The notes under the pieces: model-generated
Databases searched by the model: none
The model's input: only the letters and a program-made list of their open reading frames with translations
Told to the model about the DNA's origin: nothing
Assembly (NCBI GenBank): GCA_028874335.1
Contig: JAPPJY010000016.1
Span: forward strand, 231,180 to 295,179
DNA: 64,000 bases
Direction: 5' to 3'
Source: Gemmatimonadota bacterium
Lineage (GTDB): Bacteria; Latescibacterota; UBA2968; GCA-2709665
Translations under genes and position numbers: made by a program
Shown: positions 1 through 64,000 of the stretch, piece by piece
How the letters are laid out: every line of letters starts with the position of its first letter
Position numbering within the stretch: the first letter of the stretch is position 1

Positions 1-439
1 CGAGGAAGGTCTCGCGGTTGGCATCGTCCACGTATGTTTCCCCGCCGGACATATAGAAGTCGGCATCGAGCCCGGCCGCATCCTGGCCGCGGTCGCCAAC
101 CGGCGGAAACTTGACGGCGTCCACCAGCATCCGCGCCTTCTCCGGCGTCGAGACGTGGGGTATCATCAGGCCGGTCGCGCCGTCCTCCAGGTAACGATAC
201 AGCCTCGTTTTCTCCGTGGTGGGCGGTCGAAACATGCAGTCGATGTCGAACAGGTGGAAGTAGGCGAGCATGGACTGGATTTCCCGGTCCGTGAAACAGC
301 GATGCTCCCCGTCCAGCCAGATACAGTCGTAGCCCGCGTTCGCGGCCATGCGGATGTACGCGGGTATGAAGTGACCGAGTCCGCAGATCCGTGCCGGCCT
401 GTCATCGCGTATTTTCGCAAGCAGTTTGCTTTTGCGCAT
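1..439 (-). CDS. HpcH/HpaI aldolase/citrate lyase family protein (partial, runs off window start)
   Basis: Minus translation from ATG at 439: MRKSKLLAKIRDDRPARICGLGHFIPAYIRMAANAGYDCIWLDGEHRCFTDREIQSML...GLMIPHVSTPEKARMLVDAVKFPPVGDRG; WLDGEH and MIPHVSTPEKAR..VDAVKFPPVGDRG are typical of the family. Absent from ORF track because it is truncated. Confidence 0.85.
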   Translation of the reverse strand, partial: MRKSKLLAKIRDDRPARICGLGHFIPAYIRMAANAGYDCIWLDGEHRCFTDREIQSMLAYFHLFDIDCMFRPPTTEKTRLYRYLEDGATGLMIPHVSTPEKARMLVDAVKFPPVGDRGQDAAGLDADFYMSGGETYVDDANRETFL

Positions 440-767
440 ATTGGTGACTCCTGGCGTGTGGATTGAATCCTTCCGGGTCCCTCCAGTCGGATCTTGAGCA
501 ACGGGATCGCGAAATTGGATTGGTATTCGTCTCGCAGAAGTGTATACCATACAGGATACGCGACAGGAACACCAGAGACTTCTGATGTGGATGGGGGCGG
601 AGAATCCTCACACGGAGACACAATGGGAGAACCGGAAACTGCGAAAAGGCGGGCAACCACAAGGGTTGCCCCTACAAACGCACAATAGGCGCAGGTGTCG
701 GTGGTTTGATTATTGCCTTACGCTGACTGCTGATGGCTGTTTTATCTGAACGTTTATTTATGTTTTT

Positions 768-802
768 TCTTCGTGTCTTAGTGTCTTTGTGTCTTCGTGT
801 GA
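768..802. repeat. Degenerate short tandem repeat (tctttgtg/tcttcgtg units)
   Basis: ttcgtgtcttagtgtctttgtgtcttcgtgtg read directly. Confidence 0.5.
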
Positions 803-877
803 GTTAATGTTCGAGTGTAGCTGACTGAGGTTTGTGCTGTTTGCGCTTTGATGTTCGGCCTTTGGTTTTTGCTCTAA

Positions 878-907
878 GCTGATGGCTGACGGCTGATAGC
901 TGACGGC
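878..907. repeat. Degenerate tandem repeat of gctgatg/gctgacg units
   Basis: gctgatggctgacggctgatagctgacggc; related unit also near 721-738. Confidence 0.5.
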
Positions 908-938
908 TTTTTTTCAAATCATATCGACAGGAGATACC

Positions 939-2057
939 ATGGCCAAATATCGAGCCGGAGTCATCGGCCTGGGATGGATGGGCATGCTCTACGATCTGGC
1001 GGAGCGCATTCCGGACCTCTTCGAAATCGACGACGTGGACCGTCCGACGCCCGAACTGGACGTCCATCGCCGGTTCTTTCACCACGACCATCCGGGCACC
1101 GAAGGGAACCCGACGTCCTATGCCGAGGCGCTGCACAGCCGACCCGAGGTGGAACTGGCGGCTGCGGCCGACCGGGACCCGAAACGGCTCGCGGCGTTCA
1201 CCGAACGCTACGGGATCGAGGCGACTTACGAGGATGCCGAAGCGATGCTTCGCGCCGAGCGACCGGACATCGTGGCCATTGCCACGAATACGAAAGGTCG
1301 CGCCGACCTGACGTGTCTCGCGGTACATTGCGGCGCGCGCGGCATCGTTACCGACAAGCCGATGTGCCACACGCTCGAGGAGGCGGATCGCATGGTTTCA
1401 ACCTGCGCGGACGCGGGCGTCCCCCTCAATTGCGGCGCGATCTCGACGACCCACCCGTCTTTCGGAAAAGCCAGAGAATTGGTGCAAAGCGGTGCCATCG
1501 GAGAAATCCGGTCCATCGAGGCGGACTCGCCATTCGCGCAACATCAGAACTGGTCGTTTTTCCTGGATAGCGCCCCTGCCTGGGTCTCGGGCATCGGAGA
1601 CCTCCCTCGACGCGGAGCGGGCTCCGACGAGTTCGACGGTCCCGGCGGAAGCGATGAGTTCAGGGGCCAGGGAATCATGGTCACGGCGGACGAGACGGTG
1701 GTGCATTTTCGGGCGGGAGCGCCGGGGGTCCGGCTGGAGGGGAGCACGGGAGAGATCGAGTTCACGGACCGTCGGTGGCGGCTGAGACAGCAGTTGGAGA
1801 CAACCGGCAATGTTCGCGTGGAGATGCCGTGGCCGGAGCCGCAGTTCGTGCATCCTTACGGCGCTGTCTACTCGCTGAACGACGTGATCGACTGCATGGA
1901 AGGTCGCCTGGACGAGCCGAAGAACTCGGGCCGGCGGATTGCCGTGGCCCTGGAAGTCGAGATCGCGCTGAAGCTTTCCTCGGCGCGAGGCGGAGCGCGC
2001 GTGGAACTTCCTCTTGAAGACCGTTCGCTAGGGCTGAACTACGACTGGTTCCGTTAG
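939..2057 (+). CDS. Gfo/Idh/MocA family oxidoreductase
   Basis: 372 aa; MAKYRAGVIGLGWMG Rossmann start, DRDPKRLAAFTERYG, TDKPMCHTLEEADRM (EKP-like motif). Confidence 0.85.
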   Translation: MAKYRAGVIGLGWMGMLYDLAERIPDLFEIDDVDRPTPELDVHRRFFHHDHPGTEGNPTSYAEALHSRPEVELAAAADRDPKRLAAFTERYGIEATYEDAEAMLRAERPDIVAIATNTKGRADLTCLAVHCGARGIVTDKPMCHTLEEADRMVSTCADAGVPLNCGAISTTHPSFGKARELVQSGAIGEIRSIEADSPFAQHQNWSFFLDSAPAWVSGIGDLPRRGAGSDEFDGPGGSDEFRGQGIMVTADETVVHFRAGAPGVRLEGSTGEIEFTDRRWRLRQQLETTGNVRVEMPWPEPQFVHPYGAVYSLNDVIDCMEGRLDEPKNSGRRIAVALEVEIALKLSSARGGARVELPLEDRSLGLNYDWFR

Positions 2058-2094
2058 AGAAAGGGAACTGCGTTTCAGATCGTACGGCCGAACC

Positions 2095-3075
2095 CTACGC
2101 CCACGGGACCGGAAGAGAGAACTCGCGGGCGAGGCCCTCGAGCGACGTTAGCGCTTTCGCACTGACGGGAATGCCATTCTGCCGATAATCGGCCTCTTTC
2201 TTCCAGGCCCTCCGCCCGGGCAGACCCGCATCCGCAAGTCCGGGCAACGGCTGCATCTTCGCGGTCTCGTCCATCAGGTAGTCCATGTCCGCTTTGAACG
2301 CGTCAGGTGAGCTGAAGCGGCTCACGTCCAGCGCCATGTGAAATCCGGACTGATCGGCGCCCTGGAACCTCGTGGTTCGCCGGTCGAACTCGGGCAGCAT
2401 CTGTCCCGCCAGAGTCCCCGAGAGGATGTTGGCCACGTGAGACATGCCGATGGCCTTCACGAATACCGCCGGATTCCTGCGGACGTCCTCGTCGTCCGCC
2501 TCGAAATGGCTGGCATAATCAAGCAGGAAATCGGGCCGACCGGGGCCCGCAGGCATCCCGAAGGCCAGCGGCGGGCTGCCCTGGATGGAGCCGCGGACGC
2601 CGTTGGCGCGGTCGTAAGACGGCGCGGCGCTCCGGCCGGAGAGGCTGATGCCGACGAGGTCTTCCTTGAGGGCCATCCGCACGTACTTTCCCGAACTACC
2701 CAGATGGTCGTGATAGACCGTCGTGACCACGCCGACGCCCAGCTCTTTGGCTTTGGCAATGGCCATCTGCATCGCCCGGGTGGCGACGATCATCCCCAGG
2801 CCGCCGTCTCCGTTGAGCGCGGCGGTGGCGGGGCCTTCGTGGAGGATGCGGATGGTGGGATCGGGATTGGCACGCCCTTCCTGGAACGAACGGACGTATC
2901 GCGCCACCTGCAAAACGCCGTGGCTGACCACGCCGCGCAGTTCGGTGTCGATCAGCAGGTCGGCGATCAATCGGGCGTGCTCCGCGGGCAGAGGAACGGC
3001 TTCGTAGATTTCGCGTACGAGGCGCCGCAGGTCTTCCACAGGGACGCGAAGACCGTCTTTGGGTGGGACATTCAT
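2095..3075 (-). CDS. Malate/L-lactate/ureidoglycolate dehydrogenase family oxidoreductase
   Basis: MNVPPKDGLRVPVEDLRRLVREIYEAVPLPAEHARLIADLLIDTELRGVVSHGVLQVARYVRSF; SHGV...RY and C-terminal layout fit the Ldh_2 family. Start set at the ATG at 3075. Confidence 0.85.
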   Translation of the reverse strand: MNVPPKDGLRVPVEDLRRLVREIYEAVPLPAEHARLIADLLIDTELRGVVSHGVLQVARYVRSFQEGRANPDPTIRILHEGPATAALNGDGGLGMIVATRAMQMAIAKAKELGVGVVTTVYHDHLGSSGKYVRMALKEDLVGISLSGRSAAPSYDRANGVRGSIQGSPPLAFGMPAGPGRPDFLLDYASHFEADDEDVRRNPAVFVKAIGMSHVANILSGTLAGQMLPEFDRRTTRFQGADQSGFHMALDVSRFSSPDAFKADMDYLMDETAKMQPLPGLADAGLPGRRAWKKEADYRQNGIPVSAKALTSLEGLAREFSLPVPWA

Positions 3076-3573
3076 AGATAATCTCCTTGAATGGACGTCG
3101 GTTCTGGCCGGCCACGAGAGCACCGCCCTCGTCGATGAGACAATCGCCGGTGCGACGCCGAGGCTGCCGGCCGACGTGCGCGGGAAGCTGGACGCGGCGA
3201 GCGGGCGCTATTGCGAAAAATTGGAACAGGAACACCGGCCGGTCGACGATGGAACCGGCTGAAGCAGAAAAGGCCTGCCGAAGACGACGTATCGAGGAGC
3301 CCGCGCCGTGGCTGCTCGATGTAGCGTTCGGTGGAAGTGGAGAAGCCGTGCTGGAGACGAGATTCAGAATAGAGAGAGGTAGGAAACGGGGATTCTGGAT
3401 GCTTGGTTGAGCGGGAGGAGCGCACATTCCTGTCTGCTCGCAGAAGATGACGGATTTGTCGTACAGACTATCCGTCACCTGGAAAACCTTCGCGAACGGA
3501 CGGTCGCGTTCCATTTTTTCTCAAGATATCGAACGTTTTATTGACGGTCGACTCGTCGTTTTTATATTCCCAC

Positions 3574-3602
3574 TTGACAGTATATGTCTTCTTCGATATA
3601 TT
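3574..3602 (+). promoter_or_regulatory. Sigma70-like promoter
   Basis: TTGACA (3574-3579), 17 nt spacer, TATATT (3597-3602), upstream of the stem-loop and NYN ORF. Confidence 0.55.
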
Positions 3603-3631
3603 GTCAAAATCCGATTCTATATTGAAATCTA

Positions 3632-3718
3632 GGCCCCCGCGTTACGTCACCCATCCAAAGACATGTCGATCTTAGATGGACGCATCTAAGCGGAAGACAT
3701 GCACGTAATGCGGGGGCC
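3632..3718 (+). other. 87-nt nested stem-loop (structured leader or DNA hairpin) upstream of NYN gene
   Basis: Outer stem GGCCCCCGCGTTACGT (3632-3647)/ACGTAATGCGGGGGCC (3703-3718), 15/16 Watson-Crick plus one G-T; middle stem CATGTC (3662-3667)/GACATG (3696-3701); inner hairpin CTTAGATG (3671-3678)-GACG-CATCTAAG (3683-3690). Confidence 0.7.
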
Positions 3719-3741
3719 AACCGTTTGTTGGGCATCATTGG

Positions 3742-4374
3742 ATGAGTTTCCCCAATAGATATGCAATTCTGGTCGACGGCGAATGGTTCAAGAAGGACCT
3801 CCATGGAAAGACGACGAAATCTCCCAACGCCAGGGACATATTCGATCAAATTGAAAAAATAAGAACTCACTGTAAGTTAAATGGGACTGATCTATACAGG
3901 ATTTTTTATTACACGGCCGATCCATTTGAAGGGACAGTGCAAAATCCAGTGAATAAAGAATCGACGAAGTTTTCAGCCACCTCTCAATTTCTAAACAACA
4001 CCCGACTTATCAAAGAAATCGAAAGCTGTTCAGACTATGCAGTTCGACGTGGCCGGCTGATTCATCGTGGCTGGACACTACGACGCAAGGCTCTGGCAAG
4101 GCTCGAAGACGATTCGCAACATACAGTTGGCGCGAGTGACATCGAACCCAATATCACGCAGAAAGGAGTCGACATGATGATTGGGATTGATATGACTTCG
4201 CTTGCTCTGAAGAGACTTGTATCAACCGTTGTGATTGCCTCCGGTGACTCCGATCTGGTCCCGGCCATGAAACTTGCGCGCACAGAGGGATTGAGAGTCT
4301 ACCTGGCGATATTTCAGAAATCAAGGATTTCAAGAGATTTAAGAATCCACAATGACGACATACTGACTCTGTAA
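3742..4374 (+). CDS. NYN domain (PIN-like, LabA/DUF88-type) putative nuclease
   Basis: 210 aa; RYAILVDGEWFKKDL, LYRIFYYTADPFEG, QKGVDMMIGIDMTSLALK, VVIASGDSDLVPAMKLARTEGLRVYL: conserved Asp motifs of NYN domains. Confidence 0.8.
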   Translation: MSFPNRYAILVDGEWFKKDLHGKTTKSPNARDIFDQIEKIRTHCKLNGTDLYRIFYYTADPFEGTVQNPVNKESTKFSATSQFLNNTRLIKEIESCSDYAVRRGRLIHRGWTLRRKALARLEDDSQHTVGASDIEPNITQKGVDMMIGIDMTSLALKRLVSTVVIASGDSDLVPAMKLARTEGLRVYLAIFQKSRISRDLRIHNDDILTL

Positions 4375-4418
4375 TATCGGTACCGGCGGTTCGTGAAGAA
4401 ATGCGCCTATGCATCCTC

Positions 4419-4451
4419 AAAAGCGCCTCGGCTTTTCTCCGAGGCGCTTTT
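4419..4451 (+). terminator. Intrinsic-type terminator hairpin after NYN gene
   Basis: AAAAGCGCCTCGG-CTTTTCT-CCGAGGCGCTTTT, perfect 13-bp stem with T-run. Confidence 0.75.
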
Positions 4452-4517
4452 CGCGTTTGCCCGCAAAACTGGTTACTGCAACAATCCGACACTCTTTCTG
4501 CATTATAACAAATGTCG

Positions 4518-5708
4518 CTATGCGAAGTAATTCCGCCGGATTGATGCGGGAGGGGTGCGATCGATGGGATTGTCCGACGCGAGTTCCAAGGCGAAACCGA
4601 TGGGCGCGGGACCCGGATCGTCGAAACGTACATTGTATGTCGTGCAGCCCCAGCGGTCGCCGGTCGCGACGGCATCGAAAGCCTTGAATTTTCGCCGAAT
4701 CGGATCGTACGCGAGCCGCCCATACAGATCCAGTTTCAATCCGCGAGGCTTGTCAACCGTCAGGCCGCTGTGGGGATTGGATTCGAAACTGGGTTCCCCT
4801 TCCAGGTGGATGCGGCCCGCCGTGCGGAGCCGGACGAGGTCGGATTGGACAGTTTCGACCGTCAGGCTGATCTCTCCGTCTTTCAGGTCTTCATCCTTCC
4901 ATCCGTGCGATTGACCGCGGGCCGTATCGATGAATTGATTCAGGGCGAGACGCCTCGTGAAAAAATCCGGCGCGCGAAAGGTCTGACCGTGCCCGGCATT
5001 TTCAGGCACGAGTGACAGGGCCTCCTCTTTGGTAAACCACGCGAAGTCGATGTTGTGCCGGGGGTCGACGTCGCCGGAGTTCCGCGGAAGGTCGCGAACC
5101 GTGACTTTCAGCACAAGGCCGTTTTCCGGATAGGACCATCCGAGCCTGGGATCGACTGGATAGGTTTCGGAAATGTCGGGCGAATCGCTGCTATCCGGGC
5201 GTTTCCGCCACCGTTCGAGGCTTTGCTCGAGCACTTCCAGGAGCGGGGCGGCATCCCGCGTGTTGATGGACCCCAGCAATTCGCCGTCCGAGGTACACGC
5301 GTACAGGCCCTGCCGGGTGGCCGTGGGTTCGGTGACTCCACCGTAATGGCCCTGTTCGGCTACCTGGCGGAAGAATTCGCCCTTGGCGTCTTTCTGCGTC
5401 TGGGTATAGCTGCAGTTGTCCGCAACGGGAATGTAGGATTCGTTGAGGATCCGGATAATCTTCGGATGGGAGAAGACGGACTCACGGCCCGCGATGCCGT
5501 TGTTTCAGACGCAGCCGAGCGGGTTTCCGTTCATCGCCCAGATAAACAGCGGTCTCCCCACCGAAGCCGCGCGTCGCCGGGCAGTCCAGAGATCGGTCTC
5601 CCAGCCGATATCCGTCCACCGCACTTCCTCTGGCTTTGACCTGATCAGCGAGGACAGAGATTCCATCGTTTCGGGACCGGGTTTCCATTTCTTTTGTCGA
5701 TCGGTCAT
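4518..5708 (-). CDS. Thioredoxin-like protein with in-frame TGA at 5505-5507; candidate selenoprotein
   Basis: Single frame: MTDRQKKWKPGPETMESLSSLIRSKPEEVRWTDIGWETDLWTARRRAASVGRPLFIWAMNGNPLGCV-[TGA]-NNGIAGRESVFSHPKIIRILNESYIPVADNCSYTQTQKDAKGEFFRQVAEQGHYGGVTEPTATRQGLYACTSDGELLGSINTRDAAPLLEVLEQ...; AAAGGAG lies 6 nt before the ATG at 5708. ORF track shows two pieces (5505..5714 and 4518..5279) in one frame. Confidence 0.75.
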
Positions 5709-5759
5709 TTCCATCTCCTTTGCTTTCTCAACTCTCGAGGGTCGAGGTTCCCTAATGGC

Positions 5760-5943
5760 GGGGAGACGGGAGACGTAAGACGGTAGATAAGATCAATGCC
5801 GGGTATGTTATTCCTCGTTGCCTCCGGCACGAGAGGAATCCTCACAGGGCAGGAAATCTCTAACCTCTCCCGGCTTACGTCTCACCAGGTGGTGGTGCGG
5901 GGTGTGGTTCTCTACCCTCTCCCGGCTTACGTCTACCCGGTTT
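5760..5943. repeat. Dispersed palindromic intergenic repeat, copy A
   Basis: gggagacgtaagacggtaga ... ttcctcgttgcctccggcacgagaggaatcctcacagggcaggaaatctctaacctctcccggcttacgtctcaccaggtggtgg ... tctaccctctcccggcttacgtctaccc; homologous to 58265-58497 (inverted) and 14078-14205. Confidence 0.75.
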
Positions 5944-5945
5944 TC

Positions 5946-6710
5946 TCACCGCTTCAGAATCCCCCCGTTCACGTCGATCGTGGCGCCGGTGATATATGCC
6001 CCCATCCGTGACGCCAGGAAGAGGGCGGCGTAGGCGATTTCCTCGGGCTGGCCGACGTAGCCCAGAGGAATGAGTTCATTGATCCGGCTGCGGGTCTCGG
6101 GAGGGATCTGCATGCTCGTTTCGATGACGCCCGGGGTAATGGCGTTGACCGTGACATTGCTCGCGGCCAGGTCGCGAGAGAGGGTCTTGGTCATCCCGAT
6201 CATCCCGGCCTTCGAACTGCCGTAGTGGACGCCGCCGGCGACGCCGCCCGTCTGGCCGCTGATGGATGAAATATTGATGATGCGGCCGCATTTCTGTTTT
6301 TCCATGTAAGGAGCCGCCGCCAGGCAGCAGAGATACGCGCCGGTGAGATTGGCGCCGATCACCCGCTGCCACTCGGTGTGATCCACGCCGGTATAGGGTC
6401 CCGGGCTGGACACCCCGGCATTGTTGACCAGGATGTCGACGCGGCCGAATTGGTCCACAGTCCTTTGGACGAACGCGTTGACCTGTGTCTCGTCCGCTAC
6501 GTCTGCCGGAGCGGCGAGTACGTCGCCCCGGGCGGACAGCGCATCGGCGACCGCTTTCAATGGACCCGCGTTGCGCGCGACGAGCGTGAGGCTGGCGCCC
6601 GCCTGATGGAAGACCTCAGCGATGCTCCTGCCGATGCCCCGGCTTGCGCCGGTCACAATGGCGACCCGTCCGGAAAGATCCAGAAGATCGGAAAGGAGCT
6701 TCGTGGGCAT
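5946..6710 (-). CDS. SDR family NAD(P)-dependent oxidoreductase
   Basis: MPTKLLSDLLDLSGRVAIVTGASRGIGRSIAEVF; NNAGVSSPG; YGSSKAGM; start at ATG 6710. Confidence 0.9.
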   Translation of the reverse strand: MPTKLLSDLLDLSGRVAIVTGASRGIGRSIAEVFHQAGASLTLVARNAGPLKAVADALSARGDVLAAPADVADETQVNAFVQRTVDQFGRVDILVNNAGVSSPGPYTGVDHTEWQRVIGANLTGAYLCCLAAAPYMEKQKCGRIINISSISGQTGGVAGGVHYGSSKAGMIGMTKTLSRDLAASNVTVNAITPGVIETSMQIPPETRSRINELIPLGYVGQPEEIAYAALFLASRMGAYITGATIDVNGGILKR

Positions 6711-6799
6711 AGCGTATTCTTTTTCCGTGAAGTCCGAAGATGAAAGAAGAGGCGCGTCCGGCCGTGGCGACTTATACCGATTGATGCCCGCGGCCGCAG

Positions 6800-8719
6800 T
6801 CAGATGAACTTTACGCTCTTCACTTCGCGGTTGGCCAGGCGGATTCCCCGGGCCCGGTTGCCGCGAACGGGATAGTCGCCGATGTTGAACTCCTCTTCGG
6901 TGATTCTCACACGCGGTTTGGGTTTGAATAACGCCCGGACCGTGCGTCCGGAATCGGTAGTGAGCTTGAGGATGCGGCATCCTTCCGGCGCCAGTTCGTA
7001 CCCCCGGTTCAGGATGAATTTGTCGATTTTGCACCGTTTGATGTAGAGATATCCTGTCCTGTTTTCCTTGTATAGAATGTTGTAGACGCGGTCTTCGTCA
7101 ATGAAATTGCAGAACAGCATGCCTTTGTCCACGAACAGCTTTTCTGGGGCGTCCACCACGGAGTACGTGCCGGACTTGCGGATCACCAGAACACGGTCGT
7201 ACGGAGACACATCCAGAATGGCGGCGCCATTGACCTGGTGGCCCAGGTAACCGGTATTCCTGTCGTAGCGCAGCTTGAGATTTCGCTGGGCGGCTTCCCG
7301 GACGTCGACTCTCTGGATGCTTGCGATCTCGGTCTTCCGCGGGTGATCGGCCCCATATTTCTCTATGATCCCTTCGACGAACCCGATGGCGTAGGCCTGG
7401 ATGCCGCGAAGGTTGGCGCGAACCTCCCTCAGCCGCCTGCGGATTTCCTGCATTTCCTCCTGGGCCTTGTTGATGTCGTAGAGCGATATGCGCCTGATTG
7501 GGATCTTGAGCAGGTTATCCACGTCCTCACGCGTGACTTCCGCCCTGATGTTCTCCCTGAAGTGTTCGAGCCCGTCGAACACCGCGCGGTAGACGTCCTC
7601 GGAGGTGGTCTCCTCCTCGATGCTCTTGTAAATCCGGTTTTCGATAAAGATCTGCTCAAGCGTCTTGGCGTGATGCCGGGCGGTCAACCTGCGCTCTTCG
7701 AGTTTGAGTTCGGTCCTGAGCAACTCGACCAGGCGGTCCGTATTGTAACGGATCACATCGGTCACGGTCGTGATCTGCGGCCGGTTCTCTCGAATGACCA
7801 GCAGATTCGCCGCAATGGACGTCTCGCAATCCGTAAAAGCATACAGGGCGTCGACGGTATCCCTGGTATGCACGCCGCGGGCGAGCTGGATTTCAATTTC
7901 CACCTGATCGGTCGTATAGTCGCTGATGCCCGAGATTTTGAGTTTGCCCTTCTTGGATGCGTCTTCGATGGAGGCGATGAGGGTCTCGGTCGTCGTACCG
8001 AAAGGCAGTTCGCGCACGATGATGCGCTTCGGGTCTTTTGTATCCAGCTTTGCCCGGGCGAGCACCTTTCCGTTGCCGTCGTCATATCCAGAAACATCCA
8101 CCATCCCGCCCGTGGGAAAATCGGGATGTAGGCGGAAGGGCCTGTCCTGCAGGCAGGCGATCTGCGCCTCGAGCAGTTCAATCAGGTTGTGGGGGAGGAT
8201 CCGGGTGGTCATGCCCGCGGCAATGCCCTCGGATCCAATGGCGAGCAGAACCGGGATCTTCGCAGGAAAGGCGAGCGGCTCACGGTTGCGGCCGTCGTAC
8301 GAATCTTCGAATTCCGTCGTCTCCGGGTTGAACAGGACCTCTCTGGCCAGCGGCGTGAGCCGGCATTCGATATAGCGCGCCGCGGAGGCCTCGTCGCCCG
8401 TGAAGATGTTGCCGAAATTGCCCTGCCTGTCGATGAACAGCTCCTTGTTCGCCAGGTTGACGAGGGCGCCGAAGATGGAGAGATCCCCATGGGGATGGTA
8501 CCTCATGGTCTGGCCCACGACGTTGGCGACCTTGTGGTACTTGCCGTCGTCCATCTCGTGGAGGGCGTGCAGAATGCGACGCTGAACCGGCTTGAAGCCG
8601 TCGTCGATGCCGGGGATCGCCCGGTTCTTGATGGAGTAGGACGCAAATTCGAGATAATATTTCTCGTAAAGGGTGTCGACGTATGCCACGGCATCTTCCT
8701 CTTTACCGTTCAACTTCAA
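6800..8719 (-). CDS. parC: DNA topoisomerase IV (type IIA) subunit A-like
   Basis: 639 aa; YSIKNRAIPGIDDGFKPVQRRILHALHEM, GQTMRYHPHGD, DGRNREPLAFPAKIPVLLAIGSEGIAAGM. Confidence 0.85.
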   Translation of the reverse strand: MKLNGKEEDAVAYVDTLYEKYYLEFASYSIKNRAIPGIDDGFKPVQRRILHALHEMDDGKYHKVANVVGQTMRYHPHGDLSIFGALVNLANKELFIDRQGNFGNIFTGDEASAARYIECRLTPLAREVLFNPETTEFEDSYDGRNREPLAFPAKIPVLLAIGSEGIAAGMTTRILPHNLIELLEAQIACLQDRPFRLHPDFPTGGMVDVSGYDDGNGKVLARAKLDTKDPKRIIVRELPFGTTTETLIASIEDASKKGKLKISGISDYTTDQVEIEIQLARGVHTRDTVDALYAFTDCETSIAANLLVIRENRPQITTVTDVIRYNTDRLVELLRTELKLEERRLTARHHAKTLEQIFIENRIYKSIEEETTSEDVYRAVFDGLEHFRENIRAEVTREDVDNLLKIPIRRISLYDINKAQEEMQEIRRRLREVRANLRGIQAYAIGFVEGIIEKYGADHPRKTEIASIQRVDVREAAQRNLKLRYDRNTGYLGHQVNGAAILDVSPYDRVLVIRKSGTYSVVDAPEKLFVDKGMLFCNFIDEDRVYNILYKENRTGYLYIKRCKIDKFILNRGYELAPEGCRILKLTTDSGRTVRALFKPKPRVRITEEEFNIGDYPVRGNRARGIRLANREVKSVKFI

Positions 8720-8782
8720 GACTTCGGGGGCCAGGGCGCTTTCTCCTGACCCCCGGCATTTCAGAGGGAGCTGACCCGGGTT

Positions 8783-10684
8783 TCAGATCAGGTTTTCGAT
8801 GATGTAGTCCCTGCGTTCGGGGGTATTCTTGCCCATATAGAAGCTAAGGGTATTGGCGATTTCGGATATGGAACGGATATTGACTTTGACCAGCCGCATA
8901 TCGTCGCCGATGAACTGACCGAATTCATTCGGCGAGATCTCCCCGAGCCCCTTGAAGCGGGTGATCTCCGGGTTCTTGACCTCCGCAACGGCGTTGTCGC
9001 GCTCGCGGTTGTTGTAACAGTAGCGCGTGACCCTGCTGTTCCGGACGCGGAACAGTGGGGTTTCGAGGATATAGAGATGACCGGCCAGCACCAGTTCCTC
9101 GAAGTAGTTCAGGAAATACGTGAGTAGCAGGTACCGGATATGGTAACCATCGTGGTCGGCATCAGTGGCAATGACGATTTTATCGAAACGCAGGTTTTCG
9201 ATGCTGTCTTCGATACCCAGCGCCATCATGAGGTTGTACAGTTCCTCGTTCTTGTACACCGCGGCCTTGTTCTTGCCGAATACGTTCAATGGAACGCCCT
9301 TCAGGCCGAATATCGCCTGGGTGAGGACGTCTCGCGCGGCGACCATGGACCCCGCCGCCGAAGGGCCCTCGGTGATGAAGATGGTTGAGTCTTCGCCATG
9401 CTTCTTCCGGCCCAGGTGGAACTTGCAGTCTTTAAAGTGCGGAATCTTGATTGCGATCTTCCGGGCGGCTTCCTTGGCCTCTTTCTTGACGGCGTTGAGT
9501 TCCTTTCTCAACGTTTCGTTCTGGGCGATTTTCTCGGACAGGCGCCCGGCCGCGGCCTGGTTCTTGTGAAGGAGGTCGACCACGGCGCTCTTGACCTCCG
9601 CGACAATCCAACCCCGAATATCCGTATTCCCCAGCTTGTTCTTGGTCTGCGACTCGAAAACAGGCGCTTTGAGCTTGACGGCGACGGCGCCGGAGATGCT
9701 CTCCCGAACGTCGATGCCGTTGTAGTTCTTCTTGTAGAATTCATTCACGCCCTTGAGGATACCCTCGCGAAAGGCGCTCTGGTGGGCCCCGCCGTCGCTG
9801 GTGTGTTGGCCGTTGACGAAAGAGAAATACGTCTCCCCAAAACTGGCCGTGTGGCTGAATGCGAACTCCAGGTATTGGGACTTGTGATACAACGGCTCAT
9901 AGAGGGCGGTCTCGCCGACTTCACGGGTGAGGAAGTCCAGCAATCCGTTCCTGGATACGAATCGTTCCCTGTTGAAGACCAGCGAAAGTCCACTGTTCAG
10001 GCATGCGTAATTCCACAGCCGCTGCCGGACGTAATCGAAGTTGAACGCGAAGTCATCGCCGAAGATCTGAACATCGGGCAGAAACTCGAAATAGGAGCCG
10101 TCGGGTTCCCCGGGCTTCCGTCCCTTCAGCTTCTCCTTCAACCGGCCGCGCTCGAAGCGGGCTTCGAAGAATTCTCCCTCCCTGTAGGCGACCGCCCTGA
10201 AATCGGAAGCGAGGGCATTGACGGCCTTGGTGCCCACGCCGTTGAGGCCCACGCTGAACTGGAAGACGTCGTCGTTGTACTTCGCGCCGGTATTGATGAT
10301 GGAAACGCAGTCGATAACCTTGCCCAGCGGAATGCCGCGGCCGTAGTCCCGGACACGGACCCGGTTGTCTTCGATGCTGACGTCGATCTTTTTACCAAAA
10401 CCCATGATGAATTCGTCTACGGCATTGTCGATGACTTCCTTCAGAAGGACGTAGATGCCATCATCCGGATTGGAACCGTCGCCGAGCCGGCCGATGTACA
10501 TGCCGGTACGCAGCCGGATGTGTTCCAGTGAGCTGAGCGTTTTGACCTTGGATTCGTCGTACCCGTGTTCGGGCGATCCGCCATTGTTGTTCCTGCCGGA
10601 GGATCGACGGGCGGACGCGGGTTTTCCGTTGATGGAAAGCGAAAGCTGATCCTGACTCTGAATCGCCTGTTTTGTTTCGGGCAT
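8783..10684 (-). CDS. parE: DNA topoisomerase IV (type IIA) subunit B-like
   Basis: LSSLEHIRLRTGMYIGRLGDGSNPDDGIYVLLKEVIDNAVDEF GHKL ATPase; TEGPSAAGS and DADHDGYHIRYLLLTYF Toprim; MPETKQ start chosen. Confidence 0.88.
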   Translation of the reverse strand: MPETKQAIQSQDQLSLSINGKPASARRSSGRNNNGGSPEHGYDESKVKTLSSLEHIRLRTGMYIGRLGDGSNPDDGIYVLLKEVIDNAVDEFIMGFGKKIDVSIEDNRVRVRDYGRGIPLGKVIDCVSIINTGAKYNDDVFQFSVGLNGVGTKAVNALASDFRAVAYREGEFFEARFERGRLKEKLKGRKPGEPDGSYFEFLPDVQIFGDDFAFNFDYVRQRLWNYACLNSGLSLVFNRERFVSRNGLLDFLTREVGETALYEPLYHKSQYLEFAFSHTASFGETYFSFVNGQHTSDGGAHQSAFREGILKGVNEFYKKNYNGIDVRESISGAVAVKLKAPVFESQTKNKLGNTDIRGWIVAEVKSAVVDLLHKNQAAAGRLSEKIAQNETLRKELNAVKKEAKEAARKIAIKIPHFKDCKFHLGRKKHGEDSTIFITEGPSAAGSMVAARDVLTQAIFGLKGVPLNVFGKNKAAVYKNEELYNLMMALGIEDSIENLRFDKIVIATDADHDGYHIRYLLLTYFLNYFEELVLAGHLYILETPLFRVRNSRVTRYCYNNRERDNAVAEVKNPEITRFKGLGEISPNEFGQFIGDDMRLVKVNIRSISEIANTLSFYMGKNTPERRDYIIENLI

Positions 10685-10922
10685 AACCCACCTTTTCGGG
10701 ATCGCTGGATGATGCGACCCCGCGCGGCGAATGTACAACCGGGGAGACCGACGAACCTGACGCGGAATCAGGTCGGAATGAGGCCTAAAAGGAACCTAAC
10801 TGTGGGGAAATAAAGGGGAAAGACAGCACCTTAATATAGTGCATCTTTGTTCATCTTTCAAGGTGTTTTTTGCGCGCCGGCACGAGGGACGTCGGGAGGA
10901 ATACGATTTCGGAATGCGCATT

Positions 10923-11375
10923 TCAGGTCCCCTGGATAACGTAACCGAGCACGTCCGCCACCTGTTCGGGCGTCTCCGCCACCGCCAGGGCCGCCGAATC
11001 GACTTCCTTGAGCGCGTGGGCGATGCCTGCGTCGTGTATCACAATCATCGGCTTGCCCAGGGCCGCGGCGAAGCCGGCGTCGAACGCTGCGTTCCACTGC
11101 CGGTAATTGCCTCCGAAACGCACCACCACCACGTCGGCATCGCCTATGAGCGTCCGGGTCCGGATGGCATTGATCTTCGCTCCCTTGTGGTCCTTCCAGA
11201 ATGAGGATTCCTCGGGGCCCAGGATATCCACGCCGCAGTTGTCGCTGGCGGCGTGGTCGGTCACCGGTGCCGTAAAGGAAACCGGAAGTTCCCTTTCCGC
11301 CGCCGCGCGTACGATCCGGTCCCGCCAGTCGCTGTGGATTTCGCCGGCCAGGTACACCTTCCACCGCTTCGACAT
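10923..11375 (-). CDS. YtoQ family protein (nucleoside 2-deoxyribosyltransferase-like fold)
   Basis: MSKRWKVYLAGEIHSDWRDRIVRAAAERELPVSFTAPVTDHAASDNCGVDILG...RTRTLIGDADVVVVRFGGNYRQWNAAFDAGFAAALGKPMIVIH. Confidence 0.75.
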   Translation of the reverse strand: MSKRWKVYLAGEIHSDWRDRIVRAAAERELPVSFTAPVTDHAASDNCGVDILGPEESSFWKDHKGAKINAIRTRTLIGDADVVVVRFGGNYRQWNAAFDAGFAAALGKPMIVIHDAGIAHALKEVDSAALAVAETPEQVADVLGYVIQGT

Positions 11376-11706
11376 TCGTCGGACTCCTCTCCTCGAAGTT
11401 GGAAACTTCCCTGGCGTTGTGTTTCTGAAAGAATCGCATGAATCCCGCCGATATGCGACGGGATCAGGGAAAGCGCTCTTCTGTGCGTTAGCCTCAATCC
11501 GAAAAAACAGCAACGCGGCGACGCGATAAAACCCTCCGAAACGGGGCGTGATCGACGTATAGAATGACGTTGATTCCCTTCACGTCCAGTGACCTGGTTT
11601 ATCCTGGTAATCCGCCGTCTAATCCCCTTTATTTACAAGCACATATTCGAATTAACGCCCCGGAAGGCTTACGAATCAAGGTTAGACGGTGTGCATTCTT
11701 CGTCGT

Positions 11707-12834
11707 TCAGTCCTTCACGACCCGGGTATGCGTGTACTGGTTTGAATAGTTTCTCATATTTCCCGTGGCGTAGACCTGCTTGATCGCCGTAGCCGGCAGC
11801 CAGTGGATAAACCAGTTGTTGTAGACATCGCAGATATCCCGCGGTATTCCCCGGATGACCACCGCTTCCACGTCGACGGCTAGAAACGTGTTGTGGTGGA
11901 TGAGAATGAGGTTTCCGGCAATGTCCGTTCCGTCTTCGCGGTCTCTGCCGCCGTGCATATCGAAGCTGTGGCTGTTGGCATTCTCCAGAACCATGTTGTA
12001 TCTGGCCTCGTAGCTGGTATTCGGCCTGCCCGTACCCGCGATGTGGTGCCGGCACCAGTCGAACAGGTTGGCTTCGATGAGCGCTTCGGAATTGTCCATC
12101 ACCACGCCGTAACCCAGACCGTGGCGCTGATTGTGGTGGATATAGTTGTGATGGATGTGGTTGTCCGTGGAATTCCTCCGGAGGAAAATCGCGCCGTGGC
12201 TCCAGCCCCAGAGTTCGCAGTTGTCCACCTTCAGCCTCGGTTGGAAGGTCTCGATGGCCCTGGAGTTGGGTATGCTGTAGAAACGCCCTTCCGACAGGAG
12301 CTGGGTCATCTGTTCGGTGCGCCTCATCGAGTCCGGTCCCTCCAGCCTGAGGCCGGTCAGGCGAACGTCGGGACCGATGGCGACAAACAACGGGGCCGTA
12401 TCCAGCTGTTCCGAAAAAATAAGGCCGCCGTCGGAATCGGGCTTGCCCCGGCCGCTGGCCAGCGTGACGCCCGCCCGGATCTCGATGTCCGTATCGCCGG
12501 TCAGGTCCACCCTCGCGGTATCCGCCACGTAGACCACCTGCCCGCCCGTCGCCTGCTTGAGCGCATCCAGCAACTCCGACCGGCTGGTGACGAAGTAGTC
12601 GTACTCCTCAACCAGTTGATCGTATCCCTCGCCGCCGCCGATGGGATTGCCGGTGGGGTTCGAGTCGGCCCCGAACTTGTCGTCCGATAGCAGGGCGCGG
12701 TTGCTCAGGTCCCGTCCGCCCGTCGGCTCAGTGGGCTCCGGTTCGGGCGCAGGGGGCGTTTCCTCGCCGCCGCAGGAAGGGACGAGAAACAGCAATGCGA
12801 GAATGGCAAGCAGCTTGTAAACGGATGTTGACAA
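11707..12834 (-). CDS. Right-handed beta-helix lipoprotein (NosD/pectate-lyase-like), paralog 1
   Basis: MSTSVYKLLAILALLFLVPSCGGEE lipobox; TDNHIHHNYIHHNQRHGLGYGVV parallel beta-helix repeats. Confidence 0.7.
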   Translation of the reverse strand: MSTSVYKLLAILALLFLVPSCGGEETPPAPEPEPTEPTGGRDLSNRALLSDDKFGADSNPTGNPIGGGEGYDQLVEEYDYFVTSRSELLDALKQATGGQVVYVADTARVDLTGDTDIEIRAGVTLASGRGKPDSDGGLIFSEQLDTAPLFVAIGPDVRLTGLRLEGPDSMRRTEQMTQLLSEGRFYSIPNSRAIETFQPRLKVDNCELWGWSHGAIFLRRNSTDNHIHHNYIHHNQRHGLGYGVVMDNSEALIEANLFDWCRHHIAGTGRPNTSYEARYNMVLENANSHSFDMHGGRDREDGTDIAGNLILIHHNTFLAVDVEAVVIRGIPRDICDVYNNWFIHWLPATAIKQVYATGNMRNYSNQYTHTRVVKD

Positions 12835-12913
12835 TGTCGGACCTCATCCCGTGGCGAAAATCGCCACGCTCAACATCGCGTATCTCATCAACAGATCGTC
12901 CTTCGCACTTCTC

Positions 12914-14047
12914 TCAGTCCTTGACGACCCGATCGTTGGTGTACTGGTTTGAGTAGTGGCGGACGTTGCCCTTGGCGTTGGTCTGTTTGACGGCGACGCT
13001 TGGGACAAAGTGGATGAACCAGTTGTTGTAGATGTCGCAGTATTCTTCGGGTACGCCCCGGATGACGACAGCCGCCACGTCGATGGCCAGAAACGTGTTG
13101 TGATGTATGGTGATAACGGTGCCGGCGATGTCCGTACCGTCGCCCCGGTCCCTGCCGCCGTGCATATCGAAGCTGTGGCTGTTGGCGTTTTCCAGGACCA
13201 GGTTGTAGCGGGCCTCGTAGCTCGTGCCCGGCCTGCCCGTGCCTGCGATGTGGTGCCGGCACCAGTCGAACAGGTTGGCCTCGATCAGCGCTTCCGACTG
13301 ATCCATCACCACGCCGTACCCCAGACCGTGGCGCTGGTTGTGGTGGAAATAGTTGTGGTGAATGTGGTTGTCCGTGGAATTGGCCCTCAGGAAAATCGCG
13401 CCGTGACTCCAGCCGAAGAGCTCGCAGTTGTCCACTTCCAGCCGGGATTCGAAGGTCTCGATGCCCCGAGAGTTGGGGATACTGTAGTACCGTCCTTCTG
13501 CACTGAGCTGCCTCATTTGTTCCGTGCGCCTCATCGTGTCCGGGCCCTCCAGCCGGAGTCCGGTAACACGCACGCCGGGGCCGGCGGCGACAAAGAGCGG
13601 AATCGTCTCCAGTTCCTTTGAGTAAACCAGCCCGCCCTCGGTATCGGGCTTCCCCCGCCCGCTGGCCAGCGTGACCCCGCCGGCGATCTCGATTTTCTGG
13701 TCGCCCGTAAGGTCCACCCTGGCGGTGTCCGCCAGATAGACCACCTGGCCTTGGGTCGCCTGCTCGAGCGCGTCGAGCAGTTCCGCCCGGTTGGTGACGA
13801 GGTAGTCGTATTCCTCGACCAGTTGGTCGTAACCTTCACCCCCGCCGATGGGATTGCCCGTGGGGTTCGAGTCGGCGCTGAACGTGCTGTCTGATAACAA
13901 GGGTCTGGGCTGCCGGGGGGTGTTGTCCGTGGTCTCGGCAGGCGCGGGCTCCGTCGCCGGGGCGGCGGGTTTTTCCTCCCCGCCGCAGGCCGCAAGGAGA
14001 ATCATTACGCCGAGACAGGTGAGCAGCTTGCACAACTTTGTTGGCAT
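12914..14047 (-). CDS. Right-handed beta-helix lipoprotein, paralog 2 (tandem duplicate)
   Basis: MPTKLCKLLTCLGVMILLAACGGEE lipobox; near-collinear with 11707..12834 (TDNHIHHNYFHHNQRHGLGYGVVMDQSEALIEANLFDWCRHHIAGTGRP). Confidence 0.7.
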   Translation of the reverse strand: MPTKLCKLLTCLGVMILLAACGGEEKPAAPATEPAPAETTDNTPRQPRPLLSDSTFSADSNPTGNPIGGGEGYDQLVEEYDYLVTNRAELLDALEQATQGQVVYLADTARVDLTGDQKIEIAGGVTLASGRGKPDTEGGLVYSKELETIPLFVAAGPGVRVTGLRLEGPDTMRRTEQMRQLSAEGRYYSIPNSRGIETFESRLEVDNCELFGWSHGAIFLRANSTDNHIHHNYFHHNQRHGLGYGVVMDQSEALIEANLFDWCRHHIAGTGRPGTSYEARYNLVLENANSHSFDMHGGRDRGDGTDIAGTVITIHHNTFLAIDVAAVVIRGVPEEYCDIYNNWFIHFVPSVAVKQTNAKGNVRHYSNQYTNDRVVKD

Positions 14048-14077
14048 AGACACCTCGCGTACACACCACCCGGTAAG

Positions 14078-14205
14078 TGGGAAGACGGGAGACGTTAGAC
14101 GGTAGAAGAAATCCTTGCCCCTTATGTTATTCTTCCTTGCCTCCCGCACGAGAAGAAGGCTAACAAGGCAGACAATCTCTCCCCTCTCCCGTCTTGCGTC
14201 TAACG
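14078..14205. repeat. Dispersed palindromic intergenic repeat, copy B
   Basis: gggaagacgggagacgttagacggtagaag...ttattcttccttgcctcccgcacgagaagaaggctaacaaggcagacaatctctcccctctcccgtcttgcgtctaac. Confidence 0.65.
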
Positions 14206-14272
14206 GATTCAAGTCTCCATTCTCGATAACCGGCCCCGCAACGCGCGATTGGAGTCCCGATCGGAATGCTGT

Positions 14273-15643
14273 TTAATACAGATCTTCCCTCGTCGTAATC
14301 GGACACCACCTGGCCGTGTTGAGATGGTCCAGGAGGATGTTGAGCGCATCGGGCGTGCCGATATACTGGAGCGCAACAGCGGCGTGCCCGGAGGCGTAGC
14401 GGTTCTCGTCTTCCAGGGCGTCACGCAGGGCAGGGATGGCGGATTCGCCGTCCGTTCCGAATCGCGCCAGGGCATACGCCGCGGTGTAGCGGACCTGGCC
14501 GTCGTCGTCTTTCAGCGCGTTCGCCAATGCGGGCACGGACACGTCCGGATTGCCTGCGATGGTACCCAGGGCCTCGGCCGCGTGGTGACGGACCCATTCC
14601 GACCGATCGTTCAGCGTATGTGTGATCGCGGATACCGCCTCGACTGCCGCCGGGCCCGCGTCGCCCAGCGCGAAAGCGGCATGGCCGCGCACTTTCTCAT
14701 CATCATGACCCAGCGCAACCGTGAGTTCGGGTACGGCGGGTTCTCCGATTGCGCCAAGCGCGTAGGCGGCGTTGAGTTTTACGCCGTCGTCCTCGGACTG
14801 AAGGGCGCGGCAGAGCGGACCGACAGCCGGGTCTCCGGTTGCGGCCAGTTCGTAGGACGCGTTGAGCCGGGCATGTTCGTCGCCGTCGTGGAGCGTACGG
14901 GAGAGCGCGTCCACGTTGCCGGCGTGTCCGTTGGCGTTCGACCCGCGCGACCACTCCCAGATGCTGTTCCAGACAAACGGGTGCCTGTCGCCCACGTCCG
15001 TGTTGCTCCAGGCCTCGTCGGTGTGGTTCCACTCCGGCTGCGTGGGCTCGGACATGCGGGTAAACTGGAATTTCATCATATACCGTCTCATGTCCACCTG
15101 GTTGGGCATGGCCCGATGCCAGATGTCGAAGTGGACGATTGCGATCGTGCCCGCTTCCCCGCACACGGAAACACCGGCATCGTCCGGATCCTCGAGGCGG
15201 TCCATGTAGCAATGCGTGTGGGGAATGACCCCCGTCGGCCCGTTGATCAATTCCACGTCCTGGGGATAATAGAAGGCCATCGCCCACCGGTTGCGATGGA
15301 AACGCAGCTTGTAGTAACCCCAGTAACTGTCCTTGTGCCATCCCCCGCCCGGGCCGTTGGGCTTGTTGAAATGACAATGGCGGTGGATGTGCATCGCGTG
15401 GTCGTGCCCGAGGATGGACGAAAAGGCGCCGTGGATTTCGGGCTGGTCGAAAACGGTCTGGATTTCCGGAATGCGCGGAAGGACGTTATTGCCCGGATTG
15501 CCTTCCTTCAGGAAGACTTCGTCCGTCTTCCTGTAGATTTCTTCGTGGAACTCGGGCGGAAGGTTCACCTTGATCGTTATAAACCCGTTGGCGATGAATT
15601 CCTGCATCTTCCTGTCGTCGAGGAGGTACTTGGGGTCCGGCAT
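14273..15643 (-). CDS. Phytanoyl-CoA dioxygenase family protein with C-terminal HEAT-like repeats
   Basis: N-term MPDPKYLLDDRKMQEFIANGFITIKVNLPPEFHEEIYRKTDEVF and GWHKDSYWGYYKLRFHRNRWAMAFYYPQDV; C-term repeated DDGVKLNAAYALGAIGEPAVPELTVAL / DDEKVRGHAAFALGDAGPAAVEAV / DDGQVRYTAAYALARFG. Confidence 0.8.
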   Translation of the reverse strand: MPDPKYLLDDRKMQEFIANGFITIKVNLPPEFHEEIYRKTDEVFLKEGNPGNNVLPRIPEIQTVFDQPEIHGAFSSILGHDHAMHIHRHCHFNKPNGPGGGWHKDSYWGYYKLRFHRNRWAMAFYYPQDVELINGPTGVIPHTHCYMDRLEDPDDAGVSVCGEAGTIAIVHFDIWHRAMPNQVDMRRYMMKFQFTRMSEPTQPEWNHTDEAWSNTDVGDRHPFVWNSIWEWSRGSNANGHAGNVDALSRTLHDGDEHARLNASYELAATGDPAVGPLCRALQSEDDGVKLNAAYALGAIGEPAVPELTVALGHDDEKVRGHAAFALGDAGPAAVEAVSAITHTLNDRSEWVRHHAAEALGTIAGNPDVSVPALANALKDDDGQVRYTAAYALARFGTDGESAIPALRDALEDENRYASGHAAVALQYIGTPDALNILLDHLNTARWCPITTREDLY

Positions 15644-15997
15644 GGCTCAAATCTCCGTAAGGATGGTGGGCATGGACAGGCGTGTTCGCTTTCTTGCGCC
15701 TCAACAACGAAAAATTACGGACATGGTATATAGGCGTCAAGGGATTATTCTTCGGCAGGCGGCGGGCGGCGGTATTTCACATTTAAATTACTGATATTGA
15801 AATATATACAGTCGATTAGTCTGACAGAATAACCTCATTAAACCACTCTTAATAAGCCCGAATCTATCGGATCGCCCAAGTTGTCTGTGGATAGATTCTC
15901 GATTGCCGGACAAGAAACTCCGGACCATGGTCGGATCGGATGTGCTCCGGATTCCCTCTTCTTCGTTATTCCCCTCTCCACGGGTGGTACCTCCAGC

Positions 15998-16420
15998 CTA
16001 CCGCCGCATGTCTGATTCGTGTTCGAAGGGATTCAAAAGATCGACTCCAAGTTGCTCAAAATCCCGCACGTTCCGGGTCACGATCGTCAGCCGGTGCTCG
16101 ACGGCGGTTGCCGCGATCATGGCGTCCTCCATCAACGTGTCTGAACGGCGATGCTTGAGCCGCGCCCACTCCCGGAACGTGGTCGCGTTCACGGGGAGGA
16201 CATTGTAGGAAACCAGCACCGCGCTGAGCCACGCTTCCAGCTCCTCCGCCTTGGCAACATCCTGCTCGCGGGTGAGTTCGATACCCGCCTGGATCTCTCC
16301 GACCGTCACCGCTGAAAGAAACAGATCCTCGGCTGCCACCTGTTCAATCCACCGGACGACGCCTGGATGCGGATGAACACGGCGCAGTTCCGATACGACA
16401 TTGGTGTCGAGCAGATACAC
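15998..16420 (-). CDS. PIN domain toxin, VapC-type
   Basis: MYLLDTNVVSELRR...LSAVTVGEIQAGIEL...TLMEDAMIAATAVEHRLTIVTRNVRDFEQLGVDLLNPF. Confidence 0.88.
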   Translation of the reverse strand: MYLLDTNVVSELRRVHPHPGVVRWIEQVAAEDLFLSAVTVGEIQAGIELTREQDVAKAEELEAWLSAVLVSYNVLPVNATTFREWARLKHRRSDTLMEDAMIAATAVEHRLTIVTRNVRDFEQLGVDLLNPFEHESDMRR

Positions 16421-16424
16421 GGGA

Positions 16425-16685
16425 TTACTCGAAGCTCGGGGACACGCGGTGACGATGCTGCGGCCGTGGCGGCGTCAGTGCGTCCGTGCGCGCTCCCGGG
16501 GCAAGCAGCAACTGCTTGAGATCCGGCCGGGCTCGCATCTCCAATCTCCGCCACTCGTCGATGGGGACCAGCACGGCCGTCTCCACGCCGCGTTTGGTCA
16601 CGATCTGTGGGCCTTCGGCCAAGCTCGTCTCCAACAACTCGCTGAAGCGGGCTTTGGCATCCTGCACAGGCCATATCTTGCTCAT
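16425..16685 (-). CDS. Phd/YefM-type antitoxin
   Basis: MSKIWPVQDAKARFSELLETSLAEGPQIVTKRGVETAVLVPIDEWRRLE; 4 nt upstream of the PIN toxin. Confidence 0.85.
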   Translation of the reverse strand: MSKIWPVQDAKARFSELLETSLAEGPQIVTKRGVETAVLVPIDEWRRLEMRARPDLKQLLLAPGARTDALTPPRPQHRHRVSPSFE

Positions 16686-16710
16686 GGAGCGTTACCTCCG
16701 CCAAAAGAAT

Positions 16711-16730
16711 GACTAGATATAAAACTAGTC
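16711..16730. promoter_or_regulatory. Palindromic operator candidate upstream of TA operon
   Basis: GACTAG-atataaaa-CTAGTC, 25 nt upstream of antitoxin ATG. Confidence 0.5.
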
Positions 16731-17000
16731 AAATGTCCTCGAAAAAGCAACAAGCAACGACAGGCTAACGGCATCACATAAGCCCTTTCTCCGGCGCACC
16801 CTGCACGCGGCACCCACTGTTTCTGCGTGCCTCTCGACTTCCGCCACTGACCTCATTCCGGCCTAAAATCCCCATCGGAATCCCAATGAACGTCATTTCG
16901 GCGCCAGCGGGCTGTGTCGTGGGATGGAGATTGGTCAGCACTGCGTTTCGTTTCCGCGCAATAACTGTTGCTTTTTCAAGCGATCTGGCGAATTTATACT

Positions 17001-17028
17001 GAACCTCCCGGACAATAACCGTGTCTTG
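17001..17028 (+). promoter_or_regulatory. ECF-type promoter candidate upstream of the sigma gene
   Basis: GAACCT-N16-GTCTTG resembles the sigmaE/ECF GGAACTT-N16-GTCTAA pattern. Confidence 0.35.
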
Positions 17029-17153
17029 CAGGGTGTGAGTCCGGGTACAAAACGCTTCTTCTACCGATTCCGGGTAAAAAAGTGCTATCCGCAGAACTTC
17101 AAAATCAACTCACGATACCGATTCCTCAGCGCGCCAATACGCCGGAGTCCCGC

Positions 17154-17714
17154 ATGCCCCAGGAACGGTTCCTGATCCAGCAGTGTCTCTCGGGAAACCA
17201 GGACGCGTTCCGGAGGTTGATCGAACCCCACCAGGACTTCGTTTTCCGCGTCGCAATTTCGGTTCTGGGAAGCCGGGAGGAGGCGGAAGAGGCGGCTCAG
17301 GATGCATTTGTCCGCGCTTACCGCGGGCTGGGTTCGTTTTCGGGGAAGGTTCCGTTTCAGGCGTGGATGTACCGTATTGCGGTTCGGACCGCCCTGAACG
17401 TGCGCAGGCGACGGCGACGACGTTTGTTTGAGCGCCTGACGCCGCCCGCCTGGTTCGGAGGACTGGCTTCGTCGGAGACGGAAGCACCGGACACTCAGTT
17501 TGCAAAACGGGACGCACGAATTCGCCTGAGGGCGATAATCGACCGGCTGCCGGGAAAGCTCCACGAGGTTGTGGTGTTGTCCTATCTGCAGGAACTTGCC
17601 GGCAGCGAAATCGCTATAATCCTGAACATCCCTGAAGGCACGGTCAAATCCCGGTTGCACCGGGCGCGGGAAAAACTGCAGAAAGAGATCGAGAGACAGG
17701 GTCTGCTGGATTGA
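17154..17714 (+). CDS. RNA polymerase sigma factor, ECF/sigma-70 family
   Basis: MPQERFLIQQCLSGNQDAFRRLIEPHQDFVFRVAISVLGSREEAEEAAQDAFVRAYRGLGSF (region 2); LPGKLHEVVVLSYLQELAGSEIAIILNIPEGTVKSRLHRAREKL (region 4). Upstream in-frame ATG at 17082 possible. Confidence 0.92.
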   Translation: MPQERFLIQQCLSGNQDAFRRLIEPHQDFVFRVAISVLGSREEAEEAAQDAFVRAYRGLGSFSGKVPFQAWMYRIAVRTALNVRRRRRRRLFERLTPPAWFGGLASSETEAPDTQFAKRDARIRLRAIIDRLPGKLHEVVVLSYLQELAGSEIAIILNIPEGTVKSRLHRAREKLQKEIERQGLLD

Positions 17715-17738
17715 CCGCAACGATAGAGGGCTGAAAAC

Positions 17739-18212
17739 ATGCCGAATCTGAAATGTCGTGAAACGAAGAGGTTGATGCATGGCTATCTGGACGGCGATTT
17801 ATCGCCGACGGAAGAAGAGGCTATGCGTACACACGTTGCGCGGTGCGGGGACTGCGCGCCTGCGTTCGAGCGGCTGCAGCGAAGCGAGAACGCGGTACGG
17901 GGCCATTTTGCGGCGACCGTCGCGAATGAGACGGCGCCAGCCGGGCTTTGGGATGGTTTGTCGGAACGGTTGCGTACCAGGCCGGGGCGGGTTCCATGGC
18001 GCCTCCAGGACCTCATCGAGAGGATACCCCGTGGGGTGCTTGCGCCGGTTGCGGTGGCCGCGGTGCTGATGCTTGCGGTCTGGGGAATGGAGGTGTATGA
18101 AACCAACCCACCGGCGGGAAACGGAAGAACGGCGCCGGTGCGGAAGGAACTTGCACAGATCAAGGCGTCAATCCTGGACATGGAAGCCGAACTGGAGCAA
18201 CAGTGGAGATAG
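17739..18212 (+). CDS. Anti-sigma factor with zinc-finger (zf-HC2) domain
   Basis: CRETKRLMHGYLDGDLSPTEEEAMRTHVARCGDCAPAFERL (HxxxCxxC), single TM LAPVAVAAVLMLAVWG. Confidence 0.85.
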   Translation: MPNLKCRETKRLMHGYLDGDLSPTEEEAMRTHVARCGDCAPAFERLQRSENAVRGHFAATVANETAPAGLWDGLSERLRTRPGRVPWRLQDLIERIPRGVLAPVAVAAVLMLAVWGMEVYETNPPAGNGRTAPVRKELAQIKASILDMEAELEQQWR

Positions 18213-18217
18213 CGGCT

Positions 18218-21200
18218 ATGCGACACGCGATTTCAGTCGTCCTGGGCTTTGCGTTATTGGCAGGCACGCATTCAGCCCGCGGGGATACGGTGGACGTGCA
18301 GGTACAGGGAATGGCGGGACCGGTGGACAGCGTCCATCTGAAGTGGGACGGACGGCGGCCGGTTCCGACGGAAATGACTGTGCCCGAGACACCGTCCACC
18401 ACGGGCAACTTCAGGGAGATGCTCAAGGACCTGCGTATCCGGAACCGCAAGTCGCTTCTGGAGCTCAAACGGGACGTCGACGCGATGAACGTTGCGCTGG
18501 AAGCGGGCTCTGTCGGCGCCGACGAGACGCGGTTGCTTCTCGCCGACATTCGTATGCGCCGCATAGACGCGCGGGTGAGCCTGAACCTGATGGGCTTTAT
18601 GAACCGCGTTGCGCAGGATGAGGATCTGTCCGGATTGTGGGGCGACCCCGTGCGCCTGTTCAGCCCGGCGACGGCGACGCCCAACATCCTGATCGTGAAT
18701 CGCACCCGGGGACAACTGGCGGCGGACGTCTGGGACGCCGATACCATTCGCGTGGTGTATGTTCCCGCGTTCTCCGGTTTTGCTAAGGAGGCCATGCCGG
18801 ACGAGAATATGCTGGAGAAAACGGCGAACGTGAATGCGGATGTCTCCGTACATAGCGCCGCGGCGGTAGCCGTGGCGACCGAGGGGCTCGATGAAGCCCG
18901 GGGCGGGGGCATCTCCGGGTCGATCACCGTGGTTTCGGTCTCGGATCCCACCGGGGTGTACGCGCCGCCCGGGGCGCCTGCGGATGACCCGCCCGTGCGC
19001 GGGATGGTGGTCTTTCCGTCCACGATGGTGCCGCGCCCCGAACGGCTGTTGCTGGATCGCGCGGAGCCCGTGGCGATTCGGGACATGGAAGGCGTCCACG
19101 TGGTCCATCTCGTCGACAGCGACATGCTGCTGGAGCGCCTGAAGGACGCGCCGCGGAAGCGGACCGCGGCTTTCGAGCGGACGACGGGCTTTGAAGAGGG
19201 ATACTGGGCGCAACGCGGCGTGCTGCCCGATCCGGCAAAGCGCGAGCGGGGTTCTTCCGGGCCCGGTGTCGCCAGACGCACGGCGCCTCCCGCGGCGCTG
19301 GTAACGGACCCCCGGGGACCGGCGGCATTCAACCAGGGTGTCGGGCTGCTGGTTGCCGGCAAATACGATGAGGCGAAGCAGCGGTTCGAAGATGCGATCT
19401 CCGAAGACGATGGGTACGCGCCTTCCTATGTGGGGCTGGGCAGGGCACATATGGAGCAGGGCGCCGGGGAAGACGCCGAATACTATCTGAAAAAAGCGTT
19501 GAAGCGGTCGCCCGGGTCTCCTTCGGCGTTAAAGGCGCTCAGCGACGTGGCGATGCGGGGCGAGGACTGGGGGGACCAGAAGAAGTGGACGGGACAGATT
19601 CTGGCCCGGGATCCGCAGAACCCGGAAGCGCTCTACAGGCGGGCGATCGCATACCGTGAATCCGGCAAGCACAAGGGGACGGTCGCCCGCTGGCTGGACT
19701 GGCGGCGCTCGGAGCGGCACTTCAGGCAACTTCTGGATACAGCGCCGCGATACAGGGACGCGTTGTATCAGTTTGCGGTGCTCAGACGATATGACAAGGC
19801 GTTTGTCGAGGCGGTTCGCCTGGGTGAAAGTCAGGTGCGGATCAAGCCGGATGAATTCAAACACCGGCACAGGCTGCGGCGTCTGTACCTGTATTTCCTG
19901 GACAATAAGGATCCGAAAGACGCGTTGAAGTGGCTGCGCAGGCATGGTACCGAATACGCGCGTTACTTCGAGGGCGAGGCCCTGCGACTCTCCGGACGGA
20001 CGGCGCGCGCCGACACGGTCCTGCGGTCCTGGCTGGCGTCGGACCCGTCTCTGAGCGAAATACCGGCCTATCTTTCTCTGGCGCGCATCGCGTACGGAAG
20101 CGATGACGTCGAGACCGGAGAATCCCATTACAACAAGGCCGTGGAAAGCATCCGGGACTCCCTGGACGCACAATTGATGTATGAAGACGTGAAGTACATC
20201 GTAACCGTCGAGGAAATGGATGCGTTTTCCAAACTCGAAACGCCGGAGGCCTATCGCGAGTTCTTCCGTAAGGTCTGGGTGAGCCGGGACCCCACCCCCG
20301 CCGTGTCTCCGAACGTGCGTCTGGCGGAGCACTATCGGCGGATCCTGTATGCCGAACGGTATTACATTTACGATGGATTTCGCACCTGGTTCTACGATCC
20401 GGACCAGGGCGATAACATCCCGTACCCGACTACGGTCGAATTGAACGACCGGTTCAACGATCCGGGTCTGATATTTATACGTCACGGCCGCCCGTCGGAT
20501 ACGCAGAAGTTCTCCATGGCCGAAGTCTGGCACTACTGGAAGACGGATGCATTTGATAAGATGCTATTCAATTTCGTCGCAACACCCAGCAGCATGGGTT
20601 CCAACTGGCGTCTTGTGGAGTCCCTGTCCGGTTCGGGGAACTATGGACGACGCCTTCGGTGGGAGAATGAGAAACTCAGGCGGGAAGTACACCGGTCCGT
20701 GGAGGCGGGGCTGCAGACGGACCGGCATACCTGGGAGGACGACGTGGATGATCTCGATTACGAGTCCTACCTGGCGTACTTCAAGGGGGAAGGGGGCAGG
20801 GGCGACGTCGAGCTGTATTACGGAATGCCATTCAAGGCATTGAAGAAGGACTACAGCCAGTTGTCAGATACGACGGCAATCTACGAATACGGCCTGGCGC
20901 TGCACGACCTGCAATGGAACCGGTACGAAAACCTGACCGGGCACGTGCGTAAATCCCACGTCGAACGGTCGCGTTACAAGGACCGGAGCTTCGGCGTACT
21001 CCGGTTTTCCGCCGACCCCGATTCAGGCCACGCGGCGTTTTTCCTCAGACCCTCACGGGAAAATCTCCTGGGTGGCTGGAAGCAGGACCTGCGAATACCG
21101 GAATTCTCGAAGACCGAACTGGATATGAGCAGTGTCGTGCCGGCTCATGTGATCCGGGCCGACGTCGACGGTTCCCATGGGTTCAATCTTCGAGGAATCC

Positions 21201-21553
21201 AGGCCGTACCGAATCCCTCGCTTCGATTCTCACGCAGGGATCCGGTGTACATCTATTTCGAGCTCTACAATCTGACGCCGGATGCGCGCGGTACGACCTC
21301 GTTCGAGGTCTCTTACGGGCTGACCAGATTGAAGAGGCAGGGCATCAGGCGGCTGCTCAGGATTTTCGGCAGCGGTGAAAAACCGGCCACAACCGTCACG
21401 GTGGAGCGACTCGGCGATACACCCGACACACGGGAATCTCTGGCGCTGGACCTGAAAAAAGCCGGCTCAGGAGAGTTTCTGCTTAACGTAAAGGTCCGCG
21501 ACATTCACGCGGGCACCGAGCGCGAGAAGTCGGTGGAACTCGTATTGGAATAG
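18218..21553 (+). CDS. Large TPR protein with divergent GWxTD-type C-terminal region
   Basis: Signal peptide MRHAISVVLGFALLAGTHSARG; TPR-like YAPSYVGLGRAHMEQGAGEDAEYYLKKAL; FNDPGLIFIRHGRPSD and VYIYFELYNLTPDARGTTSFEVSYGLTR match paralogs. Confidence 0.7.
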   Translation: MRHAISVVLGFALLAGTHSARGDTVDVQVQGMAGPVDSVHLKWDGRRPVPTEMTVPETPSTTGNFREMLKDLRIRNRKSLLELKRDVDAMNVALEAGSVGADETRLLLADIRMRRIDARVSLNLMGFMNRVAQDEDLSGLWGDPVRLFSPATATPNILIVNRTRGQLAADVWDADTIRVVYVPAFSGFAKEAMPDENMLEKTANVNADVSVHSAAAVAVATEGLDEARGGGISGSITVVSVSDPTGVYAPPGAPADDPPVRGMVVFPSTMVPRPERLLLDRAEPVAIRDMEGVHVVHLVDSDMLLERLKDAPRKRTAAFERTTGFEEGYWAQRGVLPDPAKRERGSSGPGVARRTAPPAALVTDPRGPAAFNQGVGLLVAGKYDEAKQRFEDAISEDDGYAPSYVGLGRAHMEQGAGEDAEYYLKKALKRSPGSPSALKALSDVAMRGEDWGDQKKWTGQILARDPQNPEALYRRAIAYRESGKHKGTVARWLDWRRSERHFRQLLDTAPRYRDALYQFAVLRRYDKAFVEAVRLGESQVRIKPDEFKHRHRLRRLYLYFLDNKDPKDALKWLRRHGTEYARYFEGEALRLSGRTARADTVLRSWLASDPSLSEIPAYLSLARIAYGSDDVETGESHYNKAVESIRDSLDAQLMYEDVKYIVTVEEMDAFSKLETPEAYREFFRKVWVSRDPTPAVSPNVRLAEHYRRILYAERYYIYDGFRTWFYDPDQGDNIPYPTTVELNDRFNDPGLIFIRHGRPSDTQKFSMAEVWHYWKTDAFDKMLFNFVATPSSMGSNWRLVESLSGSGNYGRRLRWENEKLRREVHRSVEAGLQTDRHTWEDDVDDLDYESYLAYFKGEGGRGDVELYYGMPFKALKKDYSQLSDTTAIYEYGLALHDLQWNRYENLTGHVRKSHVERSRYKDRSFGVLRFSADPDSGHAAFFLRPSRENLLGGWKQDLRIPEFSKTELDMSSVVPAHVIRADVDGSHGFNLRGIQAVPNPSLRFSRRDPVYIYFELYNLTPDARGTTSFEVSYGLTRLKRQGIRRLLRIFGSGEKPATTVTVERLGDTPDTRESLALDLKKAGSGEFLLNVKVRDIHAGTEREKSVELVLE

Positions 21554-21612
21554 GGGCACCTGAAACGGTACCAAATTCGTGAATGATCAGTTTGTCTCCT
21601 GGAGGTTTCAGA

Positions 21613-23940
21613 ATGAGACCAGCAGCGATCATGGAGGTTCTGGTATTTGCCGCGGTGACGTTGTTCAATGCGGAGGCTGCAGCGACGGCGACGTCCGATG
21701 GGGATCGGACGCTGGCGCAGAGTCTATACAGTGAGGGGATGAGTCTTCTCGACGGCGACAGCCTGGACGCGGCCGCGGCGAATTTCCGGGCTGTAATCGA
21801 AATCGACAGCAGACATGCGCCTTCGCACGTCGGTCTGGGCCACGTATACCTGAAGGCGGGCGATTTGAAAGCCGCCGAACGGGCCTTTATGGATGCGCGG
21901 CGGAGACAGCACAAATACGCTCCGGCGTACAACGGGCTTGGGTTGGTGTGGCGAGAAAAACCGAAGGGCCTGTACACGGCGATCGACTATTTCAAACAGG
22001 CGCTGCGGTATGATCGGAATTATCTCGAAGCGAGGTACCATATCGCCGAAGCGAGGTACGCATTGGGGGAACACGATGTACGCCGCGAAGCGGAGAAGCT
22101 GCTCAAGATGGATGCCTCTTTTGCGCCGGCGCACCGGCTGCTCGGCGAATGGTATGAGACATTCAAGGAAGATCATCTGCGCGCGGCCGAGTACTACGAA
22201 CGATACCTCGCGTTACGGCCCGATGATCTGGACGTCACTTTGCGTCTTGCCGGAGCGCTTGGCAACGTCGGCGATCATGCGCGCGTTGTCGACCTGATGC
22301 GCACGCAGATGCGGAGCGATCCCGATGCAATCCAAATCTCGCCCGTCCTTGCGAACGCCTACATGGAACTGGATTCCCTGGACCTGGCGGAGGTCGCCTA
22401 CAAGAGCTTTCTCGATGCGTGTGAACCGGCGGAACGGCTGCTGTATGAGGATATCCGTCTCCTGGCTTCACCGGACGAGTACGAGGCTTTTGCCAATGCA
22501 CCGGATCGAGACGCCTATCTGACCCGGTTCTGGGGAGACCGGGACCCGGATCTTACAACCGCCGCCAACGAGCGGCAATTGGAGCACTACCGGCGCGTGT
22601 GGTTCGCGCGACGTCACTTTTCCAATTCGCGGCAACCCTGGGATACGCGGGGAGAAGTATACGTGAGATTCGGAGATCCGGACCATCGATCGCGGTCGGA
22701 CTGGATGAATTTTCAGCAGAAAGTGGATGTACAGAAAGTGAAGGAAGGCCTTGCGATTCAGCTTCACGGCGCCGCGGCGGTATCGCGCTGGGGCACAATC
22801 CTGGTCGCCTTTCCAGTGCGCAGCGTTCCGGAAGACTATGGTGGCTTCAAAGCCCCGACACATAGTCCGGTGCTGGCAAATGGTATGGACGCCTCAATGG
22901 TCCCGTGGGAAAGCTGGGTCTACGTGAATAACGGCGTGGGGGGCGGCATGGAAGTGACGTTTACGGATGAAATGTTGAACGGAGCTTTCGATTACGCGCC
23001 GCCGCCGATCGACGTGGATATCGACATCCAAAAGCTTGCCGCGTACAACCGGTTGAGCCCCCGAAATGTGTGTATGCGAAGCGCGGCGCGATACCCCAAC
23101 TACTTCCAGCCGCCTGTGAACGAAGATCCGCTGGAATTCTACTACGATCTGGCCGATTTTCGAGGGCAGGCTGAAGCGGCATCCGCACTGGAAGTATATG
23201 CTGGTATTCCACACCACGCAGCGCAGTACCTGGAGTCAGAAGACGCAACGACGCTGGACGTCGAAAGGACAGTGGCTTTACTGAATAAAGAAACGGGTGA
23301 GGTCTACCGCGAGAAGGGTGACGTTCATTTCCGGCGGCAGGGGGACGTGAGTCAAACACAGGGAGCGTTCGTTCCTGACGTGGTTCGGCTTGATGTTCCT
23401 CCGGGCCATTACAGGATGGAGGTAAAGGCCAGGGATAAACGCACCGGCAGGCGCGGGCGGTACCGGCAGATCATCCACGTGGAGGCCTATCCTGAGTCCG
23501 GTCTTCGGATAAGCGATCTGGAATTGGCATGGCGGATCACTGAGGACAACGCGGACGGCAAGTTCAGCAAAGGGGAATTACACGTCGTCCCAATGCCGAC
23601 ACGTACCTACGGCAGGGGATACAGCGTCTACGTGTACTACGAAATATATAATCTGGCCAGGGATACGTTCGGGAGGACGAGATACAGGGTCTCCTACACC
23701 GTGGGCCGAAAGGGAGAATCCGAGTTTGGCAATATCGTACGGCTCGTGAGGCTGCGGGGAAACCGGCAGGTGGAGGTCGAGGTGGCATCCGAGCAGGTCG
23801 GTACTGACTCCACTGAGGTGGAATACGTCGCGTTGCAACTGGGACAGCAAAGCGAGGGACGGCAGGTGCTGCAGGTGGCGGTCACGGATTTGAACAGCGG
23901 TGAGACGGTGACCAAGAATGCGGGGTTCGTGGTGAAGTGA
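21613..23940 (+). CDS. TPR / GWxTD-type secreted protein
   Basis: Signal peptide; TPRs (HAPSHVGLGHVYLKAGDLKAAERAF); RDPDLTTAANERQLEHYRRVWFARRHF...WDTRGEVYVRFGDPDHRSR; VYVYYEIYNLARDTFGRTRYRVSYTV; GGAGG upstream of the chosen start. Confidence 0.78.
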   Translation: MRPAAIMEVLVFAAVTLFNAEAAATATSDGDRTLAQSLYSEGMSLLDGDSLDAAAANFRAVIEIDSRHAPSHVGLGHVYLKAGDLKAAERAFMDARRRQHKYAPAYNGLGLVWREKPKGLYTAIDYFKQALRYDRNYLEARYHIAEARYALGEHDVRREAEKLLKMDASFAPAHRLLGEWYETFKEDHLRAAEYYERYLALRPDDLDVTLRLAGALGNVGDHARVVDLMRTQMRSDPDAIQISPVLANAYMELDSLDLAEVAYKSFLDACEPAERLLYEDIRLLASPDEYEAFANAPDRDAYLTRFWGDRDPDLTTAANERQLEHYRRVWFARRHFSNSRQPWDTRGEVYVRFGDPDHRSRSDWMNFQQKVDVQKVKEGLAIQLHGAAAVSRWGTILVAFPVRSVPEDYGGFKAPTHSPVLANGMDASMVPWESWVYVNNGVGGGMEVTFTDEMLNGAFDYAPPPIDVDIDIQKLAAYNRLSPRNVCMRSAARYPNYFQPPVNEDPLEFYYDLADFRGQAEAASALEVYAGIPHHAAQYLESEDATTLDVERTVALLNKETGEVYREKGDVHFRRQGDVSQTQGAFVPDVVRLDVPPGHYRMEVKARDKRTGRRGRYRQIIHVEAYPESGLRISDLELAWRITEDNADGKFSKGELHVVPMPTRTYGRGYSVYVYYEIYNLARDTFGRTRYRVSYTVGRKGESEFGNIVRLVRLRGNRQVEVEVASEQVGTDSTEVEYVALQLGQQSEGRQVLQVAVTDLNSGETVTKNAGFVVK

Positions 23941-23991
23941 TGGAGACCGCGAGCGGAAGGCCACGCGCCTGGTGACGTTGCATGTTACTGA

Positions 23992-26469
23992 ATGGTCGTG
24001 CAGATGGGCGTTTTGAATTCTGCTACATATTGTCGGCCGGTCCGGCTGATGTCAAGTCTGGTCGCCATGGCAATGGTGCTTCTGGCGACAGGCGACGTAC
24101 GTGCCGATACAAGCGATGCGCGACGGGATTCGCTGTATCGCGACGCATTGGCGCAGGTCGGCAAAGTGCGCCCTGAAGCAAGTATTGAGGCGTTTGAGCA
24201 GGTCTTGAAGCGTGATTGGAAGTTCGCGCCCGCGCACTATGAGATCGCGAAGCTGTACATGGAAATGAATACGCCGCTCACGCGCCAGAGCGCCCGCAAA
24301 GCGCTGGATGAGGCGATGCGGCTCGTCCCGGAGAATAATGACTATCATTTGACATTGGGCGAACTTCTCAGTAGGCAGGGGTTCACTTACAACGCAGACC
24401 GGGAGTATCAAACTCTGGCAGCGGCTGACTCCGGAAGCGCGGAAGCGGCGTATTTGGCCGGGTATTTCGCCGTACAGGAGTATCTCGCGTTGATCGATAA
24501 GGTCGAGTTCGTCCGCTTCGACAGATACAGTATGGGCACCGGAAACTACGACGGAATCGGCAATATGCAATATGAGAGTATCGGTAAGGCATTCTACTGG
24601 AAGACCTTCGCCATGCAGTCCCTGAAGCGCGCGAGAAGATTTCTTAATCAGAGCGTTGAAGCGGATCCGGAATTCCGAGGTGCATACAATCTGCTGGGGC
24701 TCCTGTATGTAGAAACCGGAGAGCCCGAAGCGCTCGTTCTGTTATTCAAACGTTTTCTGCAACACAAGCCTGAGGACAAAGATGCATACATGTTCTGTGG
24801 TCTGGGTTACCAGATGCTGGGGGAAATGGACGTAGCACATATCTATTACCGGCGGGCACTCGAGCGAATGTCCGGCGACGAGCGGTCGATGATGGAGTCG
24901 GTAGACGTACTTGCATCAAAGGACGAGCGAACGCGAATGGCGCAGGCGATCACATACGGTGACACTGGCGGAGCGTATTGGACGAGCGACCGCCTCGACC
25001 GCTTCTGGCGCAGACAGGACCCGCTCTTCCTGACGGCGTTCAACGAGCGAAAGATGGAACACTACGGGCGGGTCGCATACGCCAATCTCAGGTTCACCCG
25101 GCATTTTAAGGAAATCGACGGTTGGCAGACCGATCCCGGAAAGGCGTTTATCAAATTCGGACGATATTCGGGACGAGATGTCTTTACCAGCCGGAAGGTC
25201 TGGTATTACGGGGAGTTTCGAATCTGGTACGAGAACGGCGACGGATTGGACGCATGGCGCTTTGCAAGGGGATCGAACTCAGGCAGGAGTGCGAGACAGT
25301 CGACGGCGAACTACAGAGTCCCGGTAAGACGAGGCTGGGTCTACATAACGAGAATGCGAGATGATCTGGGCGACTTTTATTCAGGTGAGAGTCGACGGGA
25401 ACGTCTGAGGGGAACGCGGCCACACGCACGACATGTATTTCGAGATACGCCCCAGCGGTATATCGACCCGTATCGCGACCGGAAATATCAGATGCCGTTC
25501 CAGGTCGCGGCGTTTCAGGAGCGCGACAGTATTCGCGTGGAATTCGCATACGCGATTCCGAAGGCGAGGGTCCGGTTATCCGATCCGAACGGGTTTGTGG
25601 ATCTCGAGGACGGCGTGTTTCTGTTCGATGAGCGGTGGGAGGAGGTTTACAGGAGGAAGATGGACGTGACCACGCGATGGCCGGACTTCGACCGCGTAAC
25701 TGAAACAGTCCGCGACAGTCTGAGGCGCAACCACATCGTATCCTTCCGTTCGCTGCGGGTCGCTCCGCGGCAGCACCGGCTCGTGGTGGAGGTCCGGGAC
25801 CGCGGAACAGGTTCGATCGGGACGTTTCGCGAATTTCGTGAGTTTGACGCGGACGATTCGTCACTGGCGATGAGCGATCTGCTGCTGGCGTCCGGGATTG
25901 AGCCGAAAACTGCGTTTCCCGAGGGCCGCGAGGACCTACGGGTCACGCCCAATCCCATACACACCTACGGCCGATCGGAGCCGGTCTACATCTATCTCGA
26001 GATCTACAATCTCAAAAGAGACAGGTTCGGCGGTACCAAATACCGGATTTCCTACCGGCTGACCCGACCGGACCGCGAGGAAATCCGGCCGGAACGGTTC
26101 GCCGCCCTGGATGCGCCGGGCGCGGGCGCCGCGGTGGAAATCCAGACCATCGTGGAGGAAGCGATCATCGAGAGCGAGGAAGACCTCTGGCGGGATGAAC
26201 CTGAAGAGACCGTGAGCTATCGCGTCAAATACATCCTGCCGGAACGAAACAGGATCTCCGAGGAGATCAGGGATACTCCCCGCAAGCAAGATGGCGCCGA
26301 GACGACGGTCACGGCGCAATACCGGGGAAATCAGGAGGACGACTTCACCTTCCTTCAGATCGACGCGGCCAATGCCCCCGCCGGTTTCCACAAGCTCATC
26401 GTCACCCTGAAGGACCTGTATACCGGCCGGACCGCGAAACGGGACGTGGTGTTCCGGGTGGTAGAGTAA
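23992..26469 (+). CDS. TPR / GWxTD-type secreted protein
   Basis: RRQDPLFLTAFNERKMEHYGRVAYANLRF...DGWQTDPGKAFIKFGRYSGRDVF; VYIYLEIYNLKRDRFGGTKYRISYRLTR; start may be at 24049. Confidence 0.8.
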   Translation: MVVQMGVLNSATYCRPVRLMSSLVAMAMVLLATGDVRADTSDARRDSLYRDALAQVGKVRPEASIEAFEQVLKRDWKFAPAHYEIAKLYMEMNTPLTRQSARKALDEAMRLVPENNDYHLTLGELLSRQGFTYNADREYQTLAAADSGSAEAAYLAGYFAVQEYLALIDKVEFVRFDRYSMGTGNYDGIGNMQYESIGKAFYWKTFAMQSLKRARRFLNQSVEADPEFRGAYNLLGLLYVETGEPEALVLLFKRFLQHKPEDKDAYMFCGLGYQMLGEMDVAHIYYRRALERMSGDERSMMESVDVLASKDERTRMAQAITYGDTGGAYWTSDRLDRFWRRQDPLFLTAFNERKMEHYGRVAYANLRFTRHFKEIDGWQTDPGKAFIKFGRYSGRDVFTSRKVWYYGEFRIWYENGDGLDAWRFARGSNSGRSARQSTANYRVPVRRGWVYITRMRDDLGDFYSGESRRERLRGTRPHARHVFRDTPQRYIDPYRDRKYQMPFQVAAFQERDSIRVEFAYAIPKARVRLSDPNGFVDLEDGVFLFDERWEEVYRRKMDVTTRWPDFDRVTETVRDSLRRNHIVSFRSLRVAPRQHRLVVEVRDRGTGSIGTFREFREFDADDSSLAMSDLLLASGIEPKTAFPEGREDLRVTPNPIHTYGRSEPVYIYLEIYNLKRDRFGGTKYRISYRLTRPDREEIRPERFAALDAPGAGAAVEIQTIVEEAIIESEEDLWRDEPEETVSYRVKYILPERNRISEEIRDTPRKQDGAETTVTAQYRGNQEDDFTFLQIDAANAPAGFHKLIVTLKDLYTGRTAKRDVVFRVVE

Positions 26470-26514
26470 ATGAACGACTCTGCGGCCGGAATGGATAGTG
26501 CGCTGGCGTTCCCG

Positions 26515-26662
26515 GGAGCGAGGGCATCCTGCCCTCGACGTCGGATAACTCGTCGCACACGGTGTTTTCCGTGAGAAGGTGTCAGATTTAATGGACGCGT
26601 TAATCTCTCGACGCGAATAGGGGCAGGTGACGCGAAGTTCGAGGGCAGGATGCCCTCGCTCC
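26515..26662. repeat. 148-bp element bounded by 24-bp perfect inverted repeats
   Basis: GGAGCGAGGGCATCCTGCCCTCGA (26515-26538) and exact reverse complement TCGAGGGCAGGATGCCCTCGCTCC (26639-26662). Confidence 0.8.
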
Positions 26663-26749
26663 GTTTGCGCGTGGATCATGTCGCAACAGCTGTTGGAAAA
26701 GACGACTTTGGACATGTGTGATATTCAATAATTTTCAAATCTGTTTTGG

Positions 26750-29700
26750 ATGGAGGGGCCTTTGCTGCATAAAACCAGAAATCTCGTCGAGGATTGGCGG
26801 GAAGGCGACGCCCGGAAGCTCGCCACGCTCGAAATGGAAGCGGAGGCGGGCTGGCCGGGCGGCGGCGGATGGCAGACCACGGCCGAGGAGCAAGAGCGAA
26901 AAATCCGGGAGAGCAACCTGCTGGGGGCGATCGTCACGGAGAATGAAGAGCGCATCATCAGCCTGTGCACGATAAGAGCAACGCCGGGACAGAAGGCGCA
27001 GGCATTCATTCCGCACCTCAACTGCCACCCGGATTACCACGGGAAAAAGCACGGGAAATCGGCGCTGTGGGGCGCCATGGAACGCGCGTACGAGACGGGC
27101 TATCAGCGGGTCGACCTGTACACGTGGCCGGGAAACCTTCAGGCCGTTCCCCTGTACAAGAAGATGGGCTTCATGTGGCGGCCGGACTCCTCGGTGCACA
27201 TGGAGAATTTCACGCCCGCCGCCCGCCGGCACCCGCTCGCCGCCGCGTTCTTTGCCAGGCACGATTGGTACGAAACCCAGGTGCGCGAACTCAAGCCCGA
27301 AGAGGACGTGATGACGCGGGGCAGGGTGAAGGTTTACGAATACCTTTGGCGCGCCCCGGACGGCGGTCTGCTCAGGCTGGTGTTCGACCGCCAAAGCTGG
27401 GGAATCATCGAGATCGAGAACAACGACCTGACGGTATCGTGCAGCCTGCCCGACGAGAAGCTGGTTGCGGGGGTCCCTCACGCTGTCCGCTGGCGTATCG
27501 TCAACAAGAAGCCGCAACCGGCGCGCGTCTATCTCGCCGCCTCGGGCGATCCCGGGATCAAGGTCGAAAAACGCAAGACGATGGACGTCGAGGACGCCAC
27601 CGAAATCGAGGGCACGTTCGTCATCGATCCCAACATCCAGGAGAAGTCGCGCGAACCCAAAGCGGCGGTTCTGCGGACCGACCTGGTGATCGACGGGGTG
27701 GGGATCGAACTCGCGGCGGGGATCGATGTCCGCCAGGCCGTGGACGTTTCGGTCGATGCACCCCGCTCCGTGCTGACGCCGGGCAAGCCGCAGGAAGCCA
27801 CACTGACCCTGCGTTCCAACCTGGACGAGGCGTGTACGGCGAAACTCCGGGGCATGCCAGTGGCCGGCGTGGATGTCAACGCCGGCGAGCGGGAGGTGGC
27901 GCTCGATCCGAAGGGCGGGGCCGAGCTGACAGTGCCGGTAACGGCCCCGCGAGCAGGGCTTGTTGCGATTGACGTCGAGACCACCGCGACGGCGGAGGGC
28001 AGGGCAGTTCCCGTCAAGATCAAACGTCTCGACCTGCTGGCCGTTGAACCGGGTGGCGTGGCGGGATGCGTCGGAGAGCGGAACGCCCTGCTTTGCGGCG
28101 GCGGACTGATGGTCAACGCCGATTTGCGCAGCGGCGAGATATACATCTTTCATTCGCTGCGGGCGCTGAGGTCCCGCCGGCTGAAGCTGCAGACCCCGAG
28201 CCTCGGCCCGCCCTTTGCCGGTGGCGATCTGTTTCAGGAGAAGGCCGAGGCGCGGGTCGAGCGGGATGGCGTCGGGGTCGTGCTCCGCCTGCGCAGCCCT
28301 TCAGTGACTCGACCGGGCGTGTGGCTGGAAAGAAGCGTCCTGGTTGGACAGGGCCCGCTGGTCAGGGTGCTGGATACCGTCGTCAATGGAACTTCGCTGC
28401 CGCTGGACCTTTCGGTATCGCAAAGCTGGTGGATGCAAATGGGCCGCACCGCGTCCCTGGTCGTGCCGGGGAAACACGGCGTGTCCCGGCAGGCGTTCGG
28501 ATCGGGAGGACGGGACCTGGACGACCTCCGGCTTTCGGAAGAAGCGTCAGACTGGCCCGAGGGATGGTTCTGCGTGGAGAAAGAGAATGGCTGTGTCACC
28601 GGCATTCTGTGGGACCGGGCCGAACGGGTGAGCCCCGGCCCGTGGGGCAGTCTTCGAACGCGAGCCGTCCGCGTGGAGTCTGGAGCGTCGAGGGCGCTGG
28701 ATCCTGTCAACGCCTTTGTCGGCGACGGGAACTGGCAGACGGTCCGTTCCTGGTGGCGGACCCTGTTCGACAGCGTTCCGGAGGTCGAGACGGCCGCGGC
28801 GTCCACGCGAAGGCCGATCGAATGCCGTATCGATCCGCGGCCGCTGATCGTGGCGGGAGAACCCGTGGAAGCGACGCTGCGCCTCAATCACGTGGGAAGA
28901 CACAAGCTCGACGGCAAACTCATACTGGAGGCATCCGACGGTCTGCGCCCAGACGTTAAGGCAGTCGATGTTTCGGCGCTCTGTGAAGCCGAGCCGGTTG
29001 TCCGGAAGGTGGCCTTTCGCTCCACGGCGCGGGTCCGGCCGGGCGTCGAGGATATCCGTGTTCGATTCGAGACCGAGGAGGCGGTCTACCGGTTTTCGGA
29101 GAAGGCGCTGGTACTGCCCGCCAACGCGCGACCGGTTTCGGTATCGCGACAGGAAAAGGGCCGCGTCATTGCGGTCGACAACGGGATATTGACCGTGAAA
29201 GTCGCGCCTCCTTTCATGGGAACCGTGATTTCTCTCAGGCGCGACGGCAGGGAGTATCTCAACTGTCCGTACCCCGACGCTGAACCCCGTGCCTGGATGA
29301 ATCCGTGGTACGGCGGTGTTTCGCCCGAGTATGACCGGCTCGAGGATACGCTCTACAAGGAACGGTTCCGGTACCGGGTGATCGAACGGAAGGGTCGCCA
29401 GGGCCTGGTCTGGCGCGGGGTGCGCGTCCACTGCCGTATCGCGCAGGAGCACGCCCGCGGTCAGTCGATCGCATGGGAATACCTGCTCGCGCCCGGCGCG
29501 GACGTTCTGGCCATTCGCGTGATCTGCCGCGACGAACTCGGAATCGGCGCCGACGGGGACCTGGGCTTTGGCGTGTGGCCCGCATTCGCCGCAACGCCCG
29601 GGACGGCCAGGTTTTACAACGCAACCGAGGAATGCGTTTCGACGCTTGCGGCGCCCCACTGGACCAGCGGCGGAAACTGGCACTGGGGAGGGATCGTCGG

Positions 29701-29917
29701 GAAGAACGGAGAGGGGTTGTTCTTGAGCGCGGCCGGGGAGGGGGCTCGCGCCGCCGGGTTCGCCCTTGGCGAGGTCGGGTGCTTCCTGCTGGGCAACCTG
29801 GACCGGTGGATGAAGGCCGGGGAGCGGATCGAGGCGCTGTTCTTCGTGCTGCCCACCACCAGCCTCGAGAAAGGAAAGTCAGGCGCGGTCTGGAGTGAGT
29901 TCGAAGCGCTGCCGTAG
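26750..29917 (+). CDS. GNAT acetyltransferase-like N-terminus fused to ~880-aa region (glycoside-active/Ig-like?)
   Basis: N-term AFIPHLNCHPDYHGKKHGKSALWGAMERAYETGYQRVDLYTWPGNLQAVPLYKKMGFMWRPDS (GNAT); remainder has beta-rich segments and a mutarotase-like C-terminus; 1055 aa uninterrupted. Confidence 0.65.
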   Translation: MEGPLLHKTRNLVEDWREGDARKLATLEMEAEAGWPGGGGWQTTAEEQERKIRESNLLGAIVTENEERIISLCTIRATPGQKAQAFIPHLNCHPDYHGKKHGKSALWGAMERAYETGYQRVDLYTWPGNLQAVPLYKKMGFMWRPDSSVHMENFTPAARRHPLAAAFFARHDWYETQVRELKPEEDVMTRGRVKVYEYLWRAPDGGLLRLVFDRQSWGIIEIENNDLTVSCSLPDEKLVAGVPHAVRWRIVNKKPQPARVYLAASGDPGIKVEKRKTMDVEDATEIEGTFVIDPNIQEKSREPKAAVLRTDLVIDGVGIELAAGIDVRQAVDVSVDAPRSVLTPGKPQEATLTLRSNLDEACTAKLRGMPVAGVDVNAGEREVALDPKGGAELTVPVTAPRAGLVAIDVETTATAEGRAVPVKIKRLDLLAVEPGGVAGCVGERNALLCGGGLMVNADLRSGEIYIFHSLRALRSRRLKLQTPSLGPPFAGGDLFQEKAEARVERDGVGVVLRLRSPSVTRPGVWLERSVLVGQGPLVRVLDTVVNGTSLPLDLSVSQSWWMQMGRTASLVVPGKHGVSRQAFGSGGRDLDDLRLSEEASDWPEGWFCVEKENGCVTGILWDRAERVSPGPWGSLRTRAVRVESGASRALDPVNAFVGDGNWQTVRSWWRTLFDSVPEVETAAASTRRPIECRIDPRPLIVAGEPVEATLRLNHVGRHKLDGKLILEASDGLRPDVKAVDVSALCEAEPVVRKVAFRSTARVRPGVEDIRVRFETEEAVYRFSEKALVLPANARPVSVSRQEKGRVIAVDNGILTVKVAPPFMGTVISLRRDGREYLNCPYPDAEPRAWMNPWYGGVSPEYDRLEDTLYKERFRYRVIERKGRQGLVWRGVRVHCRIAQEHARGQSIAWEYLLAPGADVLAIRVICRDELGIGADGDLGFGVWPAFAATPGTARFYNATEECVSTLAAPHWTSGGNWHWGGIVGKNGEGLFLSAAGEGARAAGFALGEVGCFLLGNLDRWMKAGERIEALFFVLPTTSLEKGKSGAVWSEFEALP

Positions 29918-29954
29918 GCGGGTCAATCAGGCGAACCCGCCAGGACACGAAAGA

Positions 29955-31358
29955 TCAGACGAGATCCCCAGTCTTGAAATACCTGTTCACTTTGTAACGG
30001 AAGAGGTATTGAGAGAGGAGGATGAGAGCCGTGCATCCGAGGATCTCTTGGATGTTTGTGAGACCAGTCCCCATTTCAAGCCATGAACCGCCTAATATCC
30101 CACCGCCAAACGCAAAAAGAAACCATAATGCCACAAACGAAATCAAACCTCGTCCGAATCGCAGAAGGATCCAGGAAAGGAATGGGCTGAATAGATACAT
30201 CAGGGTTAGAGGTCGGATAAATCCAGGGATGAATTCGAATGGCGTATCGTAGTCCGCGTAGAGCCACGCGAGGCATCCCGCAAGATAAAAAGCCAGTAGC
30301 ATTATTCCACAGAAGGCAGTGGTGTGTAAGAAACTACCCCAATACGCGAGTCTCGCCATCTGATGCCGGGAAAGCGGATAGAGCAAATTACCCTTGAGAA
30401 CCAGAGATCCAAGCATGAGATGGAAACAGATGAACATGGCGGGAAAGATCGATACGAGCACGGTCATGTTACTTATGGAGGATGGTTCGAAGACCGCCTG
30501 ATATATGTACTGTATCCCCATCTCGTGAGATTCCCGTTCGTATCCCTTATAATAAGCCATCGAGATTATACAGAGTACGGCAATGACCGATATTCCCACG
30601 GTTACTACCGGCCATCCTCCACGAACCCGACCGAGATTTTCGTATTCTCCCGCGCGAATCCAATTTAACAGGCCGGCAATTGGTCCCTTGAGTTTCCATT
30701 GACGCCTCGATTTTCCCTTCGTGGCTGTCAGTTCATTGGTGGAGACCAGCGAATCCCGGCGGGCTGGATTGACTGCGATATTTCTCAGGAGGAACAAAGC
30801 GGCGCCCAGCATGGTCATTAGGACACACAAAAGTGTCTGGGTACTGTAATAATCGACGATTCGATTGATCGAGAATCCGGCAACGATCAGAAGAGACAAT
30901 GTAAAGATAGCCGCTCGGTTTCCCCAGATGATGCGCAGAGTCGAAAAATTCGGTACTCGACCCCTGCCGCATGTCACTCCCATACTATACCAAAGGAGAG
31001 CGGACGTGAAGATCGGCAGGGTCGGTCCGGGACCGCCGAACGATCTGTAGACCCACGTTACGATAAAGGCCGTGGCGATTCCGGCCGCCAACAACGAATA
31101 GAAGAACCGTCTTCGCAGATTGGGTAGCGTCCATGATATCAGCGTGTGCTGAAGTTCACGCACGCCCTGGCCGAGGCCATCTCCAACCATGGCCGCGAAA
31201 AGAAAGCTGAGGAAATTCAGTCGGCCCGGTGTGGGTATACCGGGGACTGGTTGATCTGGATAGATAAACAGAAGAGTCGCGAAGGCATATCCATAGACGA
31301 AGACGAACAGAATCGTCACCCGGCGCCACAGCAGTCGGAAAAGCGAATAGAGCCACAT
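29955..31358 (-). CDS. Polytopic membrane protein, ABC permease-like, paralog 1
   Basis: MWLYSLFRLLWRRVTILFVFVYG...ELQHTLISWTLPNLRRRF...LLSQYLFRYKVNRYFKTGDLV; track ORF extends too far upstream. Confidence 0.65.
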   Translation of the reverse strand: MWLYSLFRLLWRRVTILFVFVYGYAFATLLFIYPDQPVPGIPTPGRLNFLSFLFAAMVGDGLGQGVRELQHTLISWTLPNLRRRFFYSLLAAGIATAFIVTWVYRSFGGPGPTLPIFTSALLWYSMGVTCGRGRVPNFSTLRIIWGNRAAIFTLSLLIVAGFSINRIVDYYSTQTLLCVLMTMLGAALFLLRNIAVNPARRDSLVSTNELTATKGKSRRQWKLKGPIAGLLNWIRAGEYENLGRVRGGWPVVTVGISVIAVLCIISMAYYKGYERESHEMGIQYIYQAVFEPSSISNMTVLVSIFPAMFICFHLMLGSLVLKGNLLYPLSRHQMARLAYWGSFLHTTAFCGIMLLAFYLAGCLAWLYADYDTPFEFIPGFIRPLTLMYLFSPFLSWILLRFGRGLISFVALWFLFAFGGGILGGSWLEMGTGLTNIQEILGCTALILLSQYLFRYKVNRYFKTGDLV

Positions 31359-31393
31359 GAAAAATCTCCCACAGGACAATGCCTCAACGCTAA

Positions 31394-32761
31394 TCAGACG
31401 AGATCGCCGCTGTTGAAATACCTGTTCACTTTGTAACGGAAGAGACCCTGGGAGAGGAGGATCAGACCGGCAACCGCAGCGGCCTCGTACAGCAGTGGGA
31501 TGCTCGAACTTGATCCGATCCAGAACCAGCCCACACCAAGGCCGAAAACGCCCAGGATGCAACACAAAAAGAGCACCAGAACGGCTGGATTCTGAGTAAA
31601 AAAGGAGCCATGTCGAAAGCGTATCCATTGAAAAACCGGGTTGGCGATAAACACCAACGCTAAGGGTCGCCTGAATCCAAACCAATTGTCCGGTTCCACA
31701 AATATCTCCAGTATAAGTATCGCCAGCATCATGATCCCACATATGCCCGCATTGTAAAGTAGGCAGCTTAAGTACGAGAGTTTCGCCAATTGGGCGCGGG
31801 AAAGCGGATAAAGCCAGCCCTTCTGCAGGAAAAGGGAACCATTTGCGCTGTACCCCAGCGCCAGCATCGCCGGAATGCCGGGGGCGAACATTTGGAGACC
31901 AATCAGGATGCCGAGTTCCTGGACATCCTTCAGGTATGGAATTGCAATCACGATTAACACCGCAATACAAGAGAATTTGACTGCTCCGCCCGCGCATCCT
32001 CCCCATTGTGTGCTGTAGTTTTCATATTCAGCGGCTCGAATCCAGGAGAAAATGCTCGTAACCGGATCGTTAGACGTCAGTCGACGCACAGGTGTTCTTC
32101 GTACGATTTTAGCCTCGTCCTCCGGGCACGATATTGGATCAAGCGATTTTTTCCTTGCGACGTTGACATTATGAAAACGAACGAAACAGAGCGTCGCACC
32201 TGCTAATGTCAGGAAAACACTGAAAACGGGACGATCACTGTAAAAATCAGCGATTCGGTTTATTGATAAAAAAGCCAGGACAAACACAGCGATACGGATA
32301 GCCCCGGCTACATATAGGCTCATGCGTCGATCCATATCGTCGCTGAGGAGCTTGACGCTGGTGACGATTCCGATACTGTACCATAAGAGGCCGGATGTAA
32401 AGGTCGGGATCCACGGCGCCGGACCTCCCATCCAACGGTATGCCTCTGTTGCAAGAAATGCGGTGATGGCGCCAACGAAGAGTACCGACCTGAGGAGATT
32501 CCGTCGGAGGTTGGGCAGTGTCCACGACAGCGGCGTATGTTGAATCTCGGCAGTGTTTTGACCAACCAAGAAAAGGCCGACAACCAATGGACTAATCAAC
32601 GTCAACAGGTTGACGCGCCAGGGTACGGAAATTCCATAGTCGGGTACATAAGTGGTCAGTACAGGCAATAGAACCGCCGATATACACATGCCCACGGAGA
32701 ACACTTGGGCAAGCAATGCTCTTCGCCAGAGCAATCGGAAAAATGCGCTGAAACCGATCAT
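31394..32761 (-). CDS. Polytopic membrane protein, ABC permease-like, paralog 2
   Basis: MIGFSAFFRLLWRRALLAQVFSV...EIQHTPLSWTLPNLRRNL...LLSQGLFRYKVNRYFNSGDLV. Confidence 0.65.
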   Translation of the reverse strand: MIGFSAFFRLLWRRALLAQVFSVGMCISAVLLPVLTTYVPDYGISVPWRVNLLTLISPLVVGLFLVGQNTAEIQHTPLSWTLPNLRRNLLRSVLFVGAITAFLATEAYRWMGGPAPWIPTFTSGLLWYSIGIVTSVKLLSDDMDRRMSLYVAGAIRIAVFVLAFLSINRIADFYSDRPVFSVFLTLAGATLCFVRFHNVNVARKKSLDPISCPEDEAKIVRRTPVRRLTSNDPVTSIFSWIRAAEYENYSTQWGGCAGGAVKFSCIAVLIVIAIPYLKDVQELGILIGLQMFAPGIPAMLALGYSANGSLFLQKGWLYPLSRAQLAKLSYLSCLLYNAGICGIMMLAILILEIFVEPDNWFGFRRPLALVFIANPVFQWIRFRHGSFFTQNPAVLVLFLCCILGVFGLGVGWFWIGSSSSIPLLYEAAAVAGLILLSQGLFRYKVNRYFNSGDLV

Positions 32762-32794
32762 CTTGTCACCCGTTGAACGACGCCGACACGCCAA

Positions 32795-34135
32795 TCAGAC
32801 GAGATCGCCGCTGTTGAAATGTCTCCGGAATTTGCAACGAAAGAGGTACTGGGAAAGCAGGATAAGACCTGCAACCGCAGAGGCTTCGTAGGCGAAAGAG
32901 ATGCAGCAGCCAAACTCGAGCCAGGTCGTACACAGGACCGAATAGCCAATTAGGAAGAGCGCTAGGATGACGTATGAAGAAACCTTGAAATCTTCGTTCC
33001 GAAAGCGCACCCATTGGATGACCGGATTGCAGATGAACATCAGCAGGACAGGACGTACGAGGTCTGTTCCAGCGAAAATTCCGGTGAGGCCTTCAAGCAG
33101 AAAATACCCAAGTATCCAGGACCCGCAAAAGAGAGCGTTATATATAAGGGCACTCCAGAAAGCGAGTCTCGCCAACTGTGGTCTCGAGAGTGGGTAGAGC
33201 TGTCCTTTTTGTACGTATAGAGATTGTTGTAGCATGACGAGTCCCAAGCCCAGGGACGCACCAACAACTCCATGTACGTGAGAGTGACCGAAAACCCGAT
33301 AGATTATCGCCAGGGCAACCAGCATGCCAACCGAGTACAGCAACGTCCACCCAAACCACCCGATCCGGACCGTACCGTAGTTCTCGTATACGGCGGCCCG
33401 GACCCAGTCGTCCAGACCGGTGAGGGGAGCTGCTCGATTCCATCTCTGCCTGGAGTCTCGCCTTGCGGCCATTCTGGCCGTCTGGTAAGGTCCAAACGTG
33501 AACCGATGGAACAACGGCATCGAAACAAGCGATTTTCCCCTGGCGACTTTGGTAGCGAAGCTGCGTCTCAGATATAGTATCGCGACAAACGGCGTAACAA
33601 GCGTAAATAAGGCCGGTTGGGCCACGTAAAGATCCGTGATTCTGTTGGTCGAGAGGATGCCGAAAACAAAAATCAGAATCGCGAAGTAGAAGACGGAGGA
33701 CTTCCGGTACCGGAGCGATCGGGCATCGACGAATTCGTAGGTCCCGAACGGAAACGCCAGGCTGTACCAAAGGAAACACGAGGCGAGAATCGGGATTGCG
33801 GGGGCAAAGCCGCCCATCCAATAGTAGGCCCAGGTTGTCAGGGCGGCGAGTCCGATTCCCGTGATACATACCGAGGAAGAGAGCAGCCTGCTAAGTCGAG
33901 GAAGCGACCAGGAAATGGGCGTGTGCTGGAGCTCGCCCACACTCTGGCCGACAGCGATGCCGGCGATCGATGGGAGAGCCATTGTGACCAGAATGAGGCG
34001 TCCCGGTTCAGACAGGATGTCAAGTTTCGCACCCATAATCCAGAGCGCCAGCAGTGTTATTCCGGCGAAAATCACATAGAATGCAAGGATCGCCGGACGC
34101 CATAGCAGGCGGTACAGCGCGTAGATTGCGATCAT
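32795..34135 (-). CDS. Polytopic membrane protein, ABC permease-like, paralog 3
   Basis: MIAIYALYRLLWRPAILAFYVIF...ELQHTPISWSLPRLSRLL...LLSQYLFRCKFRRHFNSGDLV; start overlaps upstream ABC ATPase stop (ATGA). Confidence 0.65.
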   Translation of the reverse strand: MIAIYALYRLLWRPAILAFYVIFAGITLLALWIMGAKLDILSEPGRLILVTMALPSIAGIAVGQSVGELQHTPISWSLPRLSRLLSSSVCITGIGLAALTTWAYYWMGGFAPAIPILASCFLWYSLAFPFGTYEFVDARSLRYRKSSVFYFAILIFVFGILSTNRITDLYVAQPALFTLVTPFVAILYLRRSFATKVARGKSLVSMPLFHRFTFGPYQTARMAARRDSRQRWNRAAPLTGLDDWVRAAVYENYGTVRIGWFGWTLLYSVGMLVALAIIYRVFGHSHVHGVVGASLGLGLVMLQQSLYVQKGQLYPLSRPQLARLAFWSALIYNALFCGSWILGYFLLEGLTGIFAGTDLVRPVLLMFICNPVIQWVRFRNEDFKVSSYVILALFLIGYSVLCTTWLEFGCCISFAYEASAVAGLILLSQYLFRCKFRRHFNSGDLV

Positions 34136-35016
34136 TCGGTCTCCTGCAATAGCAACGGGAACATCTGCTCCAGGTTCAGCGGGCTGCCGGACACGTCCAC
34201 GCCGTATTTCGCCTTGAACGCGTCCAGGTTGTCGGAAGCGCCGTTAACGAGCAGGCGGGCCTGGCGGCTGTCCCCCTCATGGGATACGACGAATTTCTCT
34301 TCAAATTGCGAGGGGAGCCTGCCATCCGTGGCCGTTACCCGCCATTCGGCGAAGCGTTCCTGGAGGTCGTCCAACGACGCATCCGCCCTGATCCGGCCCC
34401 GGTCGAGACAGATCACTCGGTTGATGACCTTTTCGATGTCGTGCAGGACGTGTGACGAAATGACGATCGTGTTTGCGTCCTGCTGAAGGAGTTCAAGGAG
34501 GAATTTCAGGAACTGCTCGCGCGTGATGGGGTCCAAGCCGCTGACGGGCTCGTCCAGAATAAGCAGGTCCGGGCGGTGACAGACGGCCAGAATGATGCCC
34601 AGCTTCTGGGCGTTCCCCGGAGAGAGGGTCCCGACTCGGGCCGAGGACTCCAGTTCCAGTTCGTCCAGCAGGCGCTCCTCCAGGTCCCGGTCCCAGTGTT
34701 TGTAAAAGGTGGAGACATAGCGCAGTTGCTGCTCCACCTTCATCCATTCCAGGAACCGGTTCTCCTGGTGCACCACGCCGATGCGGGAGAGTTCATCCGG
34801 ACCCAGTTTGTCGCTGGGGCAACCAAGGGTGGTGCATTTCCCGCTGGTCGGCAGATACAGGCCGATGACGTGCCGGAGCATCGTGGTCTTCCCGCTACCG
34901 TTTCTGCCGATGAGACCGACGACAGCCGGCTTCGGGACGGATACACTGACGTCGTCCAGCGCGGTAACGTCGCCGAAGGACTTGGTGAGATTCTTGACTT
35001 CGAACGCGGATTCCAT
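34132..35016 (-). CDS. ABC transporter ATP-binding protein (YtrB-like)
   Basis: MESAFEVKNLTKSFGDVTALDDVSVSV; GLIGRNGSGKTTMLRHVIG Walker A; LSPGNAQKLG signature; LLILDEPVSGLDP Walker B. Confidence 0.9.
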   Translation of the reverse strand: MESAFEVKNLTKSFGDVTALDDVSVSVPKPAVVGLIGRNGSGKTTMLRHVIGLYLPTSGKCTTLGCPSDKLGPDELSRIGVVHQENRFLEWMKVEQQLRYVSTFYKHWDRDLEERLLDELELESSARVGTLSPGNAQKLGIILAVCHRPDLLILDEPVSGLDPITREQFLKFLLELLQQDANTIVISSHVLHDIEKVINRVICLDRGRIRADASLDDLQERFAEWRVTATDGRLPSQFEEKFVVSHEGDSRQARLLVNGASDNLDAFKAKYGVDVSGSPLNLEQMFPLLLQETE

Positions 35017-35017
35017 A

Positions 35018-35410
35018 TTATGGCTCCTCCTGATTGCCGGCATCGTCCAGCATCCGGCCGAAGATTTCCAGGGCCCGGGACTTTTCGATGCCAAGCTGTC
35101 TTGCGATGGCCGCGACGGGCGCGAGGCTCTGCCGGAGCCGGTTGAGCTTGTGGACTTCGACCATTTCCGGCTCCAGGTCACTGACGGTCAACGGACGTCC
35201 GCGGCGCCGTTCCACAATGCCCTCGGCCTCCAGGTACCCGTAGGCCTTGCTGACGGTCATCGGGTTGACGCCGAGTTGCGCGGAGAGCGAGCGCGTGGCC
35301 GGCAGCTTCTCTCCAGGCTTCAACAGGCCGCTGGCGATATGGAACTTGATCTGGTCCATCAACTGCCGGTAGACCGGCACGCCGCTGTGGTGATCGATTG
35401 CGATCAGCAC
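35018..35410 (-). CDS. GntR family transcriptional regulator (YtrA-like)
   Basis: MLIAIDHHSGVPVYRQLMDQIKFHIASGLLKPGEKLPATRSLSAQLGVNPMTVSKAYGYLEAEGIVERRRGR. Confidence 0.9.
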   Translation of the reverse strand: MLIAIDHHSGVPVYRQLMDQIKFHIASGLLKPGEKLPATRSLSAQLGVNPMTVSKAYGYLEAEGIVERRRGRPLTVSDLEPEMVEVHKLNRLRQSLAPVAAIARQLGIEKSRALEIFGRMLDDAGNQEEP

Positions 35411-35515
35411 GGTGGATTCTCCCGTGTGTATTAGTGTATTACTATCAATATACAGTATGGCAGTGTGAATGTCAAATATATTTCTCTAAGAAACCCCAAA
35501 ACCGAGGAGCGTACA

Positions 35516-36628
35516 ATGAAGATGACGTCGATGGACCTGTGGACCGTGGGGGTGCCGAGTCTTCCGGGGCGCGTGAACAGCCCGGAATGGGTCCCGGATG
35601 TCGGATGGGACGTGGTACCCAAGCATATCCTCCGGATCAACACGGATACCGAGCATTACGGGCTTGGAGAGACCGGTCGCGGCGTGCCCATAGAGGACGT
35701 ACGCGCGGGGGCGGCCATGGTATTGGGACGGGATCCCGAGGCGGTGACGCTGCAGAATATCTACGAGCCTCGAACCGACGGTACGGAGACGATGCTGGAC
35801 GTGGGCACGGGTCCCGCGTATCACGCGCTCGAGATGGCGGTCTTCGACCTGGTGGGCCGTGCGCGCGGGATTCCCGTACATGCACTGATGGGCGGTGCGG
35901 TGCGCGACCGGGTGCGCGCGGACTACTGGATGGGGTCCCAGACACCCGAAGACGGAAAGCGGACCGTCGCGCGGGCGCTCGAGCACGGCTTCAAGGGCAT
36001 CAAGATCAAGTGCAAGATCGAGGAGCCGATGGTGGAACGGCTGCGGGCGATCCGGGACGTGGCGGGTCCGGATTTCAAGGTCACGGTGGACCCGAACGAG
36101 CGGTTTCGCACGGCGGCGCAGACGATCGAGCTCGCGCGTGAACTCGAGGTCCTGGGCAACGTGGAAGTATTCGAAGACCCGATTCCAAAGTCGGACCTGG
36201 AGGGCTACGTCGCGATTTACGAGGCCACCGATATTCCGATTGCGATGCACCTCGGAAGCGGTTCGGACGTCATCCGGGCGGTGAAGGCCGGCGTGGTGGA
36301 CTGCGTGAACCTGGGCGGGAGCATGGTGGGCTTCGCGAAGAGCGCTGCCGTCGCGGAAGCGGCCGGGCTGCGCTGCTGGCACGGTTCCGGCGTCGACCTG
36401 GGAATTATGGAGGCTTCGTTCGTGCACGCGATATCTGTCGTGCCGAACTGCACGATGGCGTCGGACATCGTTGGAAGCTGGGTTCGGGAGCACGGCCTGA
36501 TCAGCGAGCCGAGGGTCTTCGAGGACGGATTCACGCCAGTCTCCATGTCGCCGGGCCTTGGATGCGAACTCGATATGGCTGCGGTTGAACGGTACAGTCG
36601 CGCCTTCGAGACCGTTCAGGCGCCGTAG
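35516..36628 (+). CDS. Enolase superfamily (mandelate racemase/muconate lactonizing) enzyme
   Basis: MKMTSMDLWTVGVPSLPGRVNSPEW; HGFKGIKIKCKIEEP; VTVDPNERF; VEVFEDPIPKSDLEGY. Confidence 0.82.
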   Translation: MKMTSMDLWTVGVPSLPGRVNSPEWVPDVGWDVVPKHILRINTDTEHYGLGETGRGVPIEDVRAGAAMVLGRDPEAVTLQNIYEPRTDGTETMLDVGTGPAYHALEMAVFDLVGRARGIPVHALMGGAVRDRVRADYWMGSQTPEDGKRTVARALEHGFKGIKIKCKIEEPMVERLRAIRDVAGPDFKVTVDPNERFRTAAQTIELARELEVLGNVEVFEDPIPKSDLEGYVAIYEATDIPIAMHLGSGSDVIRAVKAGVVDCVNLGGSMVGFAKSAAVAEAAGLRCWHGSGVDLGIMEASFVHAISVVPNCTMASDIVGSWVREHGLISEPRVFEDGFTPVSMSPGLGCELDMAAVERYSRAFETVQAP

Positions 36629-36694
36629 CGTCTCCGGTATGACGTGTGCTTGCGTCGCGAAACAGAAAATCCCGCCGGGTTTTCGGAGATACGG

Positions 36695-38806
36695 ATGATT
36701 GCATTGATATTGAGCGGCCTGCTGTGGTTGACGACACCGGCGCAAGCCGCGTCTGACGTCCCCTCGAAGGTTGATTCCCTGATTCAGGCATCCGCTGACA
36801 CGTCGCTTGGGATGGACGAACGCAGGGACCTCCTGAAGGAGGCGACGAAACTCGACCGGACAGGGAAGGCCCTGCACGCGCTGGCGCGATTGCGTCTGGA
36901 AAAAGGTACGACCTATTCGCGCCAGCAGGCGAGATCCCTGCTGACGCGGGCGCTGGAACGGGAACCCGAGAATGGGGACTATGTCGCGACCTTCGCGGAG
37001 CTGCTCTGGCGAACGGGGCCGAGGTCCGGTTCCTACAAGAGAGCGCGGGAAGCCATCTCACTCGACCCGAGAAATGTCCGCGCGTACTACTGGGCGGGAC
37101 GGTTCGTGGTCTGGTCGTGGGAAATGACGTTCTTCACGCGCGAGGAAGCAGTGGACGCGATGCGTGTGGCAGGGGACGGAGACGTGACGACCGGGCGCAC
37201 GTTCGCGCAGCGCGGTTACGCGGACATGGACGTGGACGTGGGGATCGACTATCTGAGCCACGCCCTGTGGCTGGATGCGGACCACTGGTCCTCCCGCGTG
37301 CATCTCGGGCTGGCATATTATATGGCTCGGATGCCTGACGAGCTGATTTCCCTCTTTCAGGACGATATCGAACGCAATCCGGGCCGCGCGGACGCCTACT
37401 TCTTCATGGGGCTCGGTTATCAGGCGAAGGGCGACCCCGAAGCCGCGTACCGCGCATACGTGAACGGTCTGGCTCGTTTGTCCGACCGGCAACGCCGCTT
37501 CATGCAATCGGTCTTCCTGATGCGTGACAAGAAATCGTGGAAGAACGAGGAACCCCCGCCGGACGAGGAAGCGATCCGGAAATTCTGGTTCGGGAAGGAC
37601 CCGCTGTATCTGAGCGAGATCAACGAGAGGATGCTGGAGCAGTGCCGTCGCGTGGCTCTCGCGAATCTGCGTTTCGGAGACCCCATCAACGGGTACGCCG
37701 GGTGGGAAACCGACCGGGGACAGGCCTACATCCGGTACGGCGATCCGGTGGCGCGGCACATGACGCCGGCGGACATCGATATGGGCCTGACGAAAACCCT
37801 TGAGGAAGAACAGCGGATGAGGAGGGGGCCATCCGGGGCCATCTTCGAATTCCACCCCCGAAAGGACACGTGGACGTATGATGGGTTCGAGGTGTCGTTC
37901 CTGAATACGAATTCCTGGGACTCGTGGCGGTTCGGCGAGTCGAAGCTGGGCGGTCAAACGCTGACTTTCAGCGAACTGGTGGCGTCGGTCCCGGATTTCT
38001 ATCGCTATCCCTATCAGTACAGCGTGCCGTTTCAGATCGCGCAGTTCCGGCGCGACGGCGGCAGGACGAGCGTGGAAGTGTATTATGCGCTTTCCGGGGA
38101 TCAGGTCACGCATGAAGAGGTCGGTCCCGGCGTCCGGGCGGTGGACGTGGTGCAGGCGCTGTTCCTGTTCGATACAGCCTGGGATACGCTGCGGAGCGAG
38201 GTCGGCCGTGTACGGCGGATGCCCTGGCTGCACTACGTATCGACCAAACGCGGATACCTGATTGCGAGCGAGCAGTTGACGCTGACGCCCGGGGATTATT
38301 ACCTGGCCGGGGAGGCGGAGGACCAGCCGAGCAAGAAGGTGGGGACGTTCAGGGAACCGTTGGAGGTGAGGCGGTTCAACCCTGATTCGCTGGAGATCAG
38401 CAGCCTGCTGATGGCGCGCCGGATCGTGGAACGTGATGAATGGCCGGTGGAACGCGGCAGGTATATCGTGCTGCCCAACCCATTGCATGAGTGCTCACGC
38501 GATGGAAGCGCATGGTTTTATTTCGAGGTGTACAACCTGGCGCGGGATACGTTCGGCGCCACGCATTACAGGATCGGCTATCAGACGCAGGTGATTCCGG
38601 AGAAGCGGCGGCTGGAGGACCCGGAGCCGGTGTGGACGACGGCGGTGTCCTACACGTACCGGGGCGTCCGGGACTGGGAACCCCGGTATCTCCGGGTCGA
38701 CATGGACGGTACGTCGCCGGGATTGCGCACGTTCCGGGTGGTCGTCGACGACTTGTTGGCCGGCACCGAGGCCGAGTCCACGACACGTTTTCGCGTAAGG
38801 TGGTAG
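36695..38806 (+). CDS. TPR / GWxTD-domain secreted protein
   Basis: MIALILSGLLWLTTPAQA signal; FGKDPLYLSEINERMLEQCRRVALANLRFGDPINGYAGWETDRGQAYIRYGDP; FYFEVYNLARDTFGATHYRIGYQTQ. Confidence 0.85.
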   Translation: MIALILSGLLWLTTPAQAASDVPSKVDSLIQASADTSLGMDERRDLLKEATKLDRTGKALHALARLRLEKGTTYSRQQARSLLTRALEREPENGDYVATFAELLWRTGPRSGSYKRAREAISLDPRNVRAYYWAGRFVVWSWEMTFFTREEAVDAMRVAGDGDVTTGRTFAQRGYADMDVDVGIDYLSHALWLDADHWSSRVHLGLAYYMARMPDELISLFQDDIERNPGRADAYFFMGLGYQAKGDPEAAYRAYVNGLARLSDRQRRFMQSVFLMRDKKSWKNEEPPPDEEAIRKFWFGKDPLYLSEINERMLEQCRRVALANLRFGDPINGYAGWETDRGQAYIRYGDPVARHMTPADIDMGLTKTLEEEQRMRRGPSGAIFEFHPRKDTWTYDGFEVSFLNTNSWDSWRFGESKLGGQTLTFSELVASVPDFYRYPYQYSVPFQIAQFRRDGGRTSVEVYYALSGDQVTHEEVGPGVRAVDVVQALFLFDTAWDTLRSEVGRVRRMPWLHYVSTKRGYLIASEQLTLTPGDYYLAGEAEDQPSKKVGTFREPLEVRRFNPDSLEISSLLMARRIVERDEWPVERGRYIVLPNPLHECSRDGSAWFYFEVYNLARDTFGATHYRIGYQTQVIPEKRRLEDPEPVWTTAVSYTYRGVRDWEPRYLRVDMDGTSPGLRTFRVVVDDLLAGTEAESTTRFRVRW

Positions 38807-38989
38807 CCTGCGGAGAACCCGTCCGCCGGGGCAAAGAAGACGTCAACGCCAGGGGAACCATTCCCTCCTCCGGCGGGTCTACAATATGACACGGAATCCG
38901 CTGAGGACTTCCCGGAACAGGCTGACGCTCGCGCTGGCGTCCGGCGCTTTGACGGTTGACTCTCGTCGCCCGATCAACTGGAAATCCTG

Positions 38990-41023
38990 ATGTTGCGACT
39001 CGCCCTGCTGTTCACAATCATCCTCTGCGTCGCCGGCCCTTCGGCGGCCGCAAAGCGGGACGCGTACAAAGTGGCGGCCCTGCTGGACTCCGCGGCTGAT
39101 ACCTCGCTGTCGCACATGAAGCGGGTGTCGCTGATGGAGCGGGCGGTCCGGTACGATCCATCAGGAAGGGCGATGCACGCGCTGGCCAGGCACTATCTGA
39201 GCCGTGGCACGGTGTTGTCCAGACGGTTCGCGAGGCAGTGGGTGCACAGGGCGATGAAGCGCGAACCGGAGAACGCCGCATACGTCAAGACGTACGCGGA
39301 GATCTACTGGCAGGCGGGTTCTCGCGATGAATTCTACGAGCAGATCCGCCGGGCAATCGCGCTTTCGCCGAATGACGCGGACGCCCTCTATCAGGCCGGA
39401 AGATACGCCGCCCGTGAGATGATGTACAATCTGGAACGGGAAACCCTGAAATCGGGCCCGGAACGGAAACGAAGGTTCAATTACGGGAATTACGGCATGG
39501 CAATGCGGGAACAGGCGATCGGATATCTGACCCGCGTGCTGGACATGGACCCGGAACATCGTCCCGCCCGGATTCTGCTGGGGCAGGTCTACCTTGAAGG
39601 CCATATGGCCGATCGGCTCGTGGCGCTGTTTGAAGATTATGCGGAACGTCATCCGGAAGACTGGGATGCCTATTTCTTTACCGGGCTGGGTTATCAGACG
39701 CGTGAAGACCTGGAAAGAGCCTTCGCCGCCTATTCGGAAGGCCTGGAACTGATGTCCGGGTTGGAACAGCAGTTCATCAGGTCGGTGGTGGTTTTGACGG
39801 ACCGGGAGGCGTTGAGAGACGGGGGTGAACTTCCTGACGAAGAGACCCTGCGCCGGTTCTGGACAGGCCGGGACCCCTTGTTCCTGACACCGGGAAACGA
39901 GCGTATGCTTGAACACTGCAGGCGAGTGGCGTATGCCAATCTGAGGTTTGCCGATCCGGACCGCGGCGTGGAGGGCTGGGAGACAGACCGCGGCCAGGTG
40001 TACATAAGGTATGGACAACCGGGCGCGCGAAACATCTATCTGGACCGGATGAATTACGTGCTGCTCCGCGAGACGTGGAGCTATCCGGGGTTCAGCATAA
40101 CGTTCGAACGCCTGGGTGAAAACAACTGGGACGTGCTGCAAGTTTCGATTCGGGGATCGGTACGGAGCAAATACAAGGATCTCGTGGAGCGGGTTCCCGA
40201 GTACTACAGCGACCCGTACTGGCTGAAACGGTACGACGCGCCCTTCGAGATCGCGAGGTTTCGCGGCGAGGACGGCAAGACCCGGGTGGAGCTGTATTAT
40301 GCGCTTTCCGGCGAGCACGTCGCACACCGTGAGGTCAGCTCGGGAATTCAGGCTGTGGATCTCAGGCAGGGCCTGTTCCTGTTTGACGAAGGATGGCAGG
40401 AAGTCAGGAAGACCATTTCACCCATTCACAGAATGCCGTGGATCGAAGGCAATGCCGTGCGGGATGGATACCTGTTCTGGGGCGAACGCCTTTCCATGGA
40501 TCCGGGGACGTACCACCTGGCGGTCGAAACGGAGGACCTGAACAAACACAGCCTGGGGACCCTTCGCGATTCGTTGCAGATCAGACGTTACGGCCGGGAC
40601 AGACTGGCAATCAGCGACCTGCTCCTGGCTCAGCGGGTTGTCGAGCAGGACGACCGCCCATTCGGCCGGGACAGGTTTATGGTGTTGCCCAACCCGTTGA
40701 AGCAGTGCCAGCGGGACGCCAGCATGTCGTTCTACTTCGAGGTCTACAATCTGAAGCGGGATGAGTTCGGCGCCACAAGTTACCGGATCACATACCAGAC
40801 CCGCCTGCTTCCTGAAAAATGGAAAGAGAAGGACGTAGTCATACCGGAGTGGACAACCGCCGTGACCAACTCGTACAGAGAGACGAGAGATTGGCAGCCG
40901 CACTATCTCACCCTGGATATGGATGGATCCACACCCGGACCATGGGCGTTCAGGGTAATCGTGGAGGACCGGCAGGCGGCGAGCAGGGCGGCAAGTTCAG
41001 CGGTATTTCGGGTGATGCCCTGA
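38990..41023 (+). CDS. TPR / GWxTD-domain secreted protein
   Basis: MLRLALLFTIILCVAGPSAA; GRDPLFLTPGNERMLEHCRRVAYANLRFADPDRGVEGWETDRGQVYIRYGQPGARN; FYFEVYNLKRDEFGATSYRITYQTR. Confidence 0.85.
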   Translation: MLRLALLFTIILCVAGPSAAAKRDAYKVAALLDSAADTSLSHMKRVSLMERAVRYDPSGRAMHALARHYLSRGTVLSRRFARQWVHRAMKREPENAAYVKTYAEIYWQAGSRDEFYEQIRRAIALSPNDADALYQAGRYAAREMMYNLERETLKSGPERKRRFNYGNYGMAMREQAIGYLTRVLDMDPEHRPARILLGQVYLEGHMADRLVALFEDYAERHPEDWDAYFFTGLGYQTREDLERAFAAYSEGLELMSGLEQQFIRSVVVLTDREALRDGGELPDEETLRRFWTGRDPLFLTPGNERMLEHCRRVAYANLRFADPDRGVEGWETDRGQVYIRYGQPGARNIYLDRMNYVLLRETWSYPGFSITFERLGENNWDVLQVSIRGSVRSKYKDLVERVPEYYSDPYWLKRYDAPFEIARFRGEDGKTRVELYYALSGEHVAHREVSSGIQAVDLRQGLFLFDEGWQEVRKTISPIHRMPWIEGNAVRDGYLFWGERLSMDPGTYHLAVETEDLNKHSLGTLRDSLQIRRYGRDRLAISDLLLAQRVVEQDDRPFGRDRFMVLPNPLKQCQRDASMSFYFEVYNLKRDEFGATSYRITYQTRLLPEKWKEKDVVIPEWTTAVTNSYRETRDWQPHYLTLDMDGSTPGPWAFRVIVEDRQAASRAASSAVFRVMP

Positions 41024-41117
41024 GCAACGCCGGAGAATCGGGCAGACAGGAAGGGCCGACGGGAATATCGTCGGCCTATTTTTATTTTGGCGGAAGGACG
41101 TCCGCCATCCATCGCGC

Positions 41118-43097
41118 CTAGTAGTTGTGCACGCCGTGCCCCTGGCCCGGAAACCAGACCGCGTCAACGAGGAAGGATAGCGTGATGGCCAGGACGTATC
41201 CGGTCAGAAGGCCCAGGAAGGCGGGCTGCCATTTTCTGTAGAGATTGACGCCGCCAACCTTGAGCAGTATGGCCTTGATCGCCCAGACGACGAAGATCGA
41301 AAAGAACGTGAGCTGGGTGTTCCATGAGAAGGCAATGGGAAATGCGATGGGATGAAACGGCCACCATGGCAGCCGGTAGTGCAGAAAGGTCAGCAGCGAC
41401 ATCGCGGCGGCGCCCACGCAGAACACGGCCAGACGCTCCCAACTGGTATCGAAAGGGCTTCTCATCTGGGTAACGGTGAGGTCGTACGCGAATCGTCCGG
41501 CGCTGGAGAAAGGCCAGGCGTTGAAATTGAATGCGCCCGTCCGATATCCGAGGAAGATGGTGAGGGCGAAGTCGGCCGCGAGACCCACGACCACGACCAG
41601 CGCGAGGGCGGGCACAAGCCGTCGCCGGTTGCGGCGGATGAGGTCCGCGAGTCGGACCACGTGCATGAAGGGCGCCGTAAAGGTGCCCTTGCCCTGGCAG
41701 ACAAGGCTGTACGTGAGGCTGATGCCGGACATGCTCGAGGGCGAAAGCGCACTGGTGCCGATCGTGTACAGGGCGGCGTACTGTTCGGTCAACGTGGTAC
41801 GCATATAGGCCAGGCCCGTCTCGCAGACGATTCGGGCGATGGAGAGGTAGTTGACGATCAGGGCGGGCACGAGCAGCGCGACGAGTTTACCCTGCATGCC
41901 CAATTGGGAGAAGAAGGCGCAGACGAAGATAAGGCTGCCGATGAGTCCGAACACGGCAAACCGGTACGAGAGCAGTTCGCCTGCGTCATCCGCGTCACCC
42001 TTCCCGAACGCCCTGGCGAAGACGGCCCTGATGTGGGTGCGGGCGGTCCAGAGATTCCACAGCACCAGCACGGTCAGCGCACCGAAGCCCTGCCAGGCCG
42101 TGACCTCGGTTTCGGCGGAGAAGTTGAGCGGCTTGCGCGGGATCACGTATCCGATGCGGTTGATAATGCCGTTTTCGAACCAGAAAAACAGCACGAAGAA
42201 AACCCAGATCGAGAACAGGATATTCAGGTTGGCGAAGTACGCAAATCCGGCTGTCAGAAAATTGATGCGGGTGTTGACGCGAGGAAAGCCTTTCGCAAAG
42301 ACGACCCATTTGCCCTGCAGAGGGATCTTGGGCACGACCGGCCAGAAATAGTTGAGAATATTCCAGGAAATGGCGCCGAATCCCACGCCGAAGCCACCCC
42401 AGAAAAGACCGCCGCGCAGGGCATCCGGAAGTAAACCGCCACGGCTCCCGCGTGTGAGCGTGGCCCCCACGGAAGCAAGCGGAAAGACCAGGCGTTCGTT
42501 CCGCACCCACTGCTTCCGGAGGATTACCGCAATGCAGAACAGGAGGGTGCAAAGGGCCAAAAGGAAGAAGATCCAGCTGATGAGCGGCGCGATCCATGCG
42601 TGATACGGCGCCTGTTGCCCTTCGGGCAGACCCTCGTAAAACCAGGTCATCGCGTGATTTTCATTCGAAGGCACGGCCCACGCGGGCATATTGGGGTGGA
42701 GATAGTTGGCCCACTGGTTCTCCGGCGTGGCGAAATAGTAGACGCCCGAGAGAATGCCCAGTAGGAAGCCCGTGATGCCCGACGTCGGTACCACGGCGCC
42801 GACGAACCCCATTGCCAGGATGGTGAGCAGTTCGGACGACTGGAGGGCGCTGGGCGGACGGAGGCGGCGGACGAAGCCGTTGACGATGACCAGCAGGAGA
42901 AACGTGGCGAAGAGGGCGAGGGGAAAAAAGGAGAGTTGCATCCGCGAGGCGTGGATGACGTATTCGGTGGTTGAAATCCAGAAATTGACGACGAGTACGA
43001 GCAGCAGTCCGATGCCGACGGCGCGAAGCGTCACCGCGTCGGTCTTCAGTGCCGCTTGGGATTCGGACTCCGCTCGAGTTGCGGAACTCTGCGCCAT
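41118..43097 (-). CDS. Large polytopic membrane protein (DUF6785/DUF6784-like), paralog 1
   Basis: AVGIGLLLVLVVNFWISTTEYVIHASRMQLSFFPLALFATF; ATPENQWANYLHPNMPAWAVPSN; LRKQWVRNERLVFPL; C-term AVWFPGQGHGVHNY. Confidence 0.7.
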   Translation of the reverse strand: MAQSSATRAESESQAALKTDAVTLRAVGIGLLLVLVVNFWISTTEYVIHASRMQLSFFPLALFATFLLLVIVNGFVRRLRPPSALQSSELLTILAMGFVGAVVPTSGITGFLLGILSGVYYFATPENQWANYLHPNMPAWAVPSNENHAMTWFYEGLPEGQQAPYHAWIAPLISWIFFLLALCTLLFCIAVILRKQWVRNERLVFPLASVGATLTRGSRGGLLPDALRGGLFWGGFGVGFGAISWNILNYFWPVVPKIPLQGKWVVFAKGFPRVNTRINFLTAGFAYFANLNILFSIWVFFVLFFWFENGIINRIGYVIPRKPLNFSAETEVTAWQGFGALTVLVLWNLWTARTHIRAVFARAFGKGDADDAGELLSYRFAVFGLIGSLIFVCAFFSQLGMQGKLVALLVPALIVNYLSIARIVCETGLAYMRTTLTEQYAALYTIGTSALSPSSMSGISLTYSLVCQGKGTFTAPFMHVVRLADLIRRNRRRLVPALALVVVVGLAADFALTIFLGYRTGAFNFNAWPFSSAGRFAYDLTVTQMRSPFDTSWERLAVFCVGAAAMSLLTFLHYRLPWWPFHPIAFPIAFSWNTQLTFFSIFVVWAIKAILLKVGGVNLYRKWQPAFLGLLTGYVLAITLSFLVDAVWFPGQGHGVHNY

Positions 43098-43131
43098 CTT
43101 TCCCTTTCTGCTGATCCCGCCGCCAGAGGCC

Positions 43132-43155
43132 GGGCGCCCACAAGGGACGCCCCTA
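43132..43155. repeat. Short palindromic GGGCGcCC-acaa-GGgaCGCCC element
   Basis: gggcgcccacaagggacgcccctacaa resembles gggcaaccacaagggttgcccctacaa at 651-676. Confidence 0.5.
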
Positions 43156-43269
43156 CAATGGGAGGCGGCGGGATTTTTCGCCAATGCATAGAATCGAGAG
43201 GATTCTTCTTGCTCCCGCCTTCATCCTGTCGATCCTGTCCATCCATGTTTGTTTCGTCTTCTTAATTGC

Positions 43270-44238
43270 CTAAGAATCCCCGGGTTCCGTCAGTTTCCAT
43301 CCTGGATTCGTGCCCCCCTGCATATCAGGCGGAAGGGGTTCCGCCAGTTTGTCGTAGAGATCGGGGCGCCGCGCGCGCAGATACCGGTACCCTGAGGAGA
43401 CCGGTATCTTGTCGGGCGTGAGCAATCCCACCACCACGTCGTCCTCAAGCGCATCCGACTCGACCAGGACTTCGCCGAACGGATCCAGGATCATCGCATT
43501 GCCGTTCTTGACGGTATCGTGATCCACGCCAATGGGATTCGTATAAACGGCGTAGACGCCGTTTTCGTAGGCGCGGGCAGGCAGCCAGCGCATGAGCCAG
43601 CCCCGTCCCTTCGGTCCGTTGAATTCCTGCCGGAGCGAAACCGGGTCGCGATGGCGGTTGTCCCAGAGCGCGCGGTCGATGACGCCCCTGCCGGGCATGG
43701 CGGAGGGCAGGCCGCATGTGACGTGCGGCATGAAGACGACCTCCGCGCCCATCATGGCGGTCAGGCGGACGTTTTCGGGCAGGTTGTTGTCGTAGCAGAT
43801 CAGGATGCCCGCGCGGCAGCCGCGGAGTTCGAAAACGGTGAATGCGTCGCCGGAATCGATAAACTTGCTGATGAAGGCGTGCAGCTTGCGATGCTTCGCG
43901 ACGTAGCCATCCGGATCCACGGCGACATAGGTGTTGTAGAGCGCATCGCGTTCCGTTTCCACAAGGCCGGCCAGGATGGCGACGTCATATTCACGCGCGA
44001 TTTCGATAAGGCGGTTCGTGGAGGGGCCGCCCGGAACGGGCTCGGCCAGTTCGGCGATTCGGGAACGCGGGAGGGTCTGCAGAAAGGTGTAACCGGGAAT
44101 ACAGCACTCGTGGAAGGAAACGATTTCGGCGCCTGCGTCGGTGGCCCGCCTCGTAAGGGCGTCGATGCGGGAAAGGTTGTAGGTTTTGTCGGCATCCCGC
44201 GCTTCGAACTGGGCGGCGCCGATTCTGATGTCGCGCAT
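43270..44238 (-). CDS. Carbon-nitrogen hydrolase (nitrilase superfamily)
   Basis: MRDIRIGAAQFEARDADKTYNLSRIDALTRRATDAGAEIVSFHECCIPGY; KHRKLH; CRAGILICYDNNLPENVRL. Confidence 0.88.
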   Translation of the reverse strand: MRDIRIGAAQFEARDADKTYNLSRIDALTRRATDAGAEIVSFHECCIPGYTFLQTLPRSRIAELAEPVPGGPSTNRLIEIAREYDVAILAGLVETERDALYNTYVAVDPDGYVAKHRKLHAFISKFIDSGDAFTVFELRGCRAGILICYDNNLPENVRLTAMMGAEVVFMPHVTCGLPSAMPGRGVIDRALWDNRHRDPVSLRQEFNGPKGRGWLMRWLPARAYENGVYAVYTNPIGVDHDTVKNGNAMILDPFGEVLVESDALEDDVVVGLLTPDKIPVSSGYRYLRARRPDLYDKLAEPLPPDMQGGTNPGWKLTEPGDS

Positions 44239-44325
44239 GAGATCCCAATCTCGCAGCCGGCCGGATGTATCAAGACAACATCTCGGAGTCTCCAGCCCGG
44301 CTGTTCCGAGGGTAGGGAACGGGGC

Positions 44326-45267
44326 TCAGACCGTTCCGTCCACCAGCCCCTTCATATAGCCGATGGCATAGAGCCTGCCCATGAGGGTGTAACCGGGCGG
44401 GTCGTTGTCTTCCCCGGACAGCACCGGCACGTGATCGGGGCGTATGGGCCCGGTGAAACCGATATCCCGGTACGCGCGGATGCACTCGGCCATGTCGGTG
44501 TCGCCCTCGTCGTGGAAGGTTTCCTCGAAGCTGGGTACGGTTCCTCTCACGTCGCGGAAGTGGGAAAAATGGATCCTGTCCCCAAAGCGGCGGATGGCTG
44601 CCGGCACGTCGGCGCCCATCGCGGCGAAGTTGCCCTGGCAGAAGGTAATGCCGTTGTATTCGCTGGGAACCATGTCGATGACGCGCTGGAACGCGTCTAT
44701 GCTGGTGATGATGCGGCCGATTCCCCGGACGGGCGAGAGGGGCGGATCGTCCGGGTGCAGCGCCTGCCTGACGTCGGCCTCTTCGGCCACGGGAATGACA
44801 CGCTCGAGAAAGTACGCCAGGGTTTCCCAGAGCAGTGCTTCGCTCACTTCCCCGTATTTCGTAGGGGGCGCGTCCTGCATCAGCGTGTCATCGTAGCTGC
44901 TCACAAACGCATCTCCCCGGCCGCGCGTGGTGAACGAGGTACGCATCCAGTTGAATACCGCCATCCAGTTCCAGCACATGATCCCGATACCGGCCGCGCC
45001 CAGGTTGCGGATGGTCTGGCAGTACGCGTCGATATCCGCGTCACGGCCATCCAGACCCAGCGTGATGCGGTTCGAGATCAGTACGGACTCCACCACGGAC
45101 CACGTGAGACCCGCGTCCGCGATGCGTTGCTTGTGATGTACGATGGCGTCAAAATCCCAGACCGGGCCGCCCCCGGGGAGCGTCGTTACAAGGTCGGTAA
45201 CGCCTATCTGACGGGCGAGGGCCATCCGTTCTTCGTCGAGGGGCGACAGGACGAGTGCGAATCTCAT
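44326..45267 (-). CDS. Mannonate dehydratase (UxuA)-like
   Basis: GLTWSVVESVLISNRITLGLDGRDADIDAYCQTIRNLGAAGIGIMCWNWMAVFNWMRT; HPDDPPLSPVRGIGRIITS; GITFCQGNFAAMG; IHFSHFRDVRGT. Confidence 0.82.
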   Translation of the reverse strand: MRFALVLSPLDEERMALARQIGVTDLVTTLPGGGPVWDFDAIVHHKQRIADAGLTWSVVESVLISNRITLGLDGRDADIDAYCQTIRNLGAAGIGIMCWNWMAVFNWMRTSFTTRGRGDAFVSSYDDTLMQDAPPTKYGEVSEALLWETLAYFLERVIPVAEEADVRQALHPDDPPLSPVRGIGRIITSIDAFQRVIDMVPSEYNGITFCQGNFAAMGADVPAAIRRFGDRIHFSHFRDVRGTVPSFEETFHDEGDTDMAECIRAYRDIGFTGPIRPDHVPVLSGEDNDPPGYTLMGRLYAIGYMKGLVDGTV

Positions 45268-45352
45268 TGGATTGGTCTCCGGAATCGGGTGTATGGACGG
45301 CGTGATGACATGTCGATCGTGCCACGGTTGAAAGGTCTACCAATTTATACGA

Positions 45353-48300
45353 TCAGGGATTGTTGCGCAAATCGAATGCCTCCGGATCGAGACGGAAGGC
45401 GCTCACGCTGCCGCCGTCCGTCCCCACCAGAAGCCCGGACCCTCCGGGAAGCGTCAGACGGTTCAACACGGTAACGCCAGCTTCCATACGGTGGCTGCCC
45501 ACGACCTCTCCGTCGAGAGAAAGAAATACAACCCAGCCCTCGGTCGTCCCGGCTGCGAGCATATTCGCTCCGCCGGTTTCGAGAAGGACCAGACCGGTCA
45601 CTCCGCCGTCGAGGTCCCGGCGCCAGCGCTTCCCGCCGTCGCCGCTCAACAGCGCCACGTGCCCGCTTACACTCCCTGCCGCTAATCCGTTCCCGCCAAC
45701 GGTCACGCCGTTCCGGACGTCGTCTCCCAGGTTGGCCGTCCAGAGGACCTCTCCCGAAGTCGAATCCACCGTGTAGACGTTTCCGTCCATGGCGCCGTAA
45801 ACCGATTCCTTCACGCCGTCGCCATTCAGGTCCGCCAGGGCCAGCGCCGTAAAACAGGGACCTCCGTTAACCGTCCACCGGATCCTCCCGTCGGCCTCCA
45901 GCAGATTCGAGGTGTAATATTCGGCGCCCACCAGGATTTCCTGCCTTCCGTCTCCCTCCACGTCGCCGACCACCATCGTCCGCGCGGCGTGGTGTTCGAT
46001 CTGCCGCTGCCAGACTTCCTCTCCATCCGGCGCCAGCGCCCACACCAGCCACCCGTCCGTGGCTGTCAGGATCACCTGATTTCCGTCACCGGTGAGATCT
46101 GCCGTCGTCACCGCGTTCACATTCTGATCCACCCCGTGCGACTCCGAAAACCGGCGCTTCCAGCAGACCCCGCCTCCGGAATCGAACAGCGTCAGCGCGC
46201 GGTCCCTTCCACCAGCCAGAAGCCGTCCTTCCTTCAGATCCGCGAGATGCACGGCGCGCACTTCGGCGCGCGTTTCGCGCGTCCAGCGAATCCGCCCGTC
46301 GGGGTCCAGCACGAGTACCTGCCCGCTGCCCGTCCCAACCGCAATCGAGTCAGCCTTCGCATCGGCGCATCGGACCGGTCCCCGGACCTGCGCCTCCCAC
46401 AAACGCCTGAGGGACGTATCTTTCGGCACGAAACCGTGTATTCCCGGCGCCCTGCGATGCTCGTAAGGCGTGCCGGACCGGACGGCATCGCGCAGGACGT
46501 CCTCAAGACCGGCTTCCAGGCTGATCCGATGGGTTCCGGCCGTGAGTTTGTCCGCCTCTGGTTCCACCACTCCGTCAAAACAGATGCCCGCGGTCCGAAC
46601 CCGGGTCCCCTTGCTTGCGCGGACTTCACCGGCTCTCTCGCCCGGATACAGTACGATGTGCACCGGCACGTCGCTTTCAAACACCGCGCCGTTCGCCCAC
46701 AGACCGGTCGCGTCAAGCAGTATCAGGTTCGATTCGGTCAACGCGAAAGCGGCGGCGGCGACCCTGAACCCGCCTATTCGCGCTTCCCCGCCGTCAACGC
46801 CGAATACGGTCAGGCCGTCCGGGTGCGCCACCCTGACACTGCCCTCTCCGATGCGCTCGATCCGCCACGCATCGATCTCCGCTTCCGACCCCGCCACCAT
46901 CAGGTTGAAATACCGTTCAACGTGTCCGGGCCGCCCGTGCAGCGCCTTGTGCTGGCTGAAGATCCGGATCGGACCGTCGGCAAACGCATACGATTCGTAG
47001 GGGTCGGTTCCCGCAACGCGGGCTTCCTCAGTCAGGAGCGACTTTTCTGAATCATCCGCATTCAGGATCCGGAAATACACGCCTTCCTGTTCCACCGTCA
47101 GTTCACATCCGTCCTGCCTGACCTCGCCAAGCGTCCGCCACAGGCATCTCAGATCGTAATCCGCGTTATTGAGCAGCCTCAGCGCGTCCGCGATCAGAAA
47201 GAACCCGCCCTTCACCCAGAAGATATCCCGTGTCCAATCCAGTCCGTTGTAGTCCGGCACGTCCGTACGCGTGAAGGCGGTCTCTCCGAACGCCTCCACC
47301 CACTTCAACGCCACCAGCGGCGGCATATCCACGGTTTCTCCGTCACAGATGGACACGACAGACGAGTGGTGCCTGGGCCGCTTCCAGATATAGTCCAGAT
47401 CCGCCAGCCACATCCGCCCCTTCCACGTGAGCCGCCCGATCGAGTTTCCGTCCTCGTGTCCGTGGGCGAAGGTTGACGTCCCGTCCAACAGCAGGTATTC
47501 ATCATCGCTGTCGAATCCTCCGCGCATGACCAGCTTGTCGAACGCTTCCTCGATCGGCACTTTCGTGCCGCCGCGCGCGTGCCGCTCCACCCACTCGTAA
47601 AGCGAACGGTTGAACGGCGCCACGGTGACTCCTGCCAGCCGATCGGGCGTGCGTTTCGGAAGCGCGCGGTAATAGCAGCCGGGATACGAAGCGCCGCCCA
47701 TCCAGTCCAGCGCCCAGAGGTAGCTCCCGTCTTCATAGTACCACGCCGCTGTGCATAGGGCCATCGCGAGCTCGAGCGATATCGTCTTGTTCTTGAGCGC
47801 CACGGCGTACCGACCCTGCTCGATATAGGACCACATATCGCCGAAGCTCACCGGAACGCCGAGATTGTCCGTCACCTGTATGCCGTAGTCGGCAAAGGCC
47901 CGGAGCTGGCCGTTCTCCAGGAAGCGAAAGTCGTCCCGCTTCAAATCGTAGATCACCAGGTGATACGGCGCCAGCCAGCAGTAGCCCCACCATCCACCGC
48001 CCGCATCGTCGTTCGGCTTGTAGCTGTGCGCCTGGCCGTCGAAAACCGCCCTGGAGAACCGGATCTGCTTTTCGAATCCCGTGATCGCGTAATAGTTCTG
48101 GAAATACTCCGCGCAAATCGAACCGCTCAGCCCCGCGAACGTCCAGTGGTTCTGCCGGATTTCCAGAGGCGGCGGCGTTTCGGCCTTGAAATAGCGCGTG
48201 CCGGCCACGTAGTTTGCGAGCCCCCACAACACATTGGTGATTCGAAGGCGTTCCGCGTCAGTAAACGCATCGCTCTCCTCGATCAGGTCCCAGACCAGGA

Positions 48301-49024
48301 ACAGCCGCCACGCCCAGGAATAGATGAACAGCATATGTTCGAAGAGCCAGTTCCCGCCGTAGCGGTCCCTTACGAGATCCTCATAGTGGAAAAGCGCGTC
48401 CCGGAACATCCGCGCGCAGCCGGGATCGTGGGTCAGGTGGTGGACAAGCCCCAGGAATGTGCCCTGCTCTACGGGATAGTAGCTGAGATTGTCCCTGTAC
48501 ATCTCCGCCACCCATTCGCGGAACGCCTCCGGCGTCATCTCCGGCAGCAGCGTCTCGTGGACCTCCGACCGAGACCGATTGGTGTATCCCAGCCGCCCCC
48601 CGGTCTCTCTCAGTACGCCTTCCAGCACTTCGACCGCGTTGGCCGCGCCCTCCAGCGTGCTGCCGCCAACCAGCAACGCGTTATAGCCGCAATTCTCCGG
48701 ATTATGCACCGTCCGGACCGCATACCCGTCCCCGCCGGGATAAAATTCGTCCAGGAACGCATACTGCCGCCGGTAGAGCGCCATGATGGAACCGTTGACC
48801 ATCGCATTGCCCAGCAGTACGCGGTGCCGGCCATCCGGCAGGGGCGCCAGGCTTTCAGGATCCACGATCGGCAGGTCCACGCCCGCATGCGCGCGGATCA
48901 TCTTACGCAGCCGCCGGCCAAGACGCGCCCATTCCGGCTCTACCGGCGCCACGATCTCCGCCCCTTCCCGGAAATCCGTGGTCAGATGCATCTCTTTCAG
49001 CATTTCAATCCGATCTCCTGCCAT
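45353..49024 (-). CDS. Large polysaccharide-lyase-like (heparinase/alginate-lyase type) protein with C-terminal beta-propeller
   Basis: 1223 aa; alpha-toroid-like N-half; C-term DLTGDGNQVILTATDGWLVWALAPDGEEVWQRQIE / DVEGDGRQEILVGAEYYTSNLLEADGRIRW / DLNGDGVKESVYGAMDGNVYTVDSTSGEVLWTANLGD repeats. Confidence 0.6.
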   Translation of the reverse strand: MAGDRIEMLKEMHLTTDFREGAEIVAPVEPEWARLGRRLRKMIRAHAGVDLPIVDPESLAPLPDGRHRVLLGNAMVNGSIMALYRRQYAFLDEFYPGGDGYAVRTVHNPENCGYNALLVGGSTLEGAANAVEVLEGVLRETGGRLGYTNRSRSEVHETLLPEMTPEAFREWVAEMYRDNLSYYPVEQGTFLGLVHHLTHDPGCARMFRDALFHYEDLVRDRYGGNWLFEHMLFIYSWAWRLFLVWDLIEESDAFTDAERLRITNVLWGLANYVAGTRYFKAETPPPLEIRQNHWTFAGLSGSICAEYFQNYYAITGFEKQIRFSRAVFDGQAHSYKPNDDAGGGWWGYCWLAPYHLVIYDLKRDDFRFLENGQLRAFADYGIQVTDNLGVPVSFGDMWSYIEQGRYAVALKNKTISLELAMALCTAAWYYEDGSYLWALDWMGGASYPGCYYRALPKRTPDRLAGVTVAPFNRSLYEWVERHARGGTKVPIEEAFDKLVMRGGFDSDDEYLLLDGTSTFAHGHEDGNSIGRLTWKGRMWLADLDYIWKRPRHHSSVVSICDGETVDMPPLVALKWVEAFGETAFTRTDVPDYNGLDWTRDIFWVKGGFFLIADALRLLNNADYDLRCLWRTLGEVRQDGCELTVEQEGVYFRILNADDSEKSLLTEEARVAGTDPYESYAFADGPIRIFSQHKALHGRPGHVERYFNLMVAGSEAEIDAWRIERIGEGSVRVAHPDGLTVFGVDGGEARIGGFRVAAAAFALTESNLILLDATGLWANGAVFESDVPVHIVLYPGERAGEVRASKGTRVRTAGICFDGVVEPEADKLTAGTHRISLEAGLEDVLRDAVRSGTPYEHRRAPGIHGFVPKDTSLRRLWEAQVRGPVRCADAKADSIAVGTGSGQVLVLDPDGRIRWTRETRAEVRAVHLADLKEGRLLAGGRDRALTLFDSGGGVCWKRRFSESHGVDQNVNAVTTADLTGDGNQVILTATDGWLVWALAPDGEEVWQRQIEHHAARTMVVGDVEGDGRQEILVGAEYYTSNLLEADGRIRWTVNGGPCFTALALADLNGDGVKESVYGAMDGNVYTVDSTSGEVLWTANLGDDVRNGVTVGGNGLAAGSVSGHVALLSGDGGKRWRRDLDGGVTGLVLLETGGANMLAAGTTEGWVVFLSLDGEVVGSHRMEAGVTVLNRLTLPGGSGLLVGTDGGSVSAFRLDPEAFDLRNNP

Positions 49025-49046
49025 CGCGCATTCCTTCCTGGCCGCC

Positions 49047-49155
49047 TCGGGTCTCGAACCCGCTCTCGCTTCCTGCCGCTAATCCCTTTCCGACAACCAC
49101 CGGTCCGTACCTGACGACGTCGCACAGATTCGCCCGTGACACGAACTCTCTCCAT
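49047..49155 (-). pseudogene. Beta-propeller blade remnant
   Basis: Minus translation WREFVSRANLCDVVRYGPVVVGKGLAAGSESG aligns with LWTANLGDDVRNGVTVGGNGLAAGSVSG of the 45353..49024 protein. Confidence 0.55.
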
Positions 49156-49158
49156 TGC

Positions 49159-51912
49159 CTACTCACCCGGTAGCTCGACCAGAACGCTCATCGCATCCTC
49201 GGAACTGAAGACGCGTCTCCCGTCCATTTCGGCAAACGTCCCGCCGTGCAAGACCACAGATCCGACACCGTCCGGTCCCAGTCGCACCAGACTGGCGAGG
49301 GCGTCCGTGGTCAGCCCGCCCGCGGTGACGTTTTCATCTCCCGTTCTGAATACCGCCAGCGCGGTCGCGTCAGAACCGCTTACCCGGATGCCGATCCCGC
49401 CATGCCCCGTCACCCGCGTCGCTGAAACCGGTTCAGCCTCAGCGGAACGCAGCGGCTGAAGCAGGTGAAGGTAGTGCACGCTCTCCACCGGCCCCGGCGT
49501 CGGAAAACGCAGATAGGGCTGCCGATCCGCATCCCGTGGGGCGGGCGTGGAATCGATCCTGACAGCGGACGGCTCAGGCGAGAAATGTCTGATGTGCATC
49601 CTTGCCGCGCGTCCCTCGATTCTGGACGTCCCGCCGGCGACTGTCACCTTGCCGTACGGGCTCAGCAGCCGCCACTCGATCTGTCTGGGCCGCTTTCCGG
49701 CGGTTTCGATCTCATCGAACAGCACCAGGTACCGCAGGTCCGGGTCGCCCCGCGGCTTCAAAAACATCAGATGGCGGCGATAGGTATCCAGCAGGGGTCG
49801 GTACGCGTGCGCCGCCTCCCCCCTTACGTAATCGTAGTCCTTTGAGAAATAGGTCTCCTCGATCCTGCCGCTCTTCGTAATATCCTCCGGTCCCAGCCAT
49901 TGCAATTCGTACTCGCGCGGCACAGGGCTTTCCTCGTGCACCGTCGGCTGTCCCCGTCCATCCACCAGAATCGTGTTTCGCCCCGGTGTGCCCTGGTACC
50001 AGGCCGTCAGATCGTACTGCGCCTGCGTCAGCGCCGCTTCGCCCGTCTTCGGTGTCCGCGGCGGCGACAACAGACGCTCCCCGAACGCGGTGAGCGTAAA
50101 CGCATTCTTGTCTCCCTGTTCCTTACTCACTTCCGGTCCGGACGTGAACGTGATGTTCACCCCTTCCGCGTGAAACGTGTCGTATAACTTAACCAGCCCC
50201 AGGTCCCGGAAGTGAAACCCGGTCACGTCATTCTTCGGAGCCGCCGGCGGCAGGCTCTCGTCGTAGAACAGGAACTCCCAGGGCCCGTGGAAATAGAGCC
50301 CCTTCGCCGCCGCAACTCCCAGCGTATACGTTCCGTCCATCTCCTCAACTGCCTTGGCGATTTCGTGTTCACCTGTAAATGCGATGCCCCTTACACGCCG
50401 CCCTCCGGACATCAGCATCAGCATTGCCTGCCCGGTGTCCGATCGGTACTTACGCAGTGAAGCCCGGATCTCGCCGGCGCGCAAGCTGGCGAATCCGAGG
50501 GCCGTCTCCCCCCGTTCTTCCGTCAGCGCGACCGGTCCAGCCAGGCGTTCCACGACACCCCCGGCGGCGTCAAGGACCTCAAGAGAACCGATCTCGACCC
50601 GATCGCCCTCAACCTGAAGCGTGACCAGGTCGATCCCTTCCACGCGTTCAATATCCTGCCGGTCCCGCAGGACGCCATTCACTTCGATCTGTATCCGGCC
50701 GGTCCCGGCATCCCACCGCAGGGAAACCGTATAAGGGGTTTCAGGCTGGTAAATGACTTTATCCCGGTTATACCAGTACGCCGGGTATCCCTTCATATCG
50801 GGTCCCAGACCGTGCTCCAGGGCCAGCCACTGAAGCGCAGGATCCCGCAGTCTGCCGGCGTGCGCCAGAAGGCCCGCCCGATCGTTATAGTGCCCGCGTG
50901 AGCTGTACATCTCCATCCCGAAAATCAGAAAGTGCGACAGCCGGCGCAACGGCCCGGTATCGAACAGGTCCGGCCCTCCGTTTCGGGCCAGCGCCTCCAT
51001 AAACCGACCCCCGTCGCTCAGGCAGACCCCAAGCCAGCCCCGTCCCTCCATCCGCTCTCCGTCTCTGCCATAGGCCGCCGGCAGGAGGTAGTCCCGCGTG
51101 AGCACCAGCCCCATATCCAGCCAGTCCCGCGCCTCTTCGACCTCGTAGAGCAGCCCCAGCCCCGCCAGTCCCTCAAGCGGTATGCTCCGCCACCTGTGGT
51201 TATTCGCAAGCGACCCGCGCCGCGCCGCCGGGTCCTGCGTCAGCCAGTACGCATCCTTTTCGCACAGTTTCCGCCCCTTCTCGCGCAGTCCCGCAAGCAG
51301 ACGTTCGCGTTCCTCCCGGGAGAATCGATCGGGAATCCAGTCGTAGACGATCACCGCTCCCGACAGAATCATGGCCGCCTCCATATCCCAGGGATCGGCC
51401 GCCGGACCCCAGTTCTCCCAGCCCGCGTACGCCAGCGCCCACGCCTTGGCGCGCCTGGCGAAGACCTCCTCCTCCGTCAGCAGGTAGGCGAACGCGTACA
51501 AGGGACCGTAGTATTGCATCGCGTACGCATAGGACAGAAAATCGTAGGTCGCCTTCAGAAACGACTCGTCGTAACTGCCATCGGGTAAACGGCTGTGGGA
51601 CGCTCCGGCGGGCGGTTCTTTGGGAATCGGGTTTCTCAACGTCAGCCTGGCCGCCCGGACAATCCCCTCGGCACACGTCCGGTACGGTTCCCGCCCGGCC
51701 ATTTCGCGCAGACGCGGCACGTCTTCGGCAGAGAAGAAAAGGTAGGGATGCGTGCGTTCGGCCTCCAGCAGCGCCCCGCTGATCCCCCGGTCTCCCAGCA
51801 GTTCCCTGATGTTCACAGGCTCACCCCCGAAAACCGAACTCCATGAAACCGTCATTGAGGCAGCCAGTGCACAGACTCCTGCCCATCCTGATTTTGTATT
51901 GCCAGGCATCAT
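49159..51912 (-). CDS. Heparinase II/III-like (DUF4962-type) polysaccharide lyase, secreted
   Basis: AERTHPYLFFSAEDVPRLREMAGREPYRT; DPWDMEAAMILSGAVIVYDWIPDRFSREERERLLAGLREKGRKL; NNHRWRSIPLEGLAGLGLLYE; RGHYNDRAGLLAHA. Confidence 0.65.
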   Translation of the reverse strand: MMPGNTKSGWAGVCALAASMTVSWSSVFGGEPVNIRELLGDRGISGALLEAERTHPYLFFSAEDVPRLREMAGREPYRTCAEGIVRAARLTLRNPIPKEPPAGASHSRLPDGSYDESFLKATYDFLSYAYAMQYYGPLYAFAYLLTEEEVFARRAKAWALAYAGWENWGPAADPWDMEAAMILSGAVIVYDWIPDRFSREERERLLAGLREKGRKLCEKDAYWLTQDPAARRGSLANNHRWRSIPLEGLAGLGLLYEVEEARDWLDMGLVLTRDYLLPAAYGRDGERMEGRGWLGVCLSDGGRFMEALARNGGPDLFDTGPLRRLSHFLIFGMEMYSSRGHYNDRAGLLAHAGRLRDPALQWLALEHGLGPDMKGYPAYWYNRDKVIYQPETPYTVSLRWDAGTGRIQIEVNGVLRDRQDIERVEGIDLVTLQVEGDRVEIGSLEVLDAAGGVVERLAGPVALTEERGETALGFASLRAGEIRASLRKYRSDTGQAMLMLMSGGRRVRGIAFTGEHEIAKAVEEMDGTYTLGVAAAKGLYFHGPWEFLFYDESLPPAAPKNDVTGFHFRDLGLVKLYDTFHAEGVNITFTSGPEVSKEQGDKNAFTLTAFGERLLSPPRTPKTGEAALTQAQYDLTAWYQGTPGRNTILVDGRGQPTVHEESPVPREYELQWLGPEDITKSGRIEETYFSKDYDYVRGEAAHAYRPLLDTYRRHLMFLKPRGDPDLRYLVLFDEIETAGKRPRQIEWRLLSPYGKVTVAGGTSRIEGRAARMHIRHFSPEPSAVRIDSTPAPRDADRQPYLRFPTPGPVESVHYLHLLQPLRSAEAEPVSATRVTGHGGIGIRVSGSDATALAVFRTGDENVTAGGLTTDALASLVRLGPDGVGSVVLHGGTFAEMDGRRVFSSEDAMSVLVELPGE

Positions 51913-52028
51913 GTCCGACGCAATGCGGTGATCGCACCCCCGTCCGTGCCTGCCAGAAGGGCCGGACCATCGGCGAGATCCAGGCCGGCAGGAATCCCGG
52001 AGAGCTTGTTATTGCGATAGGATGTGCT
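51909..52028 (-). pseudogene. Truncated beta-propeller C-terminus
   Basis: RNNKLSGIPAGLDLADGPALLAGTDGGAITALRRT* matches NRLTLPGGSGLLVGTDGGSVSAFRL of the 45353..49024 protein; its TGA overlaps the downstream ATG (ATGA). Confidence 0.6.
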
Positions 52029-52072
52029 TACTTTACCCGGTCGATCGCGTCACACGCCGTAGAAGGGTCAGG

Positions 52073-53188
52073 ATGGCAACCGTAGTCCTAAAAGACGTCC
52101 GAAAGATCTATAGCGAAAACACCGTCGCGGTAAACGACTTCAGCCTTCGCGTTGAGGACGGCGAGTTCGTGGTGCTGGTGGGGCCTTCCGGATGCGGAAA
52201 GTCGACCACCCTCCGGCTGATTGCCGGCCTGGAGGAGGCGACCGGGGGTGAAATCTACATTGACGGTTGCCTGGCGAACGACGTTCCGCCCAAAGACCGG
52301 AATATAGCGATGGTCTTCCAGAACTACGCCCTCTACCCCCACATGGACGCCTACCGGAATATGGCCTTCGGGCTGAAACTGCGAAAATATCCCAGGGCTG
52401 AGATCGACGACCGGGTGCGAGAGGCGGCGGACATCCTGGGAATCCACGACCTGCTGCGCCGAAAGCCGAAGGAACTCTCAGGCGGACAACGCCAGCGGAT
52501 AGCCCTTGGCCGGGCTATCGTCCGGAAACCGAAGGTCTTCCTTTTCGACGAGCCCCTGTCCAACCTGGACGCCAGACTGCGGGTTCAGATGCGAACGGAA
52601 CTCAGCAAGCTGCATGCACGGCTCAACGCGACCATGATTTACGTCACCCACGACCAGGTCGAAGCGATGACCATGGGCGACCGCCTCGTCGTCATGCAGG
52701 ACGGACGGATCCAGCAGGTCGGAGCCCCGATCCACCTGTACCGGAGACCCGCGAACCGGTTCGTCGCCGGCTTTATCGGCAGCCCGTCGATGAATTTCCT
52801 CGAGGGCGAACTCGTCCGGGACGGCGGCCTGGCGTTCCGGGGAGACGGCCTCCGTCTCCCGATCCCGGACCGGCACGGGGACAGCCTGTCAGGACACGTC
52901 GGCCGCCGCGCCATCCTTGGAATCCGCCCCGAGCACATTCTTTTCGCGTCTTCAGCCCATGGGGTCCGGGAAGCGGAAGCGGTCACCGCGAAGATCGAAG
53001 TCGTCGAACCGATGGGACATGAAACCTACCTTTACCTGGCCGTCGGGAGGGCCTCGTTCGTCGCCCGGGTCACCGCAGACCATACACCGGCCGCGAAAGG
53101 CGACGTCCGGCTGGCATTCGACTTCTCCGCCGTCCACTTCTTCGACCGGGAGACCGGAGCCGCGCTGCTCCGGACTCCAGCCGAATAG
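52073..53188 (+). CDS. Carbohydrate ABC transporter ATP-binding protein (MsmK/UgpC type)
   Basis: MATVVLKDVRKIYSENTVAVNDFSL; GPSGCGKSTTLRLIAGLE; LSGGQRQRIALGRAIVR; FLFDEPLSNLDARLR. Confidence 0.93.
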   Translation: MATVVLKDVRKIYSENTVAVNDFSLRVEDGEFVVLVGPSGCGKSTTLRLIAGLEEATGGEIYIDGCLANDVPPKDRNIAMVFQNYALYPHMDAYRNMAFGLKLRKYPRAEIDDRVREAADILGIHDLLRRKPKELSGGQRQRIALGRAIVRKPKVFLFDEPLSNLDARLRVQMRTELSKLHARLNATMIYVTHDQVEAMTMGDRLVVMQDGRIQQVGAPIHLYRRPANRFVAGFIGSPSMNFLEGELVRDGGLAFRGDGLRLPIPDRHGDSLSGHVGRRAILGIRPEHILFASSAHGVREAEAVTAKIEVVEPMGHETYLYLAVGRASFVARVTADHTPAAKGDVRLAFDFSAVHFFDRETGAALLRTPAE

Positions 53189-53213
53189 CAAACGGTTGCG
53201 GGTCTGAAGGCGC

Positions 53214-54083
53214 TCATGACTTCACCGCTCCCGACATCAGACCCGTCGTCAACCGTTTCCTGACCAGCAGAAACAGCAGCACGGTGGGAACCGTCGCCAC
53301 CACCGCGGTCGCCATCAGCAGGTTCCATTCCACCACGTTGTTCTTTTCCCACGCATAGAGCGCCATCGTGATCGGCTGCATTTCCCTCCGGGAAACGAGC
53401 ACCAGCGCGAAGATGAACTCGTTCCAGGCGGTCACGAACGCAAAGATCGCGGTCGTCGCCAGCCCGGGCCCGGTCAGCGGCAGGGCGATCCTGAAGAGCA
53501 TGCCCGTCCGGGACAGGCCGTCGATCATCGCGGCGTCTTCCAGTTCTACGGGAATGTGCCTGAAAAACCCCGCCAGTATCCAGATCGAAAACGGAAGGGT
53601 AACGGCGGTATTCACCATAATCAGGCCGCTGTACGTGTCCAGAAGATGGAGCGCCTTCATCACCTTGAATAGGGGAATTAGAACGATCACCGGGGAAAAC
53701 ATCTGCATCACCAGGATGCCCAGACTGAACACACCGCGCCCGCGGAACCTGATGCGGGCCATCGCGTAGGCCGCCGGAGTCGCCACGGCAATGTTCAGAA
53801 ACGTGGTTCCCGTGGCGATGATCATGCTGTTCACCAGATGGCGCGCCATGGGAATCCGGACGAAGATATCCACGTAATTCTGCCACGCAAACAGCCTGGG
53901 CACCAGCGTCGCCGGCGATTGGAACACTTCGCCCAGCGTCTTCAGGGAGGTCCCCGCAACCACCAGAAACGGAAACAGCGCGAAAGCGGCGACGCCCGCT
54001 ATCAGGAGCGACCGCAATACGTCGGCCGGCCGCACGCGGAACGGTCCCAACACTATACCTCCCGCCTGTAGAACACGCGCCAC
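53214..54083 (-). CDS. Carbohydrate ABC transporter permease (MalG type)
   Basis: FALFPFLVVAGTSLKTLGEVF; IPVELEDAAMIDGLSRTGMLFRIALPLTGPGLATTAIFAFVTAWNEF EAA loop. Confidence 0.92.
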   Translation of the reverse strand: MARVLQAGGIVLGPFRVRPADVLRSLLIAGVAAFALFPFLVVAGTSLKTLGEVFQSPATLVPRLFAWQNYVDIFVRIPMARHLVNSMIIATGTTFLNIAVATPAAYAMARIRFRGRGVFSLGILVMQMFSPVIVLIPLFKVMKALHLLDTYSGLIMVNTAVTLPFSIWILAGFFRHIPVELEDAAMIDGLSRTGMLFRIALPLTGPGLATTAIFAFVTAWNEFIFALVLVSRREMQPITMALYAWEKNNVVEWNLLMATAVVATVPTVLLFLLVRKRLTTGLMSGAVKS

Positions 54084-54919
54084 TGGAGAATGCTGATCCC
54101 AAGCAGCAGGAAGAACGCCAGAACGGTGAGTGCGCCGGCCTGGCCGAAATTGAAATAACCGAACGCGCGCCGGTAGATTTCAGTGACCATGATCTGGGTC
54201 TGGTTTGCCGGGCCTCCCCCCGTAATAACGTAGATGAAGACAAAGCTGTTGAAGGACCAGATCACGCTGACCAGCAGAACCGCCAGCGTAACCGGACGCA
54301 GGAGCGGCAGGGTGATATGCCGGAACTGGCGGAATTCCGTAGCCCCGTCAATCCTGGAAGCCTCGTACAGATCGCCGGGGATGGACTGCAGCGCCGACAG
54401 GAATGCGAATGTGGTGAACGGCAGGGCCGTCCACAAACGGGCCACAAGTGCCCCGGCAAAGGCCGTTGAAGCGTCCGTCAGCCACTGAACCGGCGCATCG
54501 ATGAGTTGCAGGCCCAGCAGAAGCGAATTCAGGTGCCCGTACTCGCCGTTGTACATCCACTTCCAGGTGATCGCCGCCACCACCAGCGGCATCGCCCAGG
54601 CCAGGATCAGCATGCCCCGGACCCATTCGCTCAAAACCGACTCGCGGCTCAACAACAGCGCCACGCCCAGACCCAATCCCACGTTCATCGCGACCGCCAG
54701 CGCCGTCCACAAGGCCGTGTTCTTCAGCACAAGCAGAAATAGATCGTCCTGCAGGAGTCCGAGGTAATTCCCCAACCCGGCAAACGTCTCTCCCTTGTAG
54801 GACGTGTGATAGAGACTCGTCTCCATCACGTCAAGAATGGGATATCCCATAAACAGAATCAACCATACCGCCGCGGGGGCAACGTAAAGGTACGCCAGCC
54901 GTCGTTTCTCCCGCTCCAT
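54053..54919 (-). CDS. Carbohydrate ABC transporter permease (MalF type)
   Basis: LAYLYVAPAAVWLILFMGYPILDVMETSLY; IPGDLYEASRIDGATEFRQFRHITLPLLRPV EAA loop. Confidence 0.92.
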   Translation of the reverse strand: MEREKRRLAYLYVAPAAVWLILFMGYPILDVMETSLYHTSYKGETFAGLGNYLGLLQDDLFLLVLKNTALWTALAVAMNVGLGLGVALLLSRESVLSEWVRGMLILAWAMPLVVAAITWKWMYNGEYGHLNSLLLGLQLIDAPVQWLTDASTAFAGALVARLWTALPFTTFAFLSALQSIPGDLYEASRIDGATEFRQFRHITLPLLRPVTLAVLLVSVIWSFNSFVFIYVITGGGPANQTQIMVTEIYRRAFGYFNFGQAGALTVLAFFLLLGISILQWRVFYRREV

Positions 54920-54940
54920 GCGGCCTCCTTAAAAGCTGTC

Positions 54941-56206
54941 TTAAAATTCCCTGCGGTCCTCGCGCGGAAGCGTCGGGTCTTCCAGTTCTCTCATCAGACG
55001 TGCATAGACCTTATCCAGCGCCTCACGCGGAGACGCCGCGCCCGCCAGTACCATCTGAATCGCCTCTCCCCATCCATCCTGTATCTTCGTCCATTCCGGG
55101 TGTTTCGGCGTCAGTTTGATCAGATCCGCCTGCGCCAGATAATTTCGGATCGGCACGGTCCTGTAATACGCGTGCTCTGACACCGTCCCGGTCACCGGCA
55201 CGCCCCCGTTTTCCACGTCCATCAACTCCCGGTTTTCCGGCCGCTGCGTAAAGCGGATGAAGTCATACGCCAGGTCTTTCTGCTTCGACGTGGAGAACAC
55301 GGAGAGAATGTCCAGAATCAGCAGCATCTTCCGGTCCCGACCCGCCGGCGTCATCAGCGGCTCGCACGCGACTCCGGCATCCCTGCAGCGCCCGTACTGC
55401 CAGGGTCCGCTGAACGTGAGACCTGCCTTTCCCGCATCCATGACCGCATAGCAGTCATCCGCGTTCAGATTCAGGATGCCCGGCGGCATGGCCCTGTCCA
55501 CGAGGTGCAGATCCGTGAGAAACGTCACGTACGCCACCGCCTCGGCGCTGTTGATGGCAAGCCGGCCGTCGCCGTCGAAGAAGTCGGCGCCGAAGCCCCA
55601 CATCATCGCGATCTGTTCCTGCATCAGGTGTTTCGGCCTTCCCGCTCCCACACAGAGCCCGTAGCGTTCGGGCGGGCTGTTCAGCTTGATTGCCAGGTCC
55701 CGGACCGCCTCCCACGTTTCGGGGTGTCCGCTTATCCCTTCCTCTTCCATCCAGTCCCTGCGCGCGTAGAGAATCCGGTTCGCGCCCCACAGCGGCACCC
55801 CGTACGTCTTTCCCCTGTATTCGCCCGCGCTCAGAGCCGTGGAAATCCACGCGTTGCGTTCGTCAGCCGACATGTAGTCGTCCAGCGGCTCCAGCACCCC
55901 GCGCTCCGCGTACTCCGAAATCATCCCCATGAACAGATACCCGAGGTCCGGAAGCGTTCCTCCCTGTATCATGGTATTGTAGACCGTCGGACCCTGATCG
56001 TACGGGATGAACTGCTGCTCGATCCTCACACCCGGATGTTCCGCTTCGAATCCCTTCTTCCACGCCCGGAACGCTTCCCGTTCGGGGCCCATCCAGGCGA
56101 TTCTGAGCGTCGTCTTCTCGCCGGACGAACCGCTATCCGATCCATCGCATCCGGCAAGCACAACAGCCAGAACCAGGACCGCCGAAATCCACAGAAACGA
56201 TCGCAT
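54941..56206 (-). CDS. Extracellular solute-binding protein (sugar ABC transporter lipoprotein)
   Basis: MRSFLWISAVLVLAVVLAGCDGS lipobox; FRAWKKGFEAEHPGVRIEQQFIPYD; GVPLWGANRILYARRDWMEEEG. Confidence 0.9.
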   Translation of the reverse strand: MRSFLWISAVLVLAVVLAGCDGSDSGSSGEKTTLRIAWMGPEREAFRAWKKGFEAEHPGVRIEQQFIPYDQGPTVYNTMIQGGTLPDLGYLFMGMISEYAERGVLEPLDDYMSADERNAWISTALSAGEYRGKTYGVPLWGANRILYARRDWMEEEGISGHPETWEAVRDLAIKLNSPPERYGLCVGAGRPKHLMQEQIAMMWGFGADFFDGDGRLAINSAEAVAYVTFLTDLHLVDRAMPPGILNLNADDCYAVMDAGKAGLTFSGPWQYGRCRDAGVACEPLMTPAGRDRKMLLILDILSVFSTSKQKDLAYDFIRFTQRPENRELMDVENGGVPVTGTVSEHAYYRTVPIRNYLAQADLIKLTPKHPEWTKIQDGWGEAIQMVLAGAASPREALDKVYARLMRELEDPTLPREDRREF

Positions 56207-56225
56207 CTCTCTTATCCCCTGCCTT

Positions 56226-58208
56226 TCAATACGCATGAACCCCGTGCCCCTCTCCGCCGAAATACGTGATGTCCAGCACAAACGAAATCCCCACGTTCAA
56301 CGCATACCCGACCATCAATCCCAGGAAAAAGGGAATGGAACGCCGGTACAGAAAAACGCCGCCCGCCTTCAGCACGATCGCCTTTACCGACCAGGCGAGA
56401 AACACCGACAGCACCGAATGAACCGTCATTCCCGACCAGGTAACGGCCAGGCCCAGTGGATGAAGCGGCCACCAGGGCAGGCGGTAACGCAGAAACGTAA
56501 GCGCGAGCATCGCGATGCAGCCGGCGCTGAAATACCCGAAAACCTCGGGCTTCACCGGGTCCGGGCTGGACATCATTCCCACGAATGAGTTAAACGTGGG
56601 CGCCGTCCGACGCAGCAGCGCAATGCTCCCGAAATTGTACGCGCCGATCGTATATCCCCAGTAGAGCGTCAGGCCGACCGACGTCGCCACGGCCGCTGCC
56701 AGGCCCAGCGCAACGGCGAGACCCAGCCGGCGCCGGTCTTCACCGATGAGGTCGCCGATCTTCGCCACGTGCGCCAGAGCCGGCATAAACAGCCCGCGTC
56801 CGTCGTTGCGCAGGGCGAAGGAAAAGGCCAGCGCCGTCATGGCGCGCCCCGGAATTGCCGCGGGCCCGACGGTTCGCAGGATCGCGGTTTGCGGGAACAT
56901 GGGCGAACTGACGTACAGCAGGCCCGATTGCGCCACCACCCGCGCGATGCCCAGATACGTAATAAAAAAGAGCAGCACCAGTACCGTTGCAAGCAGCAGT
57001 CCCATGCCAGAATTGTAGAACCAGGCGATGATGAAGACCAGACTCAACGCCGCGCCGCTCACGGCCGTCCGGTAGGACAGGATCTCCTGAGCATCGTCGG
57101 CAGATGGATGCAGCGCCCCCCTGAAGACCCGGCGCAGGTGTTTCCGGGCGGTCCACAGCCCCCACACCACCAGCGTACAAAGCGCGCCGATACTCTGCCA
57201 CGAAACGGCCGCCCCGCCGGATATCCCGCCGATGCCCAGCCTCCCGAAGGCGAATACCTCCCACATCGCCAGGAAATGGAAGAACCAGATGCTGAAGAGC
57301 ACGTCCAGATTGGCAAGATACGCGAATCCGATCGTGTAGAAGTTGATGGTCGTATGGAGCGATGGAAATCCCTTGAAGAACGAGGTCCACCGGGACGGGA
57401 TGCCGAGAGGAATCTCGGGAAACCCCGGCGCGAAATGCGACATCATGTTCCAGGTCATCACCAGGGTGGCCGCCGCGAAACCGAATTTGAATGCGCGGGT
57501 GCGCATGAATCCCGGGAACAGACCTCCCTCCCGCGCATCGCCGGCCATGTCCGCGGCCACCTGCGCGAGCGGGTACACCAGGCGTTCGTACTCCACCCAC
57601 TGCCGGCGCAGAATCACCATCAGGCACATCGAAGCGAAGGCGAAAGCGCCCACGAGGGCCATCCACCAGCTCAGCGGTCCGGCCCAGGCCCCCAAAGGTA
57701 TCGGGGCATCCCTCGACGGGAGGCCTTCGAACAGCATTCGCATGGTGCCGCCGCGATTCGACGGCGCGATCCAGTCCGGCATGTGGATATGGAAGAAGGC
57801 GCTCCACTGGTTTTCCGGGGTTGCCAGGTAGTACGGGACCGAGATGGTTCCCAGCAGCGTGGTCATCAGACTGAAGCCGGGTACCATCGAACCGGCCAAC
57901 CCCATCGCGGCCACCACCAGAATCTCCGACCGGGACAGGCCCCTGCCGCGCCGCAGCGCCCTGAGCGCGGGATTGACAAACAGCGCCAGAAGCATGAAGG
58001 GCACGAACAGCCCCATGGGGAAATGCGTCACCTGCAGCCAGGAAGCCCGGATCAGGTACAGTGAGTAGAGGATCCAGAAATTGACGAAGACCACCATCAA
58101 CAGACCGATCCCGACGGACCTCGCCGTGACTCCGCTTCGCGTCTCCCGCGGGCTGCCGGACAGGGGTTCCAAGGTATGTATCGGCGACGATTCCATGGAT
58201 ATCGTCAA
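56226..58208 (-). CDS. Large polytopic membrane protein (DUF6785-like), paralog 2
   Basis: VGIGLLMVVFVNFWILYSLYLIRASWLQVTHFPMGLF; YYLATPENQWSAFFHIHMPDWIAPSN; LRRQWVEYERLVYPLAQV; C-term YFGGEGHGVHAY. Confidence 0.7.
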   Translation of the reverse strand: MTISMESSPIHTLEPLSGSPRETRSGVTARSVGIGLLMVVFVNFWILYSLYLIRASWLQVTHFPMGLFVPFMLLALFVNPALRALRRGRGLSRSEILVVAAMGLAGSMVPGFSLMTTLLGTISVPYYLATPENQWSAFFHIHMPDWIAPSNRGGTMRMLFEGLPSRDAPIPLGAWAGPLSWWMALVGAFAFASMCLMVILRRQWVEYERLVYPLAQVAADMAGDAREGGLFPGFMRTRAFKFGFAAATLVMTWNMMSHFAPGFPEIPLGIPSRWTSFFKGFPSLHTTINFYTIGFAYLANLDVLFSIWFFHFLAMWEVFAFGRLGIGGISGGAAVSWQSIGALCTLVVWGLWTARKHLRRVFRGALHPSADDAQEILSYRTAVSGAALSLVFIIAWFYNSGMGLLLATVLVLLFFITYLGIARVVAQSGLLYVSSPMFPQTAILRTVGPAAIPGRAMTALAFSFALRNDGRGLFMPALAHVAKIGDLIGEDRRRLGLAVALGLAAAVATSVGLTLYWGYTIGAYNFGSIALLRRTAPTFNSFVGMMSSPDPVKPEVFGYFSAGCIAMLALTFLRYRLPWWPLHPLGLAVTWSGMTVHSVLSVFLAWSVKAIVLKAGGVFLYRRSIPFFLGLMVGYALNVGISFVLDITYFGGEGHGVHAY

Positions 58209-58264
58209 TCAGCCTCAAATTTGAAAAAGACAACAATCAAATTGGCCACAATGAGCCTGAATGC

Positions 58265-58497
58265 GGGTAGAGGGTAGACCAAAAGCGGTGAGACGGTAGC
58301 CGGTAGAGGGTAGAAGACCACACCACAGCCCACCACCTGGTGAGACGTAAGCCGGGAGAGGTTAGAGATGTCCTGCCTCGTGAGGATTCTTTTCGTGCCG
58401 AAGGCAGCGAGGAATTAAACATCGGGCGAGGATATCATCTACCGTCTACCCTCTCACCTCTACCCGCCTTTCTTCTACCGTCTTACGTCTCCCGGTT
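58265..58497. repeat. Dispersed palindromic intergenic repeat, copy C (inverted relative to A)
   Basis: Reverse complement ttcctcgctgccttcggcacgaaaagaatcctcacgaggcaggacatctctaacctctcccggcttacgtctcaccaggtggtgg closely matches copy A; ends tctaccgtcttacgtctcccgg. Confidence 0.75.
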
Positions 58498-60481
58498 ACC
58501 ACCAGTGTACCTGGTGTCCCTGACCGGGAAACCAGATGGCATCGACGGTAAAAGCCAGCACAACGCCCGCCGTATATCCCACCAGCAGACCCAGGAACAG
58601 CGGCTTGGACCGGCGGTAGAGGGCGACCCCGCCAACGCGCATGACGACTGCCTTCGCCGCCCACGCCATGAATACCGGCATCGCCAGGCTGTACACGTTG
58701 TCCGCAGCGGCCACGGCCAGCCCGATGGGGTGGATCGGCCACCAGGAAAATCGGTACCGCAGGAACGTGAGTACCGCCATGAGTCCCGCGCCGATCCCGA
58801 AGAACAATACCCGGCTCAATTCCGGCGCGCCCGGCGTTCGCATCTGTCCCAGGGTGGTGGAGAAGACCGCCTTGGGGTTCCCGTTGAAAAACAGCCGGGA
58901 GAAGTTGTAGGCGCCGTGCGTATGGCCCAGATGAAGCGTAAACCAGATCGATGAGACGAGCCCCGCGAACACGCCCACCGTTACGCACAACAGCAGGAGG
59001 CGCCGGTTTCCGCGGATCCGGTCCGCCAGGCGCACGGCCTGCGCCAGCCCGGGCGTAAAGAGTCCCCGCATATAGTCGATCAGTGCGTAGGAAAGCGCGA
59101 TGGACGTGAGGCAGGCGCCGGAGAGTCCGTAGGTACCCCGAAGGTCCATCACGAAAGCCTGCGGCGTCACCGTGCCCTGCGCGTACGCCACACCGGCCTC
59201 GGACACGACCCGGGCCAGTCCGATGTAGATTACACCCAGCGCAAACAGAAACATTGACGCCGAAATCGCGTCCATACCGGATCGCTGGAGCCAGAACAGC
59301 GCGTATATCGCGCTCAGCAACAGGCCCAGGACCGATGCCCGGTACGAAAGGACCTCGCGGCCGTCGTCCAGCGGGTGGTCGGCCCGAAGCGCCTTGCGGA
59401 AGACGTCCCGCAGGTGGGTGCGGGCCACCCACAGCCGCCAGGCGACAAGGCATGCCAGCGCGCCGAAGCACTGCCACGCCTCGGTGGGCGGATCCGCGCT
59501 GAAGGTATCGGTGGACCGTTCGATCTGGTACCCCAGGCGGTTGAAGATGCCGCCTTCCACCACGTGCACCAGGAAAAAGAACCAGATGCTGAACAACACC
59601 TGCAGGTTGGCGAAATACGCGAACCCGATGGTGTAGAACTGCAGGGGCTGGATATAGACGCCGGGAGAGTAGCGCGTGAAGCGGAAGTAGCCCGCGTGAG
59701 GAAAGAACCGGATGCCGGGCATCCCGTGGAAGAACCAGGAGGTCGCGTGCCAGGCGAAAAGCAGGAACGCCAATGCCGCCCCGAACCAGAAGAGCCGACC
59801 CCTCATGAAATCCGGAAGCGTACTTCGGGAGGACGCGCCTTCCGCCATTTCGATCGGCACGGCGGCCAGGGGATAGACCAGCTTTTCGTGTTCCGCCCAC
59901 TGCCTCCGCAGAATGACCATCGCACAGGCCGATCCCACCAGGAGCGCCGCGACCAGGCTGCCCCACCAAGCAAACGGCGCCAACCACGCTTGCCAGGCGT
60001 CAACCCCGACCGCGCCGCCTTCGAAAAACGCCCGCAGCGCAGCGCTGTCGGACGGGACCATCCACGCCTTCAGATGCGGGTGATAGTATTCGGCCCACCC
60101 GTTCTCAGGTGTTGCGAAGTAGATCGGGCTGCCGATCACCCCCACCAGGAACCCGGTGACACCGGAAGTCGGCACCACCGAGCCCACCATCCCGATCGCC
60201 GCCACCGCCAACAGCTCGGAAGGCGACAGAACGGCGCGCGGCCGGATCCGCCGGAGCAGCGGGTTCACCCCGCCCACAAGGGCGATGAAAATACTCAGCA
60301 GCGTCAGTTGAAAGAAACTCAGGTTGAGCCGGGAGGAACGTACGACCGTCTCCGCGTAGGTCACCCAAAGGTTGATCGCGACCACGGCCAGTACGCCGAT
60401 GACCACTGCCCGGAGGGTGATCCCTTCCTTTGACTTCGAGTGCTGCTCAACCGAAAGGGATTTCACCCCGGATTGATCCAT
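58496..60481 (-). CDS. Large polytopic membrane protein (DUF6785-like), paralog 3
   Basis: VVIGVLAVVAINLWVTYAETVVRSSRLNLSFFQLTLL; IYFATPENGWAEYYHPHLKAWMVPSD; LRRQWAEHEKLVYPLAAVPIEM; C-term AIWFPGQGHQVHWW. Confidence 0.7.
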   Translation of the reverse strand: MDQSGVKSLSVEQHSKSKEGITLRAVVIGVLAVVAINLWVTYAETVVRSSRLNLSFFQLTLLSIFIALVGGVNPLLRRIRPRAVLSPSELLAVAAIGMVGSVVPTSGVTGFLVGVIGSPIYFATPENGWAEYYHPHLKAWMVPSDSAALRAFFEGGAVGVDAWQAWLAPFAWWGSLVAALLVGSACAMVILRRQWAEHEKLVYPLAAVPIEMAEGASSRSTLPDFMRGRLFWFGAALAFLLFAWHATSWFFHGMPGIRFFPHAGYFRFTRYSPGVYIQPLQFYTIGFAYFANLQVLFSIWFFFLVHVVEGGIFNRLGYQIERSTDTFSADPPTEAWQCFGALACLVAWRLWVARTHLRDVFRKALRADHPLDDGREVLSYRASVLGLLLSAIYALFWLQRSGMDAISASMFLFALGVIYIGLARVVSEAGVAYAQGTVTPQAFVMDLRGTYGLSGACLTSIALSYALIDYMRGLFTPGLAQAVRLADRIRGNRRLLLLCVTVGVFAGLVSSIWFTLHLGHTHGAYNFSRLFFNGNPKAVFSTTLGQMRTPGAPELSRVLFFGIGAGLMAVLTFLRYRFSWWPIHPIGLAVAAADNVYSLAMPVFMAWAAKAVVMRVGGVALYRRSKPLFLGLLVGYTAGVVLAFTVDAIWFPGQGHQVHWW

Positions 60482-60513
60482 ATCCGCCTTTTTCCGTGTT
60501 TCGCTGCAGGACC

Positions 60514-62868
60514 TCAACCTTCAGCCGGCAGAATCGCGAACTCGTCGAACCAGAAGTGCTGTCCTTCTAATGCGTTCCCGTGTGTATAGAACCGGAACCG
60601 CCGCAAATGACGGACTCCCTCGATGCGTTCGCGAATCGTCCGCGCATCCAGTTCCGCAACGTGCCATCGGCCGTCATCCAGCAACGCGCATGCGTCCGTG
60701 TCAGGGTATGGACCGCAATCGCGCGACGACGTACCTCCCGCAATCACAACCCCCTCCCCGTAGGCTTCCGCCGGAAACGGTTGAAGCCACAGCCCCACCG
60801 GAACCCCCTCGGGTATCCGATAGGCAAACCGGATGAGCGGATAGGCGTCGATATCCCATTCCCCGGGAGCGAGACTGCAGCCCAGATCGGATCCGTCGGT
60901 CTCTGCGAAAAGCCGAACGCACCTGCTTCCCCCGAAACCACCGGTAACAAATTCGTGTCCTGTCAGCCGGTTTCCCCGGTAGATCTTGAACAGGTACCCC
61001 CATTCCAGCGTCGTCTCTTCTTCGAAATCGACAAGAAGCAACGGCGCGCCCGGATCAACCGGTTGGTCGACCTTTACAAACGCCACGTCGACGTACTCAT
61101 CGCCGCCTACATACCTCGCCCGGGCCCGACACGAATAGTGGCCGGGATCCGAATACGAGTGAACGACGTCGCGCGCCTCCATCGTGTCGCCGTCGCCGAA
61201 GTCCCACAGGACAGAAGCGATGTCCTTTCCCGCCGGCTCGACGTGAAACCTGACTTCGTCCCCGGGTTCCACCCCGACCGGCTCGGCCCTCGCGATCAGG
61301 CGCCCTGGACTCCCCGGTCCACGCTGGTACGCGCCGATATCCGGCGCCGCTCCGGACCAGGGCAGGCTTACCGGATCACCGGCCTCCCATTCCATCTCCC
61401 GGTCCAGAACGAGCACGTCGGGCTGGTAATAGTTGAGTTGGACTCTCTCGATTCGGGCAATCCGGTCTCCCGACCCTATGGATACCCGGTCTCCCTTCTC
61501 ACCTTCGATGCCGAACCCGTCGTAGAAGTATCTGCCGTCGTCGACGGGGACCTCTCGACCCCGCCCGGCGCGTCTCGTCACAGTCAGCGCACGTCCCGCG
61601 TCGATGCACGGACTGTCCGGTCGCAGGCGAAAATCGCGGTTTTCCGGATCTACAAAGCCGGGGTCCACGTCGAGGTTATCCTCGAATTCCCGCCAGTGTC
61701 CCCGGACCACCGAGTTCCGGTTGGCTTCATCCACCGTCAGGAACCGGTCTCCGTACCGCACCACGCGCTGTCCGGCGTCTGTGCCCCGGAACACGTTGTT
61801 CAGAAACAGGTTGTCGCCCGCGATTCCAGCGCCCCTCGCAATCTGGACGGCGCCCCCGTATTTGTCGTTTCCGAAAAAGATATTGTTGACAAACACGTTC
61901 GAGCTTACGTTGATCCCGGTCAGTTCCCACCCGTACCCGAGGTTGTCCGCGATCGTATTGTGGTACACCCTGGAATTGACGAAGCGGAATGGATCCCGCA
62001 CGTGGTAGTTGACCGGCACGTAACTCGATGAGTTGAGCGGCGTATGCCGGTTTCCGTAGACCCGGTTGAAGCGGATGATACCGTCGATCACCAGGTTTTT
62101 CGCCCGGCTGTCGGCCGAATGCGCGCTGTCAAGTGCCTCGGTAACGATATTCCCTTCCACCAGGGCCCTTCCCGACGCCCAGAATTCATAGTTGCGCCCC
62201 CACGGGTTGTGAAAGCAATTCGACCGTACCACCAGATTATTCGTCATTGAAATCTGCAGCGGGCAGTGCCCGACCCGGGCGAATGCGTTTCCCTCGATTA
62301 CGACGTACGTGCACTCGACCACCTGGCACATATTGCCGCCGACGCGGTCCTTGCGGAACACGTTGTCGATGAGACGGACGTGCGTGCATCCCGTCAACAC
62401 GAAGGGCGTCGTGTCGCCGGCTTTCTCCATATAACAACCCGTTACGGAAAGGCGGCGGCATTCATCGGCACGCATCCACCGCCCATCGCCAGGCGCAAAT
62501 CGAAAGTCTTCAATGCTGATGTCCCGCTTCCGCTGAAGGTCCACGGCCAACTGATTCTCTCCGCCACCTGCAAGCACCGCCGCGTGCCTCGCCTCCGACC
62601 GGAACCGGATGGGCGCATCCGGTGTTCCCGAGGACTCCGGCGCGATCGTGCCCTTGTAGACCCCCGGCAGAAAGACAACGTCGTCACCCGGCCTCGCGCC
62701 GGCATTCGCGCGATCGATACTTCGCCAGGGAGACCCGCGCCCACCCGAGCCCGAGTCGTCGCCATCCGGCGCCAGGTAGAACAGCGCGCCGAGGCAGGGC
62801 AGTACGAGAGGCATCGTCCGCATGATCATCTCCACCAACGCGGCATCCTCGTATGAAAATTCGAGCAT
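60514..62868 (-). CDS. Right-handed beta-helix protein with PKD-like domain
   Basis: GDDVVFLPGVYKGTIAPESSGTPDAPIRFRSE; GNAFARVGHCPLQISMTNNLVVRSNCF; VLWDFGDGDTMEARDVVHSYSDPGHYSCRARARY (PKD). Confidence 0.78.
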   Translation of the reverse strand: MLEFSYEDAALVEMIMRTMPLVLPCLGALFYLAPDGDDSGSGGRGSPWRSIDRANAGARPGDDVVFLPGVYKGTIAPESSGTPDAPIRFRSEARHAAVLAGGGENQLAVDLQRKRDISIEDFRFAPGDGRWMRADECRRLSVTGCYMEKAGDTTPFVLTGCTHVRLIDNVFRKDRVGGNMCQVVECTYVVIEGNAFARVGHCPLQISMTNNLVVRSNCFHNPWGRNYEFWASGRALVEGNIVTEALDSAHSADSRAKNLVIDGIIRFNRVYGNRHTPLNSSSYVPVNYHVRDPFRFVNSRVYHNTIADNLGYGWELTGINVSSNVFVNNIFFGNDKYGGAVQIARGAGIAGDNLFLNNVFRGTDAGQRVVRYGDRFLTVDEANRNSVVRGHWREFEDNLDVDPGFVDPENRDFRLRPDSPCIDAGRALTVTRRAGRGREVPVDDGRYFYDGFGIEGEKGDRVSIGSGDRIARIERVQLNYYQPDVLVLDREMEWEAGDPVSLPWSGAAPDIGAYQRGPGSPGRLIARAEPVGVEPGDEVRFHVEPAGKDIASVLWDFGDGDTMEARDVVHSYSDPGHYSCRARARYVGGDEYVDVAFVKVDQPVDPGAPLLLVDFEEETTLEWGYLFKIYRGNRLTGHEFVTGGFGGSRCVRLFAETDGSDLGCSLAPGEWDIDAYPLIRFAYRIPEGVPVGLWLQPFPAEAYGEGVVIAGGTSSRDCGPYPDTDACALLDDGRWHVAELDARTIRERIEGVRHLRRFRFYTHGNALEGQHFWFDEFAILPAEG

Positions 62869-62899
62869 ATGGACCTCGCGGCAAATCCGGTTGGGCGTC

Positions 62900-63784
62900 T
62901 CAGGCCTTTCCACCGGACGCGGTCTCCAGGCGTGTTTCCTCTTCTTCCATCAGCGGCACGAGGCTGGGCCGCCTGCTGGCGTAAGGGGGTTCCATCAATG
63001 CCCGCTGCAGCGGCGTCAATTCATCCTTGAAGGACTCGTATCCGTCCGGGTGGATAGCAGGTCCTGACCCGAACACCATATTTCCCGAGCCGTATCGATA
63101 CAGCAGCGTTCGGCGTTCGTGGGACGCCGTCCAGGGGAGCGTTCCGTGGGTGAGCGCCTCGGTGAAGACCAGAGCTGACCCCGCCTTCATCGGAAGGTGT
63201 TTGAACCACTCCGGGTGCGTATCCAGGCGGCGCACGTTCCCCGGTAAGGGATAGTTCGCCCTGTGGCTGCCCGGAATGCACGCGAATCCGCCGTCCCCCG
63301 GGTTTATGTCCGTAAGCTGATAGCAGACCGCCATCAGCCCGTTCCACATCCGGCCGTCCCGGAATTCGTGATAATATGGACCCCTCGGCGTACCGCCGCC
63401 GTGAAACAGGAACCCCTCGGCGCCCGCCGTCATGCTGATTCCGTTCGCGTTTCCGTAGCGGAACCCGTCGCCGATCAGTTCCAGCATGTACCGCATTGTC
63501 CGAGGGTGGGTCAACAGGTCCCGGAAGGGCTGGCACCAGGGTTTGGGCCAGTTCAGGATATTCATGATATCCCCCCGACCGTGGGAACCCTTCAACAGGG
63601 GCGCGGCCTTGCCGCCATGCTGTTTGGCGGCGCCTGACAACAGCAACTCGCCCTTCCGGATGTGGATCTGGTCCGGGTTGTGGTCGATCGCCTCGTTCAG
63701 CGCCGCCACTTCGTCGGCTGTCAGGATATTCTCGACAACAATGAATCCGTTCACGTCGAAATGATATCGCTCATAGTCGTCCAT
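62900..63784 (-). CDS. Phytanoyl-CoA dioxygenase (PhyH) family protein
   Basis: MDDYERYHFDVNGFIVVENILTADEVAALNEAID; PGDGGFACIPGSHRANYPLP; GSALVFTEALTHGTLPW. Confidence 0.88.
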   Translation of the reverse strand: MDDYERYHFDVNGFIVVENILTADEVAALNEAIDHNPDQIHIRKGELLLSGAAKQHGGKAAPLLKGSHGRGDIMNILNWPKPWCQPFRDLLTHPRTMRYMLELIGDGFRYGNANGISMTAGAEGFLFHGGGTPRGPYYHEFRDGRMWNGLMAVCYQLTDINPGDGGFACIPGSHRANYPLPGNVRRLDTHPEWFKHLPMKAGSALVFTEALTHGTLPWTASHERRTLLYRYGSGNMVFGSGPAIHPDGYESFKDELTPLQRALMEPPYASRRPSLVPLMEEEETRLETASGGKA

Positions 63785-63837
63785 GGGCTCCTCCGTGTCT
63801 TTGCGGATGCTGCTTGGAAAATAACACGACAAACTGC

Positions 63838-64000
63838 GAAGAAACGAGACTACGAAACGACGAAACTACGAATAGACGAGACTACGGAACGGCGAAACTA
63901 CGAGATTACGAAAGAGCGGGAATACATCATCCGTCTTCTGGTTTACTCGTATTCTCGTATTCTCGTATTCTCGTATTCTCGTATTCTCGTATTCTCGTAT
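63838..64000. repeat. Simple-repeat tract: degenerate acgaRactacgaa units, then tandem attctcgt octamer to window edge
   Basis: 63951-64000 is (attctcgt)x6 plus 2 nt; 63840-63915 has degenerate acgagactacgaaacgacgaaactacgaa units, related to the reverse complement of the octamer. Confidence 0.85.

Follow-up and report, generated by a model that had tools for sequence, protein, structure and literature searches.

In a 2026 review, 119 prokaryotic selenoprotein families are listed (PMC13188914), and among them we recognised none with the motif and architecture of the protein described here. One of them, the thioredoxin-like selenoprotein Sec.1 (PF13192; PMC13188914), likewise has a CxU motif in a thioredoxin-like fold, but PF13192 matched 0 of 39 members of the present family at E 0.01. 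The proteins of Thioredox_DsbH/DUF255 (PF03190; 3ira and 7tkv) and Thioredoxin_7 (PF13899) share the thioredoxin fold and use CxxC, whereas in our protein, whose Sec aligns with the leading Cys in the CHWC of 3ira, Gly stands in place of the second Cys, an extra Cys lies two residues before Sec and the remaining sequence is different; each of these two Pfam families was matched, weakly, by a single one of the 39 members. The best structural match is the C-terminal thioredoxin domain of 3f9u (DsbD-like), where Sec aligns with the leading Cys of CVNC, but the identity is 17%, 3f9u has no Sec, and the membrane part of DsbD shows no sign in our protein. NF041383 (VPGUxxT thioredoxin-like (seleno)protein, type 2, OS_HP5) also comprises a Sec-bearing thioredoxin-like domain, and 4 of the 39 members matched it weakly in their N-terminal part, the best being L010 (residues 54-126, E 8.6e-4). 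These matches make a common thioredoxin-fold ancestor plausible, and the present family might accordingly be taken for a divergent branch of NF041383; we consider this unlikely, since the best match scored 19 bits, far below the cut-off of 275, and covered only about 70 positions within the thioredoxin domain, and the protein studied here was itself not matched. This protein matched no family in Pfam, NCBIfam or PHROGs, and none of the 39 members reached a family cut-off in NCBIfam. No paper naming the family was found in the open-access literature; an earlier description elsewhere is possible. As predicted from sequence, this is a large and widespread family of thioredoxin-fold selenoproteins, occurring in three phyla and not found in current protein-family catalogues.

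The gene is located on the minus strand of the window, i.e. the whole 64,000-nt stretch of DNA analysed, which belongs to a 5.43-Mb draft genome. It spans positions 4518-5708, with a coding frame from the ATG at 5708 to 4521 (396 aa) and a TAG stop codon at 4520-4518. The frame is interrupted by a single in-frame TGA (5505-5507, minus strand) at codon 68, within GC-V-U-NNG. A Shine-Dalgarno-like AAAGGAG (5715-5721, minus strand) was located 6 nt upstream of the ATG, which another in-frame ATG precedes by two codons. The initial annotation had described this frame as open apart from the TGA and preceded by AAAGGAG, and both points were borne out. It had also read the two sides of the TGA as one protein, in agreement with our finding that relatives of 91-31% identity have the two halves joined in a single frame, each with exactly one TGA, placed at the equivalent residue; the single TGA in the frame is thus not due to chance. 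The list of open reading frames for the window shows only the part downstream of the UGA. As standard gene calling ends the gene there, and as a relative is present in about a quarter of 395 Planctomycetota genomes, many genomes probably have it misannotated. The intergenic region immediately before the gene contains, at 5857-5934, a pair of 26-nt direct repeats (96% identity) that lie 52 nt apart.

Searches of 65 Latescibacterota genomes revealed 20 relatives (the window gene included) in 18 genomes, the other members being 38-91% identical to the window gene; each of the 20 has one internal stop only, a TGA at the same residue. Relatives with TGA at this residue were also present in 7 of 85 Poribacteria genomes (45-46% identity) and in Planctomycetota (about 32% identity), where 112 of 395 genomes had a relative with a single query and 106 of 395 with a profile (E<=1e-10). 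The Sec motif conserved across the phyla is MNG(N/H)PLGC(V/T)-U-NNG, and in all 57 UGA genes compared the TGA is found at the equivalent residue. Searches of viral contigs and plasmids gave no relative. A distant protein of the Poribacteria phylum (L084:1501-1743; AISVDGPLADEACUGSGKNLRAVVLSDDRIIEFLNENF) was picked up as a weak relative (E 7.7e-4) and may be another thioredoxin-like selenoprotein, with the motif C-U.

The initial annotation had noted that a point nonsense mutation or a sequencing error in a Cys codon, leaving a pseudogene or an assembly artefact, could account for the TGA. Either would leave a frame that is open but for a single TGA, as seen here, and TGA is one base away from TGC and TGT. 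However, the same TGA is present in every close relative and in three phyla, Cys is found in no relative, and the half downstream of the TGA is conserved at the protein level. Because independent assemblies share the TGA, this explanation is excluded for practical purposes. The homologues had been expected to carry Cys or UGA at the site; UGA was found in all three phyla, whereas Cys was found in none, so that the expectation of Cys did not hold. With the site written as Cys, the Latescibacterota profile recovered the same 20 relatives and no others, and neither a single sequence nor a profile so written detected a Cys homologue in Latescibacterota, Poribacteria or Planctomycetota, the three sampled phyla to which this result applies.

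Among the 150 Planctomycetota profile matches listed, 129 had a TGA and 21 did not; 13 of the latter were partial matches that stop short of the Sec site. The remaining eight (L088, L089, L091, L092, L093, L094, L096 and L097) cover the site and are paralogues that lack Sec as well as the neighbouring Cys while keeping the rest of the protein, MNGHPLGCTUNNG being replaced by GHPLGPGPG, GHPLGTGDE, GNPLGLPDF, GHPLGSTSK, GHPLGDTST, GHPLGATSS or similar; possibly they are a non-redox descendant. Two residues before Sec, 55 of the 57 UGA genes read completely or nearly so have Cys and one has Ala (L085), the last one (L058) being cut at this residue, so that the residue printed there is not real; outside this set, the residue is Ala in L090 and Val in L095. 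Since the Cys is replaced in some UGA genes, Sec is the more constant of the pair. We lean towards the view, drawn from these comparisons, that Sec is obligatory in the family, being kept or lost together with its partner Cys and never swapped for Cys. If so, Latescibacterota, Poribacteria and Planctomycetota would share a redox reaction in which selenium is irreplaceable by sulfur, and the family would offer a way to ask which chemistry needs selenium.

The bSECIS element of bacterial selenoprotein genes is modelled as an apical loop of 3-9 nt on a stem of 4-16 bp, 16-37 nt from the UGA, with a G among the first two nucleotides of the loop and an MFE of -7.5 kcal/mol or less (PMC13188914). 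Two hairpins named in the initial annotation, ACGGC/GCCGU (5500-5484) and UCUUC/GAAGA, can be drawn, but they were rejected as the conserved element because covariation was lacking: in the former, 0 of 5 pairs were changed on both sides, and the latter was 60% paired, the same as in shuffles. The structure sought downstream of the TGA was instead found as a covarying stem-loop at 5492-5476 (minus strand), GCGGGC-CGUGA-GUCCGU, a candidate bSECIS whose loop begins 18 nt past the UGA. In the family, the conserved element has a 6-7-bp stem and a CGUG(A/C) loop at this distance. RNAalifold, run on 22 sequences aligned without gaps, picked out the stem unaided at columns 34-39/45-50, where 5 pairs show compensatory changes; taken as a 7-bp stem, it was 92% paired and 6 of its 7 pairs were changed on both sides. 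The covariation score was 0.540, compared with 0.276 +/- 0.036 for shuffles (reached in 0 of 500) and no more than 0.143 for slid versions.

Because the stem sits inside coding sequence, a synonymous control was used, in which the genes of 32 representatives (80% identity cut around the site) were each recoded 2000 times with their own codon usage. A stem of 5 bp or more at precisely this position was seen in 25 of the 32 representatives, whereas in the recodings the number averaged 4.3 and never exceeded 10; the paired bases totalled 164 versus 51.8 (maximum 84). In addition, the Arg codon that opens the loop is CGT in 50 of 57 genes, in which CGT makes up 12% of the Arg codons. The window gene alone was not above its own synonymous control (P 0.08-0.22), and the case for a SECIS is one that rests on the family, not on this gene alone. 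The window stem-loop agrees with the bSECIS model in stem (6 bp), loop (CGUGA), G (second, followed by U) and spacing (18 nt). Its energy is modest, the -7.0 kcal/mol falling slightly short of the published limit of -7.5, within which 19 of 52 members fall. The single-sequence MFE for the window gene corresponds to a different pairing (z = -0.5), some Planctomycetota members have a stem of only 4-5 bp, and 5 of the 57 genes have no stem at that place.

The machinery for Sec insertion, which the initial annotation had proposed to look for, proved to be complete in the same genome. Contig C54 carries selA (550 bits, cut-off 268), selB (356 bits, cut-off 242) and tRNA-Sec (selC; 73 bits, anticodon UCA) side by side in one cassette, and selD is on contig C95 (L040:1402-2600). 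The latter is itself a selenoprotein gene, with an in-frame TGA in LARTCGUAAK, at the known Sec position of SelD. The gene selA was above the cut-off in 46 of 65 Latescibacterota genomes, comprising 18/18 genomes with the family and 28/47 without it (Fisher 6e-4). Among the Planctomycetota, selA was present in 91 of the 95 genomes that carry a UGA member, compared with 162 of 300 others (Fisher 3e-16, a value that ignores relatedness); the four UGA-bearing genomes in which selA was not detected are perhaps incomplete bins. Of the genomes whose sole site-covering member is Sec-less, G165, G242 and G366 showed no selA and G379 and G446 have it. One Planctomycetota genome that retains a UGA member of the family has a selA match (G396:C70:13854-15215) interrupted by one TGA and one TAA; this selA is either decaying or poorly assembled. 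A selenoprotein family of this kind may partly explain why these lineages retain the costly Sec machinery.

Apart from Sec insertion, the UGA could be read through by near-cognate suppression or under genome-wide recoding, or the two halves could be separate proteins. UGA read-through is known in other bacteria, and a TTG at 5279 could start the downstream half. That TTG, however, falls within the thioredoxin fold, several family members end with UGA as the terminal stop, and neither possibility fits with the complete Sec machinery, the Sec-containing SelD, the stem of bSECIS type and the association with genomes that have selA; we regard both as very improbable. Sec insertion, as the initial annotation had proposed, is supported because the UGA is conserved across three phyla, the machinery is complete, selA co-occurs and the stem-loop covaries. 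On this comparative evidence, the gene almost certainly reads its UGA stop codon as selenocysteine. To the whole explanation, namely a predicted selenoprotein decoded by SelB and tRNA-Sec(UCA) via the stem-loop and acting as a two-domain oxidoreductase with Sec in a thioredoxin fold, we assign a probability of roughly 95%.

An AlphaFold2 model built with six sequences, a number that restricts its depth, was of medium confidence (pLDDT 66.5, pTM 0.60) and suggested two domains. The N-terminal one (about residues 28-172; 5193-5627, minus strand) has the order E54-58, Sec68, H82-91, E93-97, H103-121, E134-138, E144-148, H153-168, i.e. a beta-alpha-beta-alpha-beta-beta-alpha core with Sec in the loop past the first core strand, where the active site of such folds lies. 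With this domain, Foldseek gave 3f9u (E 4.1e-4) and 7tkv (E 7.2e-4), and a 30-sequence profile placed 3ira and 3f9u at the top, with weak scores (E about 0.06; 0.065). The earlier call of a thioredoxin-like protein is thus upheld by the Foldseek matches and the profile alignment, and of the view that the TGA occupies a redox-motif-like site beside a Cys, the part concerning the site stands, as Sec aligns with the first active-site Cys, and the part concerning Cys in homologues does not. The CxxC or UxxC motif of thioredoxin-fold oxidoreductases is not present; the site is C-x-U-N-N-G, and a C-x-U-x-x-G site in a thioredoxin fold would be an unusual and testable redox arrangement. The C-terminal domain (about residues 173-396; 4521-5192, minus strand) is predicted from the model strands to be beta-rich and has no confident relative: a PDB search with the full-length profile gave weak matches only, none convincing for this domain.

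SelB and tRNA-Sec(UCA) would decode the UGA as selenocysteine, guided by the short CGUGA-loop stem 18 nt downstream, a role suggested by its conservation. Sec68 would replace the attacking first cysteine of CxxC in the N-terminal thioredoxin fold and attack the substrate, and Cys66, which precedes Sec68 by two residues, would probably act as its resolving partner. Since Sec-less members lose both residues together, the two may be a working pair. Selenenylsulfide chemistry with a reductase or peroxidase-type activity would be expected from this arrangement, and the C-terminal domain perhaps binds the substrate.

The neighbourhoods of the 20 relatives had no shared partner gene beyond close kin and gave no operon clue. 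By eye, no signal peptide is evident in the window protein, and many Planctomycetota members start with a hydrophobic stretch resembling an export signal. Elsewhere in the window (11707-14212, minus strand), two adjoining paralogous genes of 375 and 432 aa were noticed, which by eye appear lipoprotein-like with a right-handed beta-helix and perhaps encode polysaccharide lyases.
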